NCBI GenBank assembly: GCA_016744995.1
Contig: JADGDG010000004.1
Span: 62,001 to 126,000 of the forward strand
Origin: Gammaproteobacteria bacterium
GTDB taxonomy: Bacteria > Pseudomonadota > Gammaproteobacteria > GRL18
Reading direction: 5' to 3'
Length of the DNA: 64,000 nucleotides
Shown here: positions 1 to 64,000 of the stretch, one piece after another
How the letters are laid out: each line of letters begins with the position of its first letter
How positions within the stretch are numbered: the first letter of the stretch is position 1
The notes under the pieces: generated by a model
What the model saw: only the letters and a program-made list of their open reading frames with translations
What the model was told of the DNA's origin: nothing
The model's database searches: none
Program-made: the position numbers and the translations under genes

Positions 1-1
1 C

Positions 2-469
2 TTTGCTCTGGGTTCAGTTGCTGCACTGGCACATGATGTTATTCTGGTTTTAGGAATGTTTGCACTGTTTGGGATTGAGTTTGATCTGACCGTACTGGCG
101 GCAATTCTTGCAGTGATTGGTTATTCGCTTAATGATACGATTGTGGTTTTTGACCGTATTCGGGAAAATTTTCGTAAGATCCGTAAAGGCGATGCTGTTA
201 CAGTGATTGATGCATCATTAAATCAGACGTTATCACGAACATTAATTACCTCATTTACTACAATACTGGTTTTATTTTCGTTGTTTATCTTTGGTGGTGA
301 GCTCATTCATGGTTTTGCAACAGCATTGTTAGCCGGTGTTATGGTTGGTACCTATTCATCTGTCTATGTTGCAAGTTCAGTGTTGGTCTCAATGGGGATC
401 AGTAAAGAAGATTTAGCCCCGGTTAAAAGCGAAGGCGGGCAGGAAGAAGAAGTTTACGAAGAGGTATAA
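2..469 (+). CDS. secF: Protein translocase subunit SecF (C-terminal part)
   Basis: SecF is an inner-membrane partner of SecD in the SecDF complex, which uses the proton gradient to help protein export through SecYEG. The reading frame is open from the window edge, so the N-terminal half lies outside. Visible are the AHDV motif, the GYSLNDTIVVFDRIREN segment and the final membrane helices typical of the SecD/SecF/RND family. The charged Glu-rich tail (EGGQEEEVYEEV) is cytoplasmic. It faces suhB and both probably end at the shared hairpin at 499-526. Identity is secure; only the start is missing. Confidence 0.95.
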   Translation, partial: FALGSVAALAHDVILVLGMFALFGIEFDLTVLAAILAVIGYSLNDTIVVFDRIRENFRKIRKGDAVTVIDASLNQTLSRTLITSFTTILVLFSLFIFGGELIHGFATALLAGVMVGTYSSVYVASSVLVSMGISKEDLAPVKSEGGQEEEVYEEV

Positions 470-498
470 CAGAGGCTGGAAGTCAGTAGCCTCTAGTC

Positions 499-526
499 AA
501 AAAAGCAAAAGCAATTTTGCTTTTTT
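499..526. terminator. Bidirectional hairpin terminator between secF and suhB
   Basis: Perfect 12-bp arms AAAAAAGCAAAA and TTTTGCTTTTTT are separated by GCAA. T-runs occur on both strands, which suits two convergent genes. Confidence 0.7.
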
Positions 527-581
527 GAACTCTTGATTTTGACAATAGACTACAGACATACGACTCTGGACGAAGTCTGCT

Positions 582-1382
582 CTACCTGACTAATTCAGGG
601 CTGAGGTGTGGTTTGATGGTCTGTAGTATTTCTTTAAAGACCTTTGGTGTTCCTGCCACAACATTACCCGTTTCAAGGAAATCCTCACCGCCTGAGAAGT
701 CACTGACCAGTCCGCCCGCTTCCGTGATTAATAATGCACCTGCTGCCATATCCCAGTCATTTAAAGCAATTTCCCAGAAGCCGTCAAGACGTCCTGCTGC
801 GACATAAGCCAGATCAAGAGCGGCGGAGCCGGGACGTCTGATGCCTGCAGTCATGGGAAACAAGGCTTTAAAGGTTGCCAGATAAGGATCCAGATGCTGC
901 TGATCTTTAAATGGGAACCCCGTACCTAATAATGCGCCCTCAAGACCTTTCTGTTTGCTGACCCGGATGCGGCGATCATTCAGCATGGCGCCTTCACCAC
1001 GACTGGCAGTAAAAAGTTCCTGGTTGACTGGGTTAAAGACAACAGCCTGAGACAGGCGGCCATTTTGTTTAAAGGCGATAGATACTGCGAATTGTGGGAA
1101 GCCATGAAGAAAATTGGTGGTGCCGTCTAAAGGGTCAATAATCCATTGAAACTTTTCATCACCACCAAGCAAGCCATTTTCTTCTGCTTTTATTGAATGT
1201 TCGGGATAGGCTTTTTTAATGATCTCGATGATGGCCATTTCGGCCTGACGATCCACGTCGCTGACAAAATCATTTGCAGCTTTGGTGGTAATTTTTAAAT
1301 TATCAACTTTATCTATGGAGCGGTAAATAACTGTGCCAGCTGCGCGAGCTGCGCGAACTGCAATATTGAGCATAGGATGCAT
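582..1382 (-). CDS. suhB: Inositol-1-monophosphatase family protein SuhB
   Basis: 266 residues, the usual SuhB length. It hydrolyses inositol monophosphates with Mg2+; in E. coli SuhB also joins the Nus antitermination complex at boxA sites on rRNA. The Mg-binding motif DPLDGTTN, the upstream EENG acid pair and the C-terminal NDWDMAAG motif are all visible. The start MHPMLNIAVRAAR is the family N-terminus. The neighbourhood suhB-trmJ-cysE-iscR is conserved in many gammaproteobacteria. A boxA lies in the CRISPR leader in this same window, so the Nus role is relevant here, though the link is inference. Confidence 0.95.
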   Translation of the reverse strand: MHPMLNIAVRAARAAGTVIYRSIDKVDNLKITTKAANDFVSDVDRQAEMAIIEIIKKAYPEHSIKAEENGLLGGDEKFQWIIDPLDGTTNFLHGFPQFAVSIAFKQNGRLSQAVVFNPVNQELFTASRGEGAMLNDRRIRVSKQKGLEGALLGTGFPFKDQQHLDPYLATFKALFPMTAGIRRPGSAALDLAYVAAGRLDGFWEIALNDWDMAAGALLITEAGGLVSDFSGGEDFLETGNVVAGTPKVFKEILQTIKPHLSPELVR

Positions 1383-1642
1383 TTGGAATTCCCCATAAAA
1401 ATGCTGATGCCTGTTTTAGTTAGAGTAAAGAACTAAGCTTAAAACTGAAGGCGGCAAAATAAAAAGTTAAAGAGCATATAAGCGGCATATTATAACATCA
1501 ACCGATACTAAACTTCACTTTCTGTTGCTAAATTTATTAAATAACTATAGAAAAAATTGATGCTGAAATTATTCCAGAAAACTCAGACTTCCTCAGTTAT
1601 TATTATAATTTGAATGAAAAAGTAGATATTGAGTTTAGTTAA

Positions 1643-1846
1643 TATTATACAGGACAAACCACTAGTCGTTCGCGAATGCATCGGGTTGATTTAAGACTGG
1701 GATATCGTCCGATAAAATACATTGAACTCAGTCTGGCGGACACTACTGTGTTTGATTCAAAATACTCTGAAAAAAATGCACAAATAACCCGAGTGAAGAC
1801 AAATATTGAGCACGCATTTATTGGAAAAATCAGTTATAAAGATTAA
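1643..1846 (+). pseudogene. C-terminal remnant of a TonB-dependent outer-membrane receptor
   Basis: An open stretch of about 67 codons with no plausible start fills part of the suhB-trmJ gap. Its translation has RVDLRLGYRP, IELSLA and a final IEHAFIGKISYKD. This resembles the last strands of TonB-dependent receptors, which commonly end in a pattern like VERxxYGKxTWxF. A stop codon lies just upstream in frame and no receptor body is present. The final residue is Asp rather than the usual Phe. I read it as the tail of a decayed gene. The rest of the 1383-2024 gap shows no other gene. Confidence 0.5.
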
Positions 1847-2024
1847 TTAATCATGATGACTCTTCACCCATTTAGTCCTGATTTCATGCTAAAATTATCA
1901 TTAATTGCTGCTTCTCATAAGTCTTAATGCTTTCCACTATGCTCGTTTTGCCGTAATTCATCAAAAGCACAAAAATTTATAGTAAACTCTTGTTCAAATT
2001 TCTATTAACAAAAATGGATTATAG

Positions 2025-2777
2025 ATGAGCCTGAATAACATTCGTATTGTTATGATTAATACCTCTCACCCCGGTAATATTGGTGCTGCAGCGAGAGTGA
2101 TGAAAAACATGGGGCTTAGCCGCCTTTATCTGGTTAATCCTAAACAATTTCCTAATTATGAAGCCACAGCAATGGCATCCGGAGCGGATGATTTATTGTC
2201 ACAGGCCACAGTTTGCTCTTCATTTGAAGAAGCTCTGCAAGGTTGTCGGCTGGTTTTAGGCACCACTGCTCGAGAGCGAAAAATTCAGCATGAATTTATT
2301 GATGCCCGTGATGCAGGTGTTTTATCCATTGCCGAATCGCAGCAGCATGAGGTTGCACTGGTCTTTGGGCGTGAAAGAACAGGATTGACCAATGATGAAA
2401 TTGGTCTGTGCCATAAGCTGATTAATATTCCCACTAATCCTGACTACAGCTCATTAAACGTGGCTTCAGCCGTTCAGATAGTGACTTATGAAGTCATGAT
2501 GTCACTTCGAACATTCAATCAGACGGATACGTCGATAGAGGTAAATAAGAGTGAACAGGATATTGGGGGATCAGAAGAATACGCATCCAGCGAAAATATG
2601 GAGCGCTATTATCAACATTTGCAGCAAACCCTGATAGATATTGATTTTTTGCATCTGCAGCAATCACCACAACTGATGCCCAAACTACGCCACATATATA
2701 ACCGCATCCGTTTAAAGCAAGAAGAACTCAATATTTTGCGGGGTATTTTAAATAAAACTCAGAAGCTGAAGTTGTAA
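2025..2777 (+). CDS. trmJ: tRNA (cytidine/uridine-32-2'-O)-methyltransferase TrmJ
   Basis: 250-residue SPOUT-class methyltransferase that methylates the ribose of tRNA position 32 using S-adenosylmethionine. The N-terminal NTSHPGNIGAAARVMKNMG, the FGRERTGLTNDE motif and the IPTNPDYSSLNVASAVQ knot segment are diagnostic of TrmJ/TrmL. The C-terminal extension with a helical tail fits TrmJ rather than the shorter TrmL. Its position between suhB and cysE-iscR matches the conserved order. Confidence 0.95.
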   Translation: MSLNNIRIVMINTSHPGNIGAAARVMKNMGLSRLYLVNPKQFPNYEATAMASGADDLLSQATVCSSFEEALQGCRLVLGTTARERKIQHEFIDARDAGVLSIAESQQHEVALVFGRERTGLTNDEIGLCHKLINIPTNPDYSSLNVASAVQIVTYEVMMSLRTFNQTDTSIEVNKSEQDIGGSEEYASSENMERYYQHLQQTLIDIDFLHLQQSPQLMPKLRHIYNRIRLKQEELNILRGILNKTQKLKL

Positions 2778-3004
2778 ATTAAATTCATATTTATTGCTCT
2801 ATGCACTTCCTTAAACCTACCCCAATGCATAAATTTTAACCATTTTTTTGATATATGTCGGGTTTCCCCTTTGGTTAAAGATTGAGTGTTTTGTTATTTC
2901 CTAGTAAAATACATAGTCTTTAATAATATGGCTCTTTTATTTCCTGCTGTTGAGGCTTATGTGATGAGAAAATACCCGTGTTTAACACCTATGCCTGAGT
3001 GCTT

Positions 3005-3943
3005 ATGTTTGAACACTTAAAAGAAGACATTCAGTGTGTTTTTGAGCGTGACCCTGCTGCGCGGAACTATTTTGAAGTATTAACGACCTATCCGGGTGTG
3101 CATGCGATGATATTTTATCGTATGAATAATCGTCTTTGGAACTGGAACCTGCAATGGCTGGCTCGCTTTTTTTCTTCGATGGCAAGACTATTTACCGGTA
3201 TTGAAATTCATCCGGGAGCAGAGATTGGTCGGCGTTTTTTTATTGATCATGGCATGGGTGTGGTGATTGGTGAAACAACTATCATCGGTGATGACTGCAC
3301 CCTATATCATGGAGTGACATTAGGCGGCACCTCCTGGGATAAAGGAAAACGCCACCCCACTCTTGGTAATGATGTAGTCGTGGGTGCTGGTGCAAAAGTT
3401 TTAGGACCCATCACTTTGGCAGATGGGTCGCGGGTGGGTTCTAATGCGGTCGTGGTAAAAGATGTACCGGAATCCTGTACGGTTGTCGGTATACCCGGCC
3501 GTGTGATTTCGAATCCGGGCAGCTCTCAAGAGAGCTCTGGAGCGGATACGGAAAAGAAGACGCATCCAAATGACGGAAAGCGTGAGAATATGGCTAAAAA
3601 AATTGGCTTTGATGCTTATGGAACATCCAGTGAAATGCCTGATCCAGTTGCTCATGCAATCAACTGCATGTTGGATCATATGCACTCAGTCGATGATAAG
3701 CTGGATAAAATGTGTACGGCAATTCGTTCTATTGACGCGGAGTTTCCAGAGATCAGCATCCCTGATGTCCACATTTGCGAGATAACACCAATTGATGAGC
3801 ATCCGGAAATCTGTCCTGCTCAGGATATTTGCAGTGGTGCTGTGGGAAATAAAGCTGAAGATAATGTTCACGTTGTTCATATGGATACGAAAATATCAGT
3901 TCGTTCCAGGATAAACTCGGCAAAAAATGATGATAATGAATAG
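3005..3943 (+). CDS. cysE: Serine O-acetyltransferase CysE with C-terminal extension
   Basis: Makes O-acetylserine from serine and acetyl-CoA, the precursor for cysteine and so for IscS. The left-handed beta-helix hexapeptide repeats run from about residue 60 to 165 ([38 protein letters not shown]). The catalytic His region [12 protein letters not shown] is intact. About 140 residues beyond the usual catalytic core are hydrophilic and Cys-containing; I do not recognise them. The ATG at 3005 is preferred over a GTG two codons upstream. Position directly ahead of iscR fits a role in feeding Fe-S assembly. Confidence 0.9.
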
Positions 3944-3962
3944 CTCTAAAGACCTTTTAAAA

Positions 3963-4028
3963 ATACTTGACTATAATGCTTGGTTATTCTAAAATATACT
4001 TGACTGAAACACTTGGTTATTTTAGACT
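3963..4028 (+). promoter_or_regulatory. Tandem IscR type-1 sites and promoters of the isc operon
   Basis: Two 25-bp sites start at 3963 and 3996, 33 bp apart. Both begin ATACTTGACT and end CTTGGTTAT; the left half matches the known IscR type-1 consensus (ATASYYGACTRWWWY) fully and the right half partly. Each contains a -35 TTGACT (3967-3972 and 4000-4005). The first has a -10 TAAAAT at 3990-3995 and the second TAGACT at 4023-4028, both with 17-bp spacers. The layout suggests autorepression by [2Fe-2S]-IscR. Confidence 0.75.
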
Positions 4029-4064
4029 CAACTAATAATTTTTTAAAAATATAGGAATAGACCA

Positions 4065-4571
4065 ATGAGATTGACCACAAAAGGACGCTATGCTGTTACA
4101 GCAATGTTGGATTTAGCGCTTCACTACGAACATGGCCCAATTACTTTGTCTGATATTTCTCAACGTCAGGAAATTTCTCTTTCTTATCTGGAGCAACTGT
4201 TCTCTAAGTTAAGAAAAAATGCATTGGTTGACAGTGCCAGAGGTCCGGGCGGCGGCTATCGTCTGAGCCGGCCTGCTGAAGACGTTGCTGTTGCTGAAAT
4301 TATTGCTGCAGTTGATGAGACCGTTGACGCGACACGCTGCAAGCGTAAGGGTAATTGTCAGCATGAAGAAAGATGTTTAACTCATGAACTCTGGTGTGAC
4401 CTGAGTGATCAAATTTTTGAGTTTCTGGCTAATATTTCATTGGGAAGCCTGGTTGAAAAACAGGCAGTTAGAGAAGTTGCCAAGCGCCAGGATGGCGTTA
4501 TGCCTATGAAGAGGAATAATATTGGATTGATTGAAGAGACATTAAAAGAGCCTGATGTAGCAGGGCTCTAA
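4065..4571 (+). CDS. iscR: Fe-S cluster assembly transcriptional regulator IscR
   Basis: 168-residue Rrf2-family winged-helix regulator. It holds a [2Fe-2S] cluster and represses the isc operon when cluster supply is sufficient. The start [20 protein letters not shown] and the [11 protein letters not shown] wing are characteristic. The ligands are three cysteines plus His in [20 protein letters not shown]. It is the first gene of the isc operon and sits behind two tandem IscR-like operators. A 117-nt spacer with two hairpins separates it from iscS. Confidence 0.96.
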
Positions 4572-4597
4572 AAGATTAATTGGATGCTTTTAAAAAC

Positions 4598-4664
4598 GGG
4601 TTGGTTGATACAACCTGTGTGACAGCATTTAAAAGTAAAGCAATGATCATCCCGAGGTGATCAT
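4598..4664 (+). promoter_or_regulatory. Two RNA hairpins between iscR and iscS
   Basis: First hairpin: GGTTG at 4599-4603 pairs with CAACC at 4611-4615. Second: ATGATCATC at 4643-4651 pairs with GGTGATCAT at 4656-4664 with one mismatch and a CCGA loop. In E. coli a structure in this gap allows iscR mRNA to be kept while iscSUA is degraded. A similar role here is inference. Confidence 0.45.
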
Positions 4665-4688
4665 GAAAATTGATGATAGGAATTAGTA

Positions 4689-5903
4689 ATGAGTTCACCA
4701 ATATATCTGGATTATTCAGCAACAACACCGGTTGATAAACGGGTTGCTGAAATAATGTGTCACTACCTTACGATGGATGGAACTTTTGGAAATCCGGCTT
4801 CACGTTCTCATAAATACGGTTGGGATGCTGAAACCGCTGTTGAAGAAGCAAGAGCAAATGTGGCTGCCTTGATTAATGCAGATGCTAAGGAAATTGTCTG
4901 GACATCGGGTGCGACTGAGTCGGATAATCTGGCAATTAAAGGTGCGGCACATTTCTATTCCAAACGTGGTAAGCACATTATTACATCCAAAACTGAACAT
5001 AAAGCAGTTCTGGATACCTGTCGCCAACTGGAACGTGAAGGTTATGAAGTCACATATCTTGATCCTGAAGAAGATGGGCTCATTGATATTTCTAAGCTTG
5101 AAGCTGCAATGCGCGACGATACTATTATAGTGTCTATTATGCATGTTAATAATGAAATTGGTGTTATTCAGGATATTGAAGCGATAGGCGAACTGTGCCG
5201 CTCAAGAAAAATAATTTTTCACGTTGATGCGGCTCAAAGTGCTGGCAAGACTGAAATTGATTTGAAAAAACTTAAAGTGGACTTATTATCACTTTCTGCC
5301 CATAAGGTTTATGGCCCAAAGGGAGTTGGTGCCTTATATGTACGTCGTAAACCAAGAATACGTATTGAAGCTCAAATGCATGGTGGTGGTCATGAACGTG
5401 GTATGCGTTCCGGCACACTGGCAACACATCAAATTGTCGGTATGGGTGAAGCCTTTAAAATTGCTAAAAAAGAAATGGCTGAAGAAAACAAGCGGATTCT
5501 GGCATTACGCGACCGTTTATTAAAAGGTTTTGAAAGCATGGAGGAGCTCTATGTGAATGGCAATCTGGAACATCGTGTGCCTCATAACCTGAATCTGAGC
5601 TTCAACTTTGTTGAAGGTGAGTCCTTATTGATGGCCATAGACTCTTTGGCGGTTTCTTCTGGTTCTGCCTGTACATCAGCAAGTCTGGAGCCTTCTTATG
5701 TGCTTAGAGCCATTGGTCGTAACGATGAATTAGCTCATAGTTCAATTCGTTTTAGTATTGGTCGTTTTACCACAGAGGAAGATGTTGACTACACTATTGG
5801 TTTATTGAAAGAGAAAGTGGATAAATTGAGATTGCTTTCACCACTATGGGATATGTACAAAGACGGTATTGATATCTCATCGATCCAGTGGAACGCACAT
5901 TAA
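4689..5903 (+). CDS. iscS: Cysteine desulfurase IscS
   Basis: 404-residue PLP enzyme that removes sulfur from cysteine and passes it as persulfide to IscU and tRNA-thiolation enzymes. [19 protein letters not shown] is the family start. The PLP-binding lysine lies in [12 protein letters not shown] and the mobile-loop catalytic Cys in [14 protein letters not shown]. The C-terminal SSIQWNAH, which contacts IscU, is present. It is followed at 52 bp by iscU. Confidence 0.97.
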
Positions 5904-5955
5904 TAATAGTGACTGCTCTGTAGTGACTGATAATATAAATTTGAGGTGAATGACA

Positions 5956-6339
5956 ATGGCTTATAGTGATAAAGTAATGGATCATTATGAAAATCCACGT
6001 AACGTGGGTACTATGGATAATGATGAATCAGGTGTTGGCACTGGTATGGTCGGTGCACCAGCCTGTGGTGACGTGATGCGTTTACAGATCAAAGTTGATG
6101 AAAATGGTATTATTGAAGATGCTAAGTTTAAAACTTATGGTTGTGGTTCAGCAATTGCGTCCAGTTCGCTGGTGACGGAGTGGGTAAAAGGCAAAACTCT
6201 GGAAGAAGCCGGTCAAATTAAAAATACAGATATTGCAGAAGAACTGGCGCTGCCTCCTGTTAAAATTCATTGTTCAGTTCTGGCTGAAGATGCTATCAAA
6301 GCCGCAATTACTGATTATCAGGAAAAACAGCCCAGCTAA
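5956..6339 (+). CDS. iscU: Fe-S cluster scaffold protein IscU
   Basis: Scaffold on which IscS sulfur and iron are built into [2Fe-2S] clusters. The three ligand cysteines are visible in [20 protein letters not shown] and [12 protein letters not shown]. The HscA-recognition motif LPPVK is intact. The start at 5956 ([18 protein letters not shown]) is chosen over an ATG two codons upstream because it matches the family and has GAGG at a good distance. Confidence 0.97.
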
Positions 6340-6350
6340 AAGGTTTATTT

Positions 6351-6674
6351 ATGGCAATTACATTAACAGAAGCAGCAGCAAAACATGTAGTTCAGTTTAT
6401 TGACAATCGCGGCAAGGGTGAGGCATTACGTCTGGGCGTGAAAACCAATGGTTGCTCTGGAATGGGTTATGTTCTTGAATTTGCAGATAAAGTTGAAGAT
6501 GATGATAACGTTTTTGAGGACAAGGGTGTAAAAATCATTGTTGACCCCAAAAGCCTGATATACATTGACGGCACTGAACTGGACTATGGCCGTGAAGGTC
6601 TTAACGAAGGGTTCAAGTTTAATAACCCCAATGTTAAAGATGCTTGTGGCTGTGGTGAGAGTTTCAACGTCTAG
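6351..6674 (+). CDS. iscA: Iron-sulfur cluster assembly protein IscA
   Basis: 107-residue A-type carrier that delivers clusters to target apoproteins. The three conserved cysteines are in NGCSGMGY and the C-terminal CGCGESF. It lies 11 bp after iscU. Its last codons and stop form the first of three 24-bp tandem repeats (6654-6725), so the 3' end has been locally duplicated. Confidence 0.96.
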
Positions 6675-6725
6675 TAAGGTGAGAGTTTCAACGTCTAGTA
6701 AGCTAAGAGTTTCAACGTCTGGTAA
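6654..6725 (+). repeat. Three 24-bp tandem copies of the iscA 3' end
   Basis: Copies at 6654-6677, 6678-6701 and 6702-6725 share the core GAGTTTCAACGTCT. The first contains the iscA stop (TAG, followed by TAA). The second differs little from the first; the third has three or four changes, consistent with slippage. Confidence 0.85.
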
Positions 6726-6822
6726 CCTTCCCTTATCTCCTATTTCTTCTTGTTTCCGTGGTTTCACATGGGAGCAAACAAACGCTTTTTAATAACCCAT
6801 TTATCCTTCAGGCAAAACCCCA

Positions 6823-7401
6823 ATGAAAAATAATTTAGATACCGGTGCAGATAATTATTTCAGTGTGTTGGGTTTACCCATTAGTTTTGATATTGATAAA
6901 ACTACGTTGACTCAAAATTATCATGAGCTTCAAAAAACAGTACATCCTGATAAATTTGCCAATGCAGGTGATCTGGAACGACGCTTGTCAGTTCAGAAGG
7001 CAGCATGGATAAATGATGCTCTGGAAACATTGAAAAATCCCTTGCGGCGCTCAATCTATCTATTATCACTCCATGGCATTGAATTAAGTGATAATGATAC
7101 AAGTATTGATCCAGCTTTTTTAATGGAGCAGATGGAATTAAGGGAAAACTTATCCGAAGTGGTTGCGAAAGATGATCCGCTGAGTGAATTGGATGTTATC
7201 TTAGATGATGTGAATGCTCGTATTAAGCGAACAATTAATCACCTGGGTGGTTTATTTTCAAAACTGCTCTCTGAGTCGGACTCAGAAAATGATGACTCAC
7301 TATTAAAAGAAGCGAAAGCTGAAGTATTAAAGATGCAGTTTTTAAATCGATTGCAGGAAGAATGTCTGAATAAAGAAGAAGATCTGGCTGATCAGTTTTA
7401 A
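6823..7401 (+). CDS. hscB: Fe-S cluster co-chaperone HscB (Hsc20)
   Basis: 192-residue J-protein partner of HscA that brings IscU to the chaperone and stimulates ATP hydrolysis. The N-terminal J domain has the HPDKFAN motif. The C-terminal three-helix IscU-binding part includes the usual FLMEQMELRE. It stands between iscA and hscA in the conserved order. The 7402-7489 gap holds a short direct repeat (ATTATCAATC twice) and no gene. Confidence 0.95.
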   Translation: MKNNLDTGADNYFSVLGLPISFDIDKTTLTQNYHELQKTVHPDKFANAGDLERRLSVQKAAWINDALETLKNPLRRSIYLLSLHGIELSDNDTSIDPAFLMEQMELRENLSEVVAKDDPLSELDVILDDVNARIKRTINHLGGLFSKLLSESDSENDDSLLKEAKAEVLKMQFLNRLQEECLNKEEDLADQF

Positions 7402-7489
7402 CTATTATCAATCCAGTTCTAACGATTATCAATCTCTTTGAAATACAGATTTAATATTAAATAATAATAACTTAATTAAATAATAAAAT

Positions 7490-9364
7490 ATGGCTTTATT
7501 ACAAATATCAGAACCTGGGAAGACTACAGCACCCCACCAACATAAATTAGCAATTGGTATCGATCTCGGGACGACAAATTCCCTGGTAGCCACTGTTAAA
7601 AGTGGTCTGGCACAGACTATTGCTGATGAAAATGATCAGCATTTACTGCCTTCCGTGGTCCAGTTTAAAGGTAAAAATGAGCAGGGTTATCAAACGCAAG
7701 TGGGTTTTATTGCGCAGCAAAATGCTTCCAAAGATCCGCAAAATACGATTGTCTCAGCTAAGCGTTATATGGGACGCGGCCTGGATGATGTAAAGAAACA
7801 TGCCATTTATGATTTTGTTACGGAAGGTGATTCCGTAGTACCCAGAATTCGCACTATTGCGGGTAATATCAGTGCTGTAGAAGTTTCTTCAGAAATCTTA
7901 AAGGCTTTGAAGCAGCGTGCGCTAGATGCTTTGGGTGGTGATCTCACTGGTGCGGTTATTACGGTCCCAGCCTACTTTGATGATGCTCAGCGGCAGGCGA
8001 CAAAAGATGCGGCAAAGCTGGCGGGACTCAACGTTTTACGCTTAATTAATGAACCGACTGCCGCCGCAGTTGCTTATGGACTGGATACAGGCAGTGAAGG
8101 TATCCATGTGATCTATGATCTGGGCGGCGGTACCTTTGATATTTCTATATTAAAATTAACACGGGGTATTTTTGAAGTGTTATCCACTGCAGGTGATTCT
8201 GCTCTGGGTGGTGATGATATAGATTATATTATTACGGACTGGATCCTTGAGGAAGCTCAGATCAATGAACCCGAAGCGTCTTTATTACGTCAAATTCTTG
8301 ATACTGCCCGAGAGGCAAAAGAAGCTTTAAGCCAGCAAGACCACTTTGCTTTTTCTCTTGATATTGGCGAAGGAAAAATATGGGAGGCTGAATTATCCCG
8401 TGAGCATTTTGAAAAGTTAATTAAACCGCTGATAAGAAAAACTCTGGTTTCCTGTCGTAGAGCTTTGCGTGATGCTGATATCGACAGTGATGACATTCAG
8501 GATGTTGTTATGGTCGGTGGTTCCACCCGAGTGCCTTTAGTGCGCCAAATAGTGGGTGAATTCTTTTCTACCGAGCCTCTGGTGGATCTTGACCCGGATA
8601 AAGTGGTTGCCATTGGTGCTGCACGTCAGGCCGACATTCTGGTGGGTAACAAATCCGATGAAGATATGCTGCTGCTGGATGTGACTCCTCTGTCACTTGG
8701 TCTGGAAACTATGGGTGGGCTGGCTGAAAAAGTTATTCATAGAAATACTACCATCCCTGTTGCTCGTGCGCAGGATTTTACCACTTTTAAAGATGGTCAG
8801 ACTGCGATGGCGATTCATGTTGTGCAGGGTGAGAGAGAGCTGATCAGTGACTGTCGTTCTTTGGCACGGTTTGAGTTAAGAGGTATTCCTCCGATGGTTG
8901 CCGGTGCGGCCAGGATCCGAGTGACTTTTCAAATTGATGCCGATGGTCTGCTCGCAGTTTCTGCCAGAGAAGAAACCTCAGGTGTTGAAAGCAGTATTCA
9001 GGTTAAGCCCTCTTATGGTCTGAGTGATGGTGAAATTGAAACCATGCTCAAAGATTCTTTCAGCTACGCTCAGGATGATATTGATGCCAGAAAACTGAGA
9101 GAAGAACAAGTGGAAGCCAGCCGGGTTGTTGAAGCATTAAATGCAGCACTTGATGAAGATGGTGACAAGTTACTCTCGTCTGATGAAAGAGATGAAATTC
9201 GTCAGGCAATTGATGAACTGGTTGAAGTTGCTCAGGAAAATAATCAACGTGCTATTAAATTAAAAATTGAGGCAGTCGATAAAGTGACTGCAGAATTTGC
9301 ACAGCGTCGGATGGATGTCAGTATTAATCTGGCTTTATCCGGGCAAAGTGTTAAAGATATGTAA
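7490..9364 (+). CDS. hscA: Fe-S assembly chaperone HscA
   Basis: 624-residue Hsp70 specialised for releasing clusters from IscU. The nucleotide-binding domain shows [13 protein letters not shown], the [14 protein letters not shown] segment and [12 protein letters not shown]. The linker [14 protein letters not shown] leads into the substrate domain. The length is typical of HscA. The stop TAA lies inside the end of a repeat element (9361-9497), so that element supplies the terminus of this gene. Confidence 0.96.
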
Positions 9365-9497
9365 CTACTCAGCGCATTCATCTTTTGCCCGATTTCTGCG
9401 TTATTTTCGTACTCAAAAAAGGGCCGTGCGCCTCTTTGAGGTGCCGCAGGCATTGTGCCTTGAACTCGGGCAAAATCTAAACACGCTGAATAGCTAC
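9361..9497 (+). repeat. MITE-like inverted-repeat element, copy 1
   Basis: 137 bp. The ends GTAACTACTCAGCG and CGCTGAATAGCTAC are near-perfect inverted repeats. An inner pair, TTTTGCCCGA and TCGGGCAAAA, extends the hairpin. The left 55 bp and right 45 bp are almost identical to the element at 47042-47181, while the centres differ. There is no coding capacity, so any mobility would depend on another enzyme. Confidence 0.75.
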
Positions 9498-9528
9498 AAA
9501 AATATTAAGTAAGCCAAAGGGCCGGAAA

Positions 9529-9867
9529 ATGACAAAGTTAATTTTTTTACCACATGAAGAAATATGCCCTGAGGGTGCTGTAATTGAAGTAGAACCAGGT
9601 ATTACAATCTGTGATGCTGCTCAGGAAAATGATATTGAGATTGAACATGCCTGTGAAAAATCATGTGCCTGTACAACCTGCCATGTAATAGTTCGGGAAG
9701 GTTTTGATTCATTGGAAGAAGCCTCCGAGCTTGAAGAGGATTTTTTAGATAAAGCCTGGGGGGTTGAACCAGACTCCCGACTCAGTTGTCAGACAGTGGT
9801 TGCGGATGAAGATCTGGTGATTGAAATCCCGAAATATACTATTAATATGGTTTCTGAAAATCATTAG
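9529..9867 (+). CDS. fdx: ISC-type [2Fe-2S] ferredoxin Fdx
   Basis: 112-residue adrenodoxin-type ferredoxin that supplies electrons for cluster assembly. Ligand cysteines are in EHACEKSCACTTCH and SRLSCQTVV. It follows hscA, separated by the repeat element. Its last about 30 bp are duplicated at 12584, ahead of the intact iscX. Confidence 0.95.
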   Translation: MTKLIFLPHEEICPEGAVIEVEPGITICDAAQENDIEIEHACEKSCACTTCHVIVREGFDSLEEASELEEDFLDKAWGVEPDSRLSCQTVVADEDLVIEIPKYTINMVSENH

Positions 9868-9880
9868 TGGGGAAATAGGT

Positions 9881-10003
9881 ATGGCTTTAAGGTGGGCTGA
9901 TGTTCATGAACTAGTGATTGAACTGGATGAACAACATCCTGATATGGCTCCCCAGTATGTAAATAGAACGGCTCGGAGCCACTACAAACTAACGTTGAAT
10001 TAA
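9881..10003 (+). pseudogene. iscX: Truncated first copy of iscX
   Basis: The first 28 codons (MALRWADVHELVIEL and so on to QYVN) match the N-terminus of the full IscX at 12628. The frame then runs into 12 unrelated residues and stops, against 66 residues in the intact copy. The homology break is at about 9964. Its stop overlaps the stop of the minus-strand chemoreceptor in a shared TTAA. It lacks the C-terminal half and is unlikely to function. Confidence 0.8.
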
Positions 10004-11646
10004 ACTTTAAATTGTTTAACATATCTTTGTAACTCTGTTGCATAAGTATTGAGTTCACTGGAGGAACTTTCATTTTTGCTGGAGTTTTCAGAAGTAATAC
10101 CAGCAATGTGACTTATTTGGTGGATACTTTTATCAATTGATTCACTAACATTGCCTTGTTCTTTAGCGGTATCGGCAATCTGCATATTCATATTATTCAG
10201 AACCTCAATCGCCTCTATAATATCATTTAGTGACTGTCCTGCTTCAGAGGCAATAGATACAGCTGATACGCCTTTTTCTTGTCCTTCTGACATAACCTTG
10301 ACAGCATTTTTAGCTCCTGACTGCAACCTGTCTATCATCTGTTCAATTTCAGCAGTAGATTCTTGTGTTTTTACTGCCAGAGTTCTGACTTCATCAGCAA
10401 CTACTGCAAAACCACGGCCTTGTTCACCAGCACGGGCAGCTTCAATGGCTGCATTTAAGGCCAATAAGTTAGTTTGCTCTGCGATTCCTTTTATTACATC
10501 AAGAACAGAGCCAATATTTTCACTGTGTTCCTGTAATGTTTGCAGGACTTTAGAAGTACTTTCTATTTGACTCGCAAGATCTTTAATTTCAGATATGGTT
10601 TCAGCTACTATAGATTGACCTTTTTTGGAGCTATTCATTGCTTTATTAGCCACTTCAGCAGCATTGGCTGTATTTGTTACAACTTCCTGAACAGATGAAG
10701 TTAACTGAGTAATAGAGGCTGCAACGTCATCGGTAGCTTTTTGTTGTTCTGTAATATTTTGATGGTTTTCTTTGGTATTGGAACTTAAGTTATCTGCTGC
10801 ACTTAAAACATTACCAGAAGAATTGACAATTTTAATTATCAATTCTTGTAATTTGTCTAAAAACTGGTTAAATGTTCCAGATAATATACCTAATTCATCC
10901 TTATGTTTAACTTCAATACGGATGGTTAAATCACCTTGTCCTGAGGCAATATCTTTAACTCGCTCTGTAATTCGATTAATGATTCTGCTTATTGAGGAAG
11001 GTAACAGGAAGCTTACCAAGAGGCATATTGCAATGCCAATCAAGGAAGTAATTATTGTTGCATTCATACTCCTTTTTGATTGACCAAGTGCCTCCTGGGC
11101 CATCAATTCCGCCTCTTTTTCTACGGCCTCTGTTAATTCATCAATAATAGAGCGTAGATCATTAAACGCTTTGTCTGCCGTGCCAAAACTAATATCAATT
11201 GCTGTACTCCGCCCACTACGAGAGTTTGAGCTTCGTTCAGCCTGGACCTTAAGAGTTAATGGTTTCCATAAAGTATATTTTTTTAAGGCTAAACTTGCTT
11301 TTTGTTTTAATAAATCAGAGGAAATTAATTGTTTAAATTTTTCAATTCGTTGTTTTACTTGCTCAATATTTTCATTATGCTGTTTGACCAATCCTTGATA
11401 CTGTTTTGATTTAACATCCACGAATATAAAACTACGTTCAGCCACTTGTGCCTGATAGAGATCTCTATCTGATTGTATAAGATAATTGATACTGATTAAG
11501 TATTCATGCGACACTTTTTTTAAATTATTTCCCAGTGAATTTAATCCAGTAATAGCTACACCAGATAAAGCAATAATGATGGCAGAAATAATTAATAACG
11601 GAATGGTAAGTTTTAAGCGAAAACTTAAATTACTAAAAATGTTCAT
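10000..11646 (-). CDS. Methyl-accepting chemotaxis protein
   Basis: 548-residue chemoreceptor that signals through CheW/CheA. Membrane helices are at about residues 12-34 and 193-215, with a helical periplasmic sensor domain between them (four-helix-bundle type by appearance). HAMP follows at about 215-270. The signalling hairpin has the conserved tip [32 protein letters not shown]. There is no obvious CheR-docking pentapeptide at the C-terminus. It is inserted, with the next gene, between two iscX copies. The ligand is unknown. Confidence 0.92.
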
Positions 11647-11712
11647 TATAGCTCCACGGAATAAAATTTATTATTGATGTTCTTATTGATAGAATTGATC
11701 TTTAATAACAGC

Positions 11713-12267
11713 TTATTTTTCCAGTTCGTCCAAATTAACGCCAATGGTTATAACCCCAATTGCTTTACCACCATCTATTACGGGTACAGATACCTGAACC
11801 AAATATGCTTGTGAGCTTTGATCAAACTCAACATCACCAATATGAATAGCTCCCAGAGTATCAGCATATGACTTTGTAAACTTTGCTTCATCACCTTGCC
11901 AATAATCAGAAGTTTTATTGGTCATTGCCACATTAGCCCCTTTATTCCCCATCAAAAAAACTTCAGTGAAGTATGGTTTGCTTTGCTCAAGACGAAATAA
12001 TTCTTTTGCAGCTGCATTGTTCATTAAGGATTGCATAAAATCATCTATTCCAGCAGTGTTAAGCCATTTTGCATCTTTAGTCTTTATGTCAGATAAACTT
12101 AGATTTTTATTGTTATGAGCTTTGACTGCATCAACTAGTATGGAATTTTCCCCCCAATTGGCAAGAGTGTTGGGAGCCAGATGTTTTATTGATTCAGGTA
12201 CTTCTTCAGCCAACAAGTTAAAATTAATAAACAAGAAACAACAAATAACAATTATCAATGATTTCAT
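11713..12267 (-). CDS. Secreted PDC/cache-like sensor-domain protein
   Basis: 184 residues from the chosen ATG, which has AAAGG at good spacing; a longer frame to 12324 lacks this. A signal peptide (MKSLIIVICCFLFINFNLLA) is followed by one globular domain. Features such as DYWQGDEAKFTK and the end VPVIDGGKAIGVITIGVNLDEL are typical of the extracytoplasmic PDC sensor fold. No membrane anchor or output domain follows. It lies 66 bp upstream of the chemoreceptor on the same strand, so it may be a soluble binding partner. That role is inference. Confidence 0.7.
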   Translation of the reverse strand: MKSLIIVICCFLFINFNLLAEEVPESIKHLAPNTLANWGENSILVDAVKAHNNKNLSLSDIKTKDAKWLNTAGIDDFMQSLMNNAAAKELFRLEQSKPYFTEVFLMGNKGANVAMTNKTSDYWQGDEAKFTKSYADTLGAIHIGDVEFDQSSQAYLVQVSVPVIDGGKAIGVITIGVNLDELEK

Positions 12268-12455
12268 TTTTATGCCTTTTTTCATGATTTTTTTAAAGAT
12301 AGTAAATAAAAACTGAGAGGGCAAGCATTTGAATGAAATTAAATTAGTAAGTTTGATGCACTATTTGTATAATGACCAATTTAAGTTTTTAAAGTGAGTC
12401 ATATTATTAGCTTAAAAAAATAGGGCCTTTAATATGGTTAGTGAACATAAGTAAA

Positions 12456-12517
12456 AAGTCACCCAAAGTGAATAAGCTGATTTCACAGCAAACAGGTCGC
12501 TTTTATTTGGGTGATTT
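12456..12517. other. Imperfect hairpin upstream of the second iscX
   Basis: TCACCCAAA at 12459-12467 pairs with TTTGGGTGA at 12506-12514, with flanking A/T pairs. The 12268-12583 interval holds nothing else I can name. Confidence 0.35.
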
Positions 12518-12583
12518 AAAAAACAATTGAATCAATTACCTGATGCTTATTACCCTAAATAAACCAGGTAAAAAGGCTGCAAA

Positions 12584-12627
12584 ACTATTAATATGGTTTC
12601 TGAGAAATCATCAATGGAGAAATGACT
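12584..12627 (+). pseudogene. Duplicated tail of fdx ahead of the intact iscX
   Basis: The segment ACTATTAATATGGTTTCTGA and the next 20 bases match the end of fdx at 9838-9880. The similarity continues through the iscX N-terminus to about 12711. This is a relic of a duplication around the inserted chemoreceptor pair. Confidence 0.7.
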
Positions 12628-12828
12628 ATGGGCTTAAGGTGGACTGACACTCATGAAGTAGTGATTGAGCTAGATGAGCAACATCCTGATGTGGATCCCC
12701 GGTATGTAAATTTCCCTGATCTCATGGCCTGGGTTCTGGCTCTGGATGATTTTGAAGGAACCGAAGAACATTGTGGTGAGCAGATCCTGGAAGCCATTCA
12801 AATGGCCTGGATTGCTGATAGAGAGTAA
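12628..12828 (+). CDS. iscX: Fe-S assembly protein IscX (complete copy)
   Basis: 66 residues, the standard IscX length. It is a small acidic protein that binds IscS and iron and tunes cluster synthesis. LRWTDTHEVVIELDEQHPDVDP, VNFPDLMAWVL and the end AIQMAWIADRE are the family pattern. The start at 12628 follows GGAG. It is separated from the rest of the isc operon by two minus-strand genes. A terminator follows at 12938. Confidence 0.93.
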   Translation: MGLRWTDTHEVVIELDEQHPDVDPRYVNFPDLMAWVLALDDFEGTEEHCGEQILEAIQMAWIADRE

Positions 12829-12937
12829 ATATGTGATGATTATCATATTTCCACTTAATTTTTCTTTTTTCAGATAAAAATTATTGAGTAAAATGATAAT
12901 ATGAACCTGTATCCATGCTATCATCATGGAATAGCTT

Positions 12938-12980
12938 AAACCCACTCACCTTAAATTAGGCGAGTGGGTTTCTTTGTTTT
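12938..12980 (+). terminator. Intrinsic terminator after iscX
   Basis: AAACCCACTC at 12938-12947 pairs with GAGTGGGTTT at 12962-12971, followed by the T-rich CTTTGTTTTT. Confidence 0.75.
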
Positions 12981-13048
12981 TGGACTTATATTCAAATCAC
13001 TGAAGGTCTGTATTTTCAAGTACTTTGGGTACAAGCAAATTATAAATT

Positions 13049-14224
13049 ATGAATTCTAATACAAGCGTGTTACAGACTGCTCCTGAAAAAGTTAATTTAC
13101 TGGGCTATGATTTAGTGCATATGAAGGCTTTTTTTACCGAAATTGGTGAGAAGCCTTTTCGTGCTGTGCAGGTTCTCAAGTGGATTCATCAATTTGGTGC
13201 GGATGATTTTACTCAAATGAGTAATGTCAGTAAGAGCTTACGAGATAAACTAAGTAAAATTGCTGAGATCAAAGCCCCTGAGATTATTGCCGAACAAAAA
13301 GCCAGTGATGGCACCATCAAATGGCTTATGCGTCTGGACGGCGGTAATAGTATTGAAACTGTGTATATCCCTGAAGACAATCGAGGCACTTTATGTGTTT
13401 CTTCACAAGTGGGCTGTGCATTGGATTGTGGTTTTTGTTCAACAGCAAAACAGGGTTTTAATCGAAACTTAAGCAGTGCTGAAATTATTGCGCAATTATG
13501 GGTGGCCAATCGGGCATTAAATCCACTGGCTCAAGTATCTCCTGAGCAATCAAAACAACATGGAAAAGTTCAGGACTCAAAAAACAGAGTCATTACCAAT
13601 GTTGTGTTAATGGGAATGGGTGAGCCTTTACTTAACTTTGATAATGTCGTTGAAGCAATTCATCTGATGTTGGAAGATCATGCCTATGGATTGTCAAAAC
13701 GTCGAGTGACTATCAGCACTGCAGGTGTTGTTCCTGCATTAAGGCGTTTGCGTGAAGTTTGTGATGTCAGTCTTGCTATCTCGCTACATGCACCAAATGA
13801 TCAGATTCGAAATAAAATTGTTCCACTGAACAAAAAATATCCCATTAAAGAACTTTTAGAGGCTTGTCAGCATTATTTCAGTGGGGATACGAAAAAGAAG
13901 CAGTTTACTGTTGAATATGTTATGTTAGCAGGGATTAATGATAGTGAGAAGAACGCACGTGAATTGGCTGTGTTGCTAAAAAAACTGCCCTGTAAAATCA
14001 ATCTGATACCATTTAATCCATTTCCCAATAGTGAATTCGATTGCTCGACAATGCAAACAATTAATCGTTTTAAAGATATTTTATATAAAGCGGGTTATGT
14101 TGCAGTGATAAGAAAAACTCGGGGAGAAGATATTGATGCAGCATGCGGTCAACTTGCAGGCAAAGTAAAAGATAAAAGCCGCCGCATTACTTTTAAAGCA
14201 ACAGCGCAAGAAAAAACTGTTTGA
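13049..14224 (+). CDS. rlmN: Dual-specificity 23S rRNA / tRNA adenine-C2 methyltransferase RlmN
   Basis: 391-residue radical-SAM enzyme that methylates C2 of A2503 in 23S rRNA and A37 in some tRNAs. The CxxxCxxC cluster motif is CALDCGFC. The [16 protein letters not shown] motif and the C-terminal catalytic Cys ([11 protein letters not shown]) are present. It starts the conserved rlmN-pilW-rodZ-hisS-yfgM-bamB-der run. Confidence 0.96.
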
Positions 14225-14264
14225 AAAATACGTATTAAAATAGGGTAAAAGGGGATTGTACCAA

Positions 14265-15068
14265 ATGAAGAAACTATTGGTGATATTACTCTCCACTTAT
14301 GCATTAAGTGCATGCCAGAGTACACCACTTGATAATAATGGTGCGGATGATTCTGGTCTGGAGGTTCGCTATTCTGAAGCTAAAGAATCTGACAACCATG
14401 TTGCTGGTATGAATGCAAAATTAGGTGCAGGCTATATTAGTAAGGGAAATTATGAGCGGGCACTTATTAAGCTAAATAAGGCTATCAATCTGGATCCAGA
14501 CTATGCCCTTGCCTATGGTTATTTAGGGGTTTTGTATAGTCGTCTGGAACGCCCTGATAAAGCAGAGAAACAATTTCAAAAAGCGTTAAAGCTTGCTCCC
14601 AATGCATCCTCTATTTTAAATAATTATGCTATTTTTCTATGTGAACAGAAGCAATTAGATAAGGCTCAGAAAATTTTTAAAAAGGTTCTTAATAATCCGA
14701 TTTATCGCAATCGGGCAAGTGCCTATCAGAGTGCTGGCTGGTGTGCTTTAAAAAATGATAGATTAGACTTATCTGAGTCACTATATCGTAAAGCTCTGGC
14801 GCTGAATTCTGACTCTCCTCGTTCCTTGCTTGGTCTGGCAAAAGTGAATTACAAAAATGAAAATTACCCTTTTTCTTGGAATTACTTTGAGCGCTACTAC
14901 CAAAAATCCATTCCCGATGCTGATGCATTATGGCTGGGGATTAATATTCTTAACAGGCTTGATGATCCAGACAAGAATATTCTTTCCAGTTTTGAATTAC
15001 AGTTAAAAAGCAAATACCCAGATACCGATGAAGCAAAATGGTTTTATCAGGACAAGCAGGAATACTAA
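14265..15068 (+). CDS. pilW: Type IV pilus biogenesis lipoprotein PilW/PilF (TPR)
   Basis: 267-residue outer-membrane pilotin-like lipoprotein that helps assemble the PilQ secretin. The signal peptide ends in a lipobox (LSAC, Cys at about 17). It is followed by tetratricopeptide repeats (YERALIKLNKAINLDPDYALAYGYLG, PDKAEKQFQKALKLAPN). The ATG at 14265 has AAGGGGA upstream. It is immediately upstream of rodZ, as is usual. Confidence 0.88.
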   Translation: MKKLLVILLSTYALSACQSTPLDNNGADDSGLEVRYSEAKESDNHVAGMNAKLGAGYISKGNYERALIKLNKAINLDPDYALAYGYLGVLYSRLERPDKAEKQFQKALKLAPNASSILNNYAIFLCEQKQLDKAQKIFKKVLNNPIYRNRASAYQSAGWCALKNDRLDLSESLYRKALALNSDSPRSLLGLAKVNYKNENYPFSWNYFERYYQKSIPDADALWLGINILNRLDDPDKNILSSFELQLKSKYPDTDEAKWFYQDKQEY

Positions 15069-15070
15069 TA

Positions 15071-16297
15071 TTGGACAAGCAATCAGAACAACAAGAATTG
15101 AAAGATATTATAGCCACCCGGGAGGATGGTTTTGGCTATCGTTTTAAAATCACTCGTGTTGAGAAAAAACTGAGCATTGATGATGTTTCTAAGGAATTAC
15201 ATCTAAGCAATAAAATAATACTGGCTCTGGAAAGTGAAGACTATACTCAATTGCCAGTTGCTGCTTTTGTCTGTGGTTATATACGGAACTACTCAAAATT
15301 ATTAAAAATTCAACCTGAACCACTGCTCGAATATTATAAAAATAATCGCAGTGAAAATGCTCTTGATCCTGAGCTGAAAATTAGAAAAGGAAAAGAAGTT
15401 TCGGGAAGTTCTATTGTCGCTTCGACTCTTTCGGTCATAGTGAAGCCTTTGTTAAGCCTGTTGATTGTTTTGATTCTGGCAGCGGCTGGCTGGAAGCTCT
15501 GGGTTTATGTCTCCAGTAATTTTCTTAATAATACCAATGGTCAGAGTATCGAAGCAGAGACTCTGAATTTGGATATAGAAACCGATACTGACGAAACAAA
15601 TGATGATGCCAATGTTTTATTGTTACCGAAATTGGATAGCTCCTACGATTCCTCTGAGGAAGTGATGATTGAGTCTGTTGATGAGAATGCTCAAGCTCAA
15701 AGCCGTTCTCTGGCAGTACAGGAAGACACTGTTATTCCTCAAGATGAAGGCTCTTTAGTACCAAAAACTGTTGAAGGCTCTTTACCCGCTGAAGGCTCTT
15801 TACCCGCTGAAGGCTCTTTACCCACTGAAGGCTCTTTATCCGCTGAAGGCTCTTTACCCGCTGAAGGCTCTTTATCCGCTGAAGGCTCTTTACCCGCTGA
15901 AGGCTCTTTACCCGCTGAAGGCTCTTTATCCGCTGAAGGCTCTTTATCCACTGATGACTCTTTACCCGCTGAAGGCTCTTTACTAGCTGAAGGCTCACCA
16001 GCCTTAGAAACTCCACCGGTGGCTGAAAGTGCTGAACCAGCACTTGTATTGGCTGCAGATAACCAGTTGGTACTGGTGTTTTCTGGTAATTCATGGGTGA
16101 GTATTAAAGATGCTGATAATAAAATTCTGGCAACTGGTCTGAAAAAATCGTCTAAAACTCTTAGACTTAAGGGAAAAATGCCTTATAAAGTTTTTCTTGG
16201 GGATGCAAGAGTTGTCAAAGTCAGCCTTAATGGAAAAATATTTAATCATGCAAAGTACATAAATGAGAAAAATATTGCTCGATTTAATGTAAAATAG
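15071..16297 (+). CDS. rodZ: Cytoskeleton protein RodZ with a hexapeptide-repeat linker
   Basis: Bitopic protein linking MreB to the cell-wall elongation machinery. It has an N-terminal helix-turn-helix domain (about residues 15-85: GFGYRFKITRVEKKLSIDDVSK), one membrane helix at about 125-150, a long periplasmic linker and the C-terminal DUF4115-type beta domain (VLVFSGNSWVSIKDADN). The linker holds about 12 EGSLPA-type hexapeptides. A TTG at 15071 with AGGAA upstream is preferred; the alternative ATG at 15038 overlaps pilW. ispG, which often follows, is absent. Confidence 0.85.
   Translation: MDKQSEQQELKDIIATREDGFGYRFKITRVEKKLSIDDVSKELHLSNKIILALESEDYTQLPVAAFVCGYIRNYSKLLKIQPEPLLEYYKNNRSENALDPELKIRKGKEVSGSSIVASTLSVIVKPLLSLLIVLILAAAGWKLWVYVSSNFLNNTNGQSIEAETLNLDIETDTDETNDDANVLLLPKLDSSYDSSEEVMIESVDENAQAQSRSLAVQEDTVIPQDEGSLVPKTVEGSLPAEGSLPAEGSLPTEGSLSAEGSLPAEGSLSAEGSLPAEGSLPAEGSLSAEGSLSTDDSLPAEGSLLAEGSPALETPPVAESAEPALVLAADNQLVLVFSGNSWVSIKDADNKILATGLKKSSKTLRLKGKMPYKVFLGDARVVKVSLNGKIFNHAKYINEKNIARFNVK
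15773..15988 (+). repeat. 18-bp tandem repeats in rodZ
   Basis: Twelve consecutive 18-bp units encode EGSLPA or close variants (EGSLSA, EGSLPT, EGSLST, DDSLPA, EGSLLA). High DNA identity between units means recent expansion or ongoing slippage. Confidence 0.95.
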
Positions 16298-16347
16298 CAT
16301 CCTTAAATTTTTAACTCACCCCTTGCATTCAACTTTTTACCTTTAAG

Positions 16348-17664
16348 ATGGGAACAACCTTGGCAGAAAAAATCCAATCAATCCGTGGAATGAACGATAT
16401 TCTTCCTGATGAAACACCGGCCTGGCAATTTGTTGAAGAAAAATTACGCCTCCTCATGCAAAGCTACGATTATGATGAAATACGCTTTCCAATCGTTGAA
16501 AAAACGGCATTATTTAAACGTTCAATTGGTGAAGTGACCGATATTGTCGAAAAAGAAATGTATACTTTTGATGATCGTAATGGCGACAGTCTGACATTGA
16601 GACCAGAAGGTACAGCTGCCTGTGTACGTGCTGGAGTGCAAAATGGTATACTGGTCAATCAACAGCAAAGGTTGTGGTATTCAGGCCCCATGTTTCGTCA
16701 TGAGAGGCCGCAAAAAGGGCGTTATCGGCAATTTCATCAAATTGGTGTTGAAGTTTTTGGTCTGGATGGGCCTGACATTGATGCGGAACTGATTTGCATG
16801 ACAGCACGTTTGTGGAACGAGCTGGGTTTGTCCGGTTCAGTGACATTGCAATTGAATTCTTTAGGAACACCCGCGTCCAGAAAGGTCTATCGTGGTATTC
16901 TGACGGATTACCTGCAAGCAAACAAAGCACTGCTGGATGAAGACAGCTTACGACGTTTAGAGTCGAACCCTTTGAGGATACTGGACAGTAAAAACCCAGC
17001 TATGCAGGATATGATTGAGAAGGCTCCAAGTCTTATGGATCATCTGGATGAAGAATCTAAAGTGCATTTTTCTCGTTTGTGCACCTATCTTGATAGCGTT
17101 GGCATTGCTTACGAAATAAACACGCGACTGGTTCGTGGTCTGGATTACTATAGCAAAACGGTTTTTGAATGGGTGACTGATAAACTGGGTGCTCAGGGTA
17201 CCATTTGTGCGGGAGGCCGTTATGATGGACTGGTGAAACAATTAGGCGGCCGGGATACCCGTGCTGTTGGTTTTGCCATGGGGTTAGAGCGACTTATCAG
17301 TTTAGTAGAAAATAAACTCTTAGAAAAACATGCTAAACAGCCTCATGCCGTATTGTTAATGATGGGTGAGCGAGCACAAAATTCAGGTTTGGCTGTGGCA
17401 GAACAGATGCGCAATGAGCTTCCCGGACTTCGTATTCTTACAGTCTGTGGTGGTGGTAGTTTTAAAAGTCAAATGAAACGAGCAGATAAAAGTCAGGCAG
17501 AGATTGCATTGATTCTTGGTGATGATGAACTGGAAAATAATGTGATCACTGTGAAATATTTACGTGCAGACCGAGATGCGGATAAATCTCAACAAGAGCA
17601 ATTGTCACAATCTCAAGTCATAGAATTAATTAGTGGGTTAGCTAGCAGGAATAAAAATGGATAA
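16348..17664 (+). CDS. hisS: Histidyl-tRNA synthetase
   Basis: 438-residue class II aminoacyl-tRNA synthetase charging tRNA-His. Visible are [12 protein letters not shown] at the start, motif 2 region [19 protein letters not shown], the histidine-A motif [15 protein letters not shown] and motif 3 [11 protein letters not shown]. The anticodon-binding domain is C-terminal. It overlaps yfgM by 8 bp. Confidence 0.96.
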
Positions 17665-18286
17665 TTACGAAACAGAAGAACAACAGGTTGAAGCCATAAA
17701 AAAATGGTGGAGTGAAAACTATAAAATGATGGCTCTTTTAGCTATTGTCGGACTGGGTAGTATCGTCGGTGTTCAACAATGGAAGCAGAGTCAGGTTGTT
17801 AAAGCACAAACAGCATCAATAGAATATGATCATATTCTGAAAACTGTCAGTGATGGTAAGGATGAAGTCATTACTCAGCAGGTCGAGACCATGTTGAATG
17901 ACTATTCTGATTACACTTATGCGGCCCTGTCTGCGATGCTTGAGGCAAAGCAAATGATTGAGGCTGGAAAATTATTGGAAGCTGAGGGGAAATTTCAATG
18001 GGTTATTACCCATGGTGCTGCTCAGAACCTGCAGCATATTTCAAGAATTCGTCTGGCGACTTTAATGTCAGCTCAGGGTAAAAATGAGGAAGCTTTAAAA
18101 CTTCTGGATGTTGATCAAGGGGCGTTTAAGGCCGGTTATCTGGAAGTAAAAGGTGATATTCTTGTTGCATTGAAACGGGTTAGTGATGCCCGTTCAGCCT
18201 ATGATCAGGCATTAGAAGCCTATGCTGCAATTGGTGCCAATGCTCAGATATTAAGAGTGAAGCGTAACGACTTAGGAAATTCATAA
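17657..18286 (+). CDS. yfgM: YfgM-type ancillary SecYEG / PpiD partner (TPR_21)
   Basis: 209-residue inner-membrane protein with a short cytoplasmic N-terminus, one helix at about 22-42 and a periplasmic TPR-like domain. The start [17 protein letters not shown] is the family signature. In E. coli it joins PpiD at the Sec translocon. It overlaps hisS and abuts bamB, matching the conserved order. Confidence 0.9.
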
Positions 18287-18396
18287 TGTCTGACTATCTA
18301 CTTAAGTTCATACCGAAAAAAGTTAGCGCCCTTAACTCTTTCATAAGTAATTTCTTAAGTGATTTCCTAAGTGATTTTTTAGGCCAGGGTGCTCTA

Positions 18397-19563
18397 ATGA
18401 AGCGGGTGTCAGGCTTCGGTGTGGTCAGTTTATTAAGCCTGTCTCTTTTTGGTTGCGGCTGGACGGACAGTTTTTTTGGCGGTGAAGATAATACTATTCC
18501 TCCTACAGAACTGGAAGATATCAATGAAACGGTTCAGATTCGTTCTATCTGGAGTAAAGATGTAGGTATTGGACTGGATGAAGCTTTTGTTGACTTAAAA
18601 CCAGCGATTACTGATTCACAAATTTTTACCGTTGATCGTGAAGGTCAGTTGACAGCTCTTAATCTGGGAAGTGGTAGTATCAGCTGGCAGATAGAGCTGG
18701 ACACAATAATCACCGGTGGTGTCGGTTATGGTGAGGGCCTGGTAGTCGTGGGTGATAACCGAGGTGAAGTTATTGTTGTTGATGCTGATAGCGGCACGAT
18801 TAAATGGAAAAAAGAATTAAGCAGCGTCATGTTGTCATCGCCTCTGGTGCAGGACAATATTATGGTGGTGCGTACAGGTGATGGTCGTATTTATGGCTTG
18901 AGTGCTGAAAACGGCGTTCAATTATGGGTTTATGATCGTGGTGTGCCTGTCCTGACCCTGCGTGGTAATAGTAGTCCGGTACTCGGTGGACGAGAGCTTG
19001 TTTTTACTGGCTTTGACAGTGGCAAAGTTGCTGCGGTAGGTCTTGAGCATGGTCGTTTATTATGGGAAGCTAATGCCTCAGTGCCAAGGGGACGTACTGA
19101 TTTAGAGCGTCTGGTTGATATTGACGGCAGCATGGTTCTGATGGGCCGTGTTCTTTATGTGGTGACCTATCAGGGACGTATTGTTGCAATAGATGCTCTG
19201 GAAGGTGATATCTTATGGGCCAAAGAAATGTCTTCCTATGCGGGCATTTCAGCCGATGAGCGACATATCTATGTGACTGACTCTGATAGTAATCTCTGGG
19301 CGGTTGATCGGGTTTCCGGTAATATGCTCTGGAAACAGGACAAGCTGGCTTATCGTAGACTAACTGCCCCTGCTTCGATTGGTGACTATGTTTTAGTGGG
19401 TGATTTTGAAGGTTACATCCATATTGTTTCCCGACTGGATGGTGAGCTCATTGGTCGTAAGAAAATTGATGGTGACGGCTTTCACGTACAGCCGCAGGTT
19501 CACGGTGAAGCCGTGTATATTTATGGTAATGGCGGCACCTTAGCTGCCCTGAAGATTAACTAA
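18397..19563 (+). CDS. bamB: Outer-membrane assembly lipoprotein BamB
   Basis: 388-residue beta-propeller lipoprotein of the BAM complex that folds outer-membrane proteins. The ATG at 18397 follows AGGG and gives a signal peptide ending in the lipobox LFGC; the frame is open back to 18286, where it would lack this signal. PQQ-like repeats (GSISWQIEL, GTIKWKKEL, GVQLWVYD, GDILWAKEM, GNMLWKQD) span the protein. The extra 5' stretch contains three 12-bp repeats (18346-18381). Confidence 0.94.
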   Translation: MKRVSGFGVVSLLSLSLFGCGWTDSFFGGEDNTIPPTELEDINETVQIRSIWSKDVGIGLDEAFVDLKPAITDSQIFTVDREGQLTALNLGSGSISWQIELDTIITGGVGYGEGLVVVGDNRGEVIVVDADSGTIKWKKELSSVMLSSPLVQDNIMVVRTGDGRIYGLSAENGVQLWVYDRGVPVLTLRGNSSPVLGGRELVFTGFDSGKVAAVGLEHGRLLWEANASVPRGRTDLERLVDIDGSMVLMGRVLYVVTYQGRIVAIDALEGDILWAKEMSSYAGISADERHIYVTDSDSNLWAVDRVSGNMLWKQDKLAYRRLTAPASIGDYVLVGDFEGYIHIVSRLDGELIGRKKIDGDGFHVQPQVHGEAVYIYGNGGTLAALKIN

Positions 19564-19589
19564 TAATCCATTCACTGATATAGAAAAAT

Positions 19590-21038
19590 ATGAAGCCGGT
19601 AATAGCCCTGGTCGGGCGCCCCAATGTGGGCAAGTCAACACTATTTAATCGACTCACCAAGACTCGTGATGCACTCGTGGCGGATATGCCCGGAGTGACT
19701 CGTGATCGACAATATGGTGATGGTATTGTGGGTGATCGCCCCTATATTGTCATTGATACCGGCGGTTTAAGCGGTGAAGATGAAGGCGTTGATAGCCTGA
19801 TGCAGTCGCAGGTGTACCTGGCGATGCAGGAAGCCAGTATTATTCTGTTTCTGGTGGATGGGCGAGGTGGCCTTACTGGGCATGATCAAACCATCGCTCA
19901 ACATTTGAGGTCACTGGGTAAAGAAATTATTGTGCTGGTGAATAAAGCCGAAGGTATGAATGAAGATGTTGTTGAAGCAGATTTTTATTCGCTGGGTTTA
20001 GGCCAGCCTTATGCTGTTTCTGCCTCACATGGTGATGGCATTGCACCATTGATGGAAGAATTATTATCAGAAATACCTATGCCAGCAGAGGATGAATCTG
20101 AGGAAGATTCCTATGAAAAAAGTGGTATTAAACTGGCCATCGTCGGACGTCCCAATGTCGGTAAATCGACCCTTATTAATCGTCTGATGGGTGAAGAGCG
20201 TGTTGTCGCTTTTGATCTGCCCGGCACCACACGAGACAGCATTTTCATTCCCTTTGAACGTGATGGGCAGCGTTATACCTTTATTGATACCGCTGGTGTC
20301 AGGCGCCGTAGCCGTGTTAAGGAAACCATCGAAAAATTTTCCATTATTAAAGCCCTGCAGGCTATTGAATCGGCCCATGTTGTGATCTTAATGCTGGATG
20401 CCCATGAAGGTATCACCGATCAGGATCTGCATTTGCTGAGTTATGTGCTGGACACCGGCAGAGCATTGATCATTGCCATCAACAAATGGGATGGTATGAC
20501 TAAAGATGCCCGGGAATTTGTTAAAGAGCAATTAGAACGCCGCTTACCATTTCTGGATTATGCTAAATACCATTATATTTCAGCCTTACATGGCAGTGGT
20601 GTCGGCTTACTTTATGATTCAGTTGATAAAGCCTATGATTCGGCAATGAAAAGACATCAGTCTGCTAAATTGACTGCTTTACTGACCGATGCAGTGAAAA
20701 TGCACCAACCCCCGCTAGCTCGTGGACGTCGTATTAAACTGAGTTACGCCCATCAGGGGGGACAAAACCCGCCAGTGATTGTCATTCATGGTAATCAGAC
20801 CGAGCATATTCCAGAATCGTATAAACGATATCTTATGAATTCCTTCCGTAAGTGGTTAAAGCTGGAAGCAACACCGATCAGGCTGCAGTTTAAAAACAGC
20901 TCTAATCCCTATCGCGGTACCAGAAGAAACAACGACAAATCTAAACAACTCATGCTAAAACGCCACCGCCAGACCAAAAATATGGCAAAGAAATACAGCG
21001 GTAAGAAGGACAAAAGAAAGAATAGAACAGAGAGATAG
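19590..21038 (+). CDS. der: Ribosome-associated GTPase Der (EngA)
   Basis: 482-residue protein with two tandem GTPase domains, needed for 50S subunit maturation. Walker A GRPNVGKSTLFN and DMPGVTRD are in the first domain; GRPNVGKSTLIN, DLPGTTRDS and NKWDG are in the second. The C-terminal KH-like domain has SYAHQGGQNPPV and a basic tail. It ends the conserved run and faces the next gene 21 bp away. Confidence 0.97.
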   Translation: MKPVIALVGRPNVGKSTLFNRLTKTRDALVADMPGVTRDRQYGDGIVGDRPYIVIDTGGLSGEDEGVDSLMQSQVYLAMQEASIILFLVDGRGGLTGHDQTIAQHLRSLGKEIIVLVNKAEGMNEDVVEADFYSLGLGQPYAVSASHGDGIAPLMEELLSEIPMPAEDESEEDSYEKSGIKLAIVGRPNVGKSTLINRLMGEERVVAFDLPGTTRDSIFIPFERDGQRYTFIDTAGVRRRSRVKETIEKFSIIKALQAIESAHVVILMLDAHEGITDQDLHLLSYVLDTGRALIIAINKWDGMTKDAREFVKEQLERRLPFLDYAKYHYISALHGSGVGLLYDSVDKAYDSAMKRHQSAKLTALLTDAVKMHQPPLARGRRIKLSYAHQGGQNPPVIVIHGNQTEHIPESYKRYLMNSFRKWLKLEATPIRLQFKNSSNPYRGTRRNNDKSKQLMLKRHRQTKNMAKKYSGKKDKRKNRTER

Positions 21039-21059
21039 GAGCCTTCAGCTCTGCTCGTT

Positions 21060-21527
21060 TTACTGCGTCATTGTCATATAAGTGGTAATTTGAGCAGATG
21101 CTTTTCTCAGGTTTAAGCTCAATAAACGTGAAATACCTTTGAGAATTTTAATACCGACTTCAGGGTGCTTGGTTAGTAAGGTGTTAAAGTCATCACGGCG
21201 CAGAATGAGTATTGTTGAAGCACGGCATGCCCTCACCGTTGCGGAACGTGTCAGGCCGTCAATCAGGGCCATCTCACCTAAAGAGCTGCCCTCAGTGATG
21301 GTTGAGATCACAACTTCTTTATTATCAAGTGTTTTAACAATTTCCAGCTCACCCATAGCAACAAAGCTTAAAAAGCTGCCGTGCTGTCCTTCTTTACAAA
21401 CCAGCCCTCCTGTCTGTAAATCCTTTGGAAACAGGTATTGTGATAATATTTCAGTATCATCTGCATCTAACTCGTTAAAGATAGGGATTTCAGAAATAAG
21501 ATACTCAAGATCTTTATTTATATTCAT
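21060..21527 (-). CDS. Cyclic nucleotide-binding domain protein (no output domain)
   Basis: 155 residues from the ATG at 21527. A single CRP-type beta-roll covers most of it: FPKDLQTGGLVCKEGQHGSFLSFVAMGELEIV, then the phosphate-cassette region EGSSLGEMALIDGLTRSATVRA. Glu and Arg in GEMALIDGLTRSA match the cyclic-nucleotide pocket. No helix-turn-helix follows, so it is not a CRP-like activator. The partner is unknown. Confidence 0.8.
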   Translation of the reverse strand: MNINKDLEYLISEIPIFNELDADDTEILSQYLFPKDLQTGGLVCKEGQHGSFLSFVAMGELEIVKTLDNKEVVISTITEGSSLGEMALIDGLTRSATVRACRASTILILRRDDFNTLLTKHPEVGIKILKGISRLLSLNLRKASAQITTYMTMTQ

Positions 21528-21768
21528 GGACAACTCGATAATTTAACAATTTATTTAGGTTTCAAACGTTTTGAACTGCCTTAATAATAAAAGAGATCAG
21601 GATATTAGCAAGGTCAGAGTGCTCAGTTTGCCACATTTATGACATTGGTCAAACTTCATTAAAAATTTAGCTTGATATAATTAATATTTGTTGTAGTATA
21701 TTTCCTACAAAATTTGTTTTGCTTTAGTTTACACATAATGAGGTTCTATTTTTAATAGATTTATTTAG

Positions 21769-21906
21769 ATGATGATATACATAGCTGTAATCGTGTCGTT
21801 TTCGGCAGGATTTTTATTGAGTGCCATCCTTGGTAGTAATTCTAGAGAAAGATCTTCCCAAAAGCAGAGAATAACACCTGTTTTACATGAAGATTTTCTA
21901 AAGTAG
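21769..21906 (+). CDS. Possible small membrane protein (45 aa)
   Basis: A short frame in the 21528-21994 gap begins MMIYIAVIVSFSAGFLLSAILG, one convincing membrane helix, followed by a basic tail. The ribosome site is weak. A hairpin with 12-bp arms (21922-21933 and 21958-21969) lies just after the stop and could be its end. Unrecognised; moderate to low support. Confidence 0.35.
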   Translation: MMIYIAVIVSFSAGFLLSAILGSNSRERSSQKQRITPVLHEDFLK

Positions 21907-21994
21907 GTTAAATTGTAGTGCTTAGTCTGTAGTAACACACCTGTAGGGCACAGTCGAACTACAGACTAAAGCTAAGCTCTAAGAAGAGTTTAGA

Positions 21995-22300
21995 TCATTT
22001 TTCAGTTGAATGTTCCACTGCATATTGACTGACAGCTTTAAGGTTATCCCCGGTAATATTGGGGAACTTAGGCATTATCAGACTACCGGAACTGATTTTA
22101 TCAGCAAAAAAGTCAGCATTTTTCTTTTCAGAACTCAATTCATAAAAAATATTATCTTTACCTTCAATAGCTTCGTGGCATTCCATACAGGCACCCTTAA
22201 AAATATCTTCACCAGTGGCACCTGCCACAGGTGTATAGTCGCGGCTGCAGCCTGCCAGCAGTAAAGTTGTGCCAGCTGTTAATAAGAGCAATTTTTTCAT
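21995..22300 (-). CDS. Monohaem cytochrome c lipoprotein
   Basis: 101 residues. The signal ends in the lipobox LAGC, so it should be anchored to a membrane. One haem site, CMECH, is near residue 38, and MPKFPNITGDNLKAV provides the likely axial Met (LIMPKFP). This is a small class I cytochrome c. It stands alone, so its redox partners are not evident. Confidence 0.85.
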   Translation of the reverse strand: MKKLLLLTAGTTLLLAGCSRDYTPVAGATGEDIFKGACMECHEAIEGKDNIFYELSSEKKNADFFADKISSGSLIMPKFPNITGDNLKAVSQYAVEHSTEK

Positions 22301-22334
22301 TAGTTAAGTCCTTTCATTCATTCAAATTATTTTC

Positions 22335-22355
22335 GTAACTGTTCAGCGTGTTTAG
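22335..22355 (-). repeat. Partial end of the MITE-like element
   Basis: GTAACT then GTTCAGCGTGTTTAG matches the right-hand end (reverse strand) of the elements at 9361 and 47042 at 20 of 21 positions. Only this end is recognisable. Confidence 0.45.
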
Positions 22356-22432
22356 TTACTTATTTTCTAGGTTAAATAATTAATGTTGGTATAATAGCTT
22401 TATTTTTCAACCAGTAGTTTACCAGGCTTAAT

Positions 22433-23767
22433 ATGAGTGCGCACAAAATTGGCTTTATCAGCTTAGGCTGTCCCAAAGCATTAGTTGATTCAGAACAAAT
22501 ACTGACACGTCTCCGTGCTGAAGGTTACGATATTGGTGATTCATACCAGAATGCCGATATGGTTGTGGTCAATACCTGTGGTTTTATTGATGATGCAGTA
22601 GAAGAATCCCTCGATGCTATTGGTGAAGCTTTAGCGGAGAATGGCAAGGTCATTGTGACTGGTTGTCTGGGAGGCAAGGGTGATATTGTCCAGCAAACAC
22701 ATCCGGATGTGCTTGCCGTGACTGGGCCGCATGCCCTGGAAGAGGTAATGGAAGCGGTGCATGAGCACATTCCCCCGGAGCATGATCCCTATACCAGCCT
22801 TATTCCTGAAGGAGGCATAAAACTCACACCGAGGCACTATGCTTATTTAAAAATATCTGAAGGCTGTAATCATCATTGCAGTTTTTGCATTATACCTTCC
22901 TTACGAGGCAAGTTAGTCAGTCGTCCCATTGGTGATGTCTTGCAGGAAGCCGAAAACCTGGTTCATGCAGGCGTTAGAGAATTATTAGTGGTGTCACAAG
23001 ATACTTCTGCCTATGGTCTGGACCGGAAATATCAAATGGGCTTCCATCAGGGCAAACCGGTAAAAACCCGTTTTAAAGAACTTGCTTCAGCCCTGGGTGA
23101 TCTGGATGCCTGGGTGAGAATGCATTATGTTTATCCCTATCCACACGTTGATGATGTGATCCCATTGATGGCAGAGGGTAAAATTCTGCCCTATCTTGAT
23201 GTTCCTCTGCAGCATTCATCGCCTGAAATCTTAAAAGCCATGAAGCGTCCTGCAAATACTGAAAACATGTTAAAGCGTATAGCTTCATGGCGTGATATTT
23301 GCCCGGATATCACCCTCAGAAGCACCTTTATTGTGGGTTTTCCCGGAGAAACAGAGCAGCACTTTGAAGATTTACTGGCATTCACAAAAGCCATTCAGTT
23401 TGATCGGGTGGGTGCATTTAAATATTCATCGGTTGATGGCGCTGCTGCCAATAAGCTGGGCAGTCCAGTTCCGGAAGCCTTAAAAGAAGAACGCCTTGCT
23501 CGTTTAATGGAGCTTCAGTCTGAAATCAGCTTTAATAAACTGCAGGCTAAAGTCGGTCAGTCAATGAGAGTGATCATTGACTCAATTGATGAGAAGGGTG
23601 TGATAGCCCGCAGTGCCGCTGATGCGCCTGATGTGGATGGTCTGGTCTTTATTGATGCCCTTGAGGATGCACAGATCGATCAGGCTGCGGATCTGAATCC
23701 TGGTGATTTCATTGATGTAGAAATTATTGATAATAGTGAACACGATCTCTTTGCAGAATTAAAATGA
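22433..23767 (+). CDS. rimO: Ribosomal protein S12 methylthiotransferase RimO
   Basis: 444-residue radical-SAM enzyme that methylthiolates an Asp of ribosomal protein S12 and uses two [4Fe-4S] clusters. The N-terminal MTTase domain has [24 protein letters not shown] and TGCLGG. The radical-SAM motif is [10 protein letters not shown]-terminal TRAM domain follows. It overlaps cmoA by 4 bp. Confidence 0.96.
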
Positions 23768-24537
23768 ACTCTGATTTAAAGTGTAACAACAGGGACACCC
23801 TCTACTCACAAGCTCTTGAGCAACTAGTTGACTTTGATTTTGATGCCAGGGTTGCTCACGTTTTTCCTGATATGATTAATCGTTCAGTACCCGGTTATGC
23901 TAATATTGTCGCAATGACCGGCATCCTGGCTGCTGAATTTTATCAGATAAACAGTAATTGTTATGATCTAGGCTGTTCTTTGGGTGCATCTTCTTTAGCA
24001 ATAGCTAAATCAGTAGTTGAGCCCTCGTTGCATATTATTGCAGTTGATAATTCTCAGGCCATGCTGGATCAGGCAAAAATATTAGTAGAGAAAAATAATT
24101 CATCTGAGCCAAAATCAATTGCACAGAATAGCAGCTGTATTGAATTTATTTGTGATGATATTAATCATATTGAAATAGACAATGCTTCTGTTGTGGTGAT
24201 GAACTTCACCTTACAATTTATTGACCTTGAACTGCGTGAAAAACTGTTGAAAAAAATATATAGCGGAATGCTCAAAGGTGGTATTCTTATTTTGTCTGAA
24301 AAGCTAAGCTATACAGACATCGAACAGCAGAAATTATTGATTGAAATGCATCATTTTTTCAAAAAAGCAAATGGTTATAGCCAACTGGAAATCAGTCAAA
24401 AAAGACAAACACTGGAAAATGTACTGCTGCCGGAAACACTGGAACAACATAAAATACGTCTGCAAAAAGCTGGTTTTAAACAAACTCAGCAATGGTTTCA
24501 ATGTTTTAATTTTTCATCACTGATTGCTATAAAATGA
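23764..24537 (+). CDS. cmoA: Carboxy-S-adenosylmethionine synthase CmoA
   Basis: 257-residue Rossmann-fold enzyme that makes carboxy-SAM from SAM and prephenate for wobble uridine modification. Motifs [32 protein letters not shown] and [10 protein letters not shown] are diagnostic. It has an ATGA overlap with rimO and is followed by its pathway partner cmoB. Confidence 0.95.
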
Positions 24538-24583
24538 GATTAAATGCATATTGATTTCGTCACAACAATTGATTAATACAACC

Positions 24584-25546
24584 ATGTCTGATCACCAAAC
24601 ACTTTACCAGTCAATGCAAGATACGCCACTGGAAAAATGGGCTGAAATACTACCACAACAACTGCAACAGTTATCTGCAGAAAAACACGGTGACTACACT
24701 CGCTGGACTCAGGCTTTATCCGAATTACCTGTTGTTAACAACTGTGTTGCGGATTTAACTATTGATACCCTTTTAATGACGACCCCGAACTCCTTTGACA
24801 ATGTACAGCTAGAGTCCACGTTAAAACAGCTTTCTCCCTGGCGAAAAGGCCCCTATCAAATCAATGATCTGTTAATTGACACAGAATGGCGCTCCGACTG
24901 GAAATGGGAACGTATTAAGGATCATATTTCACCTTTAAAAAAACGCCTGGTGTTAGATGTTGGCTGCGGTAATGGCTATCATTGCTGGCGCATGTACGGG
25001 GAGGGTGCACGTCTGGTTATTGGTATTGATCCTTCCTGGTTATTCTGGATGCAATTTCAGGCAATGAAACATTTTATTGGCAATAAACCTGTGCATCTGC
25101 TGCCTTTTGGCATAGAACAATTACCCACACAGTTAAATGCATTTGATACAGTTTTTTCAATGGGTGTTTTTTATCATCGACGTTCACCTATTGATCATTT
25201 ATTACAGTTAAAAAGTACTCTGCGAAAAGATGGTGAACTGGTTCTGGAAACACTGATTATAGATGGTCATAAAGGTGAATCACTGGTCCCGGATGGACGT
25301 TACGCAAAAATGCGTAACGTCTGGTTTTTACCAACAGTAGAGACTATGACGCAATGGCTCTGTCGTTGCGGCTTTAAACAAATTAAAGTGGTTGATATTA
25401 ATCAGACATCAACAAAGGAACAACGTAGTACTTCCTGGATGCCCTATGAATCACTCAAAGATTTTCTTGATCCGGATGATATAAATAAAACCATAGAAGG
25501 TTATCCCGCTCCGAAACGTGCAACCTTTATTGCGCAAAAGCCTTAA
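24584..25546 (+). CDS. cmoB: tRNA U34 carboxymethyltransferase CmoB
   Basis: 320 residues from the ATG at 24584, close to the E. coli length. It transfers the carboxymethyl group from carboxy-SAM to 5-hydroxyuridine at tRNA position 34. The SAM-fold motif LVLDVGCGNGYHCWRMYGEGA and WRSDWKWERI are clear. A TTG 11 codons upstream is possible but less likely. Confidence 0.95.
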   Translation: MSDHQTLYQSMQDTPLEKWAEILPQQLQQLSAEKHGDYTRWTQALSELPVVNNCVADLTIDTLLMTTPNSFDNVQLESTLKQLSPWRKGPYQINDLLIDTEWRSDWKWERIKDHISPLKKRLVLDVGCGNGYHCWRMYGEGARLVIGIDPSWLFWMQFQAMKHFIGNKPVHLLPFGIEQLPTQLNAFDTVFSMGVFYHRRSPIDHLLQLKSTLRKDGELVLETLIIDGHKGESLVPDGRYAKMRNVWFLPTVETMTQWLCRCGFKQIKVVDINQTSTKEQRSTSWMPYESLKDFLDPDDINKTIEGYPAPKRATFIAQKP

Positions 25547-25578
25547 CTTTAAGCTAAATAAATCAGGCCATTTTAAAC

Positions 25579-25902
25579 ATGAAAAAGAACCAGAACACAG
25601 ATATACCACCTTTTTATGTCGGTGATAGTCCAATCCATGGCAAAGGATTATTTGCTGCCAGAAATATAAAAAAAGGGGAGCTTCTTGGTGAGTTTAAGTG
25701 CAAACCAGCTAAAAAAGATGGCCCCTATGTGTTGTGGATTGAAGAGGATCGAGGCTATCAGGTTTTAGATGATTTTAAATACATCAATCATAACAACAAA
25801 GCCAATGCTGCTTATTATGATGACTTCACCGTGATGTCAATTCGAAAAATAAAGCAGGGAGATGAAATTACCCATTATTATGGTGAAGACTGGGGTGAGT
25901 GA
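25579..25902 (+). CDS. Small SET-domain protein
   Basis: 107 residues that are almost entirely a minimal SET domain: GDSPIHGKGLFAARNIKKGELLGEF at the start, FKYINHNNKANAAY in place of the NHS motif, and ITHYYGEDW at the end. SET proteins usually methylate lysine; bacterial stand-alone versions are poorly understood. It follows cmoB by 32 bp, so it may be cotranscribed. The target is unknown. Confidence 0.75.
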   Translation: MKKNQNTDIPPFYVGDSPIHGKGLFAARNIKKGELLGEFKCKPAKKDGPYVLWIEEDRGYQVLDDFKYINHNNKANAAYYDDFTVMSIRKIKQGDEITHYYGEDWGE

Positions 25903-26025
25903 TCTTTCTGGAACCAATCCAGAATGATAATGTCAAAGCTTTGAATCATGACTCAATAACTTGAATTTTTGTATTTTTTACCCCATTTTAAATACTGTTA
26001 AGAACCGTTTTAAGGAAATACTTTA

Positions 26026-26907
26026 ATGAGTAGAATATTTTTATTTCTGGCTACAAATATGGCTGTGATGGCTCTGGTTGGGATTGTTTTCCAATTATTA
26101 GGGCTTCAGGGAATGCTGGCGGCAAATGGAGTGGATCTCAATTTAACCGCGGTAATGGTTATGTCTCTGGTGGTGGGATTCAGTGGTTCTGTGATCTCAC
26201 TATTTATATCAAAATCCATGGCAAAACGATCCATGGGAGTACAGATAATTGAACAACCAACTAATAATGCGGAACGCTGGTTAGTTGAGACGGTGTACCG
26301 TCAGGCTGAACAAGCGGGTATTGGCCATCCTGAGGTGGGCATTTTTGATTCACCTCAGCCCAATGCTTTTGCCACAGGGGCAAATCGTAACGCCGCTTTA
26401 GTGGCCGTGAGTACAGGCTTGCTTAATGCCATGACTCAGGATGAAGTAGAAGCTGTGTTAGGGCATGAAATCAGTCATGTTGCTAATGGAGACATGATCA
26501 CCATGGCGCTTATACAGGGTGTTGTAAATACCTTTGTGATGTTTTTTTCCACAATTATCGGTCATTTAGTGGATAGAATTGTATTTAAAACAGAACGCGG
26601 ACATGGGCCAGCTTATTACATTACCAGTATAGTGGCACAAGTATTTTTATCTGTGCTTGCCAGCATTATTGTTATGTGGTTCTCGCGCCAAAGGGAGTTC
26701 CGTGCTGATCGAGGCGGTGCTGATCTGGCAGGGCGGCAGAAAATGATTGCTTCACTGCGCCGTCTGCAACAAGCACATGAGCCTGAAGACTTACCTGATC
26801 AGATGGCGGCTTTTGGTATCTCCGGTGGTGTGGCAAGTGGTTTAAAAGCATTATTTCTGACTCACCCGCCTTTAGAGCAAAGAATTGCTGCCCTGGAAAA
26901 TATGTAA
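26026..26907 (+). CDS. htpX: Membrane zinc metalloprotease HtpX
   Basis: 293-residue M48 protease of the inner membrane, involved in degrading damaged membrane proteins. The zinc motif is HEISH, with the third ligand Glu in REFRADRGGA. Membrane helices are at about 5-25, 35-58, 160-180 and 195-215. The length and order match E. coli HtpX. Confidence 0.95.
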   Translation: MSRIFLFLATNMAVMALVGIVFQLLGLQGMLAANGVDLNLTAVMVMSLVVGFSGSVISLFISKSMAKRSMGVQIIEQPTNNAERWLVETVYRQAEQAGIGHPEVGIFDSPQPNAFATGANRNAALVAVSTGLLNAMTQDEVEAVLGHEISHVANGDMITMALIQGVVNTFVMFFSTIIGHLVDRIVFKTERGHGPAYYITSIVAQVFLSVLASIIVMWFSRQREFRADRGGADLAGRQKMIASLRRLQQAHEPEDLPDQMAAFGISGGVASGLKALFLTHPPLEQRIAALENM

Positions 26908-27029
26908 TGAGCCTTTTTTTGCATTAAATGCTTTTTCTACTGTAAGTTTCAAAATATTAAACTATATTTTAAGAACGCCGATATAAAATATGGTGGTGTT
27001 TTGGACTCACAGGCAGGAGAATGCTGTAG

Positions 27030-29183
27030 ATGTTAAAAGCCTTATCAACCCGTTTTTTTCTAAATACTTTTTTTAATACAACGGTTAAATTTAAACTATG
27101 GGCCAGCTACGCCTTTTTTCTGTCAGTAATTCTATTTGGCAGTAGTTTTTTTGTTTATAACGGTTATAAACAAAAAGACGTTATTATTGATGTTACACAG
27201 AAAAGTACACCCATTATTGCCCGCCTGCAAAGCATCCGTGAAGGTATTTCTGAGTTGTCTGCCACCAGCGGTCTGTATCTTCTAACCCGGGAAAAAAAAT
27301 ATCAGAAAGATTATAATCAGGCCCTTAAAAGCCTGAATGCTCATATCACTGAGCTTAAATCTCATCAGCAAACCCATTCTGATATGGTGCAATCACTTAA
27401 TGCTGTTGGCTCAGAGTTAAAATCTCTGGATAAAAGTTTTGTCAATGTGATGACTATCGGTACTGATGATAATCTGAATAAGCCTGCGTTACTACTTGCT
27501 GCACAAAAGATAGGACCATTGTTTAATCAGGTACTGCAAATTACCAGTGTGATGGTTGAATCTGAAGCAGAAGAAGATGATCCAAGCCTTGAACGCAAAG
27601 ATATTCTTAAAACTATTTTTGAAATTCGCAGTGAATGGTTGAGTTTATCTCGAAATATTACCGTTTTTCTCACCTACCGAAATAAAATATTTGCAGAAAA
27701 CTATTCGATTCAGTTGGATTTATTAAAGAGAAAACTAAGCCACCTCTCTGAATTAGAAGATGCATTAACCTTTGAACAGGCAAACGGACTGGAAGAACTG
27801 GGTGATATTTATCTTTCCTATGAACAGGCCCTGAATGAACTGGTTCCACTTCATAGCGGGGATAGCTGGCGTAAAGATTCACAATTAATTCGTACAGAAT
27901 TAGCACCCTTATTAAATACGCTTAACCAGTCAATCAGCCAGATCATCAGCAAGGAAAAAACTCGAGCCGAAAAGCAGATTTCATCTTTACTTGAAGATAT
28001 TAAGTTTTTTTCAAAAATGACGCTGATCATTGCACTGATCAGTCTCATTGGCGCGATTATTATTATAATCACAATCAAGATCCTTGTGACAGATCGGCTT
28101 TCTAAAACACAAAGTGCCATGCATAAAATATCATCGGGCGGTGGTTTGGGACATTCACTGGATGAAATAGGTAATGATGAACTCTCAGAGCTGGCCAGAG
28201 ATTTTAATGTTTTTATCGGGAAAATTAAACGTGTGGTTGATTTGGTCATTATGTCTTCAAGCAGCCTGGCAACTGAAGCATCAAAAATGAGTGTTTTAAC
28301 TGAATGTGCATTGGACTTATCAACAACTCAGGAAAATAAAGTCTCTGGGGTGGCTGATATTAATAGCAAGATGTTTCAACAAATGGAACTGATTGTTCAA
28401 AATACAGGTGAGGCGGTGGAATCTGTTGAAGAAGCAAAATCAGCTGCTGAGAGTGGGCGGGATATTGTTCAGCAGACAATTCAATCAGTACAGCTTATTG
28501 CTTCAGAAGTCGAAAGCTCTACCGGTGTTGTTAATGAGTTAGCAAAGGATACGGAAAGCATCAGCTCTGTCATTCAAGTCATTCAAATTATTTCTGAGCA
28601 AACAAACTTACTGGCCCTCAATGCTGCCATTGAAGCAGCCCGGGCGGGTGAATCAGGCAGGGGCTTTGCTGTTGTTGCCGATGAAGTCAGGAGCCTGTCA
28701 CATAAAATTCAGAGTGAAACGGTGGTAATTAAAGACAAAATTGAACACTTGCAAAAAGCTTCTGTTAGCGTGGTTAATCAAATGAACAGTATGCAGGAAC
28801 ATGCTGAAAAAACAGTACAATTATCATCTCAGGCAGGTGATGCTTTTAATAATATTGTTAAAGATATTTCTTCTGTGACAATAATGAATCAGAAAAATGC
28901 CGATGCCTCTGAACAACAGAAAAAAGATAATGAACAAGTCAGTCTGTCTTTGGGTAACTTATCGATTATGTCTCAAACTATGTCTAAAACCTCTCAGGAT
29001 GCCTATAATTCAGGCAATGAATTTAAAATCATGGCAGAGCAATTAAAAGATATTGTTGAACAGTTTTTGCATGCAGCAGATGACTCGGAGGTAATAGAAA
29101 AGACTGTGGAACAACCCAGACAAGAGGTTCGCCCATCGGCATCATCCAACTCAGCAGAGAATGATGATGTTGAGTTTTTTTGA
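27030..29183 (+). CDS. Methyl-accepting chemotaxis protein (large)
   Basis: 717-residue chemoreceptor. The first membrane helix is at about 26-46, followed by a long helical periplasmic domain of about 280 residues. The second helix is at about 330-352, then HAMP. The signalling tip is [33 protein letters not shown]. The C-terminal tail is acidic and ends DDVEFF. The ligand is unknown. No che genes are in the window. Confidence 0.9.
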
Positions 29184-29233
29184 TATAATGCGAGTCTGAG
29201 CTATTATCCTGTTTATAACAAAAAAATATTTTT

Positions 29234-31024
29234 ATGCCCCCTACAAAAAAAATTAAGCTGGATTTACAAAATTATTCATGGTCTGGCCGTCAGCTTAATA
29301 ACCTTCGTCTTCACCTTTCCAGACCTGATGCTTTGATTCAATTGTCAATTTTAGGTTTGTTTACAGGTCTTATTACCGGCGCTGTTATTGTTTTGTTTCG
29401 GATCCTGGTTGAAGAAGCCCAGTCAGGACTTTTGACTGGAAACAGTGAAAACTTTGAAGCACTGTCAAGCGAAGCTCGTTTTGTTTATCCGGTTATAGGC
29501 AGTATTATCATTGCTTTATTGTTTCATTTTTTTTCCAAAGGCATTCATGTTCTCGGCGTTGCCAGAGTGATGGAGCGCATGGCCTTTCATCAGGGATATT
29601 TAACGCTTCGAGGCTTTTTTCTGCAATTTTTTGGTGCTGCAGTAGCAATTGTTTCCGGACACTCTGTTGGTCGGGAAGGGCCTAATGTTTTTCTTGGTGC
29701 AGCCTCCAGCAGCATTGTGGGACAATTTCTCGGATTGCCTAATAACAGCATTCGCACCCTCGTGGGCTGCGGCACGGCTGGTGGAATTGCAGCTTCATTT
29801 GATACACCTTTAGCGGGTGTTATTTTTGCTCTGGAAGTTGTGATGATGGAGTACACTCTGGTCAGTTTCATGCCGATTATTCTGGCTGCAGGCAGTGCTA
29901 CATCTGTTTCTATTTTTGCTTTTGGTAATCATCCTGCTTTTATTATTCCAGAAATACATCAGGGGGCACTTATTGAATTGCCTCTGGTGATAATTCTTGG
30001 ATTGTTAGCAGGAGTCCTGTCCGCTTTTTTTATTGAGCTGCTCAAAACTGTCGCCTATCGTTCACGAAAATTAAGCTTTTCGAGTAAACTCTTGCTCTCA
30101 GGAGTCATTGTGGGATTTATTGCGGCTATTGAGCCCGGTGTTATGGGAATTGGTTATGATACTGTGAGCCAGACACTGGCAGGTGGGATGCTTCTCAAGG
30201 CATTGTTTATTCTTCTTATTTTTAAATTATTTGCCACCGTAGCCAGTGTTGGTCTGGGAATTCCCGGCGGTGTCATCGGACCGGCGTTATTTCTGGGAGC
30301 CTGCCTGGGTGGTGTGTTTGGCCTGCTTATTCGTCTGGTTTTTCCGGAACTGCAGGTTGATACAGGTTTCTATAGTCTGTTGGGCATGGGTGCTGTAATG
30401 GGTGCGAGCTTGCAGGCACCTTTAGCGGCATTAACTGCTATGATGGAGCTGACTCATAGTCCACAAATAATTATGCCGGGAATGATTGCTATCGTGACAG
30501 CAAACTTGACTGCCAGTGAATTTTTTCGTAAAAAATCACTTTTTATCTCAATGCTGGAAGCCAATGACGTCAATGTCTATGCCAATCCTATTACCCAGAC
30601 ATTAAGACGGATTGGAGTTGGCAGTGTTATGAGTAAAGCCCTTGTTCAGGTAGCACAACAGGTTAAGCCGGAAAAAATAAAACAGCTTCTGTCAGAAAGC
30701 CCTGAATGGCTGCTTATTGCTGATGAAGAACATCAATATAACCAGCTTATGCCAGCTATTGAGTTGGTCAGGTATATGGAACAATTTATAGAACAACAGG
30801 ATGAGAGCGAAGAGCAGGAATTGATTGATTTGTTAGAAATACCCGCCAGGAGACTGAGTGTTGTACCGATACACTTGCAGGCAACTCTGGAGGAGGCACT
30901 TACCGAGCTTGACAGGCAGAACGTCAATGCTCTTTACGTTGAGCGTATGAATACTCCGGGGATCATGCACATTTATGGAGTGCTGACACGGGAGCAAGTT
31001 GAGTCTGCGTACCAGTTTAAATAA
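29234..31024 (+). CDS. ClC-type chloride channel/transporter with CBS-like tail
   Basis: 596 residues. The ClC signature GREGP (in SGHSVGREGPNVFLGA) carries the gating glutamate, and GIPGGVIGPALFLGA forms the second anion-binding element. About ten hydrophobic segments span residues 30-430. The remaining about 150 residues resemble a pair of CBS domains, which often regulate ClC proteins. Whether it is a channel or an H+/Cl- exchanger is not decided here. Confidence 0.9.
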   Translation: MPPTKKIKLDLQNYSWSGRQLNNLRLHLSRPDALIQLSILGLFTGLITGAVIVLFRILVEEAQSGLLTGNSENFEALSSEARFVYPVIGSIIIALLFHFFSKGIHVLGVARVMERMAFHQGYLTLRGFFLQFFGAAVAIVSGHSVGREGPNVFLGAASSSIVGQFLGLPNNSIRTLVGCGTAGGIAASFDTPLAGVIFALEVVMMEYTLVSFMPIILAAGSATSVSIFAFGNHPAFIIPEIHQGALIELPLVIILGLLAGVLSAFFIELLKTVAYRSRKLSFSSKLLLSGVIVGFIAAIEPGVMGIGYDTVSQTLAGGMLLKALFILLIFKLFATVASVGLGIPGGVIGPALFLGACLGGVFGLLIRLVFPELQVDTGFYSLLGMGAVMGASLQAPLAALTAMMELTHSPQIIMPGMIAIVTANLTASEFFRKKSLFISMLEANDVNVYANPITQTLRRIGVGSVMSKALVQVAQQVKPEKIKQLLSESPEWLLIADEEHQYNQLMPAIELVRYMEQFIEQQDESEEQELIDLLEIPARRLSVVPIHLQATLEEALTELDRQNVNALYVERMNTPGIMHIYGVLTREQVESAYQFK

Positions 31025-31050
31025 AGTGTCAGGCGTTACACCTGACACTT
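31024..31050. terminator. Bidirectional terminator between the ClC gene and the FKBP gene
   Basis: AAGTGTCAGG at 31024-31033 and CCTGACACTT at 31041-31050 form a perfect 10-bp stem with a 7-nt loop. The flanking DNA is AT-rich on both sides and the genes converge. Confidence 0.75.
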
Positions 31051-31054
31051 CATT

Positions 31055-31753
31055 TTAATTCACTTTTAATAATTCAATTTCAAAAATCAGAGTTGAATTT
31101 GGTTTAATGATATTACCAACCGCTCTGTTTCCATAAGCGAGATTAGCAGGAATAAATAATTGCCACTTATCACCGACGTGCATTAACTGCAGTGCTTCAG
31201 TCCAGCCTGCAATGACGCCGTTAACAGGAAAAGAGGTCGGTTTGTTGCGCGAATAAGAACTGTCAAACTCAGTACCATCGATCAGGGTGCCGCGGTAATG
31301 AGTGGTGACTTTATCGGTGGCTTTTGGCATCGTGCCCGTTCCAGTATTGATCACTTTATATTGCAGGCCGCTTTTTAGAGTGATAACGCCATCTTTAGTT
31401 TTATTTTCTGCCAGAAAAGCCTGTCCCAGTCCTATATTTTTACCCGATGCAGCTTGTTGAGCCTGCTCCTGCTCTTTGATTAATTTGGCCTTGTAGGCAT
31501 CAAGAGCTTGTTTCATTTCATCTTGTGATAAGGCCAGATTACCGCTTGAGCCATCTTTAACACCCTGAACAACACTATCAATATCCAGTTCAATACCTTG
31601 TAACTTTAATGATTGAATGAAATTAGAACCAATGGTGTAAGCTGCTTTTTGCTCCATGGTCTGCGGCTGTGCCAGAAGGGTTGAGGGTACGATACATGTA
31701 CAGGAAAAAGCAAAACTAAGGAGGCTGCGTTTAATTTGGGATTGATTCATCAT
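31055..31753 (-). CDS. FKBP-type peptidyl-prolyl isomerase (Mip/FklB-like, exported)
   Basis: 232 residues from the ATG at 31753. It has a signal peptide to about residue 30 (ending STLLAQ), an N-terminal dimerisation domain (QTMEQKAAYTIGSNFIQSLK) with a long helix, and the C-terminal FK506-binding domain (VTTHYRGTLIDGTEFDSSY, VIAGWTEALQLMHVGDKW, PANLAYG). It catalyses proline isomerisation in the periplasm. Confidence 0.92.
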   Translation of the reverse strand: MMNQSQIKRSLLSFAFSCTCIVPSTLLAQPQTMEQKAAYTIGSNFIQSLKLQGIELDIDSVVQGVKDGSSGNLALSQDEMKQALDAYKAKLIKEQEQAQQAASGKNIGLGQAFLAENKTKDGVITLKSGLQYKVINTGTGTMPKATDKVTTHYRGTLIDGTEFDSSYSRNKPTSFPVNGVIAGWTEALQLMHVGDKWQLFIPANLAYGNRAVGNIIKPNSTLIFEIELLKVN

Positions 31754-31891
31754 GTTGGTCAAGAGTCCTGTCTGAATAGTTATACGAGATGATTAACTGC
31801 AGTGTATTAACTGATTTATTCAGCTTCACTGCAATCAATAGTCTAACATGAAACATTTAACAGGAATGTTAAAAGCAGAGCAGTTTTACCT

Positions 31892-33067
31892 TTATTTGTT
31901 CAGATCTTCAAATAGCTTCACATATTGCTCATAACCCTGTTCCACTAACTCGGCTCTGGGTACAAATTTTAATGAGGCTGAATTAATACAATATCTCAGA
32001 CCAGTTGGCTTTGGACCATCTGGGAATACATGGCCCAGATGAGAGTCAGCCTGTTTGCTTCGAACTTCGGTGCGGCTGTAAAATAAGTGCTTGTCAGTTT
32101 TCTCTGTCAGTGCCATTTTTTCAATAGCTTGATAGAAGCTGGGCCAACCCGTCTTAGAATCATATTTATCCGTTGAACTGAATAAGGGTTCACCGGAAAC
32201 AATATCGACATAAATTCCTGCTTTTTTATTATCCCAATATTCATTTTGAAAGGGACGCTCAGTACCTTCTTTTTGGGTAACGGAATACTGCAAGTCAGTT
32301 AATTGTTTTTTGAGCTCTTCATCGCTGGGTTTCATATAGTTTCCTTTTGCTGATGCGGTAGATACCATGGGCTTTTTATCATTCATCTTTTTTTCTGGTC
32401 TCTTATGTAAGTCATCACCCCATATTTTTTCCAGATATTGATCTCGGCCAGAGCGAAAACGATAATATTTATAGCGGATCGGATTCTTTTTATAGTAATC
32501 CTGATGATGATCTTCTGCTTTATAAAAAGAATTAAACTTTATGACTTCTGTCGCTATTGGTTTTGTATAACGAGCAGATTGGTTGAGTCCTTTAATAGAC
32601 TCTTCTGCCAGAGCTTTTTCTTCGTCGTTACTATAAAAAATAACCGAACGGTAATGTTGACCGCGATCATAAAAAGAGCCAGTGGCATCTGTTGGATCAA
32701 TTACGTGCCAAAGTTCAATTAAAAGATCATTGTAACTGATCTTTTCCGGATCATAGATCACCTCAACCGCTTCAACATGCTCTGTGTTACCTGATGAGAC
32801 CTGTTTATAGCTTGGGTTTTTAATTTTTCCGCCGCTATAGCCCGAAATAACTTCGATAATACCATCAACTTTTTCATAATTCGATTCAACACACCAGAAA
32901 CAGCCTCCGGCAAAATAAGCTTTTTTGTAAGCGTCATTCTGCTCTTCAGACATACTCATTGCTGAGTCCTTATCCTTAGTATTGCTGGCTGAGACCGTTA
33001 AAGCCACGGTGAGTGAAACACCTATCAGTGCTGCAAGGAGTATATGGGGTGTTTTAAATAGTTTCAT
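31892..33067 (-). CDS. msrAB: Exported methionine sulfoxide reductase MsrAB fusion
   Basis: 391 residues. After a signal peptide (to about 28), the MsrA domain has the catalytic GCFWC at about 56. The MsrB domain begins near 245 and ends with [11 protein letters not shown] carrying its catalytic Cys. It repairs both stereoisomers of oxidised methionine in exported proteins. It lacks the thioredoxin domain found at the front of Neisseria PilB, but a thioredoxin-like gene lies immediately upstream on the same strand. Confidence 0.94.
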
Positions 33068-33184
33068 AATTTAGTTCTCGTCATGATTATTTTGGTTGGC
33101 AGCTTATGCTGCATCATTTAAACTCAGCTTAAAACAATCAGTTGTCAATTTAATCACCGAATTATCACAATTTTATAACAAATT

Positions 33185-33745
33185 TCAGATCCTTTGCATT
33201 AATAATGCTTGTAATGCCTGTTCAAGGTTTTTTGCCTTGCGATCACCCTGGTGAGTTTCACCTACGTGATGGTAGACAATTTTTCCCTGCTGGTTAACCA
33301 GATAATAGGCTGGCCAGTAGCGGTTGTTCAGAGCCCGCCAATAGCTGAAATTATTATCAATCATAATCGGGTGATGGAGTTTAAATTGTTTGACCTTTTC
33401 CTCAATATTGGCTCGTATTTTTTCATGATCAAATTCCGGAGTGTGTACGCCAATGATTTGTAACCCCTGTTTTTGATATTTTTTTTCCAGAGCGTTAAGC
33501 CATGGGAAGGAGCGGTAGCAGTTCCAGCAATCAAAAGTCCACATATCAATAAGTATGATCTTATTATCAGCAAGCAATTGCCTGACACTCAAGGGCTCAG
33601 AGTTTATCCAGCTATCAGCTTGCTGGTGGGTAAATTCAGGCAAATTTGGAGGAGGACTTTTCTGCCCGCCCTGATTTGAAACTGCACTATTGCTGATAAC
33701 AGCAAGCATAAATAAAACACCTGATATAAAGGCTAATCCTTTCAT
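33185..33745 (-). CDS. Exported thioredoxin-like protein
   Basis: 186 residues with an N-terminal signal helix and a TlpA/DipZ-type thioredoxin fold. The active site is CWNC, in IDMWTFDCWNCYRSFPWL. GVHTPEFDHE and the cis-Pro region YWPAYYLVN fit the family. It precedes msrAB by 117 bp on the same strand and could return electrons to MsrAB; this partnership is inference. Confidence 0.8.
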   Translation of the reverse strand: MKGLAFISGVLFMLAVISNSAVSNQGGQKSPPPNLPEFTHQQADSWINSEPLSVRQLLADNKIILIDMWTFDCWNCYRSFPWLNALEKKYQKQGLQIIGVHTPEFDHEKIRANIEEKVKQFKLHHPIMIDNNFSYWRALNNRYWPAYYLVNQQGKIVYHHVGETHQGDRKAKNLEQALQALLMQRI

Positions 33746-33794
33746 TTTTAATCTCCGGAAATGTTGTATTGTCTTTATGAAATCTCATAAAGCC

Positions 33795-33899
33795 TTAAAC
33801 CTGAAAAAATTAGTTGAACCTGCGGTGAGCGTCAAATGCCTTGAAACTCCAGCAGTTTTATCGCTCTCGCTGCGGTTTCACTAATTATCCCAGGTTAAA
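33795..33899. repeat. 105-bp imperfect palindrome
   Basis: The left arm TTAAACCTG, ATTAGT, GAACC, GAGCG pairs with the right arm CGCTC, GGTTTC, ACTAAT, CAGGTTAAA over about 37 bp per side. It is non-coding and MITE- or regulator-like, and lies upstream of the thioredoxin gene. Confidence 0.5.
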
Positions 33900-34068
33900 T
33901 ATATTACTTTGCTGCTAAAAATTTTATAGGTAATTTCCGAAATATGATTTTTATATATAACTTCTATACTAAACAAAACCCAGGCAGTTTAGTAGGGTTT
34001 AAATTTATTATCGGGGAGCCTCTTCCAGATAATATTCTTAAATGTGTGATCAAAAAGGTGCTATTATT

Positions 34069-34332
34069 ATGAATACTGTCAATAAACTTTCAGGTGCAGC
34101 TCTGGCAGCGGCAGCCGCAGCATTACTATTAACTGGATGCAGTTCTTATGGAACATCTGAAAACACTGCTGAAGCTATGGTGAAATGTAGTGGTATTAAT
34201 TCTTGCAAAGGCTCCTCTGCCTGTAAAACAGCAACCAATGCCTGCAAAGGACAAAATAGTTGTAAAGGTCAGGGCTGGATAAAAGCTTCAGCAGAAGAAT
34301 GTACATCACAGGGTGGAACTGTTCTGGGTTAA
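34069..34332 (+). CDS. Cys-rich BufA2-like (bufferin-type) lipoprotein
   Basis: 87 residues. The signal ends in the lipobox LLTGC. The mature part has repeated Cys motifs: KCSGINSCKGSSACKT, then NACKGQNSCKGQG, and later EECTSQGG. This spacing resembles BufA2-type precursors of bufferins, periplasmic copper-binding peptides. The usual maturation genes bufB and bufC are not adjacent or elsewhere in the window. It is followed 37 bp later by a two-component system that may respond to metal or redox stress. The family call is by pattern recall. Confidence 0.65.
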   Translation: MNTVNKLSGAALAAAAAALLLTGCSSYGTSENTAEAMVKCSGINSCKGSSACKTATNACKGQNSCKGQGWIKASAEECTSQGGTVLG

Positions 34333-34369
34333 GTTCAGGCTATCTCCTTTAAGGAAAAGCTCAAAATAA

Positions 34370-35104
34370 ATGAAAAAAAGTGTCTTAATTGTTGAAGATG
34401 ATCCTGATATTGCTCATCTGATTGAGTTGCAATTACTTGATTTGGGGTGTGATGTTGATATATCTCATGATGGTGCAGAAGGTTTCAATTTATTTAAGGC
34501 ACGGCAATATGCTTTAGTTATTCTGGATATTATGCTCCCAGGTATGGACGGGCTGGATATTTGTAAGGCTATTCGTGCTATGGAGTCTTCAGTGCCGATT
34601 ATGATGCTGACTGCCAAGTCAACAGAACTGGATCGGGTTCTGGGTCTGGAATTGGGCGCAGATGATTATTTAACCAAACCCTTTAGTGTTTTAGAGCTGG
34701 TTGCCAGAATAAAAGCCATCTTTCGAAGGGAAGCATTCCGTAGAAAAGAAAGCTTTACCCCCGGTTCTGAATCAGAGTCTGTTTTAAATAAGAGACAAAA
34801 TCAGATCACCGTGGGGGATCTCAGCATTAATATTGCTTCTCGTACAGTGAAAAAAGAACAGCAAATATTAAGTCTGACAGCTAAAGAATTTGATCTGCTG
34901 ATTTTTTTTGCCCGACATCCCGGACAGGTGTTCACTCGAACACAACTGCTGGATAAAGTCTGGGGTTATGGCCATGATGGTTATGAACATACCGTAAACT
35001 CACATATTAATCGCTTAAGAGCAAAAGTTGAAAAAAATCCGGCCAGGCCTGATTATATTTTAACTGCCTGGGGTGTGGGTTATAAATTTGTAGAGGCATT
35101 ATAA
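34370..35104 (+). CDS. OmpR-family response regulator
   Basis: 244 residues. The receiver domain has the acidic pocket VEDDPD, the phospho-Asp in VILDIMLPGMDG and the Lys in DYLTKPF. A winged-helix DNA-binding domain (LTAKEFDLLIFFARHPGQVFTR, VNSHINRLRAKVE) follows. It overlaps the sensor kinase by 1 nt (TAATG), so the pair is translationally coupled. Confidence 0.93.
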   Translation: MKKSVLIVEDDPDIAHLIELQLLDLGCDVDISHDGAEGFNLFKARQYALVILDIMLPGMDGLDICKAIRAMESSVPIMMLTAKSTELDRVLGLELGADDYLTKPFSVLELVARIKAIFRREAFRRKESFTPGSESESVLNKRQNQITVGDLSINIASRTVKKEQQILSLTAKEFDLLIFFARHPGQVFTRTQLLDKVWGYGHDGYEHTVNSHINRLRAKVEKNPARPDYILTAWGVGYKFVEAL

Positions 35105-36594
35105 TGTCAAGCCGTCTGATATTTGGCTCTTTGTACGCCTCTCTGTATGTCCGAATGGCCAGTATTCTTGTGGTCATCATTTTAACCATGGGTTTTGTCT
35201 ATGGTTTTATTACCTATTCCGTCACCTATGATTATTTACAGGAAACGACCCAGCAATTTAATCGTGAGCTGGCCAAAAAACTGGTGGGTGAACGTGAAAT
35301 TGTGGTTAATGGCCAAATCAACCGGGATGCTTTAAAGCAAACTTTCCATGATTATATGACGGTTAATCCGAATATAGAAATCTATCTTTTAGATCTGAAT
35401 GGAAAAATACTGTCATATTCAGCTGATCCCGGAAAAGTAAAACGAGATTCAGTTTCTGTGGAACCTATTCAGGCTTTTTTGCAGGGTGAGCTTTTACCTG
35501 GCGATGATCCCAGAAGTTTTACCATGAAAAAGGCTTTTTCAGTGACCTATGTGCCGACTGAAAGCAAGCCAGAAGGTTATCTCTATGTGGTATTAAGAGG
35601 TGAAGAATATGATCAGGTTAATCAGGCGCTGCAAAATAATTATGTTATTCAATACAGTCTGATTTCACTATTAATCAGTTTAGCCATTGGTTTATTGCTG
35701 GGGCTTTTACTTTTTTATACCATTACGCGTCGAGTGCGTAATCTTTCCATTGCCATGCATAATTTTACTGAAAATGGTTTCAGTGCATATCCTGATCCCA
35801 CTCTGGTTGATAAGCACTATAACGATGAAATTGGCTATCTGGCACGTAGTTTTGATGTCATGGCTGAGCATACAATTGCGCAATTAAGTAAATTGGGAGA
35901 ACAGGACAAATTGCGCCGGGAACTGGTTGCTAATATATCCCATGATTTAAGAACGCCTCTGGCCAGTATGCTGGGTTATCTGGAAACAATGACTCTAAAA
36001 GGCGACACTCTGGATAGCCAAAGCCGTGAGGACTATCTGAAAATTGTTTCTCAACATGGCAAACGCCTGAGTCGCCTGATTGATGATTTATTTGATCTGG
36101 CAAAATTTGATGCCAGTGAAGTGATAGTGGAAAAAGAAATTTTCAGCTTCAGTGAATTTATTTTTGATGTGGTACAAAAGTTTCAAAACAAAGCGGAACA
36201 TCATGATATCAAACTGCAGCTGGAGTGTCCTGAGGAAGCCTTGCTGGTCAATGCTGATATTGCATTGATAGAACGTGTGCTGGATAATTTGCTGAGCAAT
36301 GCATTTAATCACACCAATCCAGGAGACTCTATTGTGATCAGTGTATTGAAGCAAAAAGCTGAAATTATGATCCAGATCCAGGACACAGGTTGCGGCATTC
36401 ATGAAAAAGATTTGCCTAAAGTTTTTGACCGTTTTTACCAGGCCGGCAATAAACATCGAAAAGGCAAACATGCTGGGCTCGGGTTAGCTATTGTAAAACG
36501 AATTGTAGAATTACATGGGCGTAAAATAGAGGTTGTCAGTAAAGTGGGCGAAAGGACTCAATTTTGCTTTAGTCTGTTACTGAAAAGCCTTTAG
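35104..36594 (+). CDS. Sensor histidine kinase
   Basis: 496 residues. Membrane helices at about 15-37 and 178-205 flank a periplasmic sensor domain of about 140 residues. HAMP is followed by the H-box NISHDLRTPLASMLGYLE and the ATP-binding motifs NAFNHT, DTGCGI and HAGLGLAIVKR. Partner of the preceding regulator. The signal is unknown. Confidence 0.92.
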   Translation: MSSRLIFGSLYASLYVRMASILVVIILTMGFVYGFITYSVTYDYLQETTQQFNRELAKKLVGEREIVVNGQINRDALKQTFHDYMTVNPNIEIYLLDLNGKILSYSADPGKVKRDSVSVEPIQAFLQGELLPGDDPRSFTMKKAFSVTYVPTESKPEGYLYVVLRGEEYDQVNQALQNNYVIQYSLISLLISLAIGLLLGLLLFYTITRRVRNLSIAMHNFTENGFSAYPDPTLVDKHYNDEIGYLARSFDVMAEHTIAQLSKLGEQDKLRRELVANISHDLRTPLASMLGYLETMTLKGDTLDSQSREDYLKIVSQHGKRLSRLIDDLFDLAKFDASEVIVEKEIFSFSEFIFDVVQKFQNKAEHHDIKLQLECPEEALLVNADIALIERVLDNLLSNAFNHTNPGDSIVISVLKQKAEIMIQIQDTGCGIHEKDLPKVFDRFYQAGNKHRKGKHAGLGLAIVKRIVELHGRKIEVVSKVGERTQFCFSLLLKSL

Positions 36595-36691
36595 CCAAAA
36601 ATACATACGGGCATTTTTGTGTCCGTTATTGCATGGAAAACTGTGAACCAATCAAACTTCTTGCTCTGACTAAGAAAATTATCGGTTCTGT

Positions 36692-36850
36692 TTACATCTT
36701 TAAACTATCACTATTGACAAGAAAATGTTGGGGTTGATCATCAATAGTTAAGGGTGTTTTAGTATTATCTGAAAATGCAATCAATGATATAATAAACCCA
36801 ATAAGCACAAATACAGTTAGTTGTACGACTGGATCTTTTCCAAATGTCAT
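36692..36850 (-). CDS. Small membrane protein (52 aa)
   Basis: MTFGKDPVVQLTVFVLIGF begins a 52-residue frame with one strong membrane helix (about 9-26) and a hydrophilic tail ending DSLKM. AGGAG lies 8 nt ahead of the chosen ATG at 36850; another ATG at 36856 is too close to it. The good ribosome site in an otherwise empty 600-bp gap supports a real gene. No family recognised. Confidence 0.55.
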   Translation of the reverse strand: MTFGKDPVVQLTVFVLIGFIISLIAFSDNTKTPLTIDDQPQHFLVNSDSLKM

Positions 36851-37195
36851 GGCCATTGCTCCTGTTTAGTTAGTTCGGCTCTTGTAGCAAGGATCACTAA
36901 TCAATTAGCGGAACTATTTATTATAGTCAGGTTATAGCTGAATCCATTCGTTGTCCTTTGGTGTCCTTTGGTTACAATTTGCTTTTATTCTTTAACCTTA
37001 TTCTTAACTTTAATTTCAACATAACTTAAAAAATAAAATATTACTGATAATTTATTCACAATTTTCATTATTTGTTGGCTATAAATCCTGTAAGTGAGGA
37101 CTCGGTTCCATTTTATCCTGATTTTAATGATGCCTACTGTAATAATTAAGCTGTAAACTAATGAATATATATCCAATAATAGAAGGAACTATATT

Positions 37196-37516
37196 ATGAA
37201 GGCGCCGATTTTTTTCTTTTTAATTCTCTTTTTTATCACAATGTCTGCATTTGTTCAGGCGAATGATCGTTCTTCAGATGGCCAGGCAAACTCTGCAGCA
37301 CATAATGAATTAGATTTTTGTTACAAACCCTCCAAGCCTCTGTTTTTTTCTACTGCGGAGTATAAAAAGCGTTATGCTGATGATATGAAAGAATATCAGC
37401 GCTGCCATCAAAGCTTTATTGAAATGCAGGCTCGCATTGCCAGCATGAAAAAAGAGTCTGAAAAAAATGCCCGATTGGTTAAAGAGCGCTTTGCTAAGGA
37501 GCAATTTCAATATTAG
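37196..37516 (+). CDS. Secreted two-Cys protein, paralogue A
   Basis: 106 residues with a signal peptide to about 22 (SAFVQA). The mature part has FCYKPSKPLFFSTAEYKKRY and EYQRCHQSFIEMQ, followed by a charged helix. Two cysteines about 30 residues apart may form a disulfide. It is related to the next gene. Function unknown. Confidence 0.7.
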   Translation: MKAPIFFFLILFFITMSAFVQANDRSSDGQANSAAHNELDFCYKPSKPLFFSTAEYKKRYADDMKEYQRCHQSFIEMQARIASMKKESEKNARLVKERFAKEQFQY

Positions 37517-37569
37517 CAATTATTAGTCTATTATATAAAATAACATGACTACTATATAAAAGGTTTATA

Positions 37570-37839
37570 ATGAAATTAAGTGTCTTTTTACTATTGAGTA
37601 TAGTGTTGGCCGGCTCCTCTTATGCGGACAGTTTTGAACCCACTCCTCACTGTTACAGACCAACTGAACCATTGTGGTTAGCAACAGTCTATTATAAAAA
37701 CCGCTACACTGCGGAGGTTGAGGAATATCAGCGTTGTATGAAAGCCTTCATTGTTCAGCAGGAACATGCAGTTCTAATTCATACCCAGGCGGCACAAAAA
37801 GCACTGCAAACCTGGAACGAATTCGCACAAAAAAAATAA
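37570..37839 (+). CDS. Secreted two-Cys protein, paralogue B
   Basis: 89 residues with a signal peptide ending SSYA. It shares with its neighbour the pattern HCYRPTEPLW, YYKNRY and EYQRCMKAFI, including both cysteines and their spacing. An AAAGG site precedes the start. The two lie 53 bp apart in the same direction, so this is a tandem duplication. Function unknown. Confidence 0.7.
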   Translation: MKLSVFLLLSIVLAGSSYADSFEPTPHCYRPTEPLWLATVYYKNRYTAEVEEYQRCMKAFIVQQEHAVLIHTQAAQKALQTWNEFAQKK

Positions 37840-37885
37840 CTTATGCTGAATGACTTATTTTTGATTAATTGCTTTAAACAAGTAT

Positions 37886-39397
37886 TCAGGATGAGCAGCT
37901 GAGACTGATACTGCTGGCCCAGTCGGGAGGGAAGCCGGCATAATGCAGCATATCAGGGTGTTCGTCATAGGGTGACTGCATCAGTGTGAAGATCTTATCA
38001 ATCTCTGAATAATCATTTTCTTCTGTGGCTTTTTTAATGGCAGTCTCAGCCATATAATTTCTTAAAATATATTTTGGATTAATCCGATTCATTTTTTCTC
38101 TTCGCTGCTCAGTAGTTATCGGAGTTTGCTCCAGAGCATGCTCATAATGTACTAGCCATGCATCAAAAGCCTCCCTGTCTGGAAATAAATCACGAACCGA
38201 TTTAGACTGTTGAGCTGGGCTTTTAAAGTCAGCCAGTTGTCGAAAAAACAAGGTGTAATCAACCTGATTTTTTGCCATTAAATTTAATAGCGGTGCAATT
38301 AATAAATCCTGATTTTGGTGCTGTTTATCATTTACAGGCTGTTTAAAAAAACCTAATTTACGGCGCATCAGGCGCATATAATTCTGGCTATAAGTTTCTT
38401 CATACACTGATAATGCTTCAGTTGCCTCATCAATTGTCATCAGAGATAAAAGTGCTTCCGCCAGCCGTGCCAGATTCCAGTGAGCAATGCCGGGCTGATT
38501 TTTAAAACTGTAACGGCCCTGATGATCTGAGTGGTTACAGATATGATCCGGCTGATAGCTGTCAAGGAAACCAAAAGGGCCATAATCAAGTGTTAAGCCC
38601 AGAATAGACATGTTATCTGTATTCATAACACCATGGGCAAATCCTACAGACTGCCACTGGGCGATCATCAGGGCTGTTTTTTTCACCACTTCAGCAAACA
38701 ATAGCTGATAAGGATTAGCACTTTTTGAGCTGCTTAAGCTTGCTTCTGATTGTTGTAAAATATCCGGGTAATAATGACTGATCACAAAATCAGCCAGTGT
38801 TTTGACCTGTTCATGCTGGCCTCGTGAGGCAAACAGTTCAAAACTGCCAAAACGGATAAAGGAAGGGGCAAGCCGAACAATCACTGCGCCGGTTTCAAGT
38901 TGTTCTCTGAAGACTTCCTCCTCGCTGTTGACCATCGCCAGGGCACGGGTTGTGGCAATGCCCAGACCAAACATTGCCTCGCTGCAGAGATATTCCCGAA
39001 TGCTTGAACGTAATACTGCCCGGCCATCACCCTGACGTGAATAGGGCGTCATTCCTGCACCCTTTAATTGTATTTCCCAGTGTTCACCTGCGGAATTCTT
39101 TATTTCTCCCAGCAGCAAAGCACGACCATCACCTAATTGTGAAACAAAATGACCAAACTGGTGTCCTGCATAGATTGCAGCAATAGGACGGGTATCAGGA
39201 TGGGTGCTATTACCACAGGCAAAATCCCTGAATTGATCATTGTTAAGTGCTGCTGCACTCTGATCCAGTAATGATGCGGCATGATGGTTAATGTGTACAA
39301 GATGGGGTTTGTGCAATGGTGAAGGCGCTTGCTGCTGATAAAAAGCATCACCCAGTTCATGAAAGCGATTGGTAAAATTTTGTTTATGAAACAGCAT
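37886..39397 (-). CDS. selO: Protein adenylyltransferase SelO (YdiU)
   Basis: 503-residue pseudokinase-fold enzyme that transfers AMP to Ser, Thr or Tyr of target proteins, linked to redox stress. YAGHQFGHFVSQLGDGRALLLGE, LKGAGMTPYSRQGDGRAVLRSSIREYL, GVMNTDNMSILGLTLDYGPFGFLD and RNYMAE are the family motifs. The usual C-terminal selenocysteine/Cys position is Cys here (SISLSCSS). Confidence 0.94.
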   Translation of the reverse strand: MLFHKQNFTNRFHELGDAFYQQQAPSPLHKPHLVHINHHAASLLDQSAAALNNDQFRDFACGNSTHPDTRPIAAIYAGHQFGHFVSQLGDGRALLLGEIKNSAGEHWEIQLKGAGMTPYSRQGDGRAVLRSSIREYLCSEAMFGLGIATTRALAMVNSEEEVFREQLETGAVIVRLAPSFIRFGSFELFASRGQHEQVKTLADFVISHYYPDILQQSEASLSSSKSANPYQLLFAEVVKKTALMIAQWQSVGFAHGVMNTDNMSILGLTLDYGPFGFLDSYQPDHICNHSDHQGRYSFKNQPGIAHWNLARLAEALLSLMTIDEATEALSVYEETYSQNYMRLMRRKLGFFKQPVNDKQHQNQDLLIAPLLNLMAKNQVDYTLFFRQLADFKSPAQQSKSVRDLFPDREAFDAWLVHYEHALEQTPITTEQRREKMNRINPKYILRNYMAETAIKKATEENDYSEIDKIFTLMQSPYDEHPDMLHYAGFPPDWASSISLSCSS

Positions 39398-39626
39398 ATT
39401 GAGACCATCTATAAGAAAAGGATTAAAATAAGAGTTAATACTTTAGTGTTTTTCTTGGTTATTATTGTAGTTGACACAGCTGTATTTTTCAATCGTAGGA
39501 TTAATTTACAGGTTATCCACAGTCCATACCATGGATAATGTGGATTGTCTTTTTCTGAAAATGGTGTATCTTTAATCAATAAAATAATAAATTTCAAGTA
39601 ATTACAAGTAATAGGAAATCAAATTC

Positions 39627-40586
39627 ATGTTTAAAATATGTACCCTGGTTATTAGTGTTTTTTTTATGGCATCCACAGAAATTTATGCCTGGGATCTGGG
39701 CGAAGAGGGAAAATTTCACTTTGAGAAGGTGAATCAGAATGTTTATGTTATGCACGGCCCTTTATCAGAGCCCAGTGCTGCTAACCAGGGATTTATGAAT
39801 AACCCTGGGCTGGTTGTTTCCGATAAGGGGCTGATTGTCATTGATCCCGGTTCAGCTTATGAAGTGGGTATTGAAGTGCTCAAAGAGATTGAAAAAATTT
39901 CTGACAAACCTGTCCTGGCCATTTTTAACACCCATATTCATGGTGATCACTGGCTGGCCAATCAGGCGATAAAAGAAAAATACCCGGATGTTAAAATTTA
40001 TGGGCATCCTGATATGATCACCCAGGCTAATGGAGAACAGGGCCTTATCTGGGTGGATTTAATGGCACGTCTGACTGAGGGTAAAACCAAAGAGACTAAA
40101 GTCGTGGCACCTGAATTTGCTGTGGATCAGGGGGATGCTATTGATGTTGACGGGCAGCATTTTCGTATTCACTCTATGATACCAGCGCATACAAATACGG
40201 ATATTATGATAGAACACATTAATAGTAAAACACTCTTCCTGGGTGATAATAGCTTTTATCAGCGTCTGGGGCGTTTTGATGACAGCTCCAGTATGCTGGG
40301 TAATATCAAAGCGCTTGAATATGCTCTGGAGTTGAATATGAACACCTACGTACCGGGACATGGGCTTACAGGCACAAGTGATATCGCAATAACCCCCTTC
40401 CTTAACTATGTTATTAGAGTAAAAGACGTGGTGCAAACTGGCTTTGATGATGATCTGCAAGATTTTGAAATTAAAGAAAAAGTCATTGATCAATTTAGCG
40501 ATTATAAATCCTGGGAAGGTTTTGAAACTAATTTTGGTAAACACATTAACAACATGTATCTGGAAATAGAAAAAACTGCCTGGTAA
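39627..40586 (+). CDS. Exported metallo-beta-lactamase-fold hydrolase
   Basis: 319 residues with a signal peptide ending TEIYA. The zinc motif is HIHGDHW. The second site includes HTNTDIM and FLGDNSF, and the last His is in YVPGHG. Proteins of this type occur among quinoprotein-associated or general periplasmic hydrolases; the substrate cannot be told from the sequence. It stands alone. Confidence 0.8.
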   Translation: MFKICTLVISVFFMASTEIYAWDLGEEGKFHFEKVNQNVYVMHGPLSEPSAANQGFMNNPGLVVSDKGLIVIDPGSAYEVGIEVLKEIEKISDKPVLAIFNTHIHGDHWLANQAIKEKYPDVKIYGHPDMITQANGEQGLIWVDLMARLTEGKTKETKVVAPEFAVDQGDAIDVDGQHFRIHSMIPAHTNTDIMIEHINSKTLFLGDNSFYQRLGRFDDSSSMLGNIKALEYALELNMNTYVPGHGLTGTSDIAITPFLNYVIRVKDVVQTGFDDDLQDFEIKEKVIDQFSDYKSWEGFETNFGKHINNMYLEIEKTAW

Positions 40587-40593
40587 TAGATAA

Positions 40594-40675
40594 ATTTGAA
40601 TTTTGAATTTTGAATTTTGAATTTTTAATGTTAAATTATATTCAGCATTAAATTCTGAATATTTAACATTAAAAA
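40594..40675. repeat. 7-bp microsatellite followed by an AT-rich hairpin
   Basis: TTTTGAA is repeated about four times at 40594-40626. It is followed by arms at 40622-40645 and 40655-40675 that pair with a 3-nt bulge. The hairpin sits 15 bp before the next start codon. A T-run occurs only on the minus strand, so it is not a clear terminator for the gene on the left. Confidence 0.5.
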
Positions 40676-40690
40676 AAACAGGTCTGATTT

Positions 40691-41452
40691 ATGAACGATT
40701 ACAGCAATTTCGAAAGCGATGTTTTCTCTTGTGTCTATGAAGGGCAGACAGCAATTGTCAGTCTTAAATCAGAGTCATTTAAGATGGCTATGGATGCCTC
40801 GAAAATGCATGAAATGCTGGAATGTTTAAATACCATAGAAGTAGACAAAAATATCAAAGGCATTCTTACGATGCATACTGCTGAGTTTGAACGTATTGAG
40901 ATACTGCAGAACTTTATTAAGTCAATTCAGGATAATTCCGGGTATGTTCAAAAAGAGATGGGTGTGACTCGCTATGGTAATGCGGTCAAACGTCTGACTT
41001 TAGCAATAAATGAATTTTCTAAACCCAGTGTGGTTGCTGTTCAGGGTAAGGTTTCTATCGACTCGTTTGGTTATTTCCTGGCCTGTGATCATCGTATTGC
41101 TGCGGATGATCTCAGTATTGAATTTCCTGGTTTACAGCTTGGTGTGACACCTGCGGGCGCAGTGTCTTTCTTTATGAATCGCCAAATGGGTGCGACCCGG
41201 ACAATGGAAATTTTAATGGAGGGTAAAGCGATTTCTGCTCATGAAGCAAAGGAATTGTGTCTGGTGAGTGATGTGGTTTCTGTGCAGCAGCTCAAAGCTG
41301 CGAGCCTGGCAAAACTTGAACAAATGTACCAGATCCCGGGCTCAACACTGAACTTAACCAAACAGCTTATCAGACCTAAGACTTATGAGCTGGAAGAGCA
41401 TTTTGAAATGTCATCTCGTTTGTTGTGGAATTCTATAATTGATAAAAAATAA
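40691..41452 (+). CDS. Enoyl-CoA hydratase/isomerase family protein
   Basis: 253-residue crotonase-fold protein. VVAVQGKVSIDSFGYFLACDHRIAADDLSIEFPGLQLGVTPAGAVSFFMNRQMG shows the fold, but the usual oxyanion-hole Gly-Gly (GxxxGGG) is replaced by IDSFGYF. The catalytic acids are not obvious either, so the activity may differ or be lost. It is followed by a small secreted protein. Confidence 0.8.
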   Translation: MNDYSNFESDVFSCVYEGQTAIVSLKSESFKMAMDASKMHEMLECLNTIEVDKNIKGILTMHTAEFERIEILQNFIKSIQDNSGYVQKEMGVTRYGNAVKRLTLAINEFSKPSVVAVQGKVSIDSFGYFLACDHRIAADDLSIEFPGLQLGVTPAGAVSFFMNRQMGATRTMEILMEGKAISAHEAKELCLVSDVVSVQQLKAASLAKLEQMYQIPGSTLNLTKQLIRPKTYELEEHFEMSSRLLWNSIIDKK

Positions 41453-41493
41453 AAGTTTCACTGATGCTTAACAAAATATAGGATGTTCTTACT

Positions 41494-41865
41494 ATGAAAA
41501 AAATAACCGCAATAATGTTTCTTTTATTTCCACTTGTCAGTCTGGCACAACAGGATATGATGGCTCAGATGCAGGAAATGTCACAATGTATGCAATCCAT
41601 TGATCAAAATGAAATGAAAGTACTTGAACAAAATTCAAAACAATTTCAGATAGAAGTGACCACGCTTTGTGAAAATGACAAGCGTAGTGAAGCGCAGGAA
41701 AAAGCCATTGAATTCAGTAAACAAATGATGGACAGTAATGTAATGAAGAGCATGAACAAATGTCTTGAAAAAATGCCTGCTTCCATGCAAGGCATGATGC
41801 CTGACATGAATCCGGATGAACTTATCAAGGATTTCAGTAAGCATCATGTGTGTGATGAAATTTAG
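41494..41865 (+). CDS. Secreted Met-rich protein of unknown function
   Basis: 123 residues with a signal peptide ending SLAQQ. The mature part is helical, with many Met (DMMAQMQEMSQCMQ, MQGMMPDM) and four Cys. A metal- or redox-related role could be guessed but is not shown. No family recognised. Confidence 0.65.
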   Translation: MKKITAIMFLLFPLVSLAQQDMMAQMQEMSQCMQSIDQNEMKVLEQNSKQFQIEVTTLCENDKRSEAQEKAIEFSKQMMDSNVMKSMNKCLEKMPASMQGMMPDMNPDELIKDFSKHHVCDEI

Positions 41866-41946
41866 TTTCTATGACTCAAGAGTCAGTTCAGTTTATGCCC
41901 CTTACCTAAAGTGCCTGATTTTGTATCATCATGTAGGCAATAGAGT

Positions 41947-42312
41947 TTATTGAGGCCTTTGCCTTCCCATTTGATGTTGTTTTTGTTGAACTGAAAATTC
42001 ATCCGGAGATATTTTGCCATCAGAGTTGGTATCAATCTCCTGAAATGGAGTGATATTTGCAGTATTTCTCATTTGATAGCCTTGTTGTATTCTACTGCTG
42101 ATCCGCATGCTCCGGGCTTCAATCAGTTCTTGCTCATTAATATAACCATCTTTATTAATATCAAAACTTTCAAAATTTGGCATATTACTGCCACGATTCA
42201 TGCCTCTGCCCTGGCCTGCACTGGTATATGACAACAAGCTGATGGATAACACCAATACTGATAACATCATCGATAGTTGAATAAAACCTTTCTGTTTTTT
42301 AGTCATTTTCAT
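41947..42312 (-). CDS. Exported EF-hand calcium-binding protein
   Basis: 121 residues from the ATG at 42312, which follows AGGAG. There is a signal peptide, then two EF-hand loops (DINKDGYINEQE and DTNSDGKISPDE) with the Ca-binding Asp/Glu positions intact. It is in the same direction as, and just after, the octahaem cytochrome gene, so it may belong to that redox operon. Confidence 0.8.
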   Translation of the reverse strand: MKMTKKQKGFIQLSMMLSVLVLSISLLSYTSAGQGRGMNRGSNMPNFESFDINKDGYINEQELIEARSMRISSRIQQGYQMRNTANITPFQEIDTNSDGKISPDEFSVQQKQHQMGRQRPQ

Positions 42313-42346
42313 ACGTTTCTCCTGAATAAAGAGGTTAATACCTTTA

Positions 42347-43144
42347 TTAATCATCATCATTGTCATAATATTTCCCTTTTCTCTGATTGTATTGATTCAT
42401 CTCAAACGGCCCTAATTTCTTTGCTTCAAACTGTTTCCTGTTCCAAATACGTTCTGCTTCATCTTCATTACTACTTCGGTGGCAGTCGACACAGATCTCA
42501 TAGTCATACATTCCTTCTTCAACATGCTCCTCTCTGATCTTAGAACGAGAGTGCTCATGACAGCCATAGCAGGTATAATCAGCATAGTCATTCTTGATGT
42601 GGCAAGTCTCGCACTCGGTAGTATGATCACGATCAAAATGGAAATACTTTTCATGAGCAAAGGTCGCAGGCAACCAGTCATCCAGATCATGACACTGTTT
42701 GCAGTTGCCGTTGATTTCCCGGTGCAGAGCATCATCTGGATTAACATGGCAATTGTCACATTGTTTCTGCAGGGTCAGGTCTAATAATTGATGTGAAAAC
42801 TGGCTGATGGGGCGGAAGGCCTGTACACCCTTATGATCACTGTGACAAGCAATACAATCTTCCTCAATCAAAGTCTGGTGGAAGGCAACATTCTTCTTCT
42901 CCTTAGCAATAGGCAGACCTTCAACTGTTTTTAAACCAATTTCTGCTATTTTATGGCAGGCAAGACACTTTTCAGGACTACTGCCAAAAAAAGCAGTGTG
43001 GCAGGCAAAGCAATCTGTGGTCAGTTCAGTATGAGCATCAATGGGCTTGCCAGGGCTGATCATTAAATGAGGAACAAATATTGCCAGTAAAACAAGCATA
43101 AGCAGATTAACTGTAACAATAAAAATAAGCTTATTATTTTTCAT
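42347..43144 (-). CDS. Membrane-anchored octahaem cytochrome c
   Basis: 265 residues with an N-terminal membrane anchor and eight CxxCH motifs (CFACH, CLACH, CIACH, CDNCH, CKQCH, CETCH, CYGCH, CVDCH). It is a NrfH/NapC- or cytochrome c3-like periplasmic electron carrier. The start overlaps the stop of the upstream cytochrome b gene (ATGA), so they are coupled and probably form one electron-transfer complex. Confidence 0.9.
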   Translation of the reverse strand: MKNNKLIFIVTVNLLMLVLLAIFVPHLMISPGKPIDAHTELTTDCFACHTAFFGSSPEKCLACHKIAEIGLKTVEGLPIAKEKKNVAFHQTLIEEDCIACHSDHKGVQAFRPISQFSHQLLDLTLQKQCDNCHVNPDDALHREINGNCKQCHDLDDWLPATFAHEKYFHFDRDHTTECETCHIKNDYADYTCYGCHEHSRSKIREEHVEEGMYDYEICVDCHRSSNEDEAERIWNRKQFEAKKLGPFEMNQYNQRKGKYYDNDDD

Positions 43145-43719
43145 ATCCATTCCCAAAATAGAAAGATACTAAGAATGTGGGTAATACCAAGCACGGCAAA
43201 AGCCATTGAAATTGGCAGGTGTACTGCACGCCATTTTTTCATCAGTTCAAAAGTTGTTGCATCCCAGAAGAGCTTCTTCTCAACTATCTCTTCTGACAAT
43301 CCCTGCTGCAAATAGACCGTTTTCTTTTCTGCCAGAAAAAGACGTGAGCGAGCCAATAGATATTTACCTGTCATGCCGCTAATGACATTGATCAACATAG
43401 CAATCAGAGCCAACCATGGAAGGATCGCATAGATGTGGATCCCCGCATGCACCAATATCATCAATGCACCTATCCAGGTAAATGTTTCATGCAGGATAAG
43501 CATATCTTTAGGCTTGCCAAACTGGATAATTTTATGCTTATGCATTGAATAAAAAAATGATAGTAGTATCAGAATGGTTCCGGGAATGCCCAGATAGCGT
43601 CCAATCCAAACTAGTTCAAACTGATGCAGCAAGGAATCAATGATCATCGTTGAGACAATCAGTGAACTGAACATCATCAGGAAGGGAATAACTTCTTTAC
43701 GTATGAGTGAGCGTGCCAT
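43141..43719 (-). CDS. Membrane cytochrome b-like protein
   Basis: 192 residues with about five membrane helices. His residues in LHETFTWIG, LVHAGIHIY, AVHLPIS and ITHILS are placed for two b-type haems. It probably passes electrons between the quinone pool and the periplasmic octahaem cytochrome encoded immediately downstream. There is a loose resemblance to cytochrome b561/ferric-reductase-like proteins. Confidence 0.75.
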   Translation of the reverse strand: MARSLIRKEVIPFLMMFSSLIVSTMIIDSLLHQFELVWIGRYLGIPGTILILLSFFYSMHKHKIIQFGKPKDMLILHETFTWIGALMILVHAGIHIYAILPWLALIAMLINVISGMTGKYLLARSRLFLAEKKTVYLQQGLSEEIVEKKLFWDATTFELMKKWRAVHLPISMAFAVLGITHILSIFLFWEWI

Positions 43720-43831
43720 GGTAATTTCCTAAAGTTCCAATATCAGGTCGTTCTTTGGTTTAGAAACTATTCTCTCTATTAAAAAGGAGCAAACGATGTC
43801 TGGTTCAATTCTATATTTCAACAATAACACC

Positions 43832-43982
43832 CTAAGATGAATTGAAACTGAAAAATACTGCTTTGTTTCTGTTTATCAGATGAGCTTCAATGAAAATGAT
43901 TTGTTATTCAATAGGCACCTGTCTAAAAGTCACCTCTTTGAAAGTAAGGAAAGGAGCTGCTTTCAGTTTCAATTCATTTTAG
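43832..43982. repeat. 22-bp inverted repeats in the divergent promoter region
   Basis: ATGAATTGAAACTGAAA at 43837-43853 and its exact complement at 43961-43977 extend outward to 22 bp with one mismatch (ends CTAA and TTAG). They enclose 107 bp between the cytochrome b and dihaem cytochrome genes. They could be paired regulator sites or a small MITE. Confidence 0.6.
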
Positions 43983-44020
43983 TTTGATACGCTACAGAAA
44001 AATAATTTCTGGAGTTATTT

Positions 44021-44590
44021 ATGCAAAACCTTATCGACCTGTCTAAACTTATTATGATACTGTCAATGACTATTACGTTTAATGTTTCTGCCGATGGTAA
44101 TGAAGAAGGGATCTTTAAACGCTGGTTTGAGAGTAACAATAGCGGAATATCATCTGTGAAATTTGAGCAATACAATATGTTATGCGGCAGTTGTCACTTT
44201 CCTTATCAGGCTGGTCTGATGCCTGCAATATCATGGGAAAAAATGATGAGTAATTTAGATGATCACTTTGGACAGCCTGTTAAAATGACTGATATTGAAA
44301 TAAGAACCATGAGACGATATTTGTTAGATAATTCTGCAGGTCATGTGAATGATGAAATTTCAAATAAAATTCTACAATCATTCAACTATAATTCTGTTTC
44401 TTTACGGATCACAAAAACGCCATTTTTTATTGATAAGCACAATCCAGATCATAATAAAGTTAATAGGAATAATATGGGAGAATGTGATAGTTGTCATCAG
44501 GATGCTCAACATGGAGACTATAATAATGATAGGAATATCATTCCTGATCAGAGTCAAAAGTTTTCAAGTCGTGATGCATTTAAGATGTGA
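44021..44590 (+). CDS. Periplasmic dihaem cytochrome c (DHC-like)
   Basis: 189 residues with a signal peptide ending NVSA. Haem motifs are CGSCH and CDSCH. The first lies in CGSCHFPYQAGLMPAISWEKMM with DDHFGQP downstream, the pattern of the DHC family. It is divergent from the cytochrome b/octahaem genes and first in a run with a PepSY protein and a two-component system. Confidence 0.85.
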   Translation: MQNLIDLSKLIMILSMTITFNVSADGNEEGIFKRWFESNNSGISSVKFEQYNMLCGSCHFPYQAGLMPAISWEKMMSNLDDHFGQPVKMTDIEIRTMRRYLLDNSAGHVNDEISNKILQSFNYNSVSLRITKTPFFIDKHNPDHNKVNRNNMGECDSCHQDAQHGDYNNDRNIIPDQSQKFSSRDAFKM

Positions 44591-44613
44591 TAGAATGAAA
44601 CAAAGGTTATCTT

Positions 44614-44991
44614 ATGATTAGAAAAAATATAGTTAAAGCAAAAAATATTATTTTAATAGTTATTCTGTTATTCGCTGATCTAATACTGATAAGGCACTCT
44701 TTTGCAGAGAATAATTTTACTGATGATCCCTGGGGAGATGATGACCAAATCTATGATATTAAAGTGCTCAAAACTGCAGGGAAAATAAGTTCTTTAGAGG
44801 ATTTATTAAACAAGCTGCCATCCCATAAGATTAGCCGTATACTTACAGTTGAGTTAAAACAAGCGTCTGCTCATGAAGGCAATCATCCATTTATTTATGA
44901 AATTGAATACATTAATGATGAAGGAATAGTGTTAGAAATTGAAGTCAATGCACTAACCGCTCAGGTTTTAAGTAAAGAATATGAGCACTGA
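44614..44991 (+). CDS. PepSY-domain membrane protein
   Basis: 125 residues. After an N-terminal membrane helix, the region GKISSLEDLLNKL, ILTVELKQ, FIYEIEYINDEGIVLEIEVNALTAQVL is a typical PepSY domain. Such genes often sit beside sensor kinases and may modulate them. It ends 3 nt before the response regulator. Confidence 0.85.
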   Translation: MIRKNIVKAKNIILIVILLFADLILIRHSFAENNFTDDPWGDDDQIYDIKVLKTAGKISSLEDLLNKLPSHKISRILTVELKQASAHEGNHPFIYEIEYINDEGIVLEIEVNALTAQVLSKEYEH

Positions 44992-44994
44992 AGT

Positions 44995-45660
44995 ATGCGT
45001 TTATTATTAGTTGAAGATGATAAAGAACTTTCCCAAACCTTACAAAAGGAATTATCAGGAAAAGGTTTTGCTGTTGATGTTGCAGAGAATGGCATTGATG
45101 CAGAATTTATGGGTGATGAAGAACCCTATGATATGGTGATCCTTGATTTGGGGCTTCCTCAGCGTTCGGGGCTTGAAGTGTTGAGCAACTGGCGAAAAAA
45201 AGAAAATAATCTCCCCGTCATTATCCTGACTGCTCGTGATTCATGGCATGAACGCATTGATGGTTTTAAAGCTGGAGCTGATGATTATCTGGGCAAGCCT
45301 TTTCACGTTGAAGAATTGGTCATGAGGATCCAGGCCTTATTAAGGCGAACTCATAATAAGGTGGGAGGATCATTGCAATGCGGTGCTTTGAAACTGGATG
45401 AAGAATATCAACAACTGATAATAAAAGATCATGAAACATTACAACTGACCGGCACAGAGTTTAGATTACTACGTTATTTTATGCTCAATCCGGGTAAAGT
45501 ACTTTCTAAAACACGTTTAACTGAACATGTTTATGAGCAGGATTTTGATAAAGATAGCAATCTAATTGAAGTTTATATCCGGCGTTTACGAGAAAAATTA
45601 GGCAAAGAACGGATTGTGACTCGAAGAGGCCAGGGTTATATTTTTATGGATACTCTTTAA
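44995..45660 (+). CDS. OmpR-family response regulator (QseB/PhoP-like)
   Basis: 221 residues. The receiver shows VEDDKE, VILDLGLPQRSG with the phospho-Asp, and DYLGKPF. The winged helix has LTGTEFRLLRYFMLNPGKVLSK and the end RGQGYIFMDTL. It is translated together with PepSY upstream and the kinase downstream and probably controls the redox cluster around it (inference). Confidence 0.93.
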   Translation: MRLLLVEDDKELSQTLQKELSGKGFAVDVAENGIDAEFMGDEEPYDMVILDLGLPQRSGLEVLSNWRKKENNLPVIILTARDSWHERIDGFKAGADDYLGKPFHVEELVMRIQALLRRTHNKVGGSLQCGALKLDEEYQQLIIKDHETLQLTGTEFRLLRYFMLNPGKVLSKTRLTEHVYEQDFDKDSNLIEVYIRRLREKLGKERIVTRRGQGYIFMDTL

Positions 45661-45686
45661 TAATATTATTGGCTAAAGGCTTTTCA

Positions 45687-47045
45687 ATGAATTCTCTGGA
45701 ACATCGATTACAGATTGGACTCTCCACTAGCTTATTACTTTTATTTATACTCCTATGGTTTGTAGGTCAACAATCAATGGATGATTTAACCCATGAGTTT
45801 GTTGGCTCACGACTTGATCATGATATTGAAAGTTTGTTAACTGCTTTAGAAGTGAATTCTGAAACTATATCCTTAAAAAAAGGTAAAATGCCCACTGTTT
45901 ATCAGCAACCCTTTTCAGGGCATTATTTTGTTATTGCAGTGAATAATATAACCACCCTGCACTCACGTTCTCTTTGGGACCACTCACTCGCCATGCCTAA
46001 ACTTAATCCGGGGGAACGAATATTAAATATTACTGATGGTCCCAGAAATCAAAAACTACTGCAAATTAGTATGGCTTTTAATAAAGAAGGACTGAATATC
46101 TCAATTGCACTGGCAGAAGATTTAAGTGCAATTAACATCCAAAAGATTAAATTTAAAAAATATTTTTTAATTCTCTCCTCAATTGGCCTGATCCTTTTGC
46201 TAGTTTTACAAAGTGTTATCTTAAGGCTTTCATTTAAACGTCTTGAACCTGTCCTTTCAGATATTAAGCATCTTGAAGAAGGCGAATTAGTTAAATTATC
46301 AGAAAATGTCCCCTCAGAAGTGCTGCCTTTGGTTCGAGAGGTGAATCATCTGTTAATTTTACTCGAAAAACGTTTAGAACGATCCAGAAATGCGCTGGGT
46401 AATTTATCACATGCCCTTAAGTCGCCTCTCAATTTACTATTTCAGTATTTATATGGATATTCAGATAAACCCGATGAAAAAAGCCACTCTAACCTGATTA
46501 AAGCAAAAAAACAGGTGGAACGGATCAACCAATTAATTAATCGAGAGTTGAAAAGAGCGCGGCTTGCGGGTAAAGGTGGCTCGACACAACGCTTTAATGC
46601 AGTACAAGAAGTGCCTGAACTGATTGGTGTGGTAAAAAAAATCTATTCACATCGTGAACTCATTATAAATACCCAAATTGATAAAACAATGACAACTTTT
46701 GGTGATCGGGAGGATATGCTTGAACTGATTGGTAATTTACTTGATAACGCCTGCAAATGGGCAAATCATACTATTAATCTTATTATTAGCAGAGAGATCA
46801 ACAACTCAGATATTGTGCCCGATAAAATTAATATCATCATTGAAGATGATGGGCAGAGTATAAAAAAAGAACAATTAGCCTCATTAATCCATCGTGGCTC
46901 CCGTCTGGATGAATCAGTGGATGGACATGGCTTGGGTCTTTCAATTATTAATGATATTGTTAAGCTTTATGCTGGCACAATCGACTTCAAGGATTCATCA
47001 TCTTTAGGTGGGTTGCAGGTTAATATTACGATTGATATTAAGTAA
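45687..47045 (+). CDS. Sensor histidine kinase (PhoQ/QseC-like)
   Basis: 452 residues from the ATG at 45687, which has AAAGG upstream; a TTG at 45669 is less likely. Two membrane helices at about 10-28 and 155-178 enclose a sensor domain. The H-box is LSHALKSPLNLL. ATP-binding motifs are NLLDNACKWA and GHGLGLSII. The stop TAA falls within the end of the repeat element at 47042. Confidence 0.9.
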   Translation: MNSLEHRLQIGLSTSLLLLFILLWFVGQQSMDDLTHEFVGSRLDHDIESLLTALEVNSETISLKKGKMPTVYQQPFSGHYFVIAVNNITTLHSRSLWDHSLAMPKLNPGERILNITDGPRNQKLLQISMAFNKEGLNISIALAEDLSAINIQKIKFKKYFLILSSIGLILLLVLQSVILRLSFKRLEPVLSDIKHLEEGELVKLSENVPSEVLPLVREVNHLLILLEKRLERSRNALGNLSHALKSPLNLLFQYLYGYSDKPDEKSHSNLIKAKKQVERINQLINRELKRARLAGKGGSTQRFNAVQEVPELIGVVKKIYSHRELIINTQIDKTMTTFGDREDMLELIGNLLDNACKWANHTINLIISREINNSDIVPDKINIIIEDDGQSIKKEQLASLIHRGSRLDESVDGHGLGLSIINDIVKLYAGTIDFKDSSSLGGLQVNITIDIK

Positions 47046-47181
47046 CTACTCAGCGTATTCATCTTTTACCCGATTTCTGCGTTATTTTCGTACTCAAATG
47101 GTCACATATGCTTATATGCTCACATTCTCCGTGCGAAAATGCCTTGAACTCGGGCAAAATCTAAACACGCTGAATAGTTAC
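47042..47181 (+). repeat. MITE-like inverted-repeat element, copy 2
   Basis: 140 bp with ends GTAACTACTCAGCG and CGCTGAATAGTTAC. The outer parts match copy 1 (9361-9497) almost base for base; the middle is different. Like copy 1, it starts one base before the stop codon of the upstream gene and in the same orientation. The 177 bp that follow, to 47358, contain no gene I can identify. Confidence 0.75.
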
Positions 47182-47358
47182 GATATTAATTAATTATTTC
47201 TATTTAGAGATTTTATATTTTTAATCGGAAGGGTGAAATATTAGCACACTCATTAAATAACAAATCAAAAATAAAAAAACTTATTATCTCAATCCCATAT
47301 TTAATGAGGGCTTTTTATTGCAACTTATAGGCAAACACACAGCGAGAGGCTTATACCG

Positions 47359-48057
47359 TCACCCACACTTACTATCACCACAGCTCAGGCAGGTCATACA
47401 GCCATCCATCAGAACCAGTGCTTTGGTCTGGCACTTGCTGCAGAGTTGGGCTTGTTCTGGAAAATTATCCTCTTCGCTTGCATTATTTTGAGTTTTATTT
47501 TGTTCTTCAAACTCCTTACGTTTTTGCGCAATTAGTTTTTTCTGATGCTCATCCAGCTCACTGTCTTTGAGCATACCAATGAGTTTCATATGGGACTCAA
47601 TAGCACAACCGATCTCAGCAACCAGAGAGGGCATGAAGACTCCGCCTTTTTTAAAGTAACCACCCTTGGGATCAAACACAGCTTTAAGCTCTTCAACCAG
47701 AAAACAGGCATCGCCGCCTTTACGAAAGACCGCAGAAATAACCCGGGTCAGAGCAAGCACCCATTGAAAATGCTCCATATTTTTAGAGTTGATGAAGACT
47801 TCATAGGGACGGCGTTCTTCATGCGCTGTCCCCATGTTCAGCACCATATCGTTAATGGTAATATACAGTGCGTGTTCTGACTGAGGGGTTTTTATTTTGT
47901 AGGTTGAACCCAGAAGCATTTCCGGACGCTCAAGATTCTCGTGCATGCTTTCCACGTTATTGATCAGATCATCATTTGAAGATTCTGTGGGTTCTTTTTG
48001 ATTATCTTCTGTGAGTACTTTAAAGCCGACAATCTTGCTGTCTATTTTTATTGCCAT
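47359..48057 (-). CDS. nrdJb: B12-dependent ribonucleotide reductase, TSCPD subunit NrdJb
   Basis: 232 residues, similar in size to NrdJb of Pseudomonas. It is the split-off C-terminal part of class II ribonucleotide reductase, with a TSCPD domain (VLALTRVISAVFRKGGDACFLVEEL) and a Cys-rich tail (CSKCQTKALVLMDGCMTCLSCGDSKCG) that probably binds zinc or shuttles electrons. The ATG at 48057 is chosen because AAGG stands 9 nt upstream. It follows nrdJa by 84 bp. Confidence 0.9.
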   Translation of the reverse strand: MAIKIDSKIVGFKVLTEDNQKEPTESSNDDLINNVESMHENLERPEMLLGSTYKIKTPQSEHALYITINDMVLNMGTAHEERRPYEVFINSKNMEHFQWVLALTRVISAVFRKGGDACFLVEELKAVFDPKGGYFKKGGVFMPSLVAEIGCAIESHMKLIGMLKDSELDEHQKKLIAQKRKEFEEQNKTQNNASEEDNFPEQAQLCSKCQTKALVLMDGCMTCLSCGDSKCG

Positions 48058-48141
48058 GTTCATAAACCTTTTATTCCTGGAGTTGTTCTGATGTTAGGGT
48101 GTGTCTATTAAAATTTATCTCTTATGCCAAACAGGCCATTA

Positions 48142-50292
48142 TCAGAATTTGCCATAGTAACCTTCTTTAAGTGCATCAAATAAATTTGCAGCAGTATGCA
48201 TTTCACCGTCATATTCAACTTCTTCATTGCCTTTGAGACTGACCGTTTCACCATTTTCCAGAGAAAACTCATAGGTAGTATTTTCCAGATCAGATTCTTT
48301 AACTAAAACACCCTGGAAAACTTCCGGATTAAAACGGAAGGTGGTACAGCCTTTAAGACCTTTATCATAAGCGTATTCATAAATATCCTTAAAATCTTCA
48401 TAGGGATAATCAGTGGGTACATTAGCTGTTTTAGAAATGGAGGAATCAATCCATTTTTGAGCAGCAGCCTGAACATCGACATGCTGCTTCGGTGAAATGC
48501 TGTCAGCTGTAATGAAGTAATCCGGTAATTGTTCACCGGGATTGTCTGAATAAGGCATTGCATCAGCATTGACCATCTCGCGATAAGCCAGCAATTCAAA
48601 AGAAAAGACATCGACTTTCTCTTTAGTTTTTTTGCCTTCACGGATGACATTACGAGAATAGTGATGTGCAAAACTGGGTTCGATACCATTACTGGAATTA
48701 TTGGCCAGTGATAAAGAAATAGTACCAGTGGGTGCAATTGAACTGTGATGAGTGAAACGAGCGCCTGTTTCTATTAATTCTTCAACCAACTCAGGTTCTT
48801 CTTGTGCCAACAGCTGCATATAACGGCTGTATTTTGCATGCAGAACCTTTCCCGGCACCTTATCGCCATCTTTAAAGCCATCAGTGAGCATTTCAGGACG
48901 CTTGTGCAGCATCTCTCCAGTGACCGTAAACATCTGCTCCATAATTTTTGCAGGACCTTTTTCTTTGGCCAGATCAAGGCCAGCTTTCCAGCCTTCGACT
49001 GCCATCACTTTGGTGACTTCTTCAGTGAATGCCAAAGAGTTATCATCACCATATTTCATACCCATCATCGTACAGGATGAACCCAGACCTAAATAACCCA
49101 TACCGTGGCGACGCTTATTGGTGATCTCTTCGCGTTGTCTTTCCAGAGGCAGGCCATTAATTTCAACGACATTATCCAGCATGCGGGTAAAAACCTGGAT
49201 GGTTTTACGATAGCTGTCCCAGTCAAAAGAAGCTTCGCTGCTGAAGGGTTTAACAATGAAGCGGGTCAGATTGATGGAACCTAATAAACAACTGCCATAA
49301 GGGGGCAGAGGCTGTTCACCACATGGATTGGTAGCCCGAATGTTTTCGCAGAACCAGTTGTTATTCATCTCATTAACTTTATCAATAAGAATAAAGCCGG
49401 GCTCAGCATAGTCGTAGGTTGAAGACATGATAATATCCCACAAGCGCTTGGCCTGCAGGGTGCGTGTGACCCGACAGGCAACCAGACCGTCATTATTAAT
49501 GATATAGCCGTTTTTATCAGGCAGGTCACGCCAGATGATTTGCTCGGCATCATTTAAATCCAGTTCGTCCTGCTTGACTTCTTTTTCAGTAAGGGGGAAG
49601 GACAGCTTCCAGGGGCCGTCACTTTTAACTGCTTCAACAAACTCAGTAGTGATCAGCAGGGATAAATTAAACTGGCGTAAACGACCATCTTCTCGCTTTG
49701 CACGAATAAAATCGATGACATCCGGATGTCCAATGTCAAACGTGGCCATTTGGGCACCGCGACGACCACCCGCTGAGGAGACGGTAAAACACATCTTGTC
49801 ATAGATATCCATAAAGGAAAGCGGCCCGGAAGTATAAGCACCCGCACCGGAAACATAGGCATTCTTAGGGCGAAGTGTGGAAAACTCATAACCGATACCA
49901 CAACCTGCTTTAAGAGTCAGACCAGCTTCATGGACTTTATCCAGAATATCATCCATGGAATCTTCAATGGCTCCGGAGACAGTACAGTTAATGGTTGAGG
50001 TGGCGGGTTTGTGTGCCTGTGCACCGGCATTGGAGATAATACGACCGGCAGGGATCACACCCTGACGCAAAGCCCATAAAAATTCAGCATAATAACGCTC
50101 CTGATTTTTTTTACCTTTTTCAACATCAGAAAGTGCTTTTGCCACTCTCTTGTAAGTGTCATCAATATTAGCGTCAACTGCATCGCCATCTTTGGTTTTT
50201 AAACGATATTTAGTGTCCCAGATGTCCAAAGAAGCATCCTGCAACGGTATTTCTGTCACAGTGTTGGGTATGGCGTGTAATTGAGCAGTCAT
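48142..50292 (-). CDS. nrdJa: Adenosylcobalamin-dependent ribonucleotide reductase NrdJa
   Basis: 716-residue catalytic subunit that makes deoxyribonucleotides without oxygen dependence. Visible are GAIEDSMDDI, the active-site loop NPCGEQPLPPYGSCLLGSINLTRF and PTGTISLSLANNSSNGIEPSFA. Together with NrdJb it forms the split class II enzyme. The start at 50292 is preferred over a TTG at 50325. Two NrdR-like boxes stand upstream. Confidence 0.94.
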   Translation of the reverse strand: MTAQLHAIPNTVTEIPLQDASLDIWDTKYRLKTKDGDAVDANIDDTYKRVAKALSDVEKGKKNQERYYAEFLWALRQGVIPAGRIISNAGAQAHKPATSTINCTVSGAIEDSMDDILDKVHEAGLTLKAGCGIGYEFSTLRPKNAYVSGAGAYTSGPLSFMDIYDKMCFTVSSAGGRRGAQMATFDIGHPDVIDFIRAKREDGRLRQFNLSLLITTEFVEAVKSDGPWKLSFPLTEKEVKQDELDLNDAEQIIWRDLPDKNGYIINNDGLVACRVTRTLQAKRLWDIIMSSTYDYAEPGFILIDKVNEMNNNWFCENIRATNPCGEQPLPPYGSCLLGSINLTRFIVKPFSSEASFDWDSYRKTIQVFTRMLDNVVEINGLPLERQREEITNKRRHGMGYLGLGSSCTMMGMKYGDDNSLAFTEEVTKVMAVEGWKAGLDLAKEKGPAKIMEQMFTVTGEMLHKRPEMLTDGFKDGDKVPGKVLHAKYSRYMQLLAQEEPELVEELIETGARFTHHSSIAPTGTISLSLANNSSNGIEPSFAHHYSRNVIREGKKTKEKVDVFSFELLAYREMVNADAMPYSDNPGEQLPDYFITADSISPKQHVDVQAAAQKWIDSSISKTANVPTDYPYEDFKDIYEYAYDKGLKGCTTFRFNPEVFQGVLVKESDLENTTYEFSLENGETVSLKGNEEVEYDGEMHTAANLFDALKEGYYGKF

Positions 50293-50449
50293 TAATAAAA
50301 AATCCCCGGTTTGTATGGTTGACAAATGTAAGTGTCGGCAACTAAAGATAAAATGTTGTAAGTCGATTTAATCAGAGCTGTAACTAAATCTAAAGTGTTA
50401 CAAAACAATTCCCTGCTAACATCCTGAAAACTTTTGTTTTTTTATGTTT

Positions 50450-50496
50450 AACAGTTATATTGTGTTTTTTGTAATTTGAAACACAAGATGTTGTGT
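50450..50496 (-). promoter_or_regulatory. Pair of NrdR-type boxes upstream of nrdJa
   Basis: ACACAAGATGTTGTGT at 50481-50496 is a good NrdR box. AACAGTTATATTGTGT at 50450-50465 matches its right half. Their starts are 31 bp apart, the spacing expected for paired NrdR boxes. nrdR is not in the window. The rest of the 50293-50721 gap is AT-rich with no gene. Confidence 0.6.
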
Positions 50497-50721
50497 TCTA
50501 ATGTGCAAATCGTAGTTTTTTCGAACCCGGAGGTCAAGTCTTTTTTTCATAAAAAAAATTATTTTTTATAGTAAATAATGCAGATATTTTGCAACTCTAA
50601 ACAGGGCAAGGGATTTGGAATAATTTAGTATATTAGTAAATTAAGGGGTATTAGGGCAAAAAAAGTAAAATAGTACAAATTTTAACCAGATTGACTGCCG
50701 CGCTTTGTTTCTACGTTACCT

Positions 50722-52074
50722 TCAGTTTAATGTGTCTGATTTTATTTCATCGACGGTCATAAATGCCTCAGTCTGAGAAAAAATGACTTTAACCTGCTGG
50801 CCCTGGTTTAATTGTTCAGCGGAACGAATTAATTCATCCTGCTCGTTTTTTACCAGGCTATAACCTCTTCCAAGAGTAGCCAGAGGACTGAGTGCATCCA
50901 TGCCTGAAGCCAGAGAAGCAATTTTCTGCTGCAAATGTTCAAGACAGGATTGCATATTTTGTTGTAAGCGCTGCTGTAAATAATTAAGTCGGATCTGCTG
51001 CAACTTAAGCAGGTGTGCGGGAGAGTGCTGCTGCAGTCGGGCTTCAAAAGTGCATGTTTTTTCCTGACGGGACTGCAATTGCAGTCTCAGATGCTGTTCC
51101 ATACGTGCCGATAACTCATCAATACGCTGGCTAACCTCATCAAGATAACGCCCGGGATGTTTAAGCTGTTTGTACTGCCATTGTAATTGTTGCTGTAAGG
51201 CAGCAAGAGAGCGCTTGATCTGGGTGCTAAGCTGCTTCTCGATTGCTTCTAGCCAGTTAAGCCACTCTTCCTGATCCGGGCTGACCAGCTCCGCAGCAGC
51301 AGAAGGCGTTGCAGCCCGAATGTCAGCAACAAAATCGCAAATGGTGAAATCAACTTCATGGCCCACAGAGCTGATAACAGGGATTGGGCAATTATAAATG
51401 CTGACAGCCAGTTGTTCATCATTAAAGGCCCATAGATCTTCAATAGAACCACCTCCCCGGCCAATAATTAATACATCACATAGAGCCTGTTCCTGTGCCA
51501 GACTCAAAGCCTGAAGTAATTGTGCCGGGGCATCTGCGCCCTGCACCTGGGCCGGATAAATAATAACGGGCAGAGCAGGGAAGCGGCGTTTGAGTACATT
51601 TAAAATATCATGCAGTGCCGCTCCGGTTGGTGAGCTGATAATACCCACACAGTGAGGTACTTCAGGCAGAGTTTTTTTGTGTTGAGTAGCAAAGAGCCCT
51701 TGCTTCTGGAGCTTTTGCTTAAGCTGCTCATAAGCCCGCTGCAGAGCACCAATACCTGCATCTTCCATGGTATCAACAAGTAACTGAAAATCCCCCCGTG
51801 CTTCATAAAGACTGACCCGGGCTTTTACTAAAACCTGCATCCCCTCAGTTGGAGCAAAAGTCAGTCGCTGATTGTTCTGGCGAAACATCGCACAACGTAC
51901 CTGACTCCGATCATCCTTGAGAGTAAAATACCAGTGTCCGGAACGAGGTCTGGCCAGATTAGAAATTTCCCCGGAAACCCATACGCCGGGGAAATTATAC
52001 TCCAGCACGCCTTTGACATTGCGAGTGAAATCAGAAACAGAGAGGATTTTAATTTCGGTATTAGTATTTATCAT
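50722..52074 (-). CDS. xseA: Exodeoxyribonuclease VII large subunit
   Basis: 450 residues. The N-terminal OB domain (VWVSGEISNLARPRSGHWYFTLKDDRSQVRC) and the catalytic core with VGIISSPTGAALHDIL, DVLIIGRGGGSIEDLWAFNDE and SSVGHEVDFTICDFVADIRAATPSAAAEL are diagnostic. A coiled coil precedes the end GRGYSLV. XseB is elsewhere. It degrades single-stranded DNA. Confidence 0.96.
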   Translation of the reverse strand: MINTNTEIKILSVSDFTRNVKGVLEYNFPGVWVSGEISNLARPRSGHWYFTLKDDRSQVRCAMFRQNNQRLTFAPTEGMQVLVKARVSLYEARGDFQLLVDTMEDAGIGALQRAYEQLKQKLQKQGLFATQHKKTLPEVPHCVGIISSPTGAALHDILNVLKRRFPALPVIIYPAQVQGADAPAQLLQALSLAQEQALCDVLIIGRGGGSIEDLWAFNDEQLAVSIYNCPIPVISSVGHEVDFTICDFVADIRAATPSAAAELVSPDQEEWLNWLEAIEKQLSTQIKRSLAALQQQLQWQYKQLKHPGRYLDEVSQRIDELSARMEQHLRLQLQSRQEKTCTFEARLQQHSPAHLLKLQQIRLNYLQQRLQQNMQSCLEHLQQKIASLASGMDALSPLATLGRGYSLVKNEQDELIRSAEQLNQGQQVKVIFSQTEAFMTVDEIKSDTLN

Positions 52075-52154
52075 GCTTATATTCTTAAGAGAAAGGCTAA
52101 GGGAAAGGTCAAGGGAAATGATCAGCGGCTATCATACCTTAGAAGTCGGTTGAG

Positions 52155-53030
52155 TTAAAATAACCAGGCTTTGATCTGATCAATATTTTCAAGGATAAGT
52201 TGTTGAGCTTCGGGGTGTTCTCTGGGAGTGGCATGGTCAATACGCAGATATTGAAGATAATAAGTGGCCAGAGCAGCCCGGGTGGATATCTCCAGTGCAC
52301 CATTGAGCATTCCATAATCACGCTCAATGATCATTTGTTGAAATTCGGTCAGTCTGGGATCGGGCACTATCCTTAAAGTTAACTGAGTATTCCAGGCAAT
52401 ATCATTTTTTATACCATTTTCAGAGGCTGAAACAGGCTCGGGAATATCATCGAATCGAGATAAGACAAAATCCCGGTAGTCATTATGCTTTTCACAATGC
52501 GCCCGAATATGCCAGCGATAACCAGAATAAACCAGAGTATGGGGAGTGATAACCCGGCTTTCAGAGCGACTGGAGGTAATGGACAGATACTCAATCTCAA
52601 TACGGGTCTGCTCACGGGATGCCTGAATAACGGGGCGTATAAAATGTGCCTTGACCTCACGATTGAGTGGGTAGATGACCTCGGTGTTGGCTTGTTGAAT
52701 ATCTAAATAAGCAAAATGACTGATCAGATCCCGCCGACTATTGAGTAAGTGCAAATATTCATCAACATCCCCTGAGGTTAAAACAGGTTTGAAATTGCTG
52801 CTTGGTTTATAGCCTTTTAATTGTTTGTCATACTCCAGATTTCCCTTGCCGATATCGCGAATATAACAATTAATATCTTTAGAAGCCTGTTGTCGCCCAA
52901 TACCAAAGGCAGTCATTAATGCATTGGTGGTCAAACGTCCTTCCCAGAGTGCAATAATTTCAATCAAGCGATAACGTAGTAACAGATCCCAACGAAAGGG
53001 CCATTGCTTGTTTGCGCCAGGGCGTGCCAT
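52155..53030 (-). CDS. WYL-domain transcriptional regulator
   Basis: 291 residues from the ATG at 53030, which follows AGGAA; longer starts would place the N-terminus over the operator. An N-terminal winged helix-turn-helix (RLIEIIALWEGRLTTNALMTAFGIGRQQASKDINCYI) is followed by a WYL domain (TRIEIEYLSITSS, ITPHTLVYSGYRWHIRAHCE, RDFVLSRFDDI) and a C-terminal extension. This is the layout of BrxR/CapW-type regulators of phage-defence operons. It is divergent from the HIRAN-cas operon and probably controls it and itself. Confidence 0.85.
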   Translation of the reverse strand: MARPGANKQWPFRWDLLLRYRLIEIIALWEGRLTTNALMTAFGIGRQQASKDINCYIRDIGKGNLEYDKQLKGYKPSSNFKPVLTSGDVDEYLHLLNSRRDLISHFAYLDIQQANTEVIYPLNREVKAHFIRPVIQASREQTRIEIEYLSITSSRSESRVITPHTLVYSGYRWHIRAHCEKHNDYRDFVLSRFDDIPEPVSASENGIKNDIAWNTQLTLRIVPDPRLTEFQQMIIERDYGMLNGALEISTRAALATYYLQYLRIDHATPREHPEAQQLILENIDQIKAWLF

Positions 53031-53075
53031 AAAAAATTCCTGCTCAGTTGATGTATCTGTATGAAAAAACGACAT

Positions 53076-53102
53076 GTACATGTATTCATCGTATACATGT
53101 AT
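53076..53102. promoter_or_regulatory. Palindromic operator pair between the WYL gene and the cas operon
   Basis: GTACATGTAT at 53076-53085 and ATACATGTAT at 53093-53102 share the palindrome TACATGTA and begin 17 bp apart. A possible cas-operon -10 (TAGTAT, 53112-53117) follows, with no good -35. They are the best candidate binding sites for the WYL protein; this is inference. Confidence 0.55.
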
Positions 53103-53165
53103 TTATTAAGGTAGTATGCTGATTGTCAAAGCCAAAGTCAATATCAACAGAAAAAGGAGAAAATT

Positions 53166-53558
53166 ATGAATAGCAGACGTTCATTTATGCAAAGTTTTTT
53201 TAGCCTGCCTTTGTTGTTTACCTTTAATCATAACAGCAAAGTACAAACAACAAAAAGTATTTTACTTAACCAGTGTTTAGTCGCAGGATTTCAATATTAT
53301 CAGGGCAAAGAAATAATATGGGATTTAAAGCAAAATGATCCAATACTTCTGCTTGCACAAGCTGATAATCAGTATGACAAGTATGCAGTTGAAGTTTTTT
53401 ATCAGAGTAAAAAACTTGGGTATCTTCCCAAAACTGACAACAAATCTATCAGTCAAATCTTACAGGCAGATATTAAAATTAGTGCTAAGGTACAGGCTGT
53501 TGATATTACAAAACCAGCCTGGAATGCAGTGATGGTTTCTATTTATATGTTGGTTTGA
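53166..53558 (+). CDS. HIRAN-domain protein with Tat-like signal
   Basis: 130 residues. The start MNSRRSFMQSFFSLPLLF has twin arginines followed by a hydrophobic stretch, as in Tat signal peptides. The rest is a HIRAN domain: LVAGFQYYQG, LAQADNQYDKYAVEVFYQSKKLGYLPK. HIRAN domains of known function bind DNA ends or stalled forks in the cytoplasm, so export would be surprising. AGGAG precedes the start. It is the first gene of the cas operon, 37 bp ahead of cas1. Confidence 0.8.
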   Translation: MNSRRSFMQSFFSLPLLFTFNHNSKVQTTKSILLNQCLVAGFQYYQGKEIIWDLKQNDPILLLAQADNQYDKYAVEVFYQSKKLGYLPKTDNKSISQILQADIKISAKVQAVDITKPAWNAVMVSIYMLV

Positions 53559-53595
53559 TTTACCCTGTATAAAAACAAAAAGAGATCTGCAGACA

Positions 53596-54564
53596 ATGAA
53601 AGATTTTTCACCCTCTGATCTAAAGGCAATCTTGCATTCCAAACGTGCCAATTTATATTATCTCGAACACTGTCGGGTTATGCAGAAAGATGGCAGGGTA
53701 CTTTATCTGACGGAAGAAAAAAAAGAAAAACAGTACTGGAACATTCCCATCGCCAATACCACCGTAATTTTATTGGGAACGGGCACCTCAATTACTCAGG
53801 CCGCAGTACGTATGCTTGCACAAGCTGGAGTTCTGATCGGTTTTTGTGGTGGCGGCGGCACACCGCTTTATATGAGTAATGAAATTGAGTGGGTGACCTC
53901 TCAAAGTGAATATCGCCCCACTCAATATTTGCAAGGCTGGTTATCATCATGGTTTGATGATGACTGGCGACTGCAAGCGGCGAAACAGTTTCAACATGCT
54001 CGCATGGAATACCTGAAACAGATCTGGACTAAAGATCGGGATTTAAAACAAGAAGGATTTAATACAGACGATGCAGGCCTTGAAGTAGCATTTAAACGCT
54101 TTAGTGAAAAAACAGATTTGGCCCAAAAACCATCTGCTCTGTTATTAACTGAAGCACAATTAACAAAAACACTCTACAAATTTGCTGCCAATCAAACCAA
54201 AATAGGGGATTTTACCCGCCAGCGAGAGGCCACAGATAAAGCCAATGCATTTTTAAATCATGGAAATTATCTGGCCTATGGTCTGGCGGCTACTACATTG
54301 TGGGTTTTAGGTATTCCTCATGGTTTTGCCGTCATGCATGGTAAAACCCGGCGTGGCGCATTGGTTTTTGATGTAGCTGATCTGATTAAAGATACCATCA
54401 TCCTACCCTGGGCCTTTGTGTGTGCTAAAGAAAATGCCACGGAACAGGAATTCCGTCAGCAATGCTTGCAGGCTTTTACCGATCATAAATCACTGGATTA
54501 TATGTTTGAGCAGGTTAAAGCTATCGCCCTGCAGGGGAAGACTGAGGAGGAAATCACCACATGA
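53596..54564 (+). CDS. cas1: CRISPR integrase Cas1 (type I-F)
   Basis: 322 residues. It inserts new spacers into the array together with Cas2 (here fused to Cas3). The active-site region is visible in GIPHGFAVMHGKTRRGALVFDVADLIKD, carrying the His and Asp ligands. The N-terminal YLEHCRVMQKDGRVLYL is typical of Cas1f. It overlaps cas2-3 by 4 bp. Confidence 0.96.
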   Translation: MKDFSPSDLKAILHSKRANLYYLEHCRVMQKDGRVLYLTEEKKEKQYWNIPIANTTVILLGTGTSITQAAVRMLAQAGVLIGFCGGGGTPLYMSNEIEWVTSQSEYRPTQYLQGWLSSWFDDDWRLQAAKQFQHARMEYLKQIWTKDRDLKQEGFNTDDAGLEVAFKRFSEKTDLAQKPSALLLTEAQLTKTLYKFAANQTKIGDFTRQREATDKANAFLNHGNYLAYGLAATTLWVLGIPHGFAVMHGKTRRGALVFDVADLIKDTIILPWAFVCAKENATEQEFRQQCLQAFTDHKSLDYMFEQVKAIALQGKTEEEITT

Positions 54565-57506
54565 TGGTTACCTTTATTTCCCAATGCGAAAAAAACGCCC
54601 TCAAGAAAACCCGCCGGGTACTGGATGCCTTCGCCAATCGCATTGGTGATAATGCCTGGCAAACGGTGATCACCAATGATGGTTTAAATACTGTTAAAAA
54701 AATGCTCAGGCAAACGGCTTCAAAAAATACAGCGGTTTCCTGTCACTGGATCAGGAGCCGTAGCCGATCGCAGTTTTTATGGGTGGTGGGTAATAAGGAT
54801 AAGTTTGATGGACAGGGTGTGGTGCCGGTGAATAGTACGCAGCAAGAAAATATATTACAAATGGATGAAATTAGTGTGGATATTAAAAAATATTACGCAA
54901 ATACAAAGAAGCAATCACTTGATCAGCATTTATTTGCAGTGGGTTATGTTGCTTATCGAATAATTAAACATTTTGTTGATGATGAAAAACTTGCAATGGC
55001 GGTATTTATCGCAGGTTGTCTGCATGATATTGGTAAGATTGATCCCGCTTTTCAAACTTGGATTATTGAAAAAGCAAAAAAGAAAATACTTGAAGAGCTG
55101 CCGGATGAAGGTGAGCATATTAAGAAGACAGGAAAATTTTCATTTGAAAAGCATCCCAGACATAATGAGATTTCAATGTTGCTGTATCATTTAATGGATG
55201 ATGATGACTATAAAAAAATAGTCAATAAAGAAAATAAAAAAAGAATAAAGCATGTACTCTATTGGCATCATGCAAAGCCCATTCGGAAATTAGAATTTAG
55301 GAAGCTTGATACAGTATATAAAAATTTGAAGAAAAATATTGGGCATTCAGAATTCTCTTCGATTACGGAGATATTTAAAAAAATTGTTGCAAGTGTAAAT
55401 TTAATTTCAAAGTCATATTTTTCTGACGAACCCTTATTACTCGAAGGTTTCCTGAATAAAGCAGATGAAGATAGAATTTATGAATTGGATGACACAAATT
55501 TGCCAACGTACAAGCGATATTCAGAATCTGATGATGATATTAGCGAATATTTGATATACATAAAAGAGAATGCAAAAAATAACCTTGCTCGCACTGCTGT
55601 AGTGACTGCAGATCGTTTAGTTTCAGCTCTGAGTAGTAAGGCATTAGATGATTATATAGAAGAATCAACACTAGATATTTTGTTTGAAACAGCTTTGTTA
55701 GAAGAACGTGGATTGAAGCGAGACTTAGAGTCCTGCATTGATAGGTTTATACAACGCTTTCCTGACAGTGAACGGAACAAGCAACAAGCTGAAGCTGTGC
55801 TAAATTTAGCAGAGAAAGAAGAGGGGCAAAGTGCTGTTAAAATTTTAAATGGGCCTGCTGGATGTGGTAAGACAAAAATTGCCTTGGAATGGGCTGCTAA
55901 AACTAATGCTAAAAAGATCATTTGGATTTGCCCACGAGTGCAAGTATGCCAAGGGTTAATCAATGACTTAACTGATTCTGATTATTTGCCTGATACTAAA
56001 ATTGAAATTAATACAGGTGAATTTAAATTGCTTTATCAATATGGGGATGATCCAGCTGAGACCCCTGAGGGAAAAGAATTTTCAGGTGATATTGTGATCA
56101 CAACGATAGATCAAATTACTAATTCCATTATCACTCATAATAGTGTAACTACCTTGGTTCATTATATGAATGCCCATGTAGTGTTTGATGAGTACCATGA
56201 ATATATCACCATGCCAGCGTTCAACTTATTTTTTGCCGAATTGGTAGAATGTAAAAAACTGCAAAAAGAAAAAGCAAATACTCTGCTCGTATCAGCTACT
56301 CCTAATTATTATTTTGTTGAAGAATTATTGGAAATTGATAGTGAAAATATCATTGGTACTGATAGTTTTAACCAGAGCCAATACAAAATTCAATTCACAG
56401 ACTTTGATGAGAGCAAGCAAGATGATACTAACCCCCTATATCAAGCTCTGTCAGATAATACTTTTGTTATTAGTAATACGGCAATAACGGCACAACAAAG
56501 CTTTATCAAGAATCAGAGCAGTGAGAATGCCATACTAATTCATTCAAAATTTAAGACTTCAGATAGAAAAGAACTCTTTGATCAAGTGTTTGATAGTTTT
56601 AAACGTGATGGAAGCAATAAATATCATGTATTGCGTGCGGGGCCGATTGTTCAGGCATCACTTAATATCACAAGTGATCAAATGATCACCGAGTTTACCA
56701 ATGCAGAAAATTGGTTGCAGCGCTTAGGGCGTCTGGATCGTTTTGGAGAAAACCAAAAGGTAAACTTATATGTCACTGCTGTACCAGAGACTATTTCAGA
56801 TACAGGGAAGCAAATAGGTGCTTGCGCCAGATTTCTAAGCCAGCTTCAGAGTTTTCAAAGTGCAAAAGTATGGCGTGAATTTTTATTGGATAAGCTATCA
56901 GAAGATACTGTAACGCTTACACAAATTTATCAGTGGTATCAAGATTTTTATGAGGATCAGAAATGCCGTGATGCTGTGGAACAAGATTTGATTAGTGCTT
57001 TAAAAAAGAGTGTTCAGGTCATTAGTAATAAATTAATTGATCCAATCTCATTTCCCAACAGAAAAAAACCTAAGGATAGTAAAGTAAAAATTTCAAAGAG
57101 TTCTTTACGCGGTGATAATCGCTTTGTACAAATGGCCCTATGCAACATAAATGGGCAAGGTAAACTTGATTTTCCAAATGACTATGCCTGTGAGGAAAAC
57201 AATATGGGAGGTAGTTTAACTGCTTCTGTAGAGCTTATTTGTGGCTATGGAGATAGTAAACAAGACTTATTGGGTTTCATGGTTAAAAAGCATCATAATA
57301 TTAAGGATGTGAAAAAATCTTATAAAGATAGCTTTACATTGAATGAAGCAAGAAACTTAGAAACCCCTATCTATTTGAGCTATATACCTGATGATCTGAA
57401 ACAGGTGAATGAAAGTCCACATTCTTATGCAATTTATTATGCAATAGGCAAGAAACAGCCTATTGGTGCAATCTCTATTAATAAACTAAAACCAGAGGAA
57501 GATTAA
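54561..57506 (+). CDS. cas2-3: Cas2-Cas3 fusion nuclease-helicase (type I-F)
   Basis: 981 residues. The N-terminal Cas2 domain covers about 1-95. The HD nuclease follows with [19 protein letters not shown] and VLYWHH. The helicase has Walker [10 protein letters not shown] (about 434), box II DEYH, motif [11 protein letters not shown] and motif [13 protein letters not shown]. It takes part in adaptation and shreds targets marked by the crRNA complex. The box II is DEYH rather than the more usual DExH with Val or Cys. All catalytic blocks look intact. Confidence 0.95.
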
Positions 57507-57507
57507 A

Positions 57508-58455
57508 ATGGAAAAAGTAACAGGAATAAAAAGTGTTGACTTCAAAATCAAAGCACTAGGACATGGTGTTGTGAACTGGAATGGACCAACAACTTTAACC
57601 GGAGATGGTGGTAAAACCGTAGATAACCATACTTTGCCAAAATTACGAGGTTACACAAATCTTACAGGAAAAGTGAAAGAAGATACGGGTTATCAATATA
57701 AAAAAGAAGCGACTGATATAGATTTTAAAAAAACACCATTGTATATCAGTCAAAACTGTATTCGCCATCACCTTTTTAGAGAGCAAGCTTTTGATATACA
57801 TTATGCAAAGAAGAATAATTTACAACAGATATTGGCTTCTATTACAGGTTTAATTCGTGGTTATGTTGTTCCTGCCAGTCAAAACAAACGCACCAGCCCA
57901 TTATTGATGGAAGATTTTGTTGATCAATTAGGAAATGGTAACTTTGAACAATTTGGTCAGGCAGGTGAACGTGATAGTTCTTCTTTCTTCTCAAAAACAA
58001 CATTTGGAGATACGGAGTACACTTCATATGGTTCAATAAGTATTGAACAACTACAGTTTATTGCACTGGATAAAAAATTTGATCGTGAAGCTATGGAAAT
58101 TAAAGAAGGGCAGGGAGAAGATGTTGCCCATGGTGTGCAAAACTTTATTCAGTCGCTCAATGAAGATTTAAATCCAGGTGCTACTTTCCATACCAATTAT
58201 GTGCGTAGAGGCACAATTTTTGAAGAAGGCGAAATGGGTATTTTATTGAATGATGATGCCATTAAAGCACTGGTTGAATATACTTTAGTACTTATTTCAG
58301 AACTATCCATACGACAAGCAAAATCTTATATGTATGTTGATGAAGTAACAGCTGATTATAATGATAGCAATAAAATGATGCGAATTAAACGTGATGAAAG
58401 TGATATCTCAGAACAGCCAGAGACAGGCTATGCCACTTATTTTTATTCTAAGTAG
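57508..58455 (+). CDS. cas7fv: Cas7fv backbone subunit of the I-F2 (I-Fv) complex
   Basis: 315 residues, starting [20 protein letters not shown]. This is the form of Cas7 found in the minimal Shewanella putrefaciens-type system rather than canonical Csy3: [25 protein letters not shown] and [23 protein letters not shown] are recognisable. It polymerises along the crRNA spacer. It starts 2 nt after cas2-3 and is followed by cas5fv. Confidence 0.88.
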
Positions 58456-58465
58456 GATGATGTTT

Positions 58466-59470
58466 ATGAAAATTTTAATAAAATATGAATCATCTTGGCG
58501 GAATTCATTTTTGGATGGTAGTAATAATAAACCATTACCAAAGAATGGCCGAAAATTTATTGGCTCAATGACCAATTTAAGAAAAGCTGAGAATTTCATA
58601 CAGCGTGAAGTGACGTTAGATACCATTATGGGAATTTTAAATCGTCTTATAGGTGATCAAAGAAAACTCTATCAAGCGAGAAATGAAAAAAATTATTTTT
58701 TCAAGGAAATTGAGTCACTAATTAAGTATAAAGATAGTCCATCTCATACAAATAGTGAGATGACCTATATCCGTAATATTACGGGTAGTACTGATCAAAA
58801 TTCATACACTGGTATGATTAAAATACATGATGAAATGTTTTCCTCAGATTATTCTCCTGAGCTTTGGGGAGTTCTTGCTTTGGATTTTGATGAATTATGT
58901 CAATTTATTATTGAAGATATTGATGTGAAAAAAGTGATTGAAATGAACCCATTGAGTATTATTTCAAGACTAGAAGAGCTGAATAAAGAAAAGCCTGTTT
59001 CTAATAATGGGCAAGCAAAAAAAGCAATGGATGAGCTGCATAAATTTCTTCCTGATATTACTTATCTAAATAAAAAAGAGGAGATTGTTCCCATCAGCCT
59101 ATATTGTTCAGGGTTATATTTGCAGTTAGAACGACTAACAAAAAATTTTGATATGAGTTCTGCAAAAACAAAAAGTGGAGCCATCAGTGGTATTTCAAAG
59201 CGGGGCTTTACTAAAAAGGATTTTATGAATCGATTCACTTCGGGTGAAAAGAAAAAAATCTGGGGAAACCCCTATATTCGTAAAGAAAGAATCAAAGGTG
59301 TTGGTGAGGTGACTTCCCTATTAACTAAGGCAAGTGGTACTTTAGAAGTAGATATTCCAGTAGAAAGAACAAAGGGAAAAGAAATTAAAAGTATGATTGA
59401 GTGTGCAGGTGTTTCCAGTTTTTACTTAGGTAAAAAAGGACTTGCCTATGTCTTAAAAATTCGTGTTTAA
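58466..59470 (+). CDS. cas5fv: Cas5fv subunit of the I-F2 (I-Fv) complex
   Basis: 334 residues. [21 protein letters not shown] is the typical start; the frame is open further upstream, but AGGA lies 8 nt before the ATG at 58466. In the characterised I-Fv complex Cas5fv carries an added helical domain that reads the PAM and replaces the large subunit; the middle part here (about 90-220) is helical and could be that domain. No cas8f is present. Confidence 0.87.
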
Positions 59471-59483
59471 ATCTGGAGTAATT

Positions 59484-60035
59484 ATGGATCATTATATAGA
59501 TATACAAATTAAGCCTGATGCTGAAATGCGTGAAAATGTATTACTCAATAAAGTTTATACCAAATTTCATAAGGCTTTATTTTTCTTAAAATCAACGGAT
59601 ATTGGTATTAGTTTTCCTAGGTACAAAGTATTACTGGGAAATATTGTTCGCATACATGGCACTGAAAGCAGGTTGTTGGAATTACAAAATACAAATTGGT
59701 TAGGTGGTTTGTCAGGTTACTGTAAAATGGCAAAAATACAAGCAATACCTAATGATGTGAGTTATCGTACTATCTCTCGTAAACAAGCAAATATGACTAT
59801 GGCAAAGCTTAGGCGTTTACTCAAACGAGGCTCAATCTCTGTTCAAGAAGCCAAGAAATATAAGGCCAAAATGCATACTCAGAGCTTAGATAATCCTTTC
59901 TTTGAACTGAATAGTACATCAAATGGTAATACTCATCGACGCTATATTGAATTTGGTGAATTTCAGAATTTTCCTGCAATGGGTAAATTTGATTTTTTTG
60001 GTTTAAGCAAACAAGCAACAGTTCCCTGGTTTTAG
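59484..60035 (+). CDS. cas6f: CRISPR RNA endonuclease Cas6f (Csy4)
   Basis: 183 residues from the ATG at 59484, which has GGAG upstream. It cuts the repeat hairpin to release crRNAs with the 8-nt handle. The catalytic His is at residue 29 (VYTKFHKAL), the same position as in Csy4. A basic arginine-rich helix (MAKLRRLLKRGS) that could grip the hairpin follows at about 106. The C-terminal GKFDFFGLSKQATVPWF is typical. Confidence 0.93.
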   Translation: MDHYIDIQIKPDAEMRENVLLNKVYTKFHKALFFLKSTDIGISFPRYKVLLGNIVRIHGTESRLLELQNTNWLGGLSGYCKMAKIQAIPNDVSYRTISRKQANMTMAKLRRLLKRGSISVQEAKKYKAKMHTQSLDNPFFELNSTSNGNTHRRYIEFGEFQNFPAMGKFDFFGLSKQATVPWF

Positions 60036-60101
60036 GTTCTAATAAAAAAATGGAGTAATAATAAAGCTAAAAAATAGAAAAGTTCAGATGTCCTTTTTAG
60101 A

Positions 60102-60301
60102 AATTGGCTGTGTAACCGTATTATTATAGAATTTCTTGGTATTCGGGAGCAGTTACATAATCCAGGTTTTAAAGTCATTGAATTAATGACTTTAAAAAAG
60201 GTGTTGGGCTTAGCAATTTTGTCTTGAATTTTCCAGCTGGATCTCTGCTGAGTTTGAGCTTTGATCTGATTAAAGAATTTCAATGTCTGAAAGAGCAATA
60301 G
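60102..60301 (+). pseudogene. Decayed KilA-N domain gene
   Basis: Between cas6f and the array, the frame from 60102 reads NWLCNRIIIEFLGIREQLHN then PGFKVIE, the centre of a KilA-N domain. After a stop and a deletion, SWISAEFEL and then (one frame on) LIKEFQCLKEQ give its end. Frameshifts and a missing middle show it is dead. KilA-N proteins are mostly phage or mobile-element proteins. Confidence 0.6.
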
Positions 60302-60643
60302 CTCAAATAGCTTGGGTGAGGTATTAAATCTAATCTGGCAAGATGATTTTTTTCGGTTTTAAATCATAAGTTTAACTTTGTTTAATTCATTCTGATGCTA
60401 TCAAAGAAAATCTTATTCCTTATTCTCCAATATTTCAGAAAGTTAGTTAGCTCTCAAATAATAGAAGGTGCTTGTATGTAATAACATCATTAATCACCTG
60501 AGAATTAAAAAAACCAATAATTTTTGCTCTTTAACAATTTGCTTAGTTATTAATAAGTTACAACATAGATGAAAATGATAGGTAAAATTGCCTAAAATTA
60601 GCTATCTAATTGTTGTAACTTGTTTTTTTGCTGTTAGACTGTA
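60302..60643 (+). promoter_or_regulatory. CRISPR leader
   Basis: AT-rich, non-coding, ending at the first repeat. It contains an exact boxA (60525-60536), an 11-bp inverted repeat (AAGTTACAACA at 60555-60565, TGTTGTAACTT at 60611-60621) and an inner near-palindrome TAGGTAAAATTGCCTA (60579-60594). The leader is on the cas6f side, so new spacers enter at 60644. No confident IHF site was found by eye. Confidence 0.75.
60525..60536 (+). promoter_or_regulatory. boxA antitermination site in the CRISPR leader
   Basis: TGCTCTTTAACA, followed by ATTT, is identical to the boxA of E. coli rRNA leaders. It lies 107 nt upstream of the first repeat in the direction of transcription. NusB/NusE/SuhB binding here would protect the long array transcript from Rho. 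Confidence 0.75.
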
Positions 60644-63600
60644 GTTCACTGCCGTACAGGCAGCTTAGAAAGTCTTGGTAGATAGATTTGGGTATGACTG
60701 AAAGTTCACTGCCGTACAGGCAGCTTAGAAATGTTTCTTCTGGTCTAAAGTTTTCAAACATACGTTCACTGCCGTACAGGCAGCTTAGAAAATTGATTGA
60801 AATATTCAACGCTTCACTCGCCAGTTCACTGCCGTACAGGCAGCTTAGAAATAATTGAAGCGTTACTGTGTGGTGGTCTTAGTGTTCACTGCCGTACAGG
60901 CAGCTTAGAAAAGCCCCGTACTTAACCCCAATTTTTTCGAACAGTTCACTGCCGTACAGGCAGCTTAGAAATATTAATGCAAGATGCGCAGATAGCAGTC
61001 ACGGTTCACTGCCGTACAGGCAGCTTAGAAAATAAGATTTTCCTGTTCCAGTCAGACCTGAATGTTCACTGCCGTACAGGCAGCTTAGAAATCTATAGCC
61101 AGCATGAGACGAAAATTTCTTTAGTTCACTGCCGTACAGGCAGCTTAGAAATATTAGGCCATGACACAATTACTAAAAATATAGTTCACTGCCGTACAGG
61201 CAGCTTAGAAAGTAATCGCGATGAAACATCCTTCTGGGCAAACGTTCACTGCCGTACAGGCAGCTTAGAAAAGTGATTAAACGTAACATTGCTGGCCTCT
61301 ATAGTTCACTGCCGTACAGGCAGCTTAGAAAATTATTATTACCACCGCCACCCGGATTACCACGTTCACTGCCGTACAGGCAGCTTAGAAAATTTGATAT
61401 AACACAAATTGACCCGTTAATTGGTTCACTGCCGTACAGGCAGCTTAGAAAATCAAAATCGTATAATCTATCTTCAATTAATTGTTCACTGCCGTACAGG
61501 CAGCTTAGAAAAACAAGAAACATCATTTACATTCACATTAAACGTTCACTGCCGTACAGGCAGCTTAGAAATGATTAGGTTGCGCAGCACCAACTGAATT
61601 TAAGTTCACTGCCGTACAGGCAGCTTAGAAAGCTATTTTATCGATTTCTGATAACGTTAAATCGTTCACTGCCGTACAGGCAGCTTAGAAAATCAACGCA
61701 TTGGGCGTTAGAAAGCACATCCCGTTCACTGCCGTACAGGCAGCTTAGAAATTCAATTTCACCAATGAATCCAGTAAGACGTTGTTCACTGCCGTACAGG
61801 CAGCTTAGAAAGGTATTTCTGTTGGTAAAAGTATATACCTTGAGTTCACTGCCGTACAGGCAGCTTAGAAATATATGTGATAACGTGGGATCCTTCCTGC
61901 TCAGTTCACTGCCGTACAGGCAGCTTAGAAAAGCACGGTGTCAACAAAGCCACTCACTTGACTGTTCACTGCCGTACAGGCAGCTTAGAAATGATCCTAC
62001 ATTTGGTTTTTTAAACTATGTTGGTTCACTGCCGTACAGGCAGCTTAGAAATTTGATTATTGACTTAAAATCATTAGGCACAGGTTCACTGCCGTACAGG
62101 CAGCTTAGAAAGTTATCTTGGGTGATTGTTGAGTTTGGTGTTAATTCACTGCCGTACAGGCAGCTTAGAAAATCATTTCCCCCTCCACCACCATCGTTCC
62201 CACGTTCACTGCCGTACAGGCAGCTTAGAAAAAAAAACCAAACAAAGTAAAATAAACAATTAAGTTCACTGCCGTACAGGCAGCTTAGAAATTTTGATGG
62301 TTCGGGTGCTGACGCCCAGTGTTGTTCACTGCCGTACAGGCAGCTTAGAAACTCTAATAAATTATTAAAGAGCTTGAAACCTTGTTCACTGCCGTACAGG
62401 CAGCTTAGAAAAATTAGAAGCCGACCTTTCATATTCCATTTTAGTTCACTGCCGTACAGGCAGCTTAGAAAAAGACCCGCCGCTTTTCTGACTAGCATTC
62501 CCCGTTCACTGCCGTACAGGCAGCTTAGAAAATTGGGCGTATCACTGCAGTGAATAATAATTTGTTCACTGCCGTACAGGCAGCTTAGAAAATTCACAAC
62601 CTGCGGCACATACGACAAAATGAGTTCACTGCCGTACAGGCAGCTTAGAAATTCGGGTATTATGTATGGCTTGTTCGCTGGCAGTTCACTGCCGTACAGG
62701 CAGCTTAGAAAAGAATGAATGTGTGTCCATTTTGTTTGTATAAGTTCACTGCCGTACAGGCAGCTTAGAAATCCTACAGAAAAAATCCCTCCTCCTACAG
62801 AAAGTTCACTGCCGTACAGGCAGCTTAGAAATTCCTTTCTTAAGCAAAACATGACTGTATCTTGTTCACTGCCGTACAGGCAGCTTAGAAACGAATAGAA
62901 TAAAGCGTCCATCAGGTGGGGTTGTTCACTGCCGTACAGGCAGCTTAGAAAATCTGTAAAATCACCGTCACCGATAGTTACCAGTTCACTGCCGTACAGG
63001 CAGCTTAGAAAGTCGACTTGGCGCGGGCTTGTAATGTTATTAAGTTCACTGCCGTACAGGCAGCTTAGAAAATCATTTCTAATTTAGTCGTAGTGAATTT
63101 AATGTTCACTGCCGTACAGGCAGCTTAGAAATACTGATAATATTATTTTTCCGTCAGCCATTAGTTCACTGCCGTACAGGCAGCTTAGAAATCTGTAACC
63201 TGCATGAGACGAGAATTTTTTTAGTTCACTGCCGTACAGGCAGCTTAGAAAGTCAAGCCAAAACTCAACACCTCGATTATCTTGTTCACTGCCGTACAGG
63301 CAGCTTAGAAATTGCGCCAAATCCGCCAATTCACTCATCAACCGTTCACTGCCGTACAGGCAGCTTAGAAACGTATTTAGATTCAGATGACAATCCCACA
63401 ATCGTTCACTGCCGTACAGGCAGCTTAGAAAAGTTCAGCACTGGGCGTCAGCACCCGAACCATGTTCACTGCCGTACAGGCAGCTTAGAAAAAATAGAAC
63501 AACGGTTAACGTTGGTGGCTTTAGTTCACTGCCGTACAGGCAGCTTAGAAAATTAATTGAAATATTCAATGCTTCACTTGCTAGTTCACTGCCGTACAGG

Positions 63601-64000
63601 CAGCTTAGAAATTTGACGCTAAAGAAGCGGCCGCAGGTATAAAGTTCACTGCCGTACAGGCAGCTTAGAAAATATTCGCCACATCACCCAAAGCGTTTAA
63701 TATGTTCACTGCCGTACAGGCAGCTTAGAAATATTTCCTTGGATTTAATGCTGCAGGTGATGAGTTCACTGCCGTACAGGCAGCTTAGAAATTAAAAGTG
63801 GTTGTTCGTCTTGCATTTAATGCGTTCACTGCCGTACAGGCAGCTTAGAAAATTTTATTTAGCTCGTTAATTGCCCGAATAACGTTCACTGCCGTACAGG
63901 CAGCTTAGAAATTTAGCGACAACTTTGTACGTATTATATGCCCGTTCACTGCCGTACAGGCAGCTTAGAAACGTAGTTGGGGGCCGGGGATCGACAAAAT
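60644..64000 (+). CRISPR. Type I-F CRISPR array, at least 56 repeats, continuing past the window
   Basis: The 28-nt repeat is GTTCA, then hairpin CTGCC-GTACA-GGCAG, then CTTAGAAA. The last eight bases become the crRNA 5' handle, so transcription is on the plus strand. Repeats start at 60644 and then every 60 bp to 63944: 56 repeats, 55 complete spacers of exactly 32 nt and one partial. All repeats look identical except the 26th (62144), whose first base is A. The distal end is not seen. Confidence 0.99.

What the first reader, a model, noticed from the sequence alone, without database searches (positions are those of the whole stretch)
53166..53558. Tat-signal HIRAN protein as first gene of a cas operon
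HIRAN domains bind DNA ends or damaged DNA in the cytoplasm. Here one carries an RR motif and a hydrophobic segment like a Tat signal, and is placed 37 bp before cas1. An envelope-located DNA-binding protein could meet incoming phage DNA, feed adaptation or act as an accessory. I know of no described role.
Basis: inference. Interest (0 to 1): 0.75.

Follow-up and report, generated by a model that had tools for sequence, protein, structure and literature searches.

The report
Exported HIRAN accessory of CRISPR operons
A small protein with a DNA-end-binding type of fold and a Tat export signal recurs, next to a phage-defence-type regulator, as the first gene of several unrelated kinds of type I CRISPR operon, so some bacteria may pair CRISPR immunity with a guard protein outside the cytoplasm.

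Summary
Window 53166-53558 encodes a HIRAN-domain protein (Pfam PF08797, E 2.8e-12; model matches DNA-bound human HLTF HIRAN). It has a Tat-like N-terminus (SRRSFMQ plus a 19-residue uncharged stretch) and sits 37 bp upstream of cas1 of a type I-F2 operon. The association is not chance and not specific to I-F2. Among 369 genomes of the class, 22 had a HIRAN match, and in 11 of them the gene lies within 3.5 kb of cas genes. Relatives head I-C, I-E, I-F1, I-F2 and I-G operons, nearly always beside a WYL regulator. The Tat motif tracks that context: about 22 of 28 WYL/cas-linked HIRANs against 0 of 48 others. In the window's family the same divergent BrxR-type WYL gene and conserved operator precede HIRAN in front of I-C, I-F1, I-F2 and (decayed) I-E operons. 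The gene is optional: a same-genus genome keeps operator, WYL and cas2-3/cas7 (100% identical for over 3 kb) but lacks HIRAN precisely. Best reading: an accessory of WYL-controlled type I CRISPR operons, probably Tat-exported. What it does outside the cytoplasm (DNA-end capture?) is inference. I found no published description in the open library searched.

The parts
52155..53081 (-). Divergent BrxR/CapW-type WYL transcription regulator (start probably at 53030, MARPGANKQW)
   Evidence: PDB BrxR 7t8k E 1.2e-58, CapW 7tb6 E 3.6e-43; PF13280 WYL; the same-genus copy starts at MARPG
53071..53101 (.). Putative WYL operator: GACATGTACATGTATTCATCGTATACATGTA, with 9-bp perfect inverted repeat TACATGTAT/ATACATGTA at 53077-53085 and 53093-53101
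   Evidence: footprint conserved before HIRAN in I-F (L149), I-C (L148), I-F1 variant (L150), decayed I-E (L051) and HIRAN-less G373
53115..53120 (+). TATGCT, candidate -10 element of the HIRAN-cas promoter (conserved; not scored as a promoter by the consensus scan)
   Evidence: alignment (AGTATGCT/AGTATGAT); one search found no consensus promoter here on the + strand
53166..53558 (+). Tat-signal HIRAN-domain protein, 130 aa; signal about residues 1-25, HIRAN domain about 31-130
   Evidence: AlphaFold2 domain pLDDT above 95, HLTF HIRAN Z about 12
53596..54564 (+). cas1 (Cas1fv)
   Evidence: PADLOC Cas1fv 4.3e-180
54561..57506 (+). cas2-3 fusion (Cas3fv)
   Evidence: PADLOC Cas3fv, 1382 bits
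57508..58455 (+). cas7fv
   Evidence: NF040577 3e-146
58391..59470 (+). cas5fv (ORF start; true start likely further downstream)
   Evidence: PF20158 3.4e-68; PADLOC Cas5fv matches from residue 26
59463..60035 (+). cas6f (Csy4)
   Evidence: PF09618 3.6e-59
60644..64000 (+). CRISPR array, 60-bp period, running off the window end

Best explanation
The gene encodes an optional accessory protein of WYL-regulated type I CRISPR operons. Supported here: a HIRAN fold under purifying selection; a Tat-type signal conserved in the CRISPR/WYL-linked members; and a modular regulator-operator-HIRAN cassette that stands in front of cas operons of at least five subtypes. Inferred: (1) the WYL (BrxR-type) regulator represses the shared promoter and releases it on infection or DNA damage, co-inducing HIRAN and cas genes; (2) the folded HIRAN protein is exported by Tat and works in the periplasm or on the outer face of the inner membrane; (3) there it binds exposed 3' DNA ends of entering phage or plasmid DNA, slowing entry and acting as a layer parallel to Cas interference rather than as part of Cas1-Cas2.
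For: Domain and fold. HLTF pocket equivalents: D94 invariant (30/30), Y72 kept as aromatic or His (30/30), N91 in 28/30, Y93 aromatic or His in 29/30 (the Y72/Y93 role from PMC4666394). Export: Tat motif in about 22 of 28 WYL/cas-linked HIRANs against 0 of 48 others, background 5/727 (with L056 regrouped after its WYL neighbour was seen); L047 has a textbook signal MSRRTFLKSITALLGGLALPAITQA; related non-CRISPR betaproteobacterial HIRANs mostly carry signal-peptide-like N-termini; TatC is in the genome. Linkage: 11 of 22 HIRAN-positive class genomes have it near cas genes; I-C, I-F1 and I-F2 in the window's own family with the same WYL gene; Cas subtypes confirmed. Control: operator footprint; BrxR binds similar inverted repeats and 10% of BrxR-associated defence systems are CRISPR (PMC9122601).
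Against: Export is predicted, not shown; the window copy has no clear AxA site. L109, L136 and L142 are WYL-linked (two with I-C operons) but lack a signal, so export is not essential everywhere. G373 keeps an I-F2 operon without HIRAN; copies in L047, L050 and L051 are broken, so it is dispensable. DNA binding is untested: HLTF R71 is Q and H110 is Y here. Periplasmic DNA binding has no precedent in this family. WYL-HIRAN pairs also occur without cas genes nearby (L097, L099, L128).
Confidence: 0.42

Rival explanations
1. The HIRAN protein belongs with the WYL regulator, not with CRISPR: a WYL-HIRAN pair is a stand-alone exported stress or defence unit, and cas operons insert downstream to use its inducible promoter.
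For: WYL-HIRAN without cas nearby in L097, L099, L128, L056; HIRAN cassette constant while cas types change in one family; cas2-3/cas7 exchanged at 100% identity between a HIRAN-plus and a HIRAN-minus genome.
Against: Most complete WYL-HIRAN loci do have cas genes directly downstream in the same direction; five subtypes would have to insert independently at the same place.
Confidence: 0.27
2. The HIRAN protein acts in the cytoplasm or at the inner face of the inner membrane: the RR segment is an inefficient signal or a tether, and the domain helps Cas1-Cas2 or Cas3 handle DNA ends (adaptation or repair after interference).
For: HIRAN proteins elsewhere bind 3' DNA ends in the nucleus; L109 and L136 head I-C operons without a signal; no AxA in the window copy; KR variants (L149, L150) are weaker Tat motifs by general knowledge.
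Against: The RR/KR-x-F-L-K pattern is conserved among homologues only 36-53% identical and is absent from non-linked ones; AxA-type sites in L035, L036, L040; exported relatives in Betaproteobacteria.
Confidence: 0.2
3. Exported but not DNA-binding: the barrel has been re-used to bind an envelope ligand (peptide, glycan, phage injection protein).
For: Fast divergence: 47-54% identity where Cas1 keeps about 84%; two HLTF pocket positions changed; related exported HIRANs in non-CRISPR contexts.
Against: The D94/N91/Y72 equivalents remain conserved, and the model superposes on DNA-bound HLTF.
Confidence: 0.11

Closest known systems
HIRAN domain (PF08797), e.g. human HLTF, yeast Rad5, L. plantarum lp_0118 (3k2y)
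   Same: Same domain and fold (Z 16.2 to 3k2y, about 12 to HLTF); key pocket residues mostly kept
   Different: Stand-alone, with a Tat-type signal, in a cas operon; HLTF and Rad5 are nuclear helicases; R71 and H110 replaced by Q and Y
BrxR/CapW WYL regulators of phage-defence systems
   Same: The upstream gene is a clear homologue with a similar inverted repeat; 10% of BrxR-linked defence systems are CRISPR (PMC9122601)
   Different: Here it controls (presumably) a HIRAN-cas operon; HIRAN is not mentioned in that paper
Type I-F2 (I-Fv) CRISPR-Cas
   Same: cas1, cas2-3, cas7fv, cas5fv, cas6f and array, all standard
   Different: Additional first gene (HIRAN) and divergent WYL
Geobacter sulfurreducens GSU0050 (HIRAN) beside GSU0051 (name-giver of type I-G Cas3, TIGR02621)
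   Same: HIRAN gene numbered next to an I-G cas3 (PMC7962754; model name)
   Different: Not examined here for a signal peptide; no link to CRISPR discussed there as far as the search passage shows

Membership tests
HIRAN domain proteins (PF08797) | Score above the curated Pfam cut-off | tested here: met
   46.7 bits against 24.7
HIRAN domain proteins (PF08797) | HIRAN fold | tested here: met
   Foldseek E 2.8e-7 to 3k2y and 5.7e-6 to HLTF 4s0n; VIA Z 16.2 and 12.1
HIRAN domain proteins (PF08797) | 3' ssDNA-end pocket residues (HLTF R71, Y72, N91, Y93, D94, H110) | tested here: inconclusive
   Y72, N91, Y93, D94 equivalents kept in the window protein; R71 to Q, H110 to Y
HIRAN domain proteins (PF08797) | Binds DNA ends | not testable with these tools
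   Needs purified protein
Tat (twin-arginine) substrates | (S/T)RRxFLK-like motif near the N-terminus | tested here: met
   SRRSFMQ at residues 3-9; strict pattern matched
Tat (twin-arginine) substrates | Uncharged, moderately hydrophobic h-region | tested here: met
   19 uncharged residues, best 11-residue mean hydropathy 1.7
Tat (twin-arginine) substrates | Signal-peptidase site (AxA) | tested here: inconclusive
   Absent by eye in the window copy; AxA-like in L035, L036, L040, L047
Tat (twin-arginine) substrates | Host has TatC | tested here: met
   PF00902 1.2e-69 in own genome
Tat (twin-arginine) substrates | Tat-dependent export | not testable with these tools
   Needs reporter or fractionation
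BrxR/CapW WYL regulators (gene 52155-53081) | Full-length homology to BrxR (HTH, WYL) | tested here: met
   7t8k E 1.2e-58 over residues 31-282
BrxR/CapW WYL regulators (gene 52155-53081) | Inverted repeat in the regulated promoter | tested here: met
   53077-53101, conserved in relatives; binding not tested
Type I-F2 CRISPR-Cas | Cas7fv, Cas5fv helical domain, Cas6f, Cas2-3, no Cas8f | tested here: met
Known CRISPR ancillary gene | Described as a CRISPR accessory in the literature | tested here: inconclusive
   HIRAN absent from the 2025 classification; whole-word searches found no such description in open-licence papers; subscription papers not covered

The most novel reading that the evidence does not exclude
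A periplasmic arm of CRISPR immunity: a Tat-exported HIRAN protein, co-induced with cas genes by a WYL regulator, binds 3' ends of incoming DNA in the periplasm of many Pseudomonadota and hinders entry or prepares the DNA for interference or adaptation, across type I-C, I-E, I-F and I-G systems.
Probability: 0.25. Interest if true: 0.9.

Novelty: new variant of a known kind. Interest (0 to 1): 0.68.

Why it matters
Known type I CRISPR machinery works in the cytoplasm. A conserved exported accessory under the same regulator, recurring before five cas subtypes, would mean that some CRISPR operons carry a component acting at the envelope, where phage DNA enters. It makes the question directly testable. 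There are natural comparisons: the same I-F2 cas genes with HIRAN (window) and without it (G373), and isolates such as Solimonas aquatica DSM 25927 carry a WYL-HIRAN-I-G locus. It also adds evidence that BrxR-type WYL regulators govern CRISPR operons of several subtypes through a conserved operator.

Tried and rejected
First genome-contig scan with the window protein alone: nothing, the peptide patterns were too specific. Viral contigs: no relatives; phage records hold HIRAN proteins matching mainly the domain region; plasmids only three distant ones. A consensus promoter for HIRAN was not found by the scan. Idea 'specific to I-F2': rejected. Idea 'indispensable part of the I-F2 operon': rejected by G373, L052 and L054. 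Idea 'chance RR motif': rejected. Structural hits to Cas12f, Cas12k and SmpB (Z 4-6.5) judged a common barrel arrangement. Contig ends limit several loci (L102, L137, L142).

Full report
WHAT IS THERE. The ORF at 53166-53558 is a 130-aa protein with a clear HIRAN domain, preceded by a GGAG sequence and followed after 37 bp by cas1 of a complete type I-F2 operon and an array with a 60-bp period. This is the only Cas1 locus and the only HIRAN gene found in the genome. Divergently upstream lies a BrxR/CapW-type WYL regulator. Between them is an inverted repeat, TACATGTAT-N7-ATACATGTA, of the kind BrxR binds (PMC9122601).

IS THE TAT SIGNAL REAL. The N-terminus MNSRRSFMQSFFSLPLLFTFNHNSK matches the Tat pattern, but the window copy shows no obvious AxA site. 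The strongest evidence is comparative. A strict [RK]R-x-hydrophobic-hydrophobic-[KQRNS] motif near the start codon was found in 21 of 27 HIRANs that I had listed as WYL- or cas-linked and in 1 of 49 others, against 5 of 727 background ORFs. The single 'other' (L056) proved to have a WYL gene directly upstream, so the corrected count is 22 of 28 against 0 of 48. Two further linked members just miss the strict rule: L128 has RRAFLA, and L047 has a textbook signal (MSRRTFLKSITALLGGLALPAITQA) that is out of frame with its HIRAN domain. Relatedness inflates such counts. On a maximum-likelihood tree the label needs 5 changes against 19 for shuffled labels, but with only 103 columns many forks are unresolved. 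TatC is present in the genome. No dedicated signal predictor was available, so export remains a prediction.

IS THE ASSOCIATION MORE THAN CHANCE. In an even draw of 369 genomes of the class, 22 had a HIRAN match. In 11 of those the gene lay within about 3.5 kb of cas genes. By my estimate a type I locus occupies around one per cent of such a genome, so chance would give almost none. The cas types are I-F2 (window, L038), I-F/I-F1 (L034, L047, L050), I-E (L035, L037, decayed L051), I-C (L036) and I-G (L033, L040); representative Cas3 types were confirmed against PADLOC models. A collection scan added more cases of WYL-HIRAN-cas in I-C (L091, L098, L109, L136) and I-G (L108), plus L093 with a Cas3. 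HIRANs without WYL or cas formed mainly two groups: betaproteobacterial ones, mostly with signal-peptide-like N-termini, many just downstream of a DinG/YoaA-like helicase, and Thiodiazotropha ones. From the Cas side, 42 of 369 genomes have a Cas1f above cut-off and about five of those loci or fragments have HIRAN next to or near it, so it is a minority accessory.

THE CASSETTE IS MODULAR. In the window's own family, the same divergent WYL gene (58-70% identical to the window's) and a Tat/KR HIRAN (36-53%) stand in front of an I-C operon (L148), an I-F1 operon (L150), an I-F cas1 (L149, contig ends) and an I-F2 operon (L151). A footprint GACATGT-N-CATCGTATACA lies before HIRAN in several of these and before the decayed HIRAN of an I-E locus. 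In L148 a transposase-like insertion separates the WYL gene from the operator, which stays with HIRAN. The natural counter-example is G373, of the same genus. WYL gene, operator and promoter region are kept and cas1 follows, but the HIRAN gene is precisely missing; from about window 55600 the cas genes are 100% identical over more than 3 kb while the upstream flank is 76-94% identical. So cas genes move between HIRAN-plus and HIRAN-minus settings, and HIRAN is dispensable. L052 and L054 are further I-F2 loci with a WYL gene but no HIRAN.

STRUCTURE. AlphaFold2 gives the domain at pLDDT above 95. The best solved matches are lp_0118 (Z 16.2) and the DNA-bound HLTF HIRAN structures (Z about 12), well above the next group at Z 6.5. 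By alignment, HLTF Y72, N91, Y93 and D94 correspond to Y44, N68, Y70 and D71. D71 is invariant in 30 of 30, N68 is kept in 28 of 30, and positions 44 and 70 stay aromatic or His in 30 and 29 of 30; HLTF R71 is Q in 26 of 30 and H110 is mostly Y. DNA-end binding is therefore plausible, not shown. HIRAN pairs in WYL/cas contexts give dN/dS 0.14-0.32, against about 0.05 for cas1, 0.12-0.18 for WYL and 0.08 for xseA; several dS values exceed 1 and are rough.

HOW IT MOST LIKELY WORKS. Shown by sequence: fold, signal motif, context, footprint, constraint, dispensability. Inferred: WYL control of HIRAN plus cas on infection or DNA damage; Tat export of the folded domain; action on exposed 3' ends of entering DNA as a layer parallel to Cas interference.

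KNOWN OR NEW. The HIRAN domain, BrxR/CapW regulators and I-F2 systems are known. BrxR homologues beside CRISPR systems are known (21 of 210, PMC9122601). I found no paper linking HIRAN to CRISPR operons as an accessory, and the 2025 CRISPR classification does not mention HIRAN. A hint exists: GSU0050 in Geobacter is annotated HIRAN (PMC7962754) and is numbered next to GSU0051, after which the I-G Cas3 model is named. The library holds open-licence papers only, so prior mention elsewhere cannot be excluded.

VERDICT. It is broader than stated (many type I subtypes, with a WYL partner) and less essential than implied. The localisation is well supported comparatively; the function is open.

Noticed in passing
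L121:4645-6993; also L111, L118, L126, L129, L131, L132, L134, L135: In Betaproteobacteria (Hydrogenophilales, Thiobacillaceae and others) a HIRAN gene with a signal-peptide-like N-terminus lies directly downstream of a DinG/YoaA-like helicase gene (31 bp apart in L121), without cas genes.
   Followed up: partly
L156 (G373:C82) against window 53596-58915: cas2-3 to cas5fv region 100% identical over more than 3 kb between two genomes whose upstream flank is 76-94% identical: recent exchange of the cas operon.
   Followed up: yes
L037:2809-3306: A SWIM zinc-finger protein sits between the Tat-HIRAN gene and cas3 of an I-E operon; L097 has WYL-HIRAN followed about 0.7 kb later by a SWIM/SNF2 helicase and no cas genes found.
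   Followed up: partly
L040:5307-5690 (same as L105:13744-14127): A second, partial HIRAN-like stretch lies within the 3' end of the long I-G cas3 ORF, in another frame.
   Followed up: no
L093:3422-4198: A sigma-70-like protein (regions 2 and 4) is encoded right after cas3 in a WYL-HIRAN-cas locus; the record is titled Archaeoglobi MAG, possibly a mis-binned contig.
   Followed up: no
L098:4303-4692 and 6118-6510: Two HIRAN genes flank a WYL gene before an I-C operon, one with a Sec-like and one with a Tat-like signal.
   Followed up: no
phage records, e.g. JQ067089.2 34189-34425: Several Pseudomonas, Xanthomonas and other phages encode HIRAN proteins; the matches cover mainly the domain region.
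   Followed up: no
L150:10724-11614: A 296-aa protein without Pfam match is inserted between cas1 and cas2-3 of an I-F1 operon.
   Followed up: no

What the first reader, a model, noticed from the sequence alone, without database searches (positions are those of the whole stretch)
61092..63223. Spacers 8 and 43: second synonymous-only spacer pair
Spacers at 61092-61123 and 63192-63223 align in register with five differences at positions 4, 7, 10, 22 and 28, all in the same codon phase. Both reverse strands encode KKFSSHAGYR. Two independent pairs of this kind make chance implausible and point to a long contest with one conserved phage lineage.
Basis: seen in the sequence. Interest (0 to 1): 0.75.

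Follow-up and report, generated by a model that had tools for sequence, protein, structure and literature searches.

The report
CRISPR spacers recording synonymous phage variants
A bacterium's CRISPR memory array stored the same 32-base piece of what is probably a virus gene twice, on separate occasions, from two variants that differ only at silent codon positions; the pattern is real and records past infections, but this behaviour is known and the virus itself could not be found.

Summary
Spacers 8 (61092-61123) and 43 (63192-63223) of a type I-Fv CRISPR array align in register with five differences at positions 4, 7, 10, 22 and 28, all third codon positions of one reverse-strand frame, KKFSSHAGYR. 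Similarity (27/32) exceeds the maximum of 1000 dinucleotide-shuffled arrays (24/32); a fully synonymous pattern in any open frame has Monte Carlo P about 0.004. Pair 3/49 behaves likewise (P about 0.018), though its coding strand is ambiguous. I found a third pair, 28/47: opposite strands, 27-bp overlap, one difference, silent in a DUF551-like frame (HWASAPEP).

Best explanation: independent acquisition, at different times, of the same site from diverged relatives of one conserved phage gene. Array duplication followed by drift is rejected. The "one phage lineage" claim is plausible (older members cluster at spacers 43-49) but unproven: no protospacer was found in the phage, viral, plasmid or genome collections searched. 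A weak in-frame 18-bp match suggests that KKFSSHAGYR lies in a beta-helix tail-spike gene. At least one other I-Fv array contains similar pairs, and published Legionella work describes the same older-mismatched/newer-matched pattern. Real and informative, but a known kind.

The parts
53596..54564 (+). cas1 of type I-Fv
   Evidence: PADLOC Cas1fv 4e-180, NCBIfam Cas1f
54561..57506 (+). cas2-3 fusion (Cas3fv)
   Evidence: PADLOC Cas3fv over residues 1-977, 1382 bits
57508..58455 (+). cas7fv
   Evidence: NCBIfam NF040577 3e-146; PADLOC Cas7fv
58391..59470 (+). cas5fv (the match begins at residue 26 of this ORF, so the true start is probably downstream of 58391)
   Evidence: PADLOC Cas5fv 4e-155
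59463..60035 (+). cas6f (csy4)
   Evidence: TIGR02563 1.5e-51
60036..60643 (+). A+T-rich stretch between cas6f and the first repeat; contains the probable leader, so spacer 1 is newest
   Evidence: sequence; the far end of the array has the degenerate terminal repeat
60644..64000 (+). CRISPR array, 28-bp repeats and 32-bp spacers; continues past the window to 94 spacers (G000:C23:122644-128311)
60792..60823 (+). spacer 3, newer member of pair 3/49
61092..61123 (+). spacer 8, newer member of the pair in question; reverse strand KKFSSHAGYR
62292..62323 (+). spacer 28, newer member of antisense pair 28/47; reverse strand HWASAPEPSK, DUF551-like
63192..63223 (+). spacer 43, older member of the pair in question; reverse strand KKFSSHAGYR
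63432..63463 (+). spacer 47, older member of pair 28/47; forward strand VQHWASAPEP
63552..63583 (+). spacer 49, older member of pair 3/49

Best explanation
A type I-Fv CRISPR-Cas system acquired the same protospacer position twice, at different times, from two diverged relatives of one protein-coding mobile element, almost certainly a phage. Purifying selection kept the peptide KKFSSHAGYR while third codon positions drifted, so the spacers differ only at silent sites. The older spacer (43) has seed-region mismatches (positions 4 and 7) to the newer allele, so it would be expected to cut that variant poorly while perhaps still priming; a fresh exact spacer (8) then restored protection. Shown: array type, order of spacers, in-register identity, silent-only differences, two further similar pairs. 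Inferred: phage origin, time order from leader polarity, loss of interference, same lineage for all pairs. Speculative: that priming drove the re-acquisition.
For: Exact coordinates and differences. One open synonymous frame, MC P 0.004; identity 27/32 against a shuffle maximum of 24/32. Pair 3/49 and antisense pair 28/47 show the same silent pattern. Complete I-Fv cas operon with cas1 and cas3; 94 spacers all 32 nt and a degenerate distal repeat give the polarity. First spacer base A or T in 75 of 94, C in 7, as reported for type I-F acquisition (PMC5059440). Phage-like targets elsewhere in the array: spacer 44 matches a Vibrio phage X29 tail-fibre-assembly gene (26/27, DNRGVEFWLD vs DNRGVEYWLP); 28/47 resembles X29 DUF551. 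Spacer 43 bases 1-18 match a pectin-lyase-fold protein of Vibrio phage 1.148.O in the predicted strand and frame (SHAGYR), and AGYRI.G.AL..SCNG.D is conserved in Pseudoalteromonas phage HP1. Comparable silent pairs occur in another array, L062.
Against: No protospacer was found, so neither the phage origin of this pair nor its PAM is shown. The tail-spike match has E about 0.9 and could be chance; only 6 of 10 residues agree. Under uniform sampling of GG/CC sites in one 40-100 kb phage, two exact repeats are more than expected (0.01-0.8), so some unevenness (hot spots, priming, a smaller element or several related elements) is needed.
Confidence: 0.92

Rival explanations
1. The pairs come from conserved genes shared by several unrelated mobile elements (mosaic phages, plasmids, satellites), not from one phage lineage. 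The array then records repeated contact with the genes, not a long contest with one phage.
For: No protospacer was found to tie the pairs together. Tail-spike and DUF551 genes are typical mosaic phage genes (general knowledge); the spacer targets that could be guessed resemble different known phages (X29, 1.148.O, HP1).
Against: Older members of three different pairs cluster at spacers 43-49, easier to explain if one phage carried all three genes in each episode.
Confidence: 0.35
2. Primed re-acquisition (a mechanism within the best explanation): the mismatched old spacer 43 recognised the escaped variant, recruited Cas2-3/Cas1 and caused capture of new spacers, one of which was the escaped site itself.
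For: All three older spacers mismatch the newer allele inside the type I-F seed as known from other systems (positions 4 and 7; 4; 7). The overlapping opposite-strand pair 28/47 fits two-stranded type I-F acquisition near a primed site (PMC5059440). Rao et al. 2016 proposed this for Legionella pairs (PMC5071653).
Against: Seed mismatches are expected anyway for four or five third-position changes (about 0.8-0.9 per pair, own arithmetic). Priming predicts clusters near the site rather than the same site, and flanking protospacers cannot be mapped.
Confidence: 0.35
3. One spacer is a copy of the other made by array duplication or recombination and later changed by mutation in the bacterial genome.
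For: Exact spacer duplications occur in other I-Fv arrays.
Against: Neighbouring spacers are not duplicated, repeats around them are unchanged, and drift inside a non-coding array would not confine all nine differences of two pairs to one codon phase and silent changes.
Confidence: 0.02
4. Chance similarity between unrelated spacers.
For: None beyond the large number of pairs compared (4371).
Against: Observed 27 and 28 of 32 in register; best of 1000 shuffled arrays 24 of 32.
Confidence: 0.01

Closest known systems
Overlapping old/new spacer pairs against the mobile element LME-1 in Legionella pneumophila Toronto-2005 (type I-C; Rao et al. 2016, PMC5071653)
   Same: Two spacers in one array hit overlapping target sites; [quoted passage not shown] interpreted as escape followed by primed re-acquisition.
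   Different: There the element is sequenced, and escape from interference was tested for other protospacers of it; here the element is unknown, the subtype is I-Fv, the sites are identical in register, and the differences are all silent.
Type I-Fv (I-F2) CRISPR-Cas of Shewanella putrefaciens CN-32 and Vibrio cholerae (PMC7266957, PMC6360697)
   Same: Same five genes cas1, cas2-3, cas7fv, cas5fv, cas6f and no cas8f; 32-nt spacers.
   Different: Different host; this array has 94 spacers. PAM not verified here.
Silent spacer pairs in the I-Fv array of Methylococcaceae bacterium LH_M36 (locus L062)
   Same: In-register pair with 3 differences, same peptide in frame (NRIHAEPIMQ), and an antisense full-length overlap with 8 differences, all silent (KLLHTGVRTL).
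   Different: Different organism and target; found here by survey, not described in the papers read.

Membership tests
Type I-Fv (I-F2) CRISPR-Cas | cas1, cas2-3, cas7fv, cas5fv, cas6f operon | tested here: met
Type I-Fv (I-F2) CRISPR-Cas | no large subunit (Cas8f) | tested here: met
   the five ORFs are contiguous from 53596 to 60035 and each is assigned to another Cas protein
Type I-Fv (I-F2) CRISPR-Cas | 28-bp I-F repeat and 32-nt spacers | tested here: met
   94 spacers, all 32 nt
Type I-Fv (I-F2) CRISPR-Cas | GG PAM on the target strand (CC 5' of protospacer) | not testable with these tools
   no true protospacer found; the X29 relative of spacer 44 has TC there but is not the source
Re-acquisition of a diverged protospacer (Rao et al. 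2016 type) | two spacers on the same or overlapping target site, diverged | tested here: met
   three pairs, by sequence alone
Re-acquisition of a diverged protospacer (Rao et al. 2016 type) | differences follow selection on a coding sequence, so the two members come from two element variants | tested here: met
   MC P 0.004 and 0.018
Re-acquisition of a diverged protospacer (Rao et al. 2016 type) | older spacer mismatched in the seed to the newer allele | tested here: met
   positions 4 and 7; 4; 7; the I-F seed definition is general knowledge and was not determined for I-Fv in the papers read
Re-acquisition of a diverged protospacer (Rao et al. 2016 type) | newer spacer matches a sequenced element perfectly | tested here: inconclusive
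   no protospacer in any collection searched; the element may simply be unsequenced

The most novel reading that the evidence does not exclude
Silent-only pairs are common enough in I-Fv arrays to show that these systems preferentially recapture the very site that escaped, and such pairs allow the reading frame and protein of an unsampled phage gene, and its silent divergence, to be read from the array alone.
Probability: 0.2. Interest if true: 0.5.

Novelty: new member of a known kind. Interest (0 to 1): 0.32.

Why it matters
Silent-only spacer pairs identify, without any phage sequence, the likely coding strand and frame of a targeted gene and show that one host lineage met diverged relatives of the same gene at different times. 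A survey of such pairs could test whether type I systems update old memories at the same site. As a single case it is an ordinary consequence of CRISPR adaptation.

Tried and rejected
Degenerate-codon searches for KKFSSHAGYR: IMG/VR 0, genome contigs 0, own genome only the array, 96 relatives 0, 369 class genomes with 1 mismatch 0. Relaxed FSSHAGYR gave two IMG/VR hits with stop codons close by in that frame. ASEALNISIN gave one hit, L001, judged chance: the peptide there is ATEALNIRIN with stops soon after. LIEIFNASLA 0. QHWASAPEP 0. blastn of spacers 8, 43, 47, 49 against phages gave only the 18-bp tail-protein match and short chance-level matches. The whole array against phages gave X29 for spacer 44. 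Against plasmids, the top rows were array-like matches without annotated genes, as expected from the repeats. Array against the genus: other arrays and chance-level matches. DUF551 in the genus: nothing over the cut-off. The tail-spike family could not be extended in IMG/VR or the host family. Array duplication and chance were rejected (see rivals).

Full report
Observation. The window ends inside a CRISPR array whose repeat is GTTCACTGCCGTACAGGCAGCTTAGAAA, with 60-bp spacing. I extracted all spacers and, from the genome contig, the rest of the array: 94 spacers, every one 32 nt, with the degenerate repeat at the far end. The A+T-rich probable leader lies next to cas6f, so low spacer numbers are the newest. 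Of six frames, only reverse frame 2 is open in both and identical: KKFSSHAGYR.

Chance. Among 4371 pairs the best in-register identities are 28 (3/49), 27 (8/43) and then 20 of 32; 1000 dinucleotide-shuffled arrays never exceeded 24. Placing the same substitutions at random gives an all-synonymous result in some open frame in 0.4% of trials for 8/43 and 1.8% for 3/49. Pair 3/49 is synonymous on both strands (LIEIFNASLA or ASEALNISIN), so its coding strand is not settled.

A third pair. Spacers 28 and 47 overlap by 27 bp on opposite strands with one difference. It is silent in the frame H-W-A-S-A-P-E-P (and also in the opposite-strand frame GSGADAQC). The first frame resembles part of the DUF551 protein of Vibrio phage X29 (VTHWMPMPDPVK). 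A single difference is not evidence of selection by itself. The older members 43, 47 and 49 lie within seven spacers, and all six members are in the newer half (P about 0.03 and 0.02 under random placement; post hoc).

System. The operon is a complete type I-Fv set: Cas1fv, Cas3fv (with the Cas2 part), Cas7fv, Cas5fv, Cas6f, no Cas8f. The first spacer base is A or T in 75 of 94 and C in 7, the bias reported for type I-F acquisition (PMC5059440). The nearest named relative, MAG Gammaproteobacteria bacterium BB36, has 97.5% identical DNA over most of the cas genes, but its contig stops before the array.

Target. No protospacer was found for either pair. Other spacers look phage-derived: spacer 44 matches the X29 tail-fibre-assembly gene (DNRGVEFWLD against DNRGVEYWLP). 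For the pair in question there is one lead: bases 1-18 of spacer 43 match a pectin-lyase-fold protein of Vibrio phage 1.148.O, E 0.9, but in exactly the predicted strand and frame (SHAGYR). In the related protein of Pseudoalteromonas phage HP1 the core AGYRI.G.AL..SCNG.D is conserved. I regard a beta-helix tail spike as the likeliest target gene, at about 50%.

Mechanism. Silent-only divergence at one fixed position requires two diverged copies of a gene under purifying selection. Duplication plus drift within the array cannot give that pattern. Hence two independent acquisitions. The older spacers mismatch the newer alleles at seed positions 4 and 7, 4, and 7, so by general type I-F knowledge they would be weakened against the newer variant; but such seed mismatches are expected for most such pairs, so they do not prove escape or priming. 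Under uniform sampling of one phage, exact repeats of a site are rather unlikely (0.01 to 0.8 expected), which points to hot spots, priming or several related elements.

Generality and precedent. In a survey of 52 arrays around related cas7fv genes and in the genus (an undercount, since it recovered only 62 of the 94 spacers here), other diverged same-site pairs appear. In L062 (Methylococcaceae LH_M36), one pair has three differences, none changing the peptide in the frame NRIHAEPIMQ (one lies outside complete codons), and one antisense full-length pair has eight differences, all silent in KLLHTGVRTL (3 of 100000 random placements). Small pairs in L083 and L095 are not informative, and the L083 pair is not silent in any open frame. 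The same kind of old-mismatched/new-matched pair was described in Legionella (PMC5071653).

Verdict. A known kind of event in a known subtype.

Noticed in passing
window 62292-62323 and 63432-63463: Spacers 28 and 47 overlap on opposite strands by 27 bp with one difference, probably in a DUF551-like phage gene; spacer 18 (61692-61723, THWALESTS in one frame) may be a more distant DUF551-like target.
   Followed up: partly
window 63252-63283: Spacer 44 encodes DNRGVEFWLD, close to the tail-fibre-assembly gene of Vibrio phages X29, phi 2 and Rostov 7 (26 of 27 bp).
   Followed up: partly
window 61332-61363 and 62172-62203: Spacers 12 and 26 both encode glycine-rich peptides on the reverse strand (GNPGGGGNN, GNDGGGGGND), perhaps tail-fibre loops.
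   Followed up: no
L062 (Methylococcaceae bacterium LH_M36): Its I-Fv array holds several diverged same-site pairs, one antisense with eight silent differences (KLLHTGVRTL, integrase-like by eye).
   Followed up: partly
G000:C23 126484-128131: Distal repeats carry a shared T-to-C change (GTTCACTGCCGCACAGG...) over a run of 28 repeats, after which the oldest repeats have T again, so array growth may be dated by repeat variants.
   Followed up: no
window 53596-58915 against L032: The cas genes are 97.5% identical to MAG BB36 while flanking genes are 84-91% identical, hinting at recent exchange of the cas operon.
   Followed up: no
G000:C35:252330-252359: The spacer 14 region has a 90% match over 30 bp elsewhere in its own genome (E 0.007): possible self-target or A+T-rich chance.
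   Followed up: no
window 47359-50325: The B12-dependent ribonucleotide reductase is split into two ORFs, the smaller matching the C-terminal part of the family.
   Followed up: no
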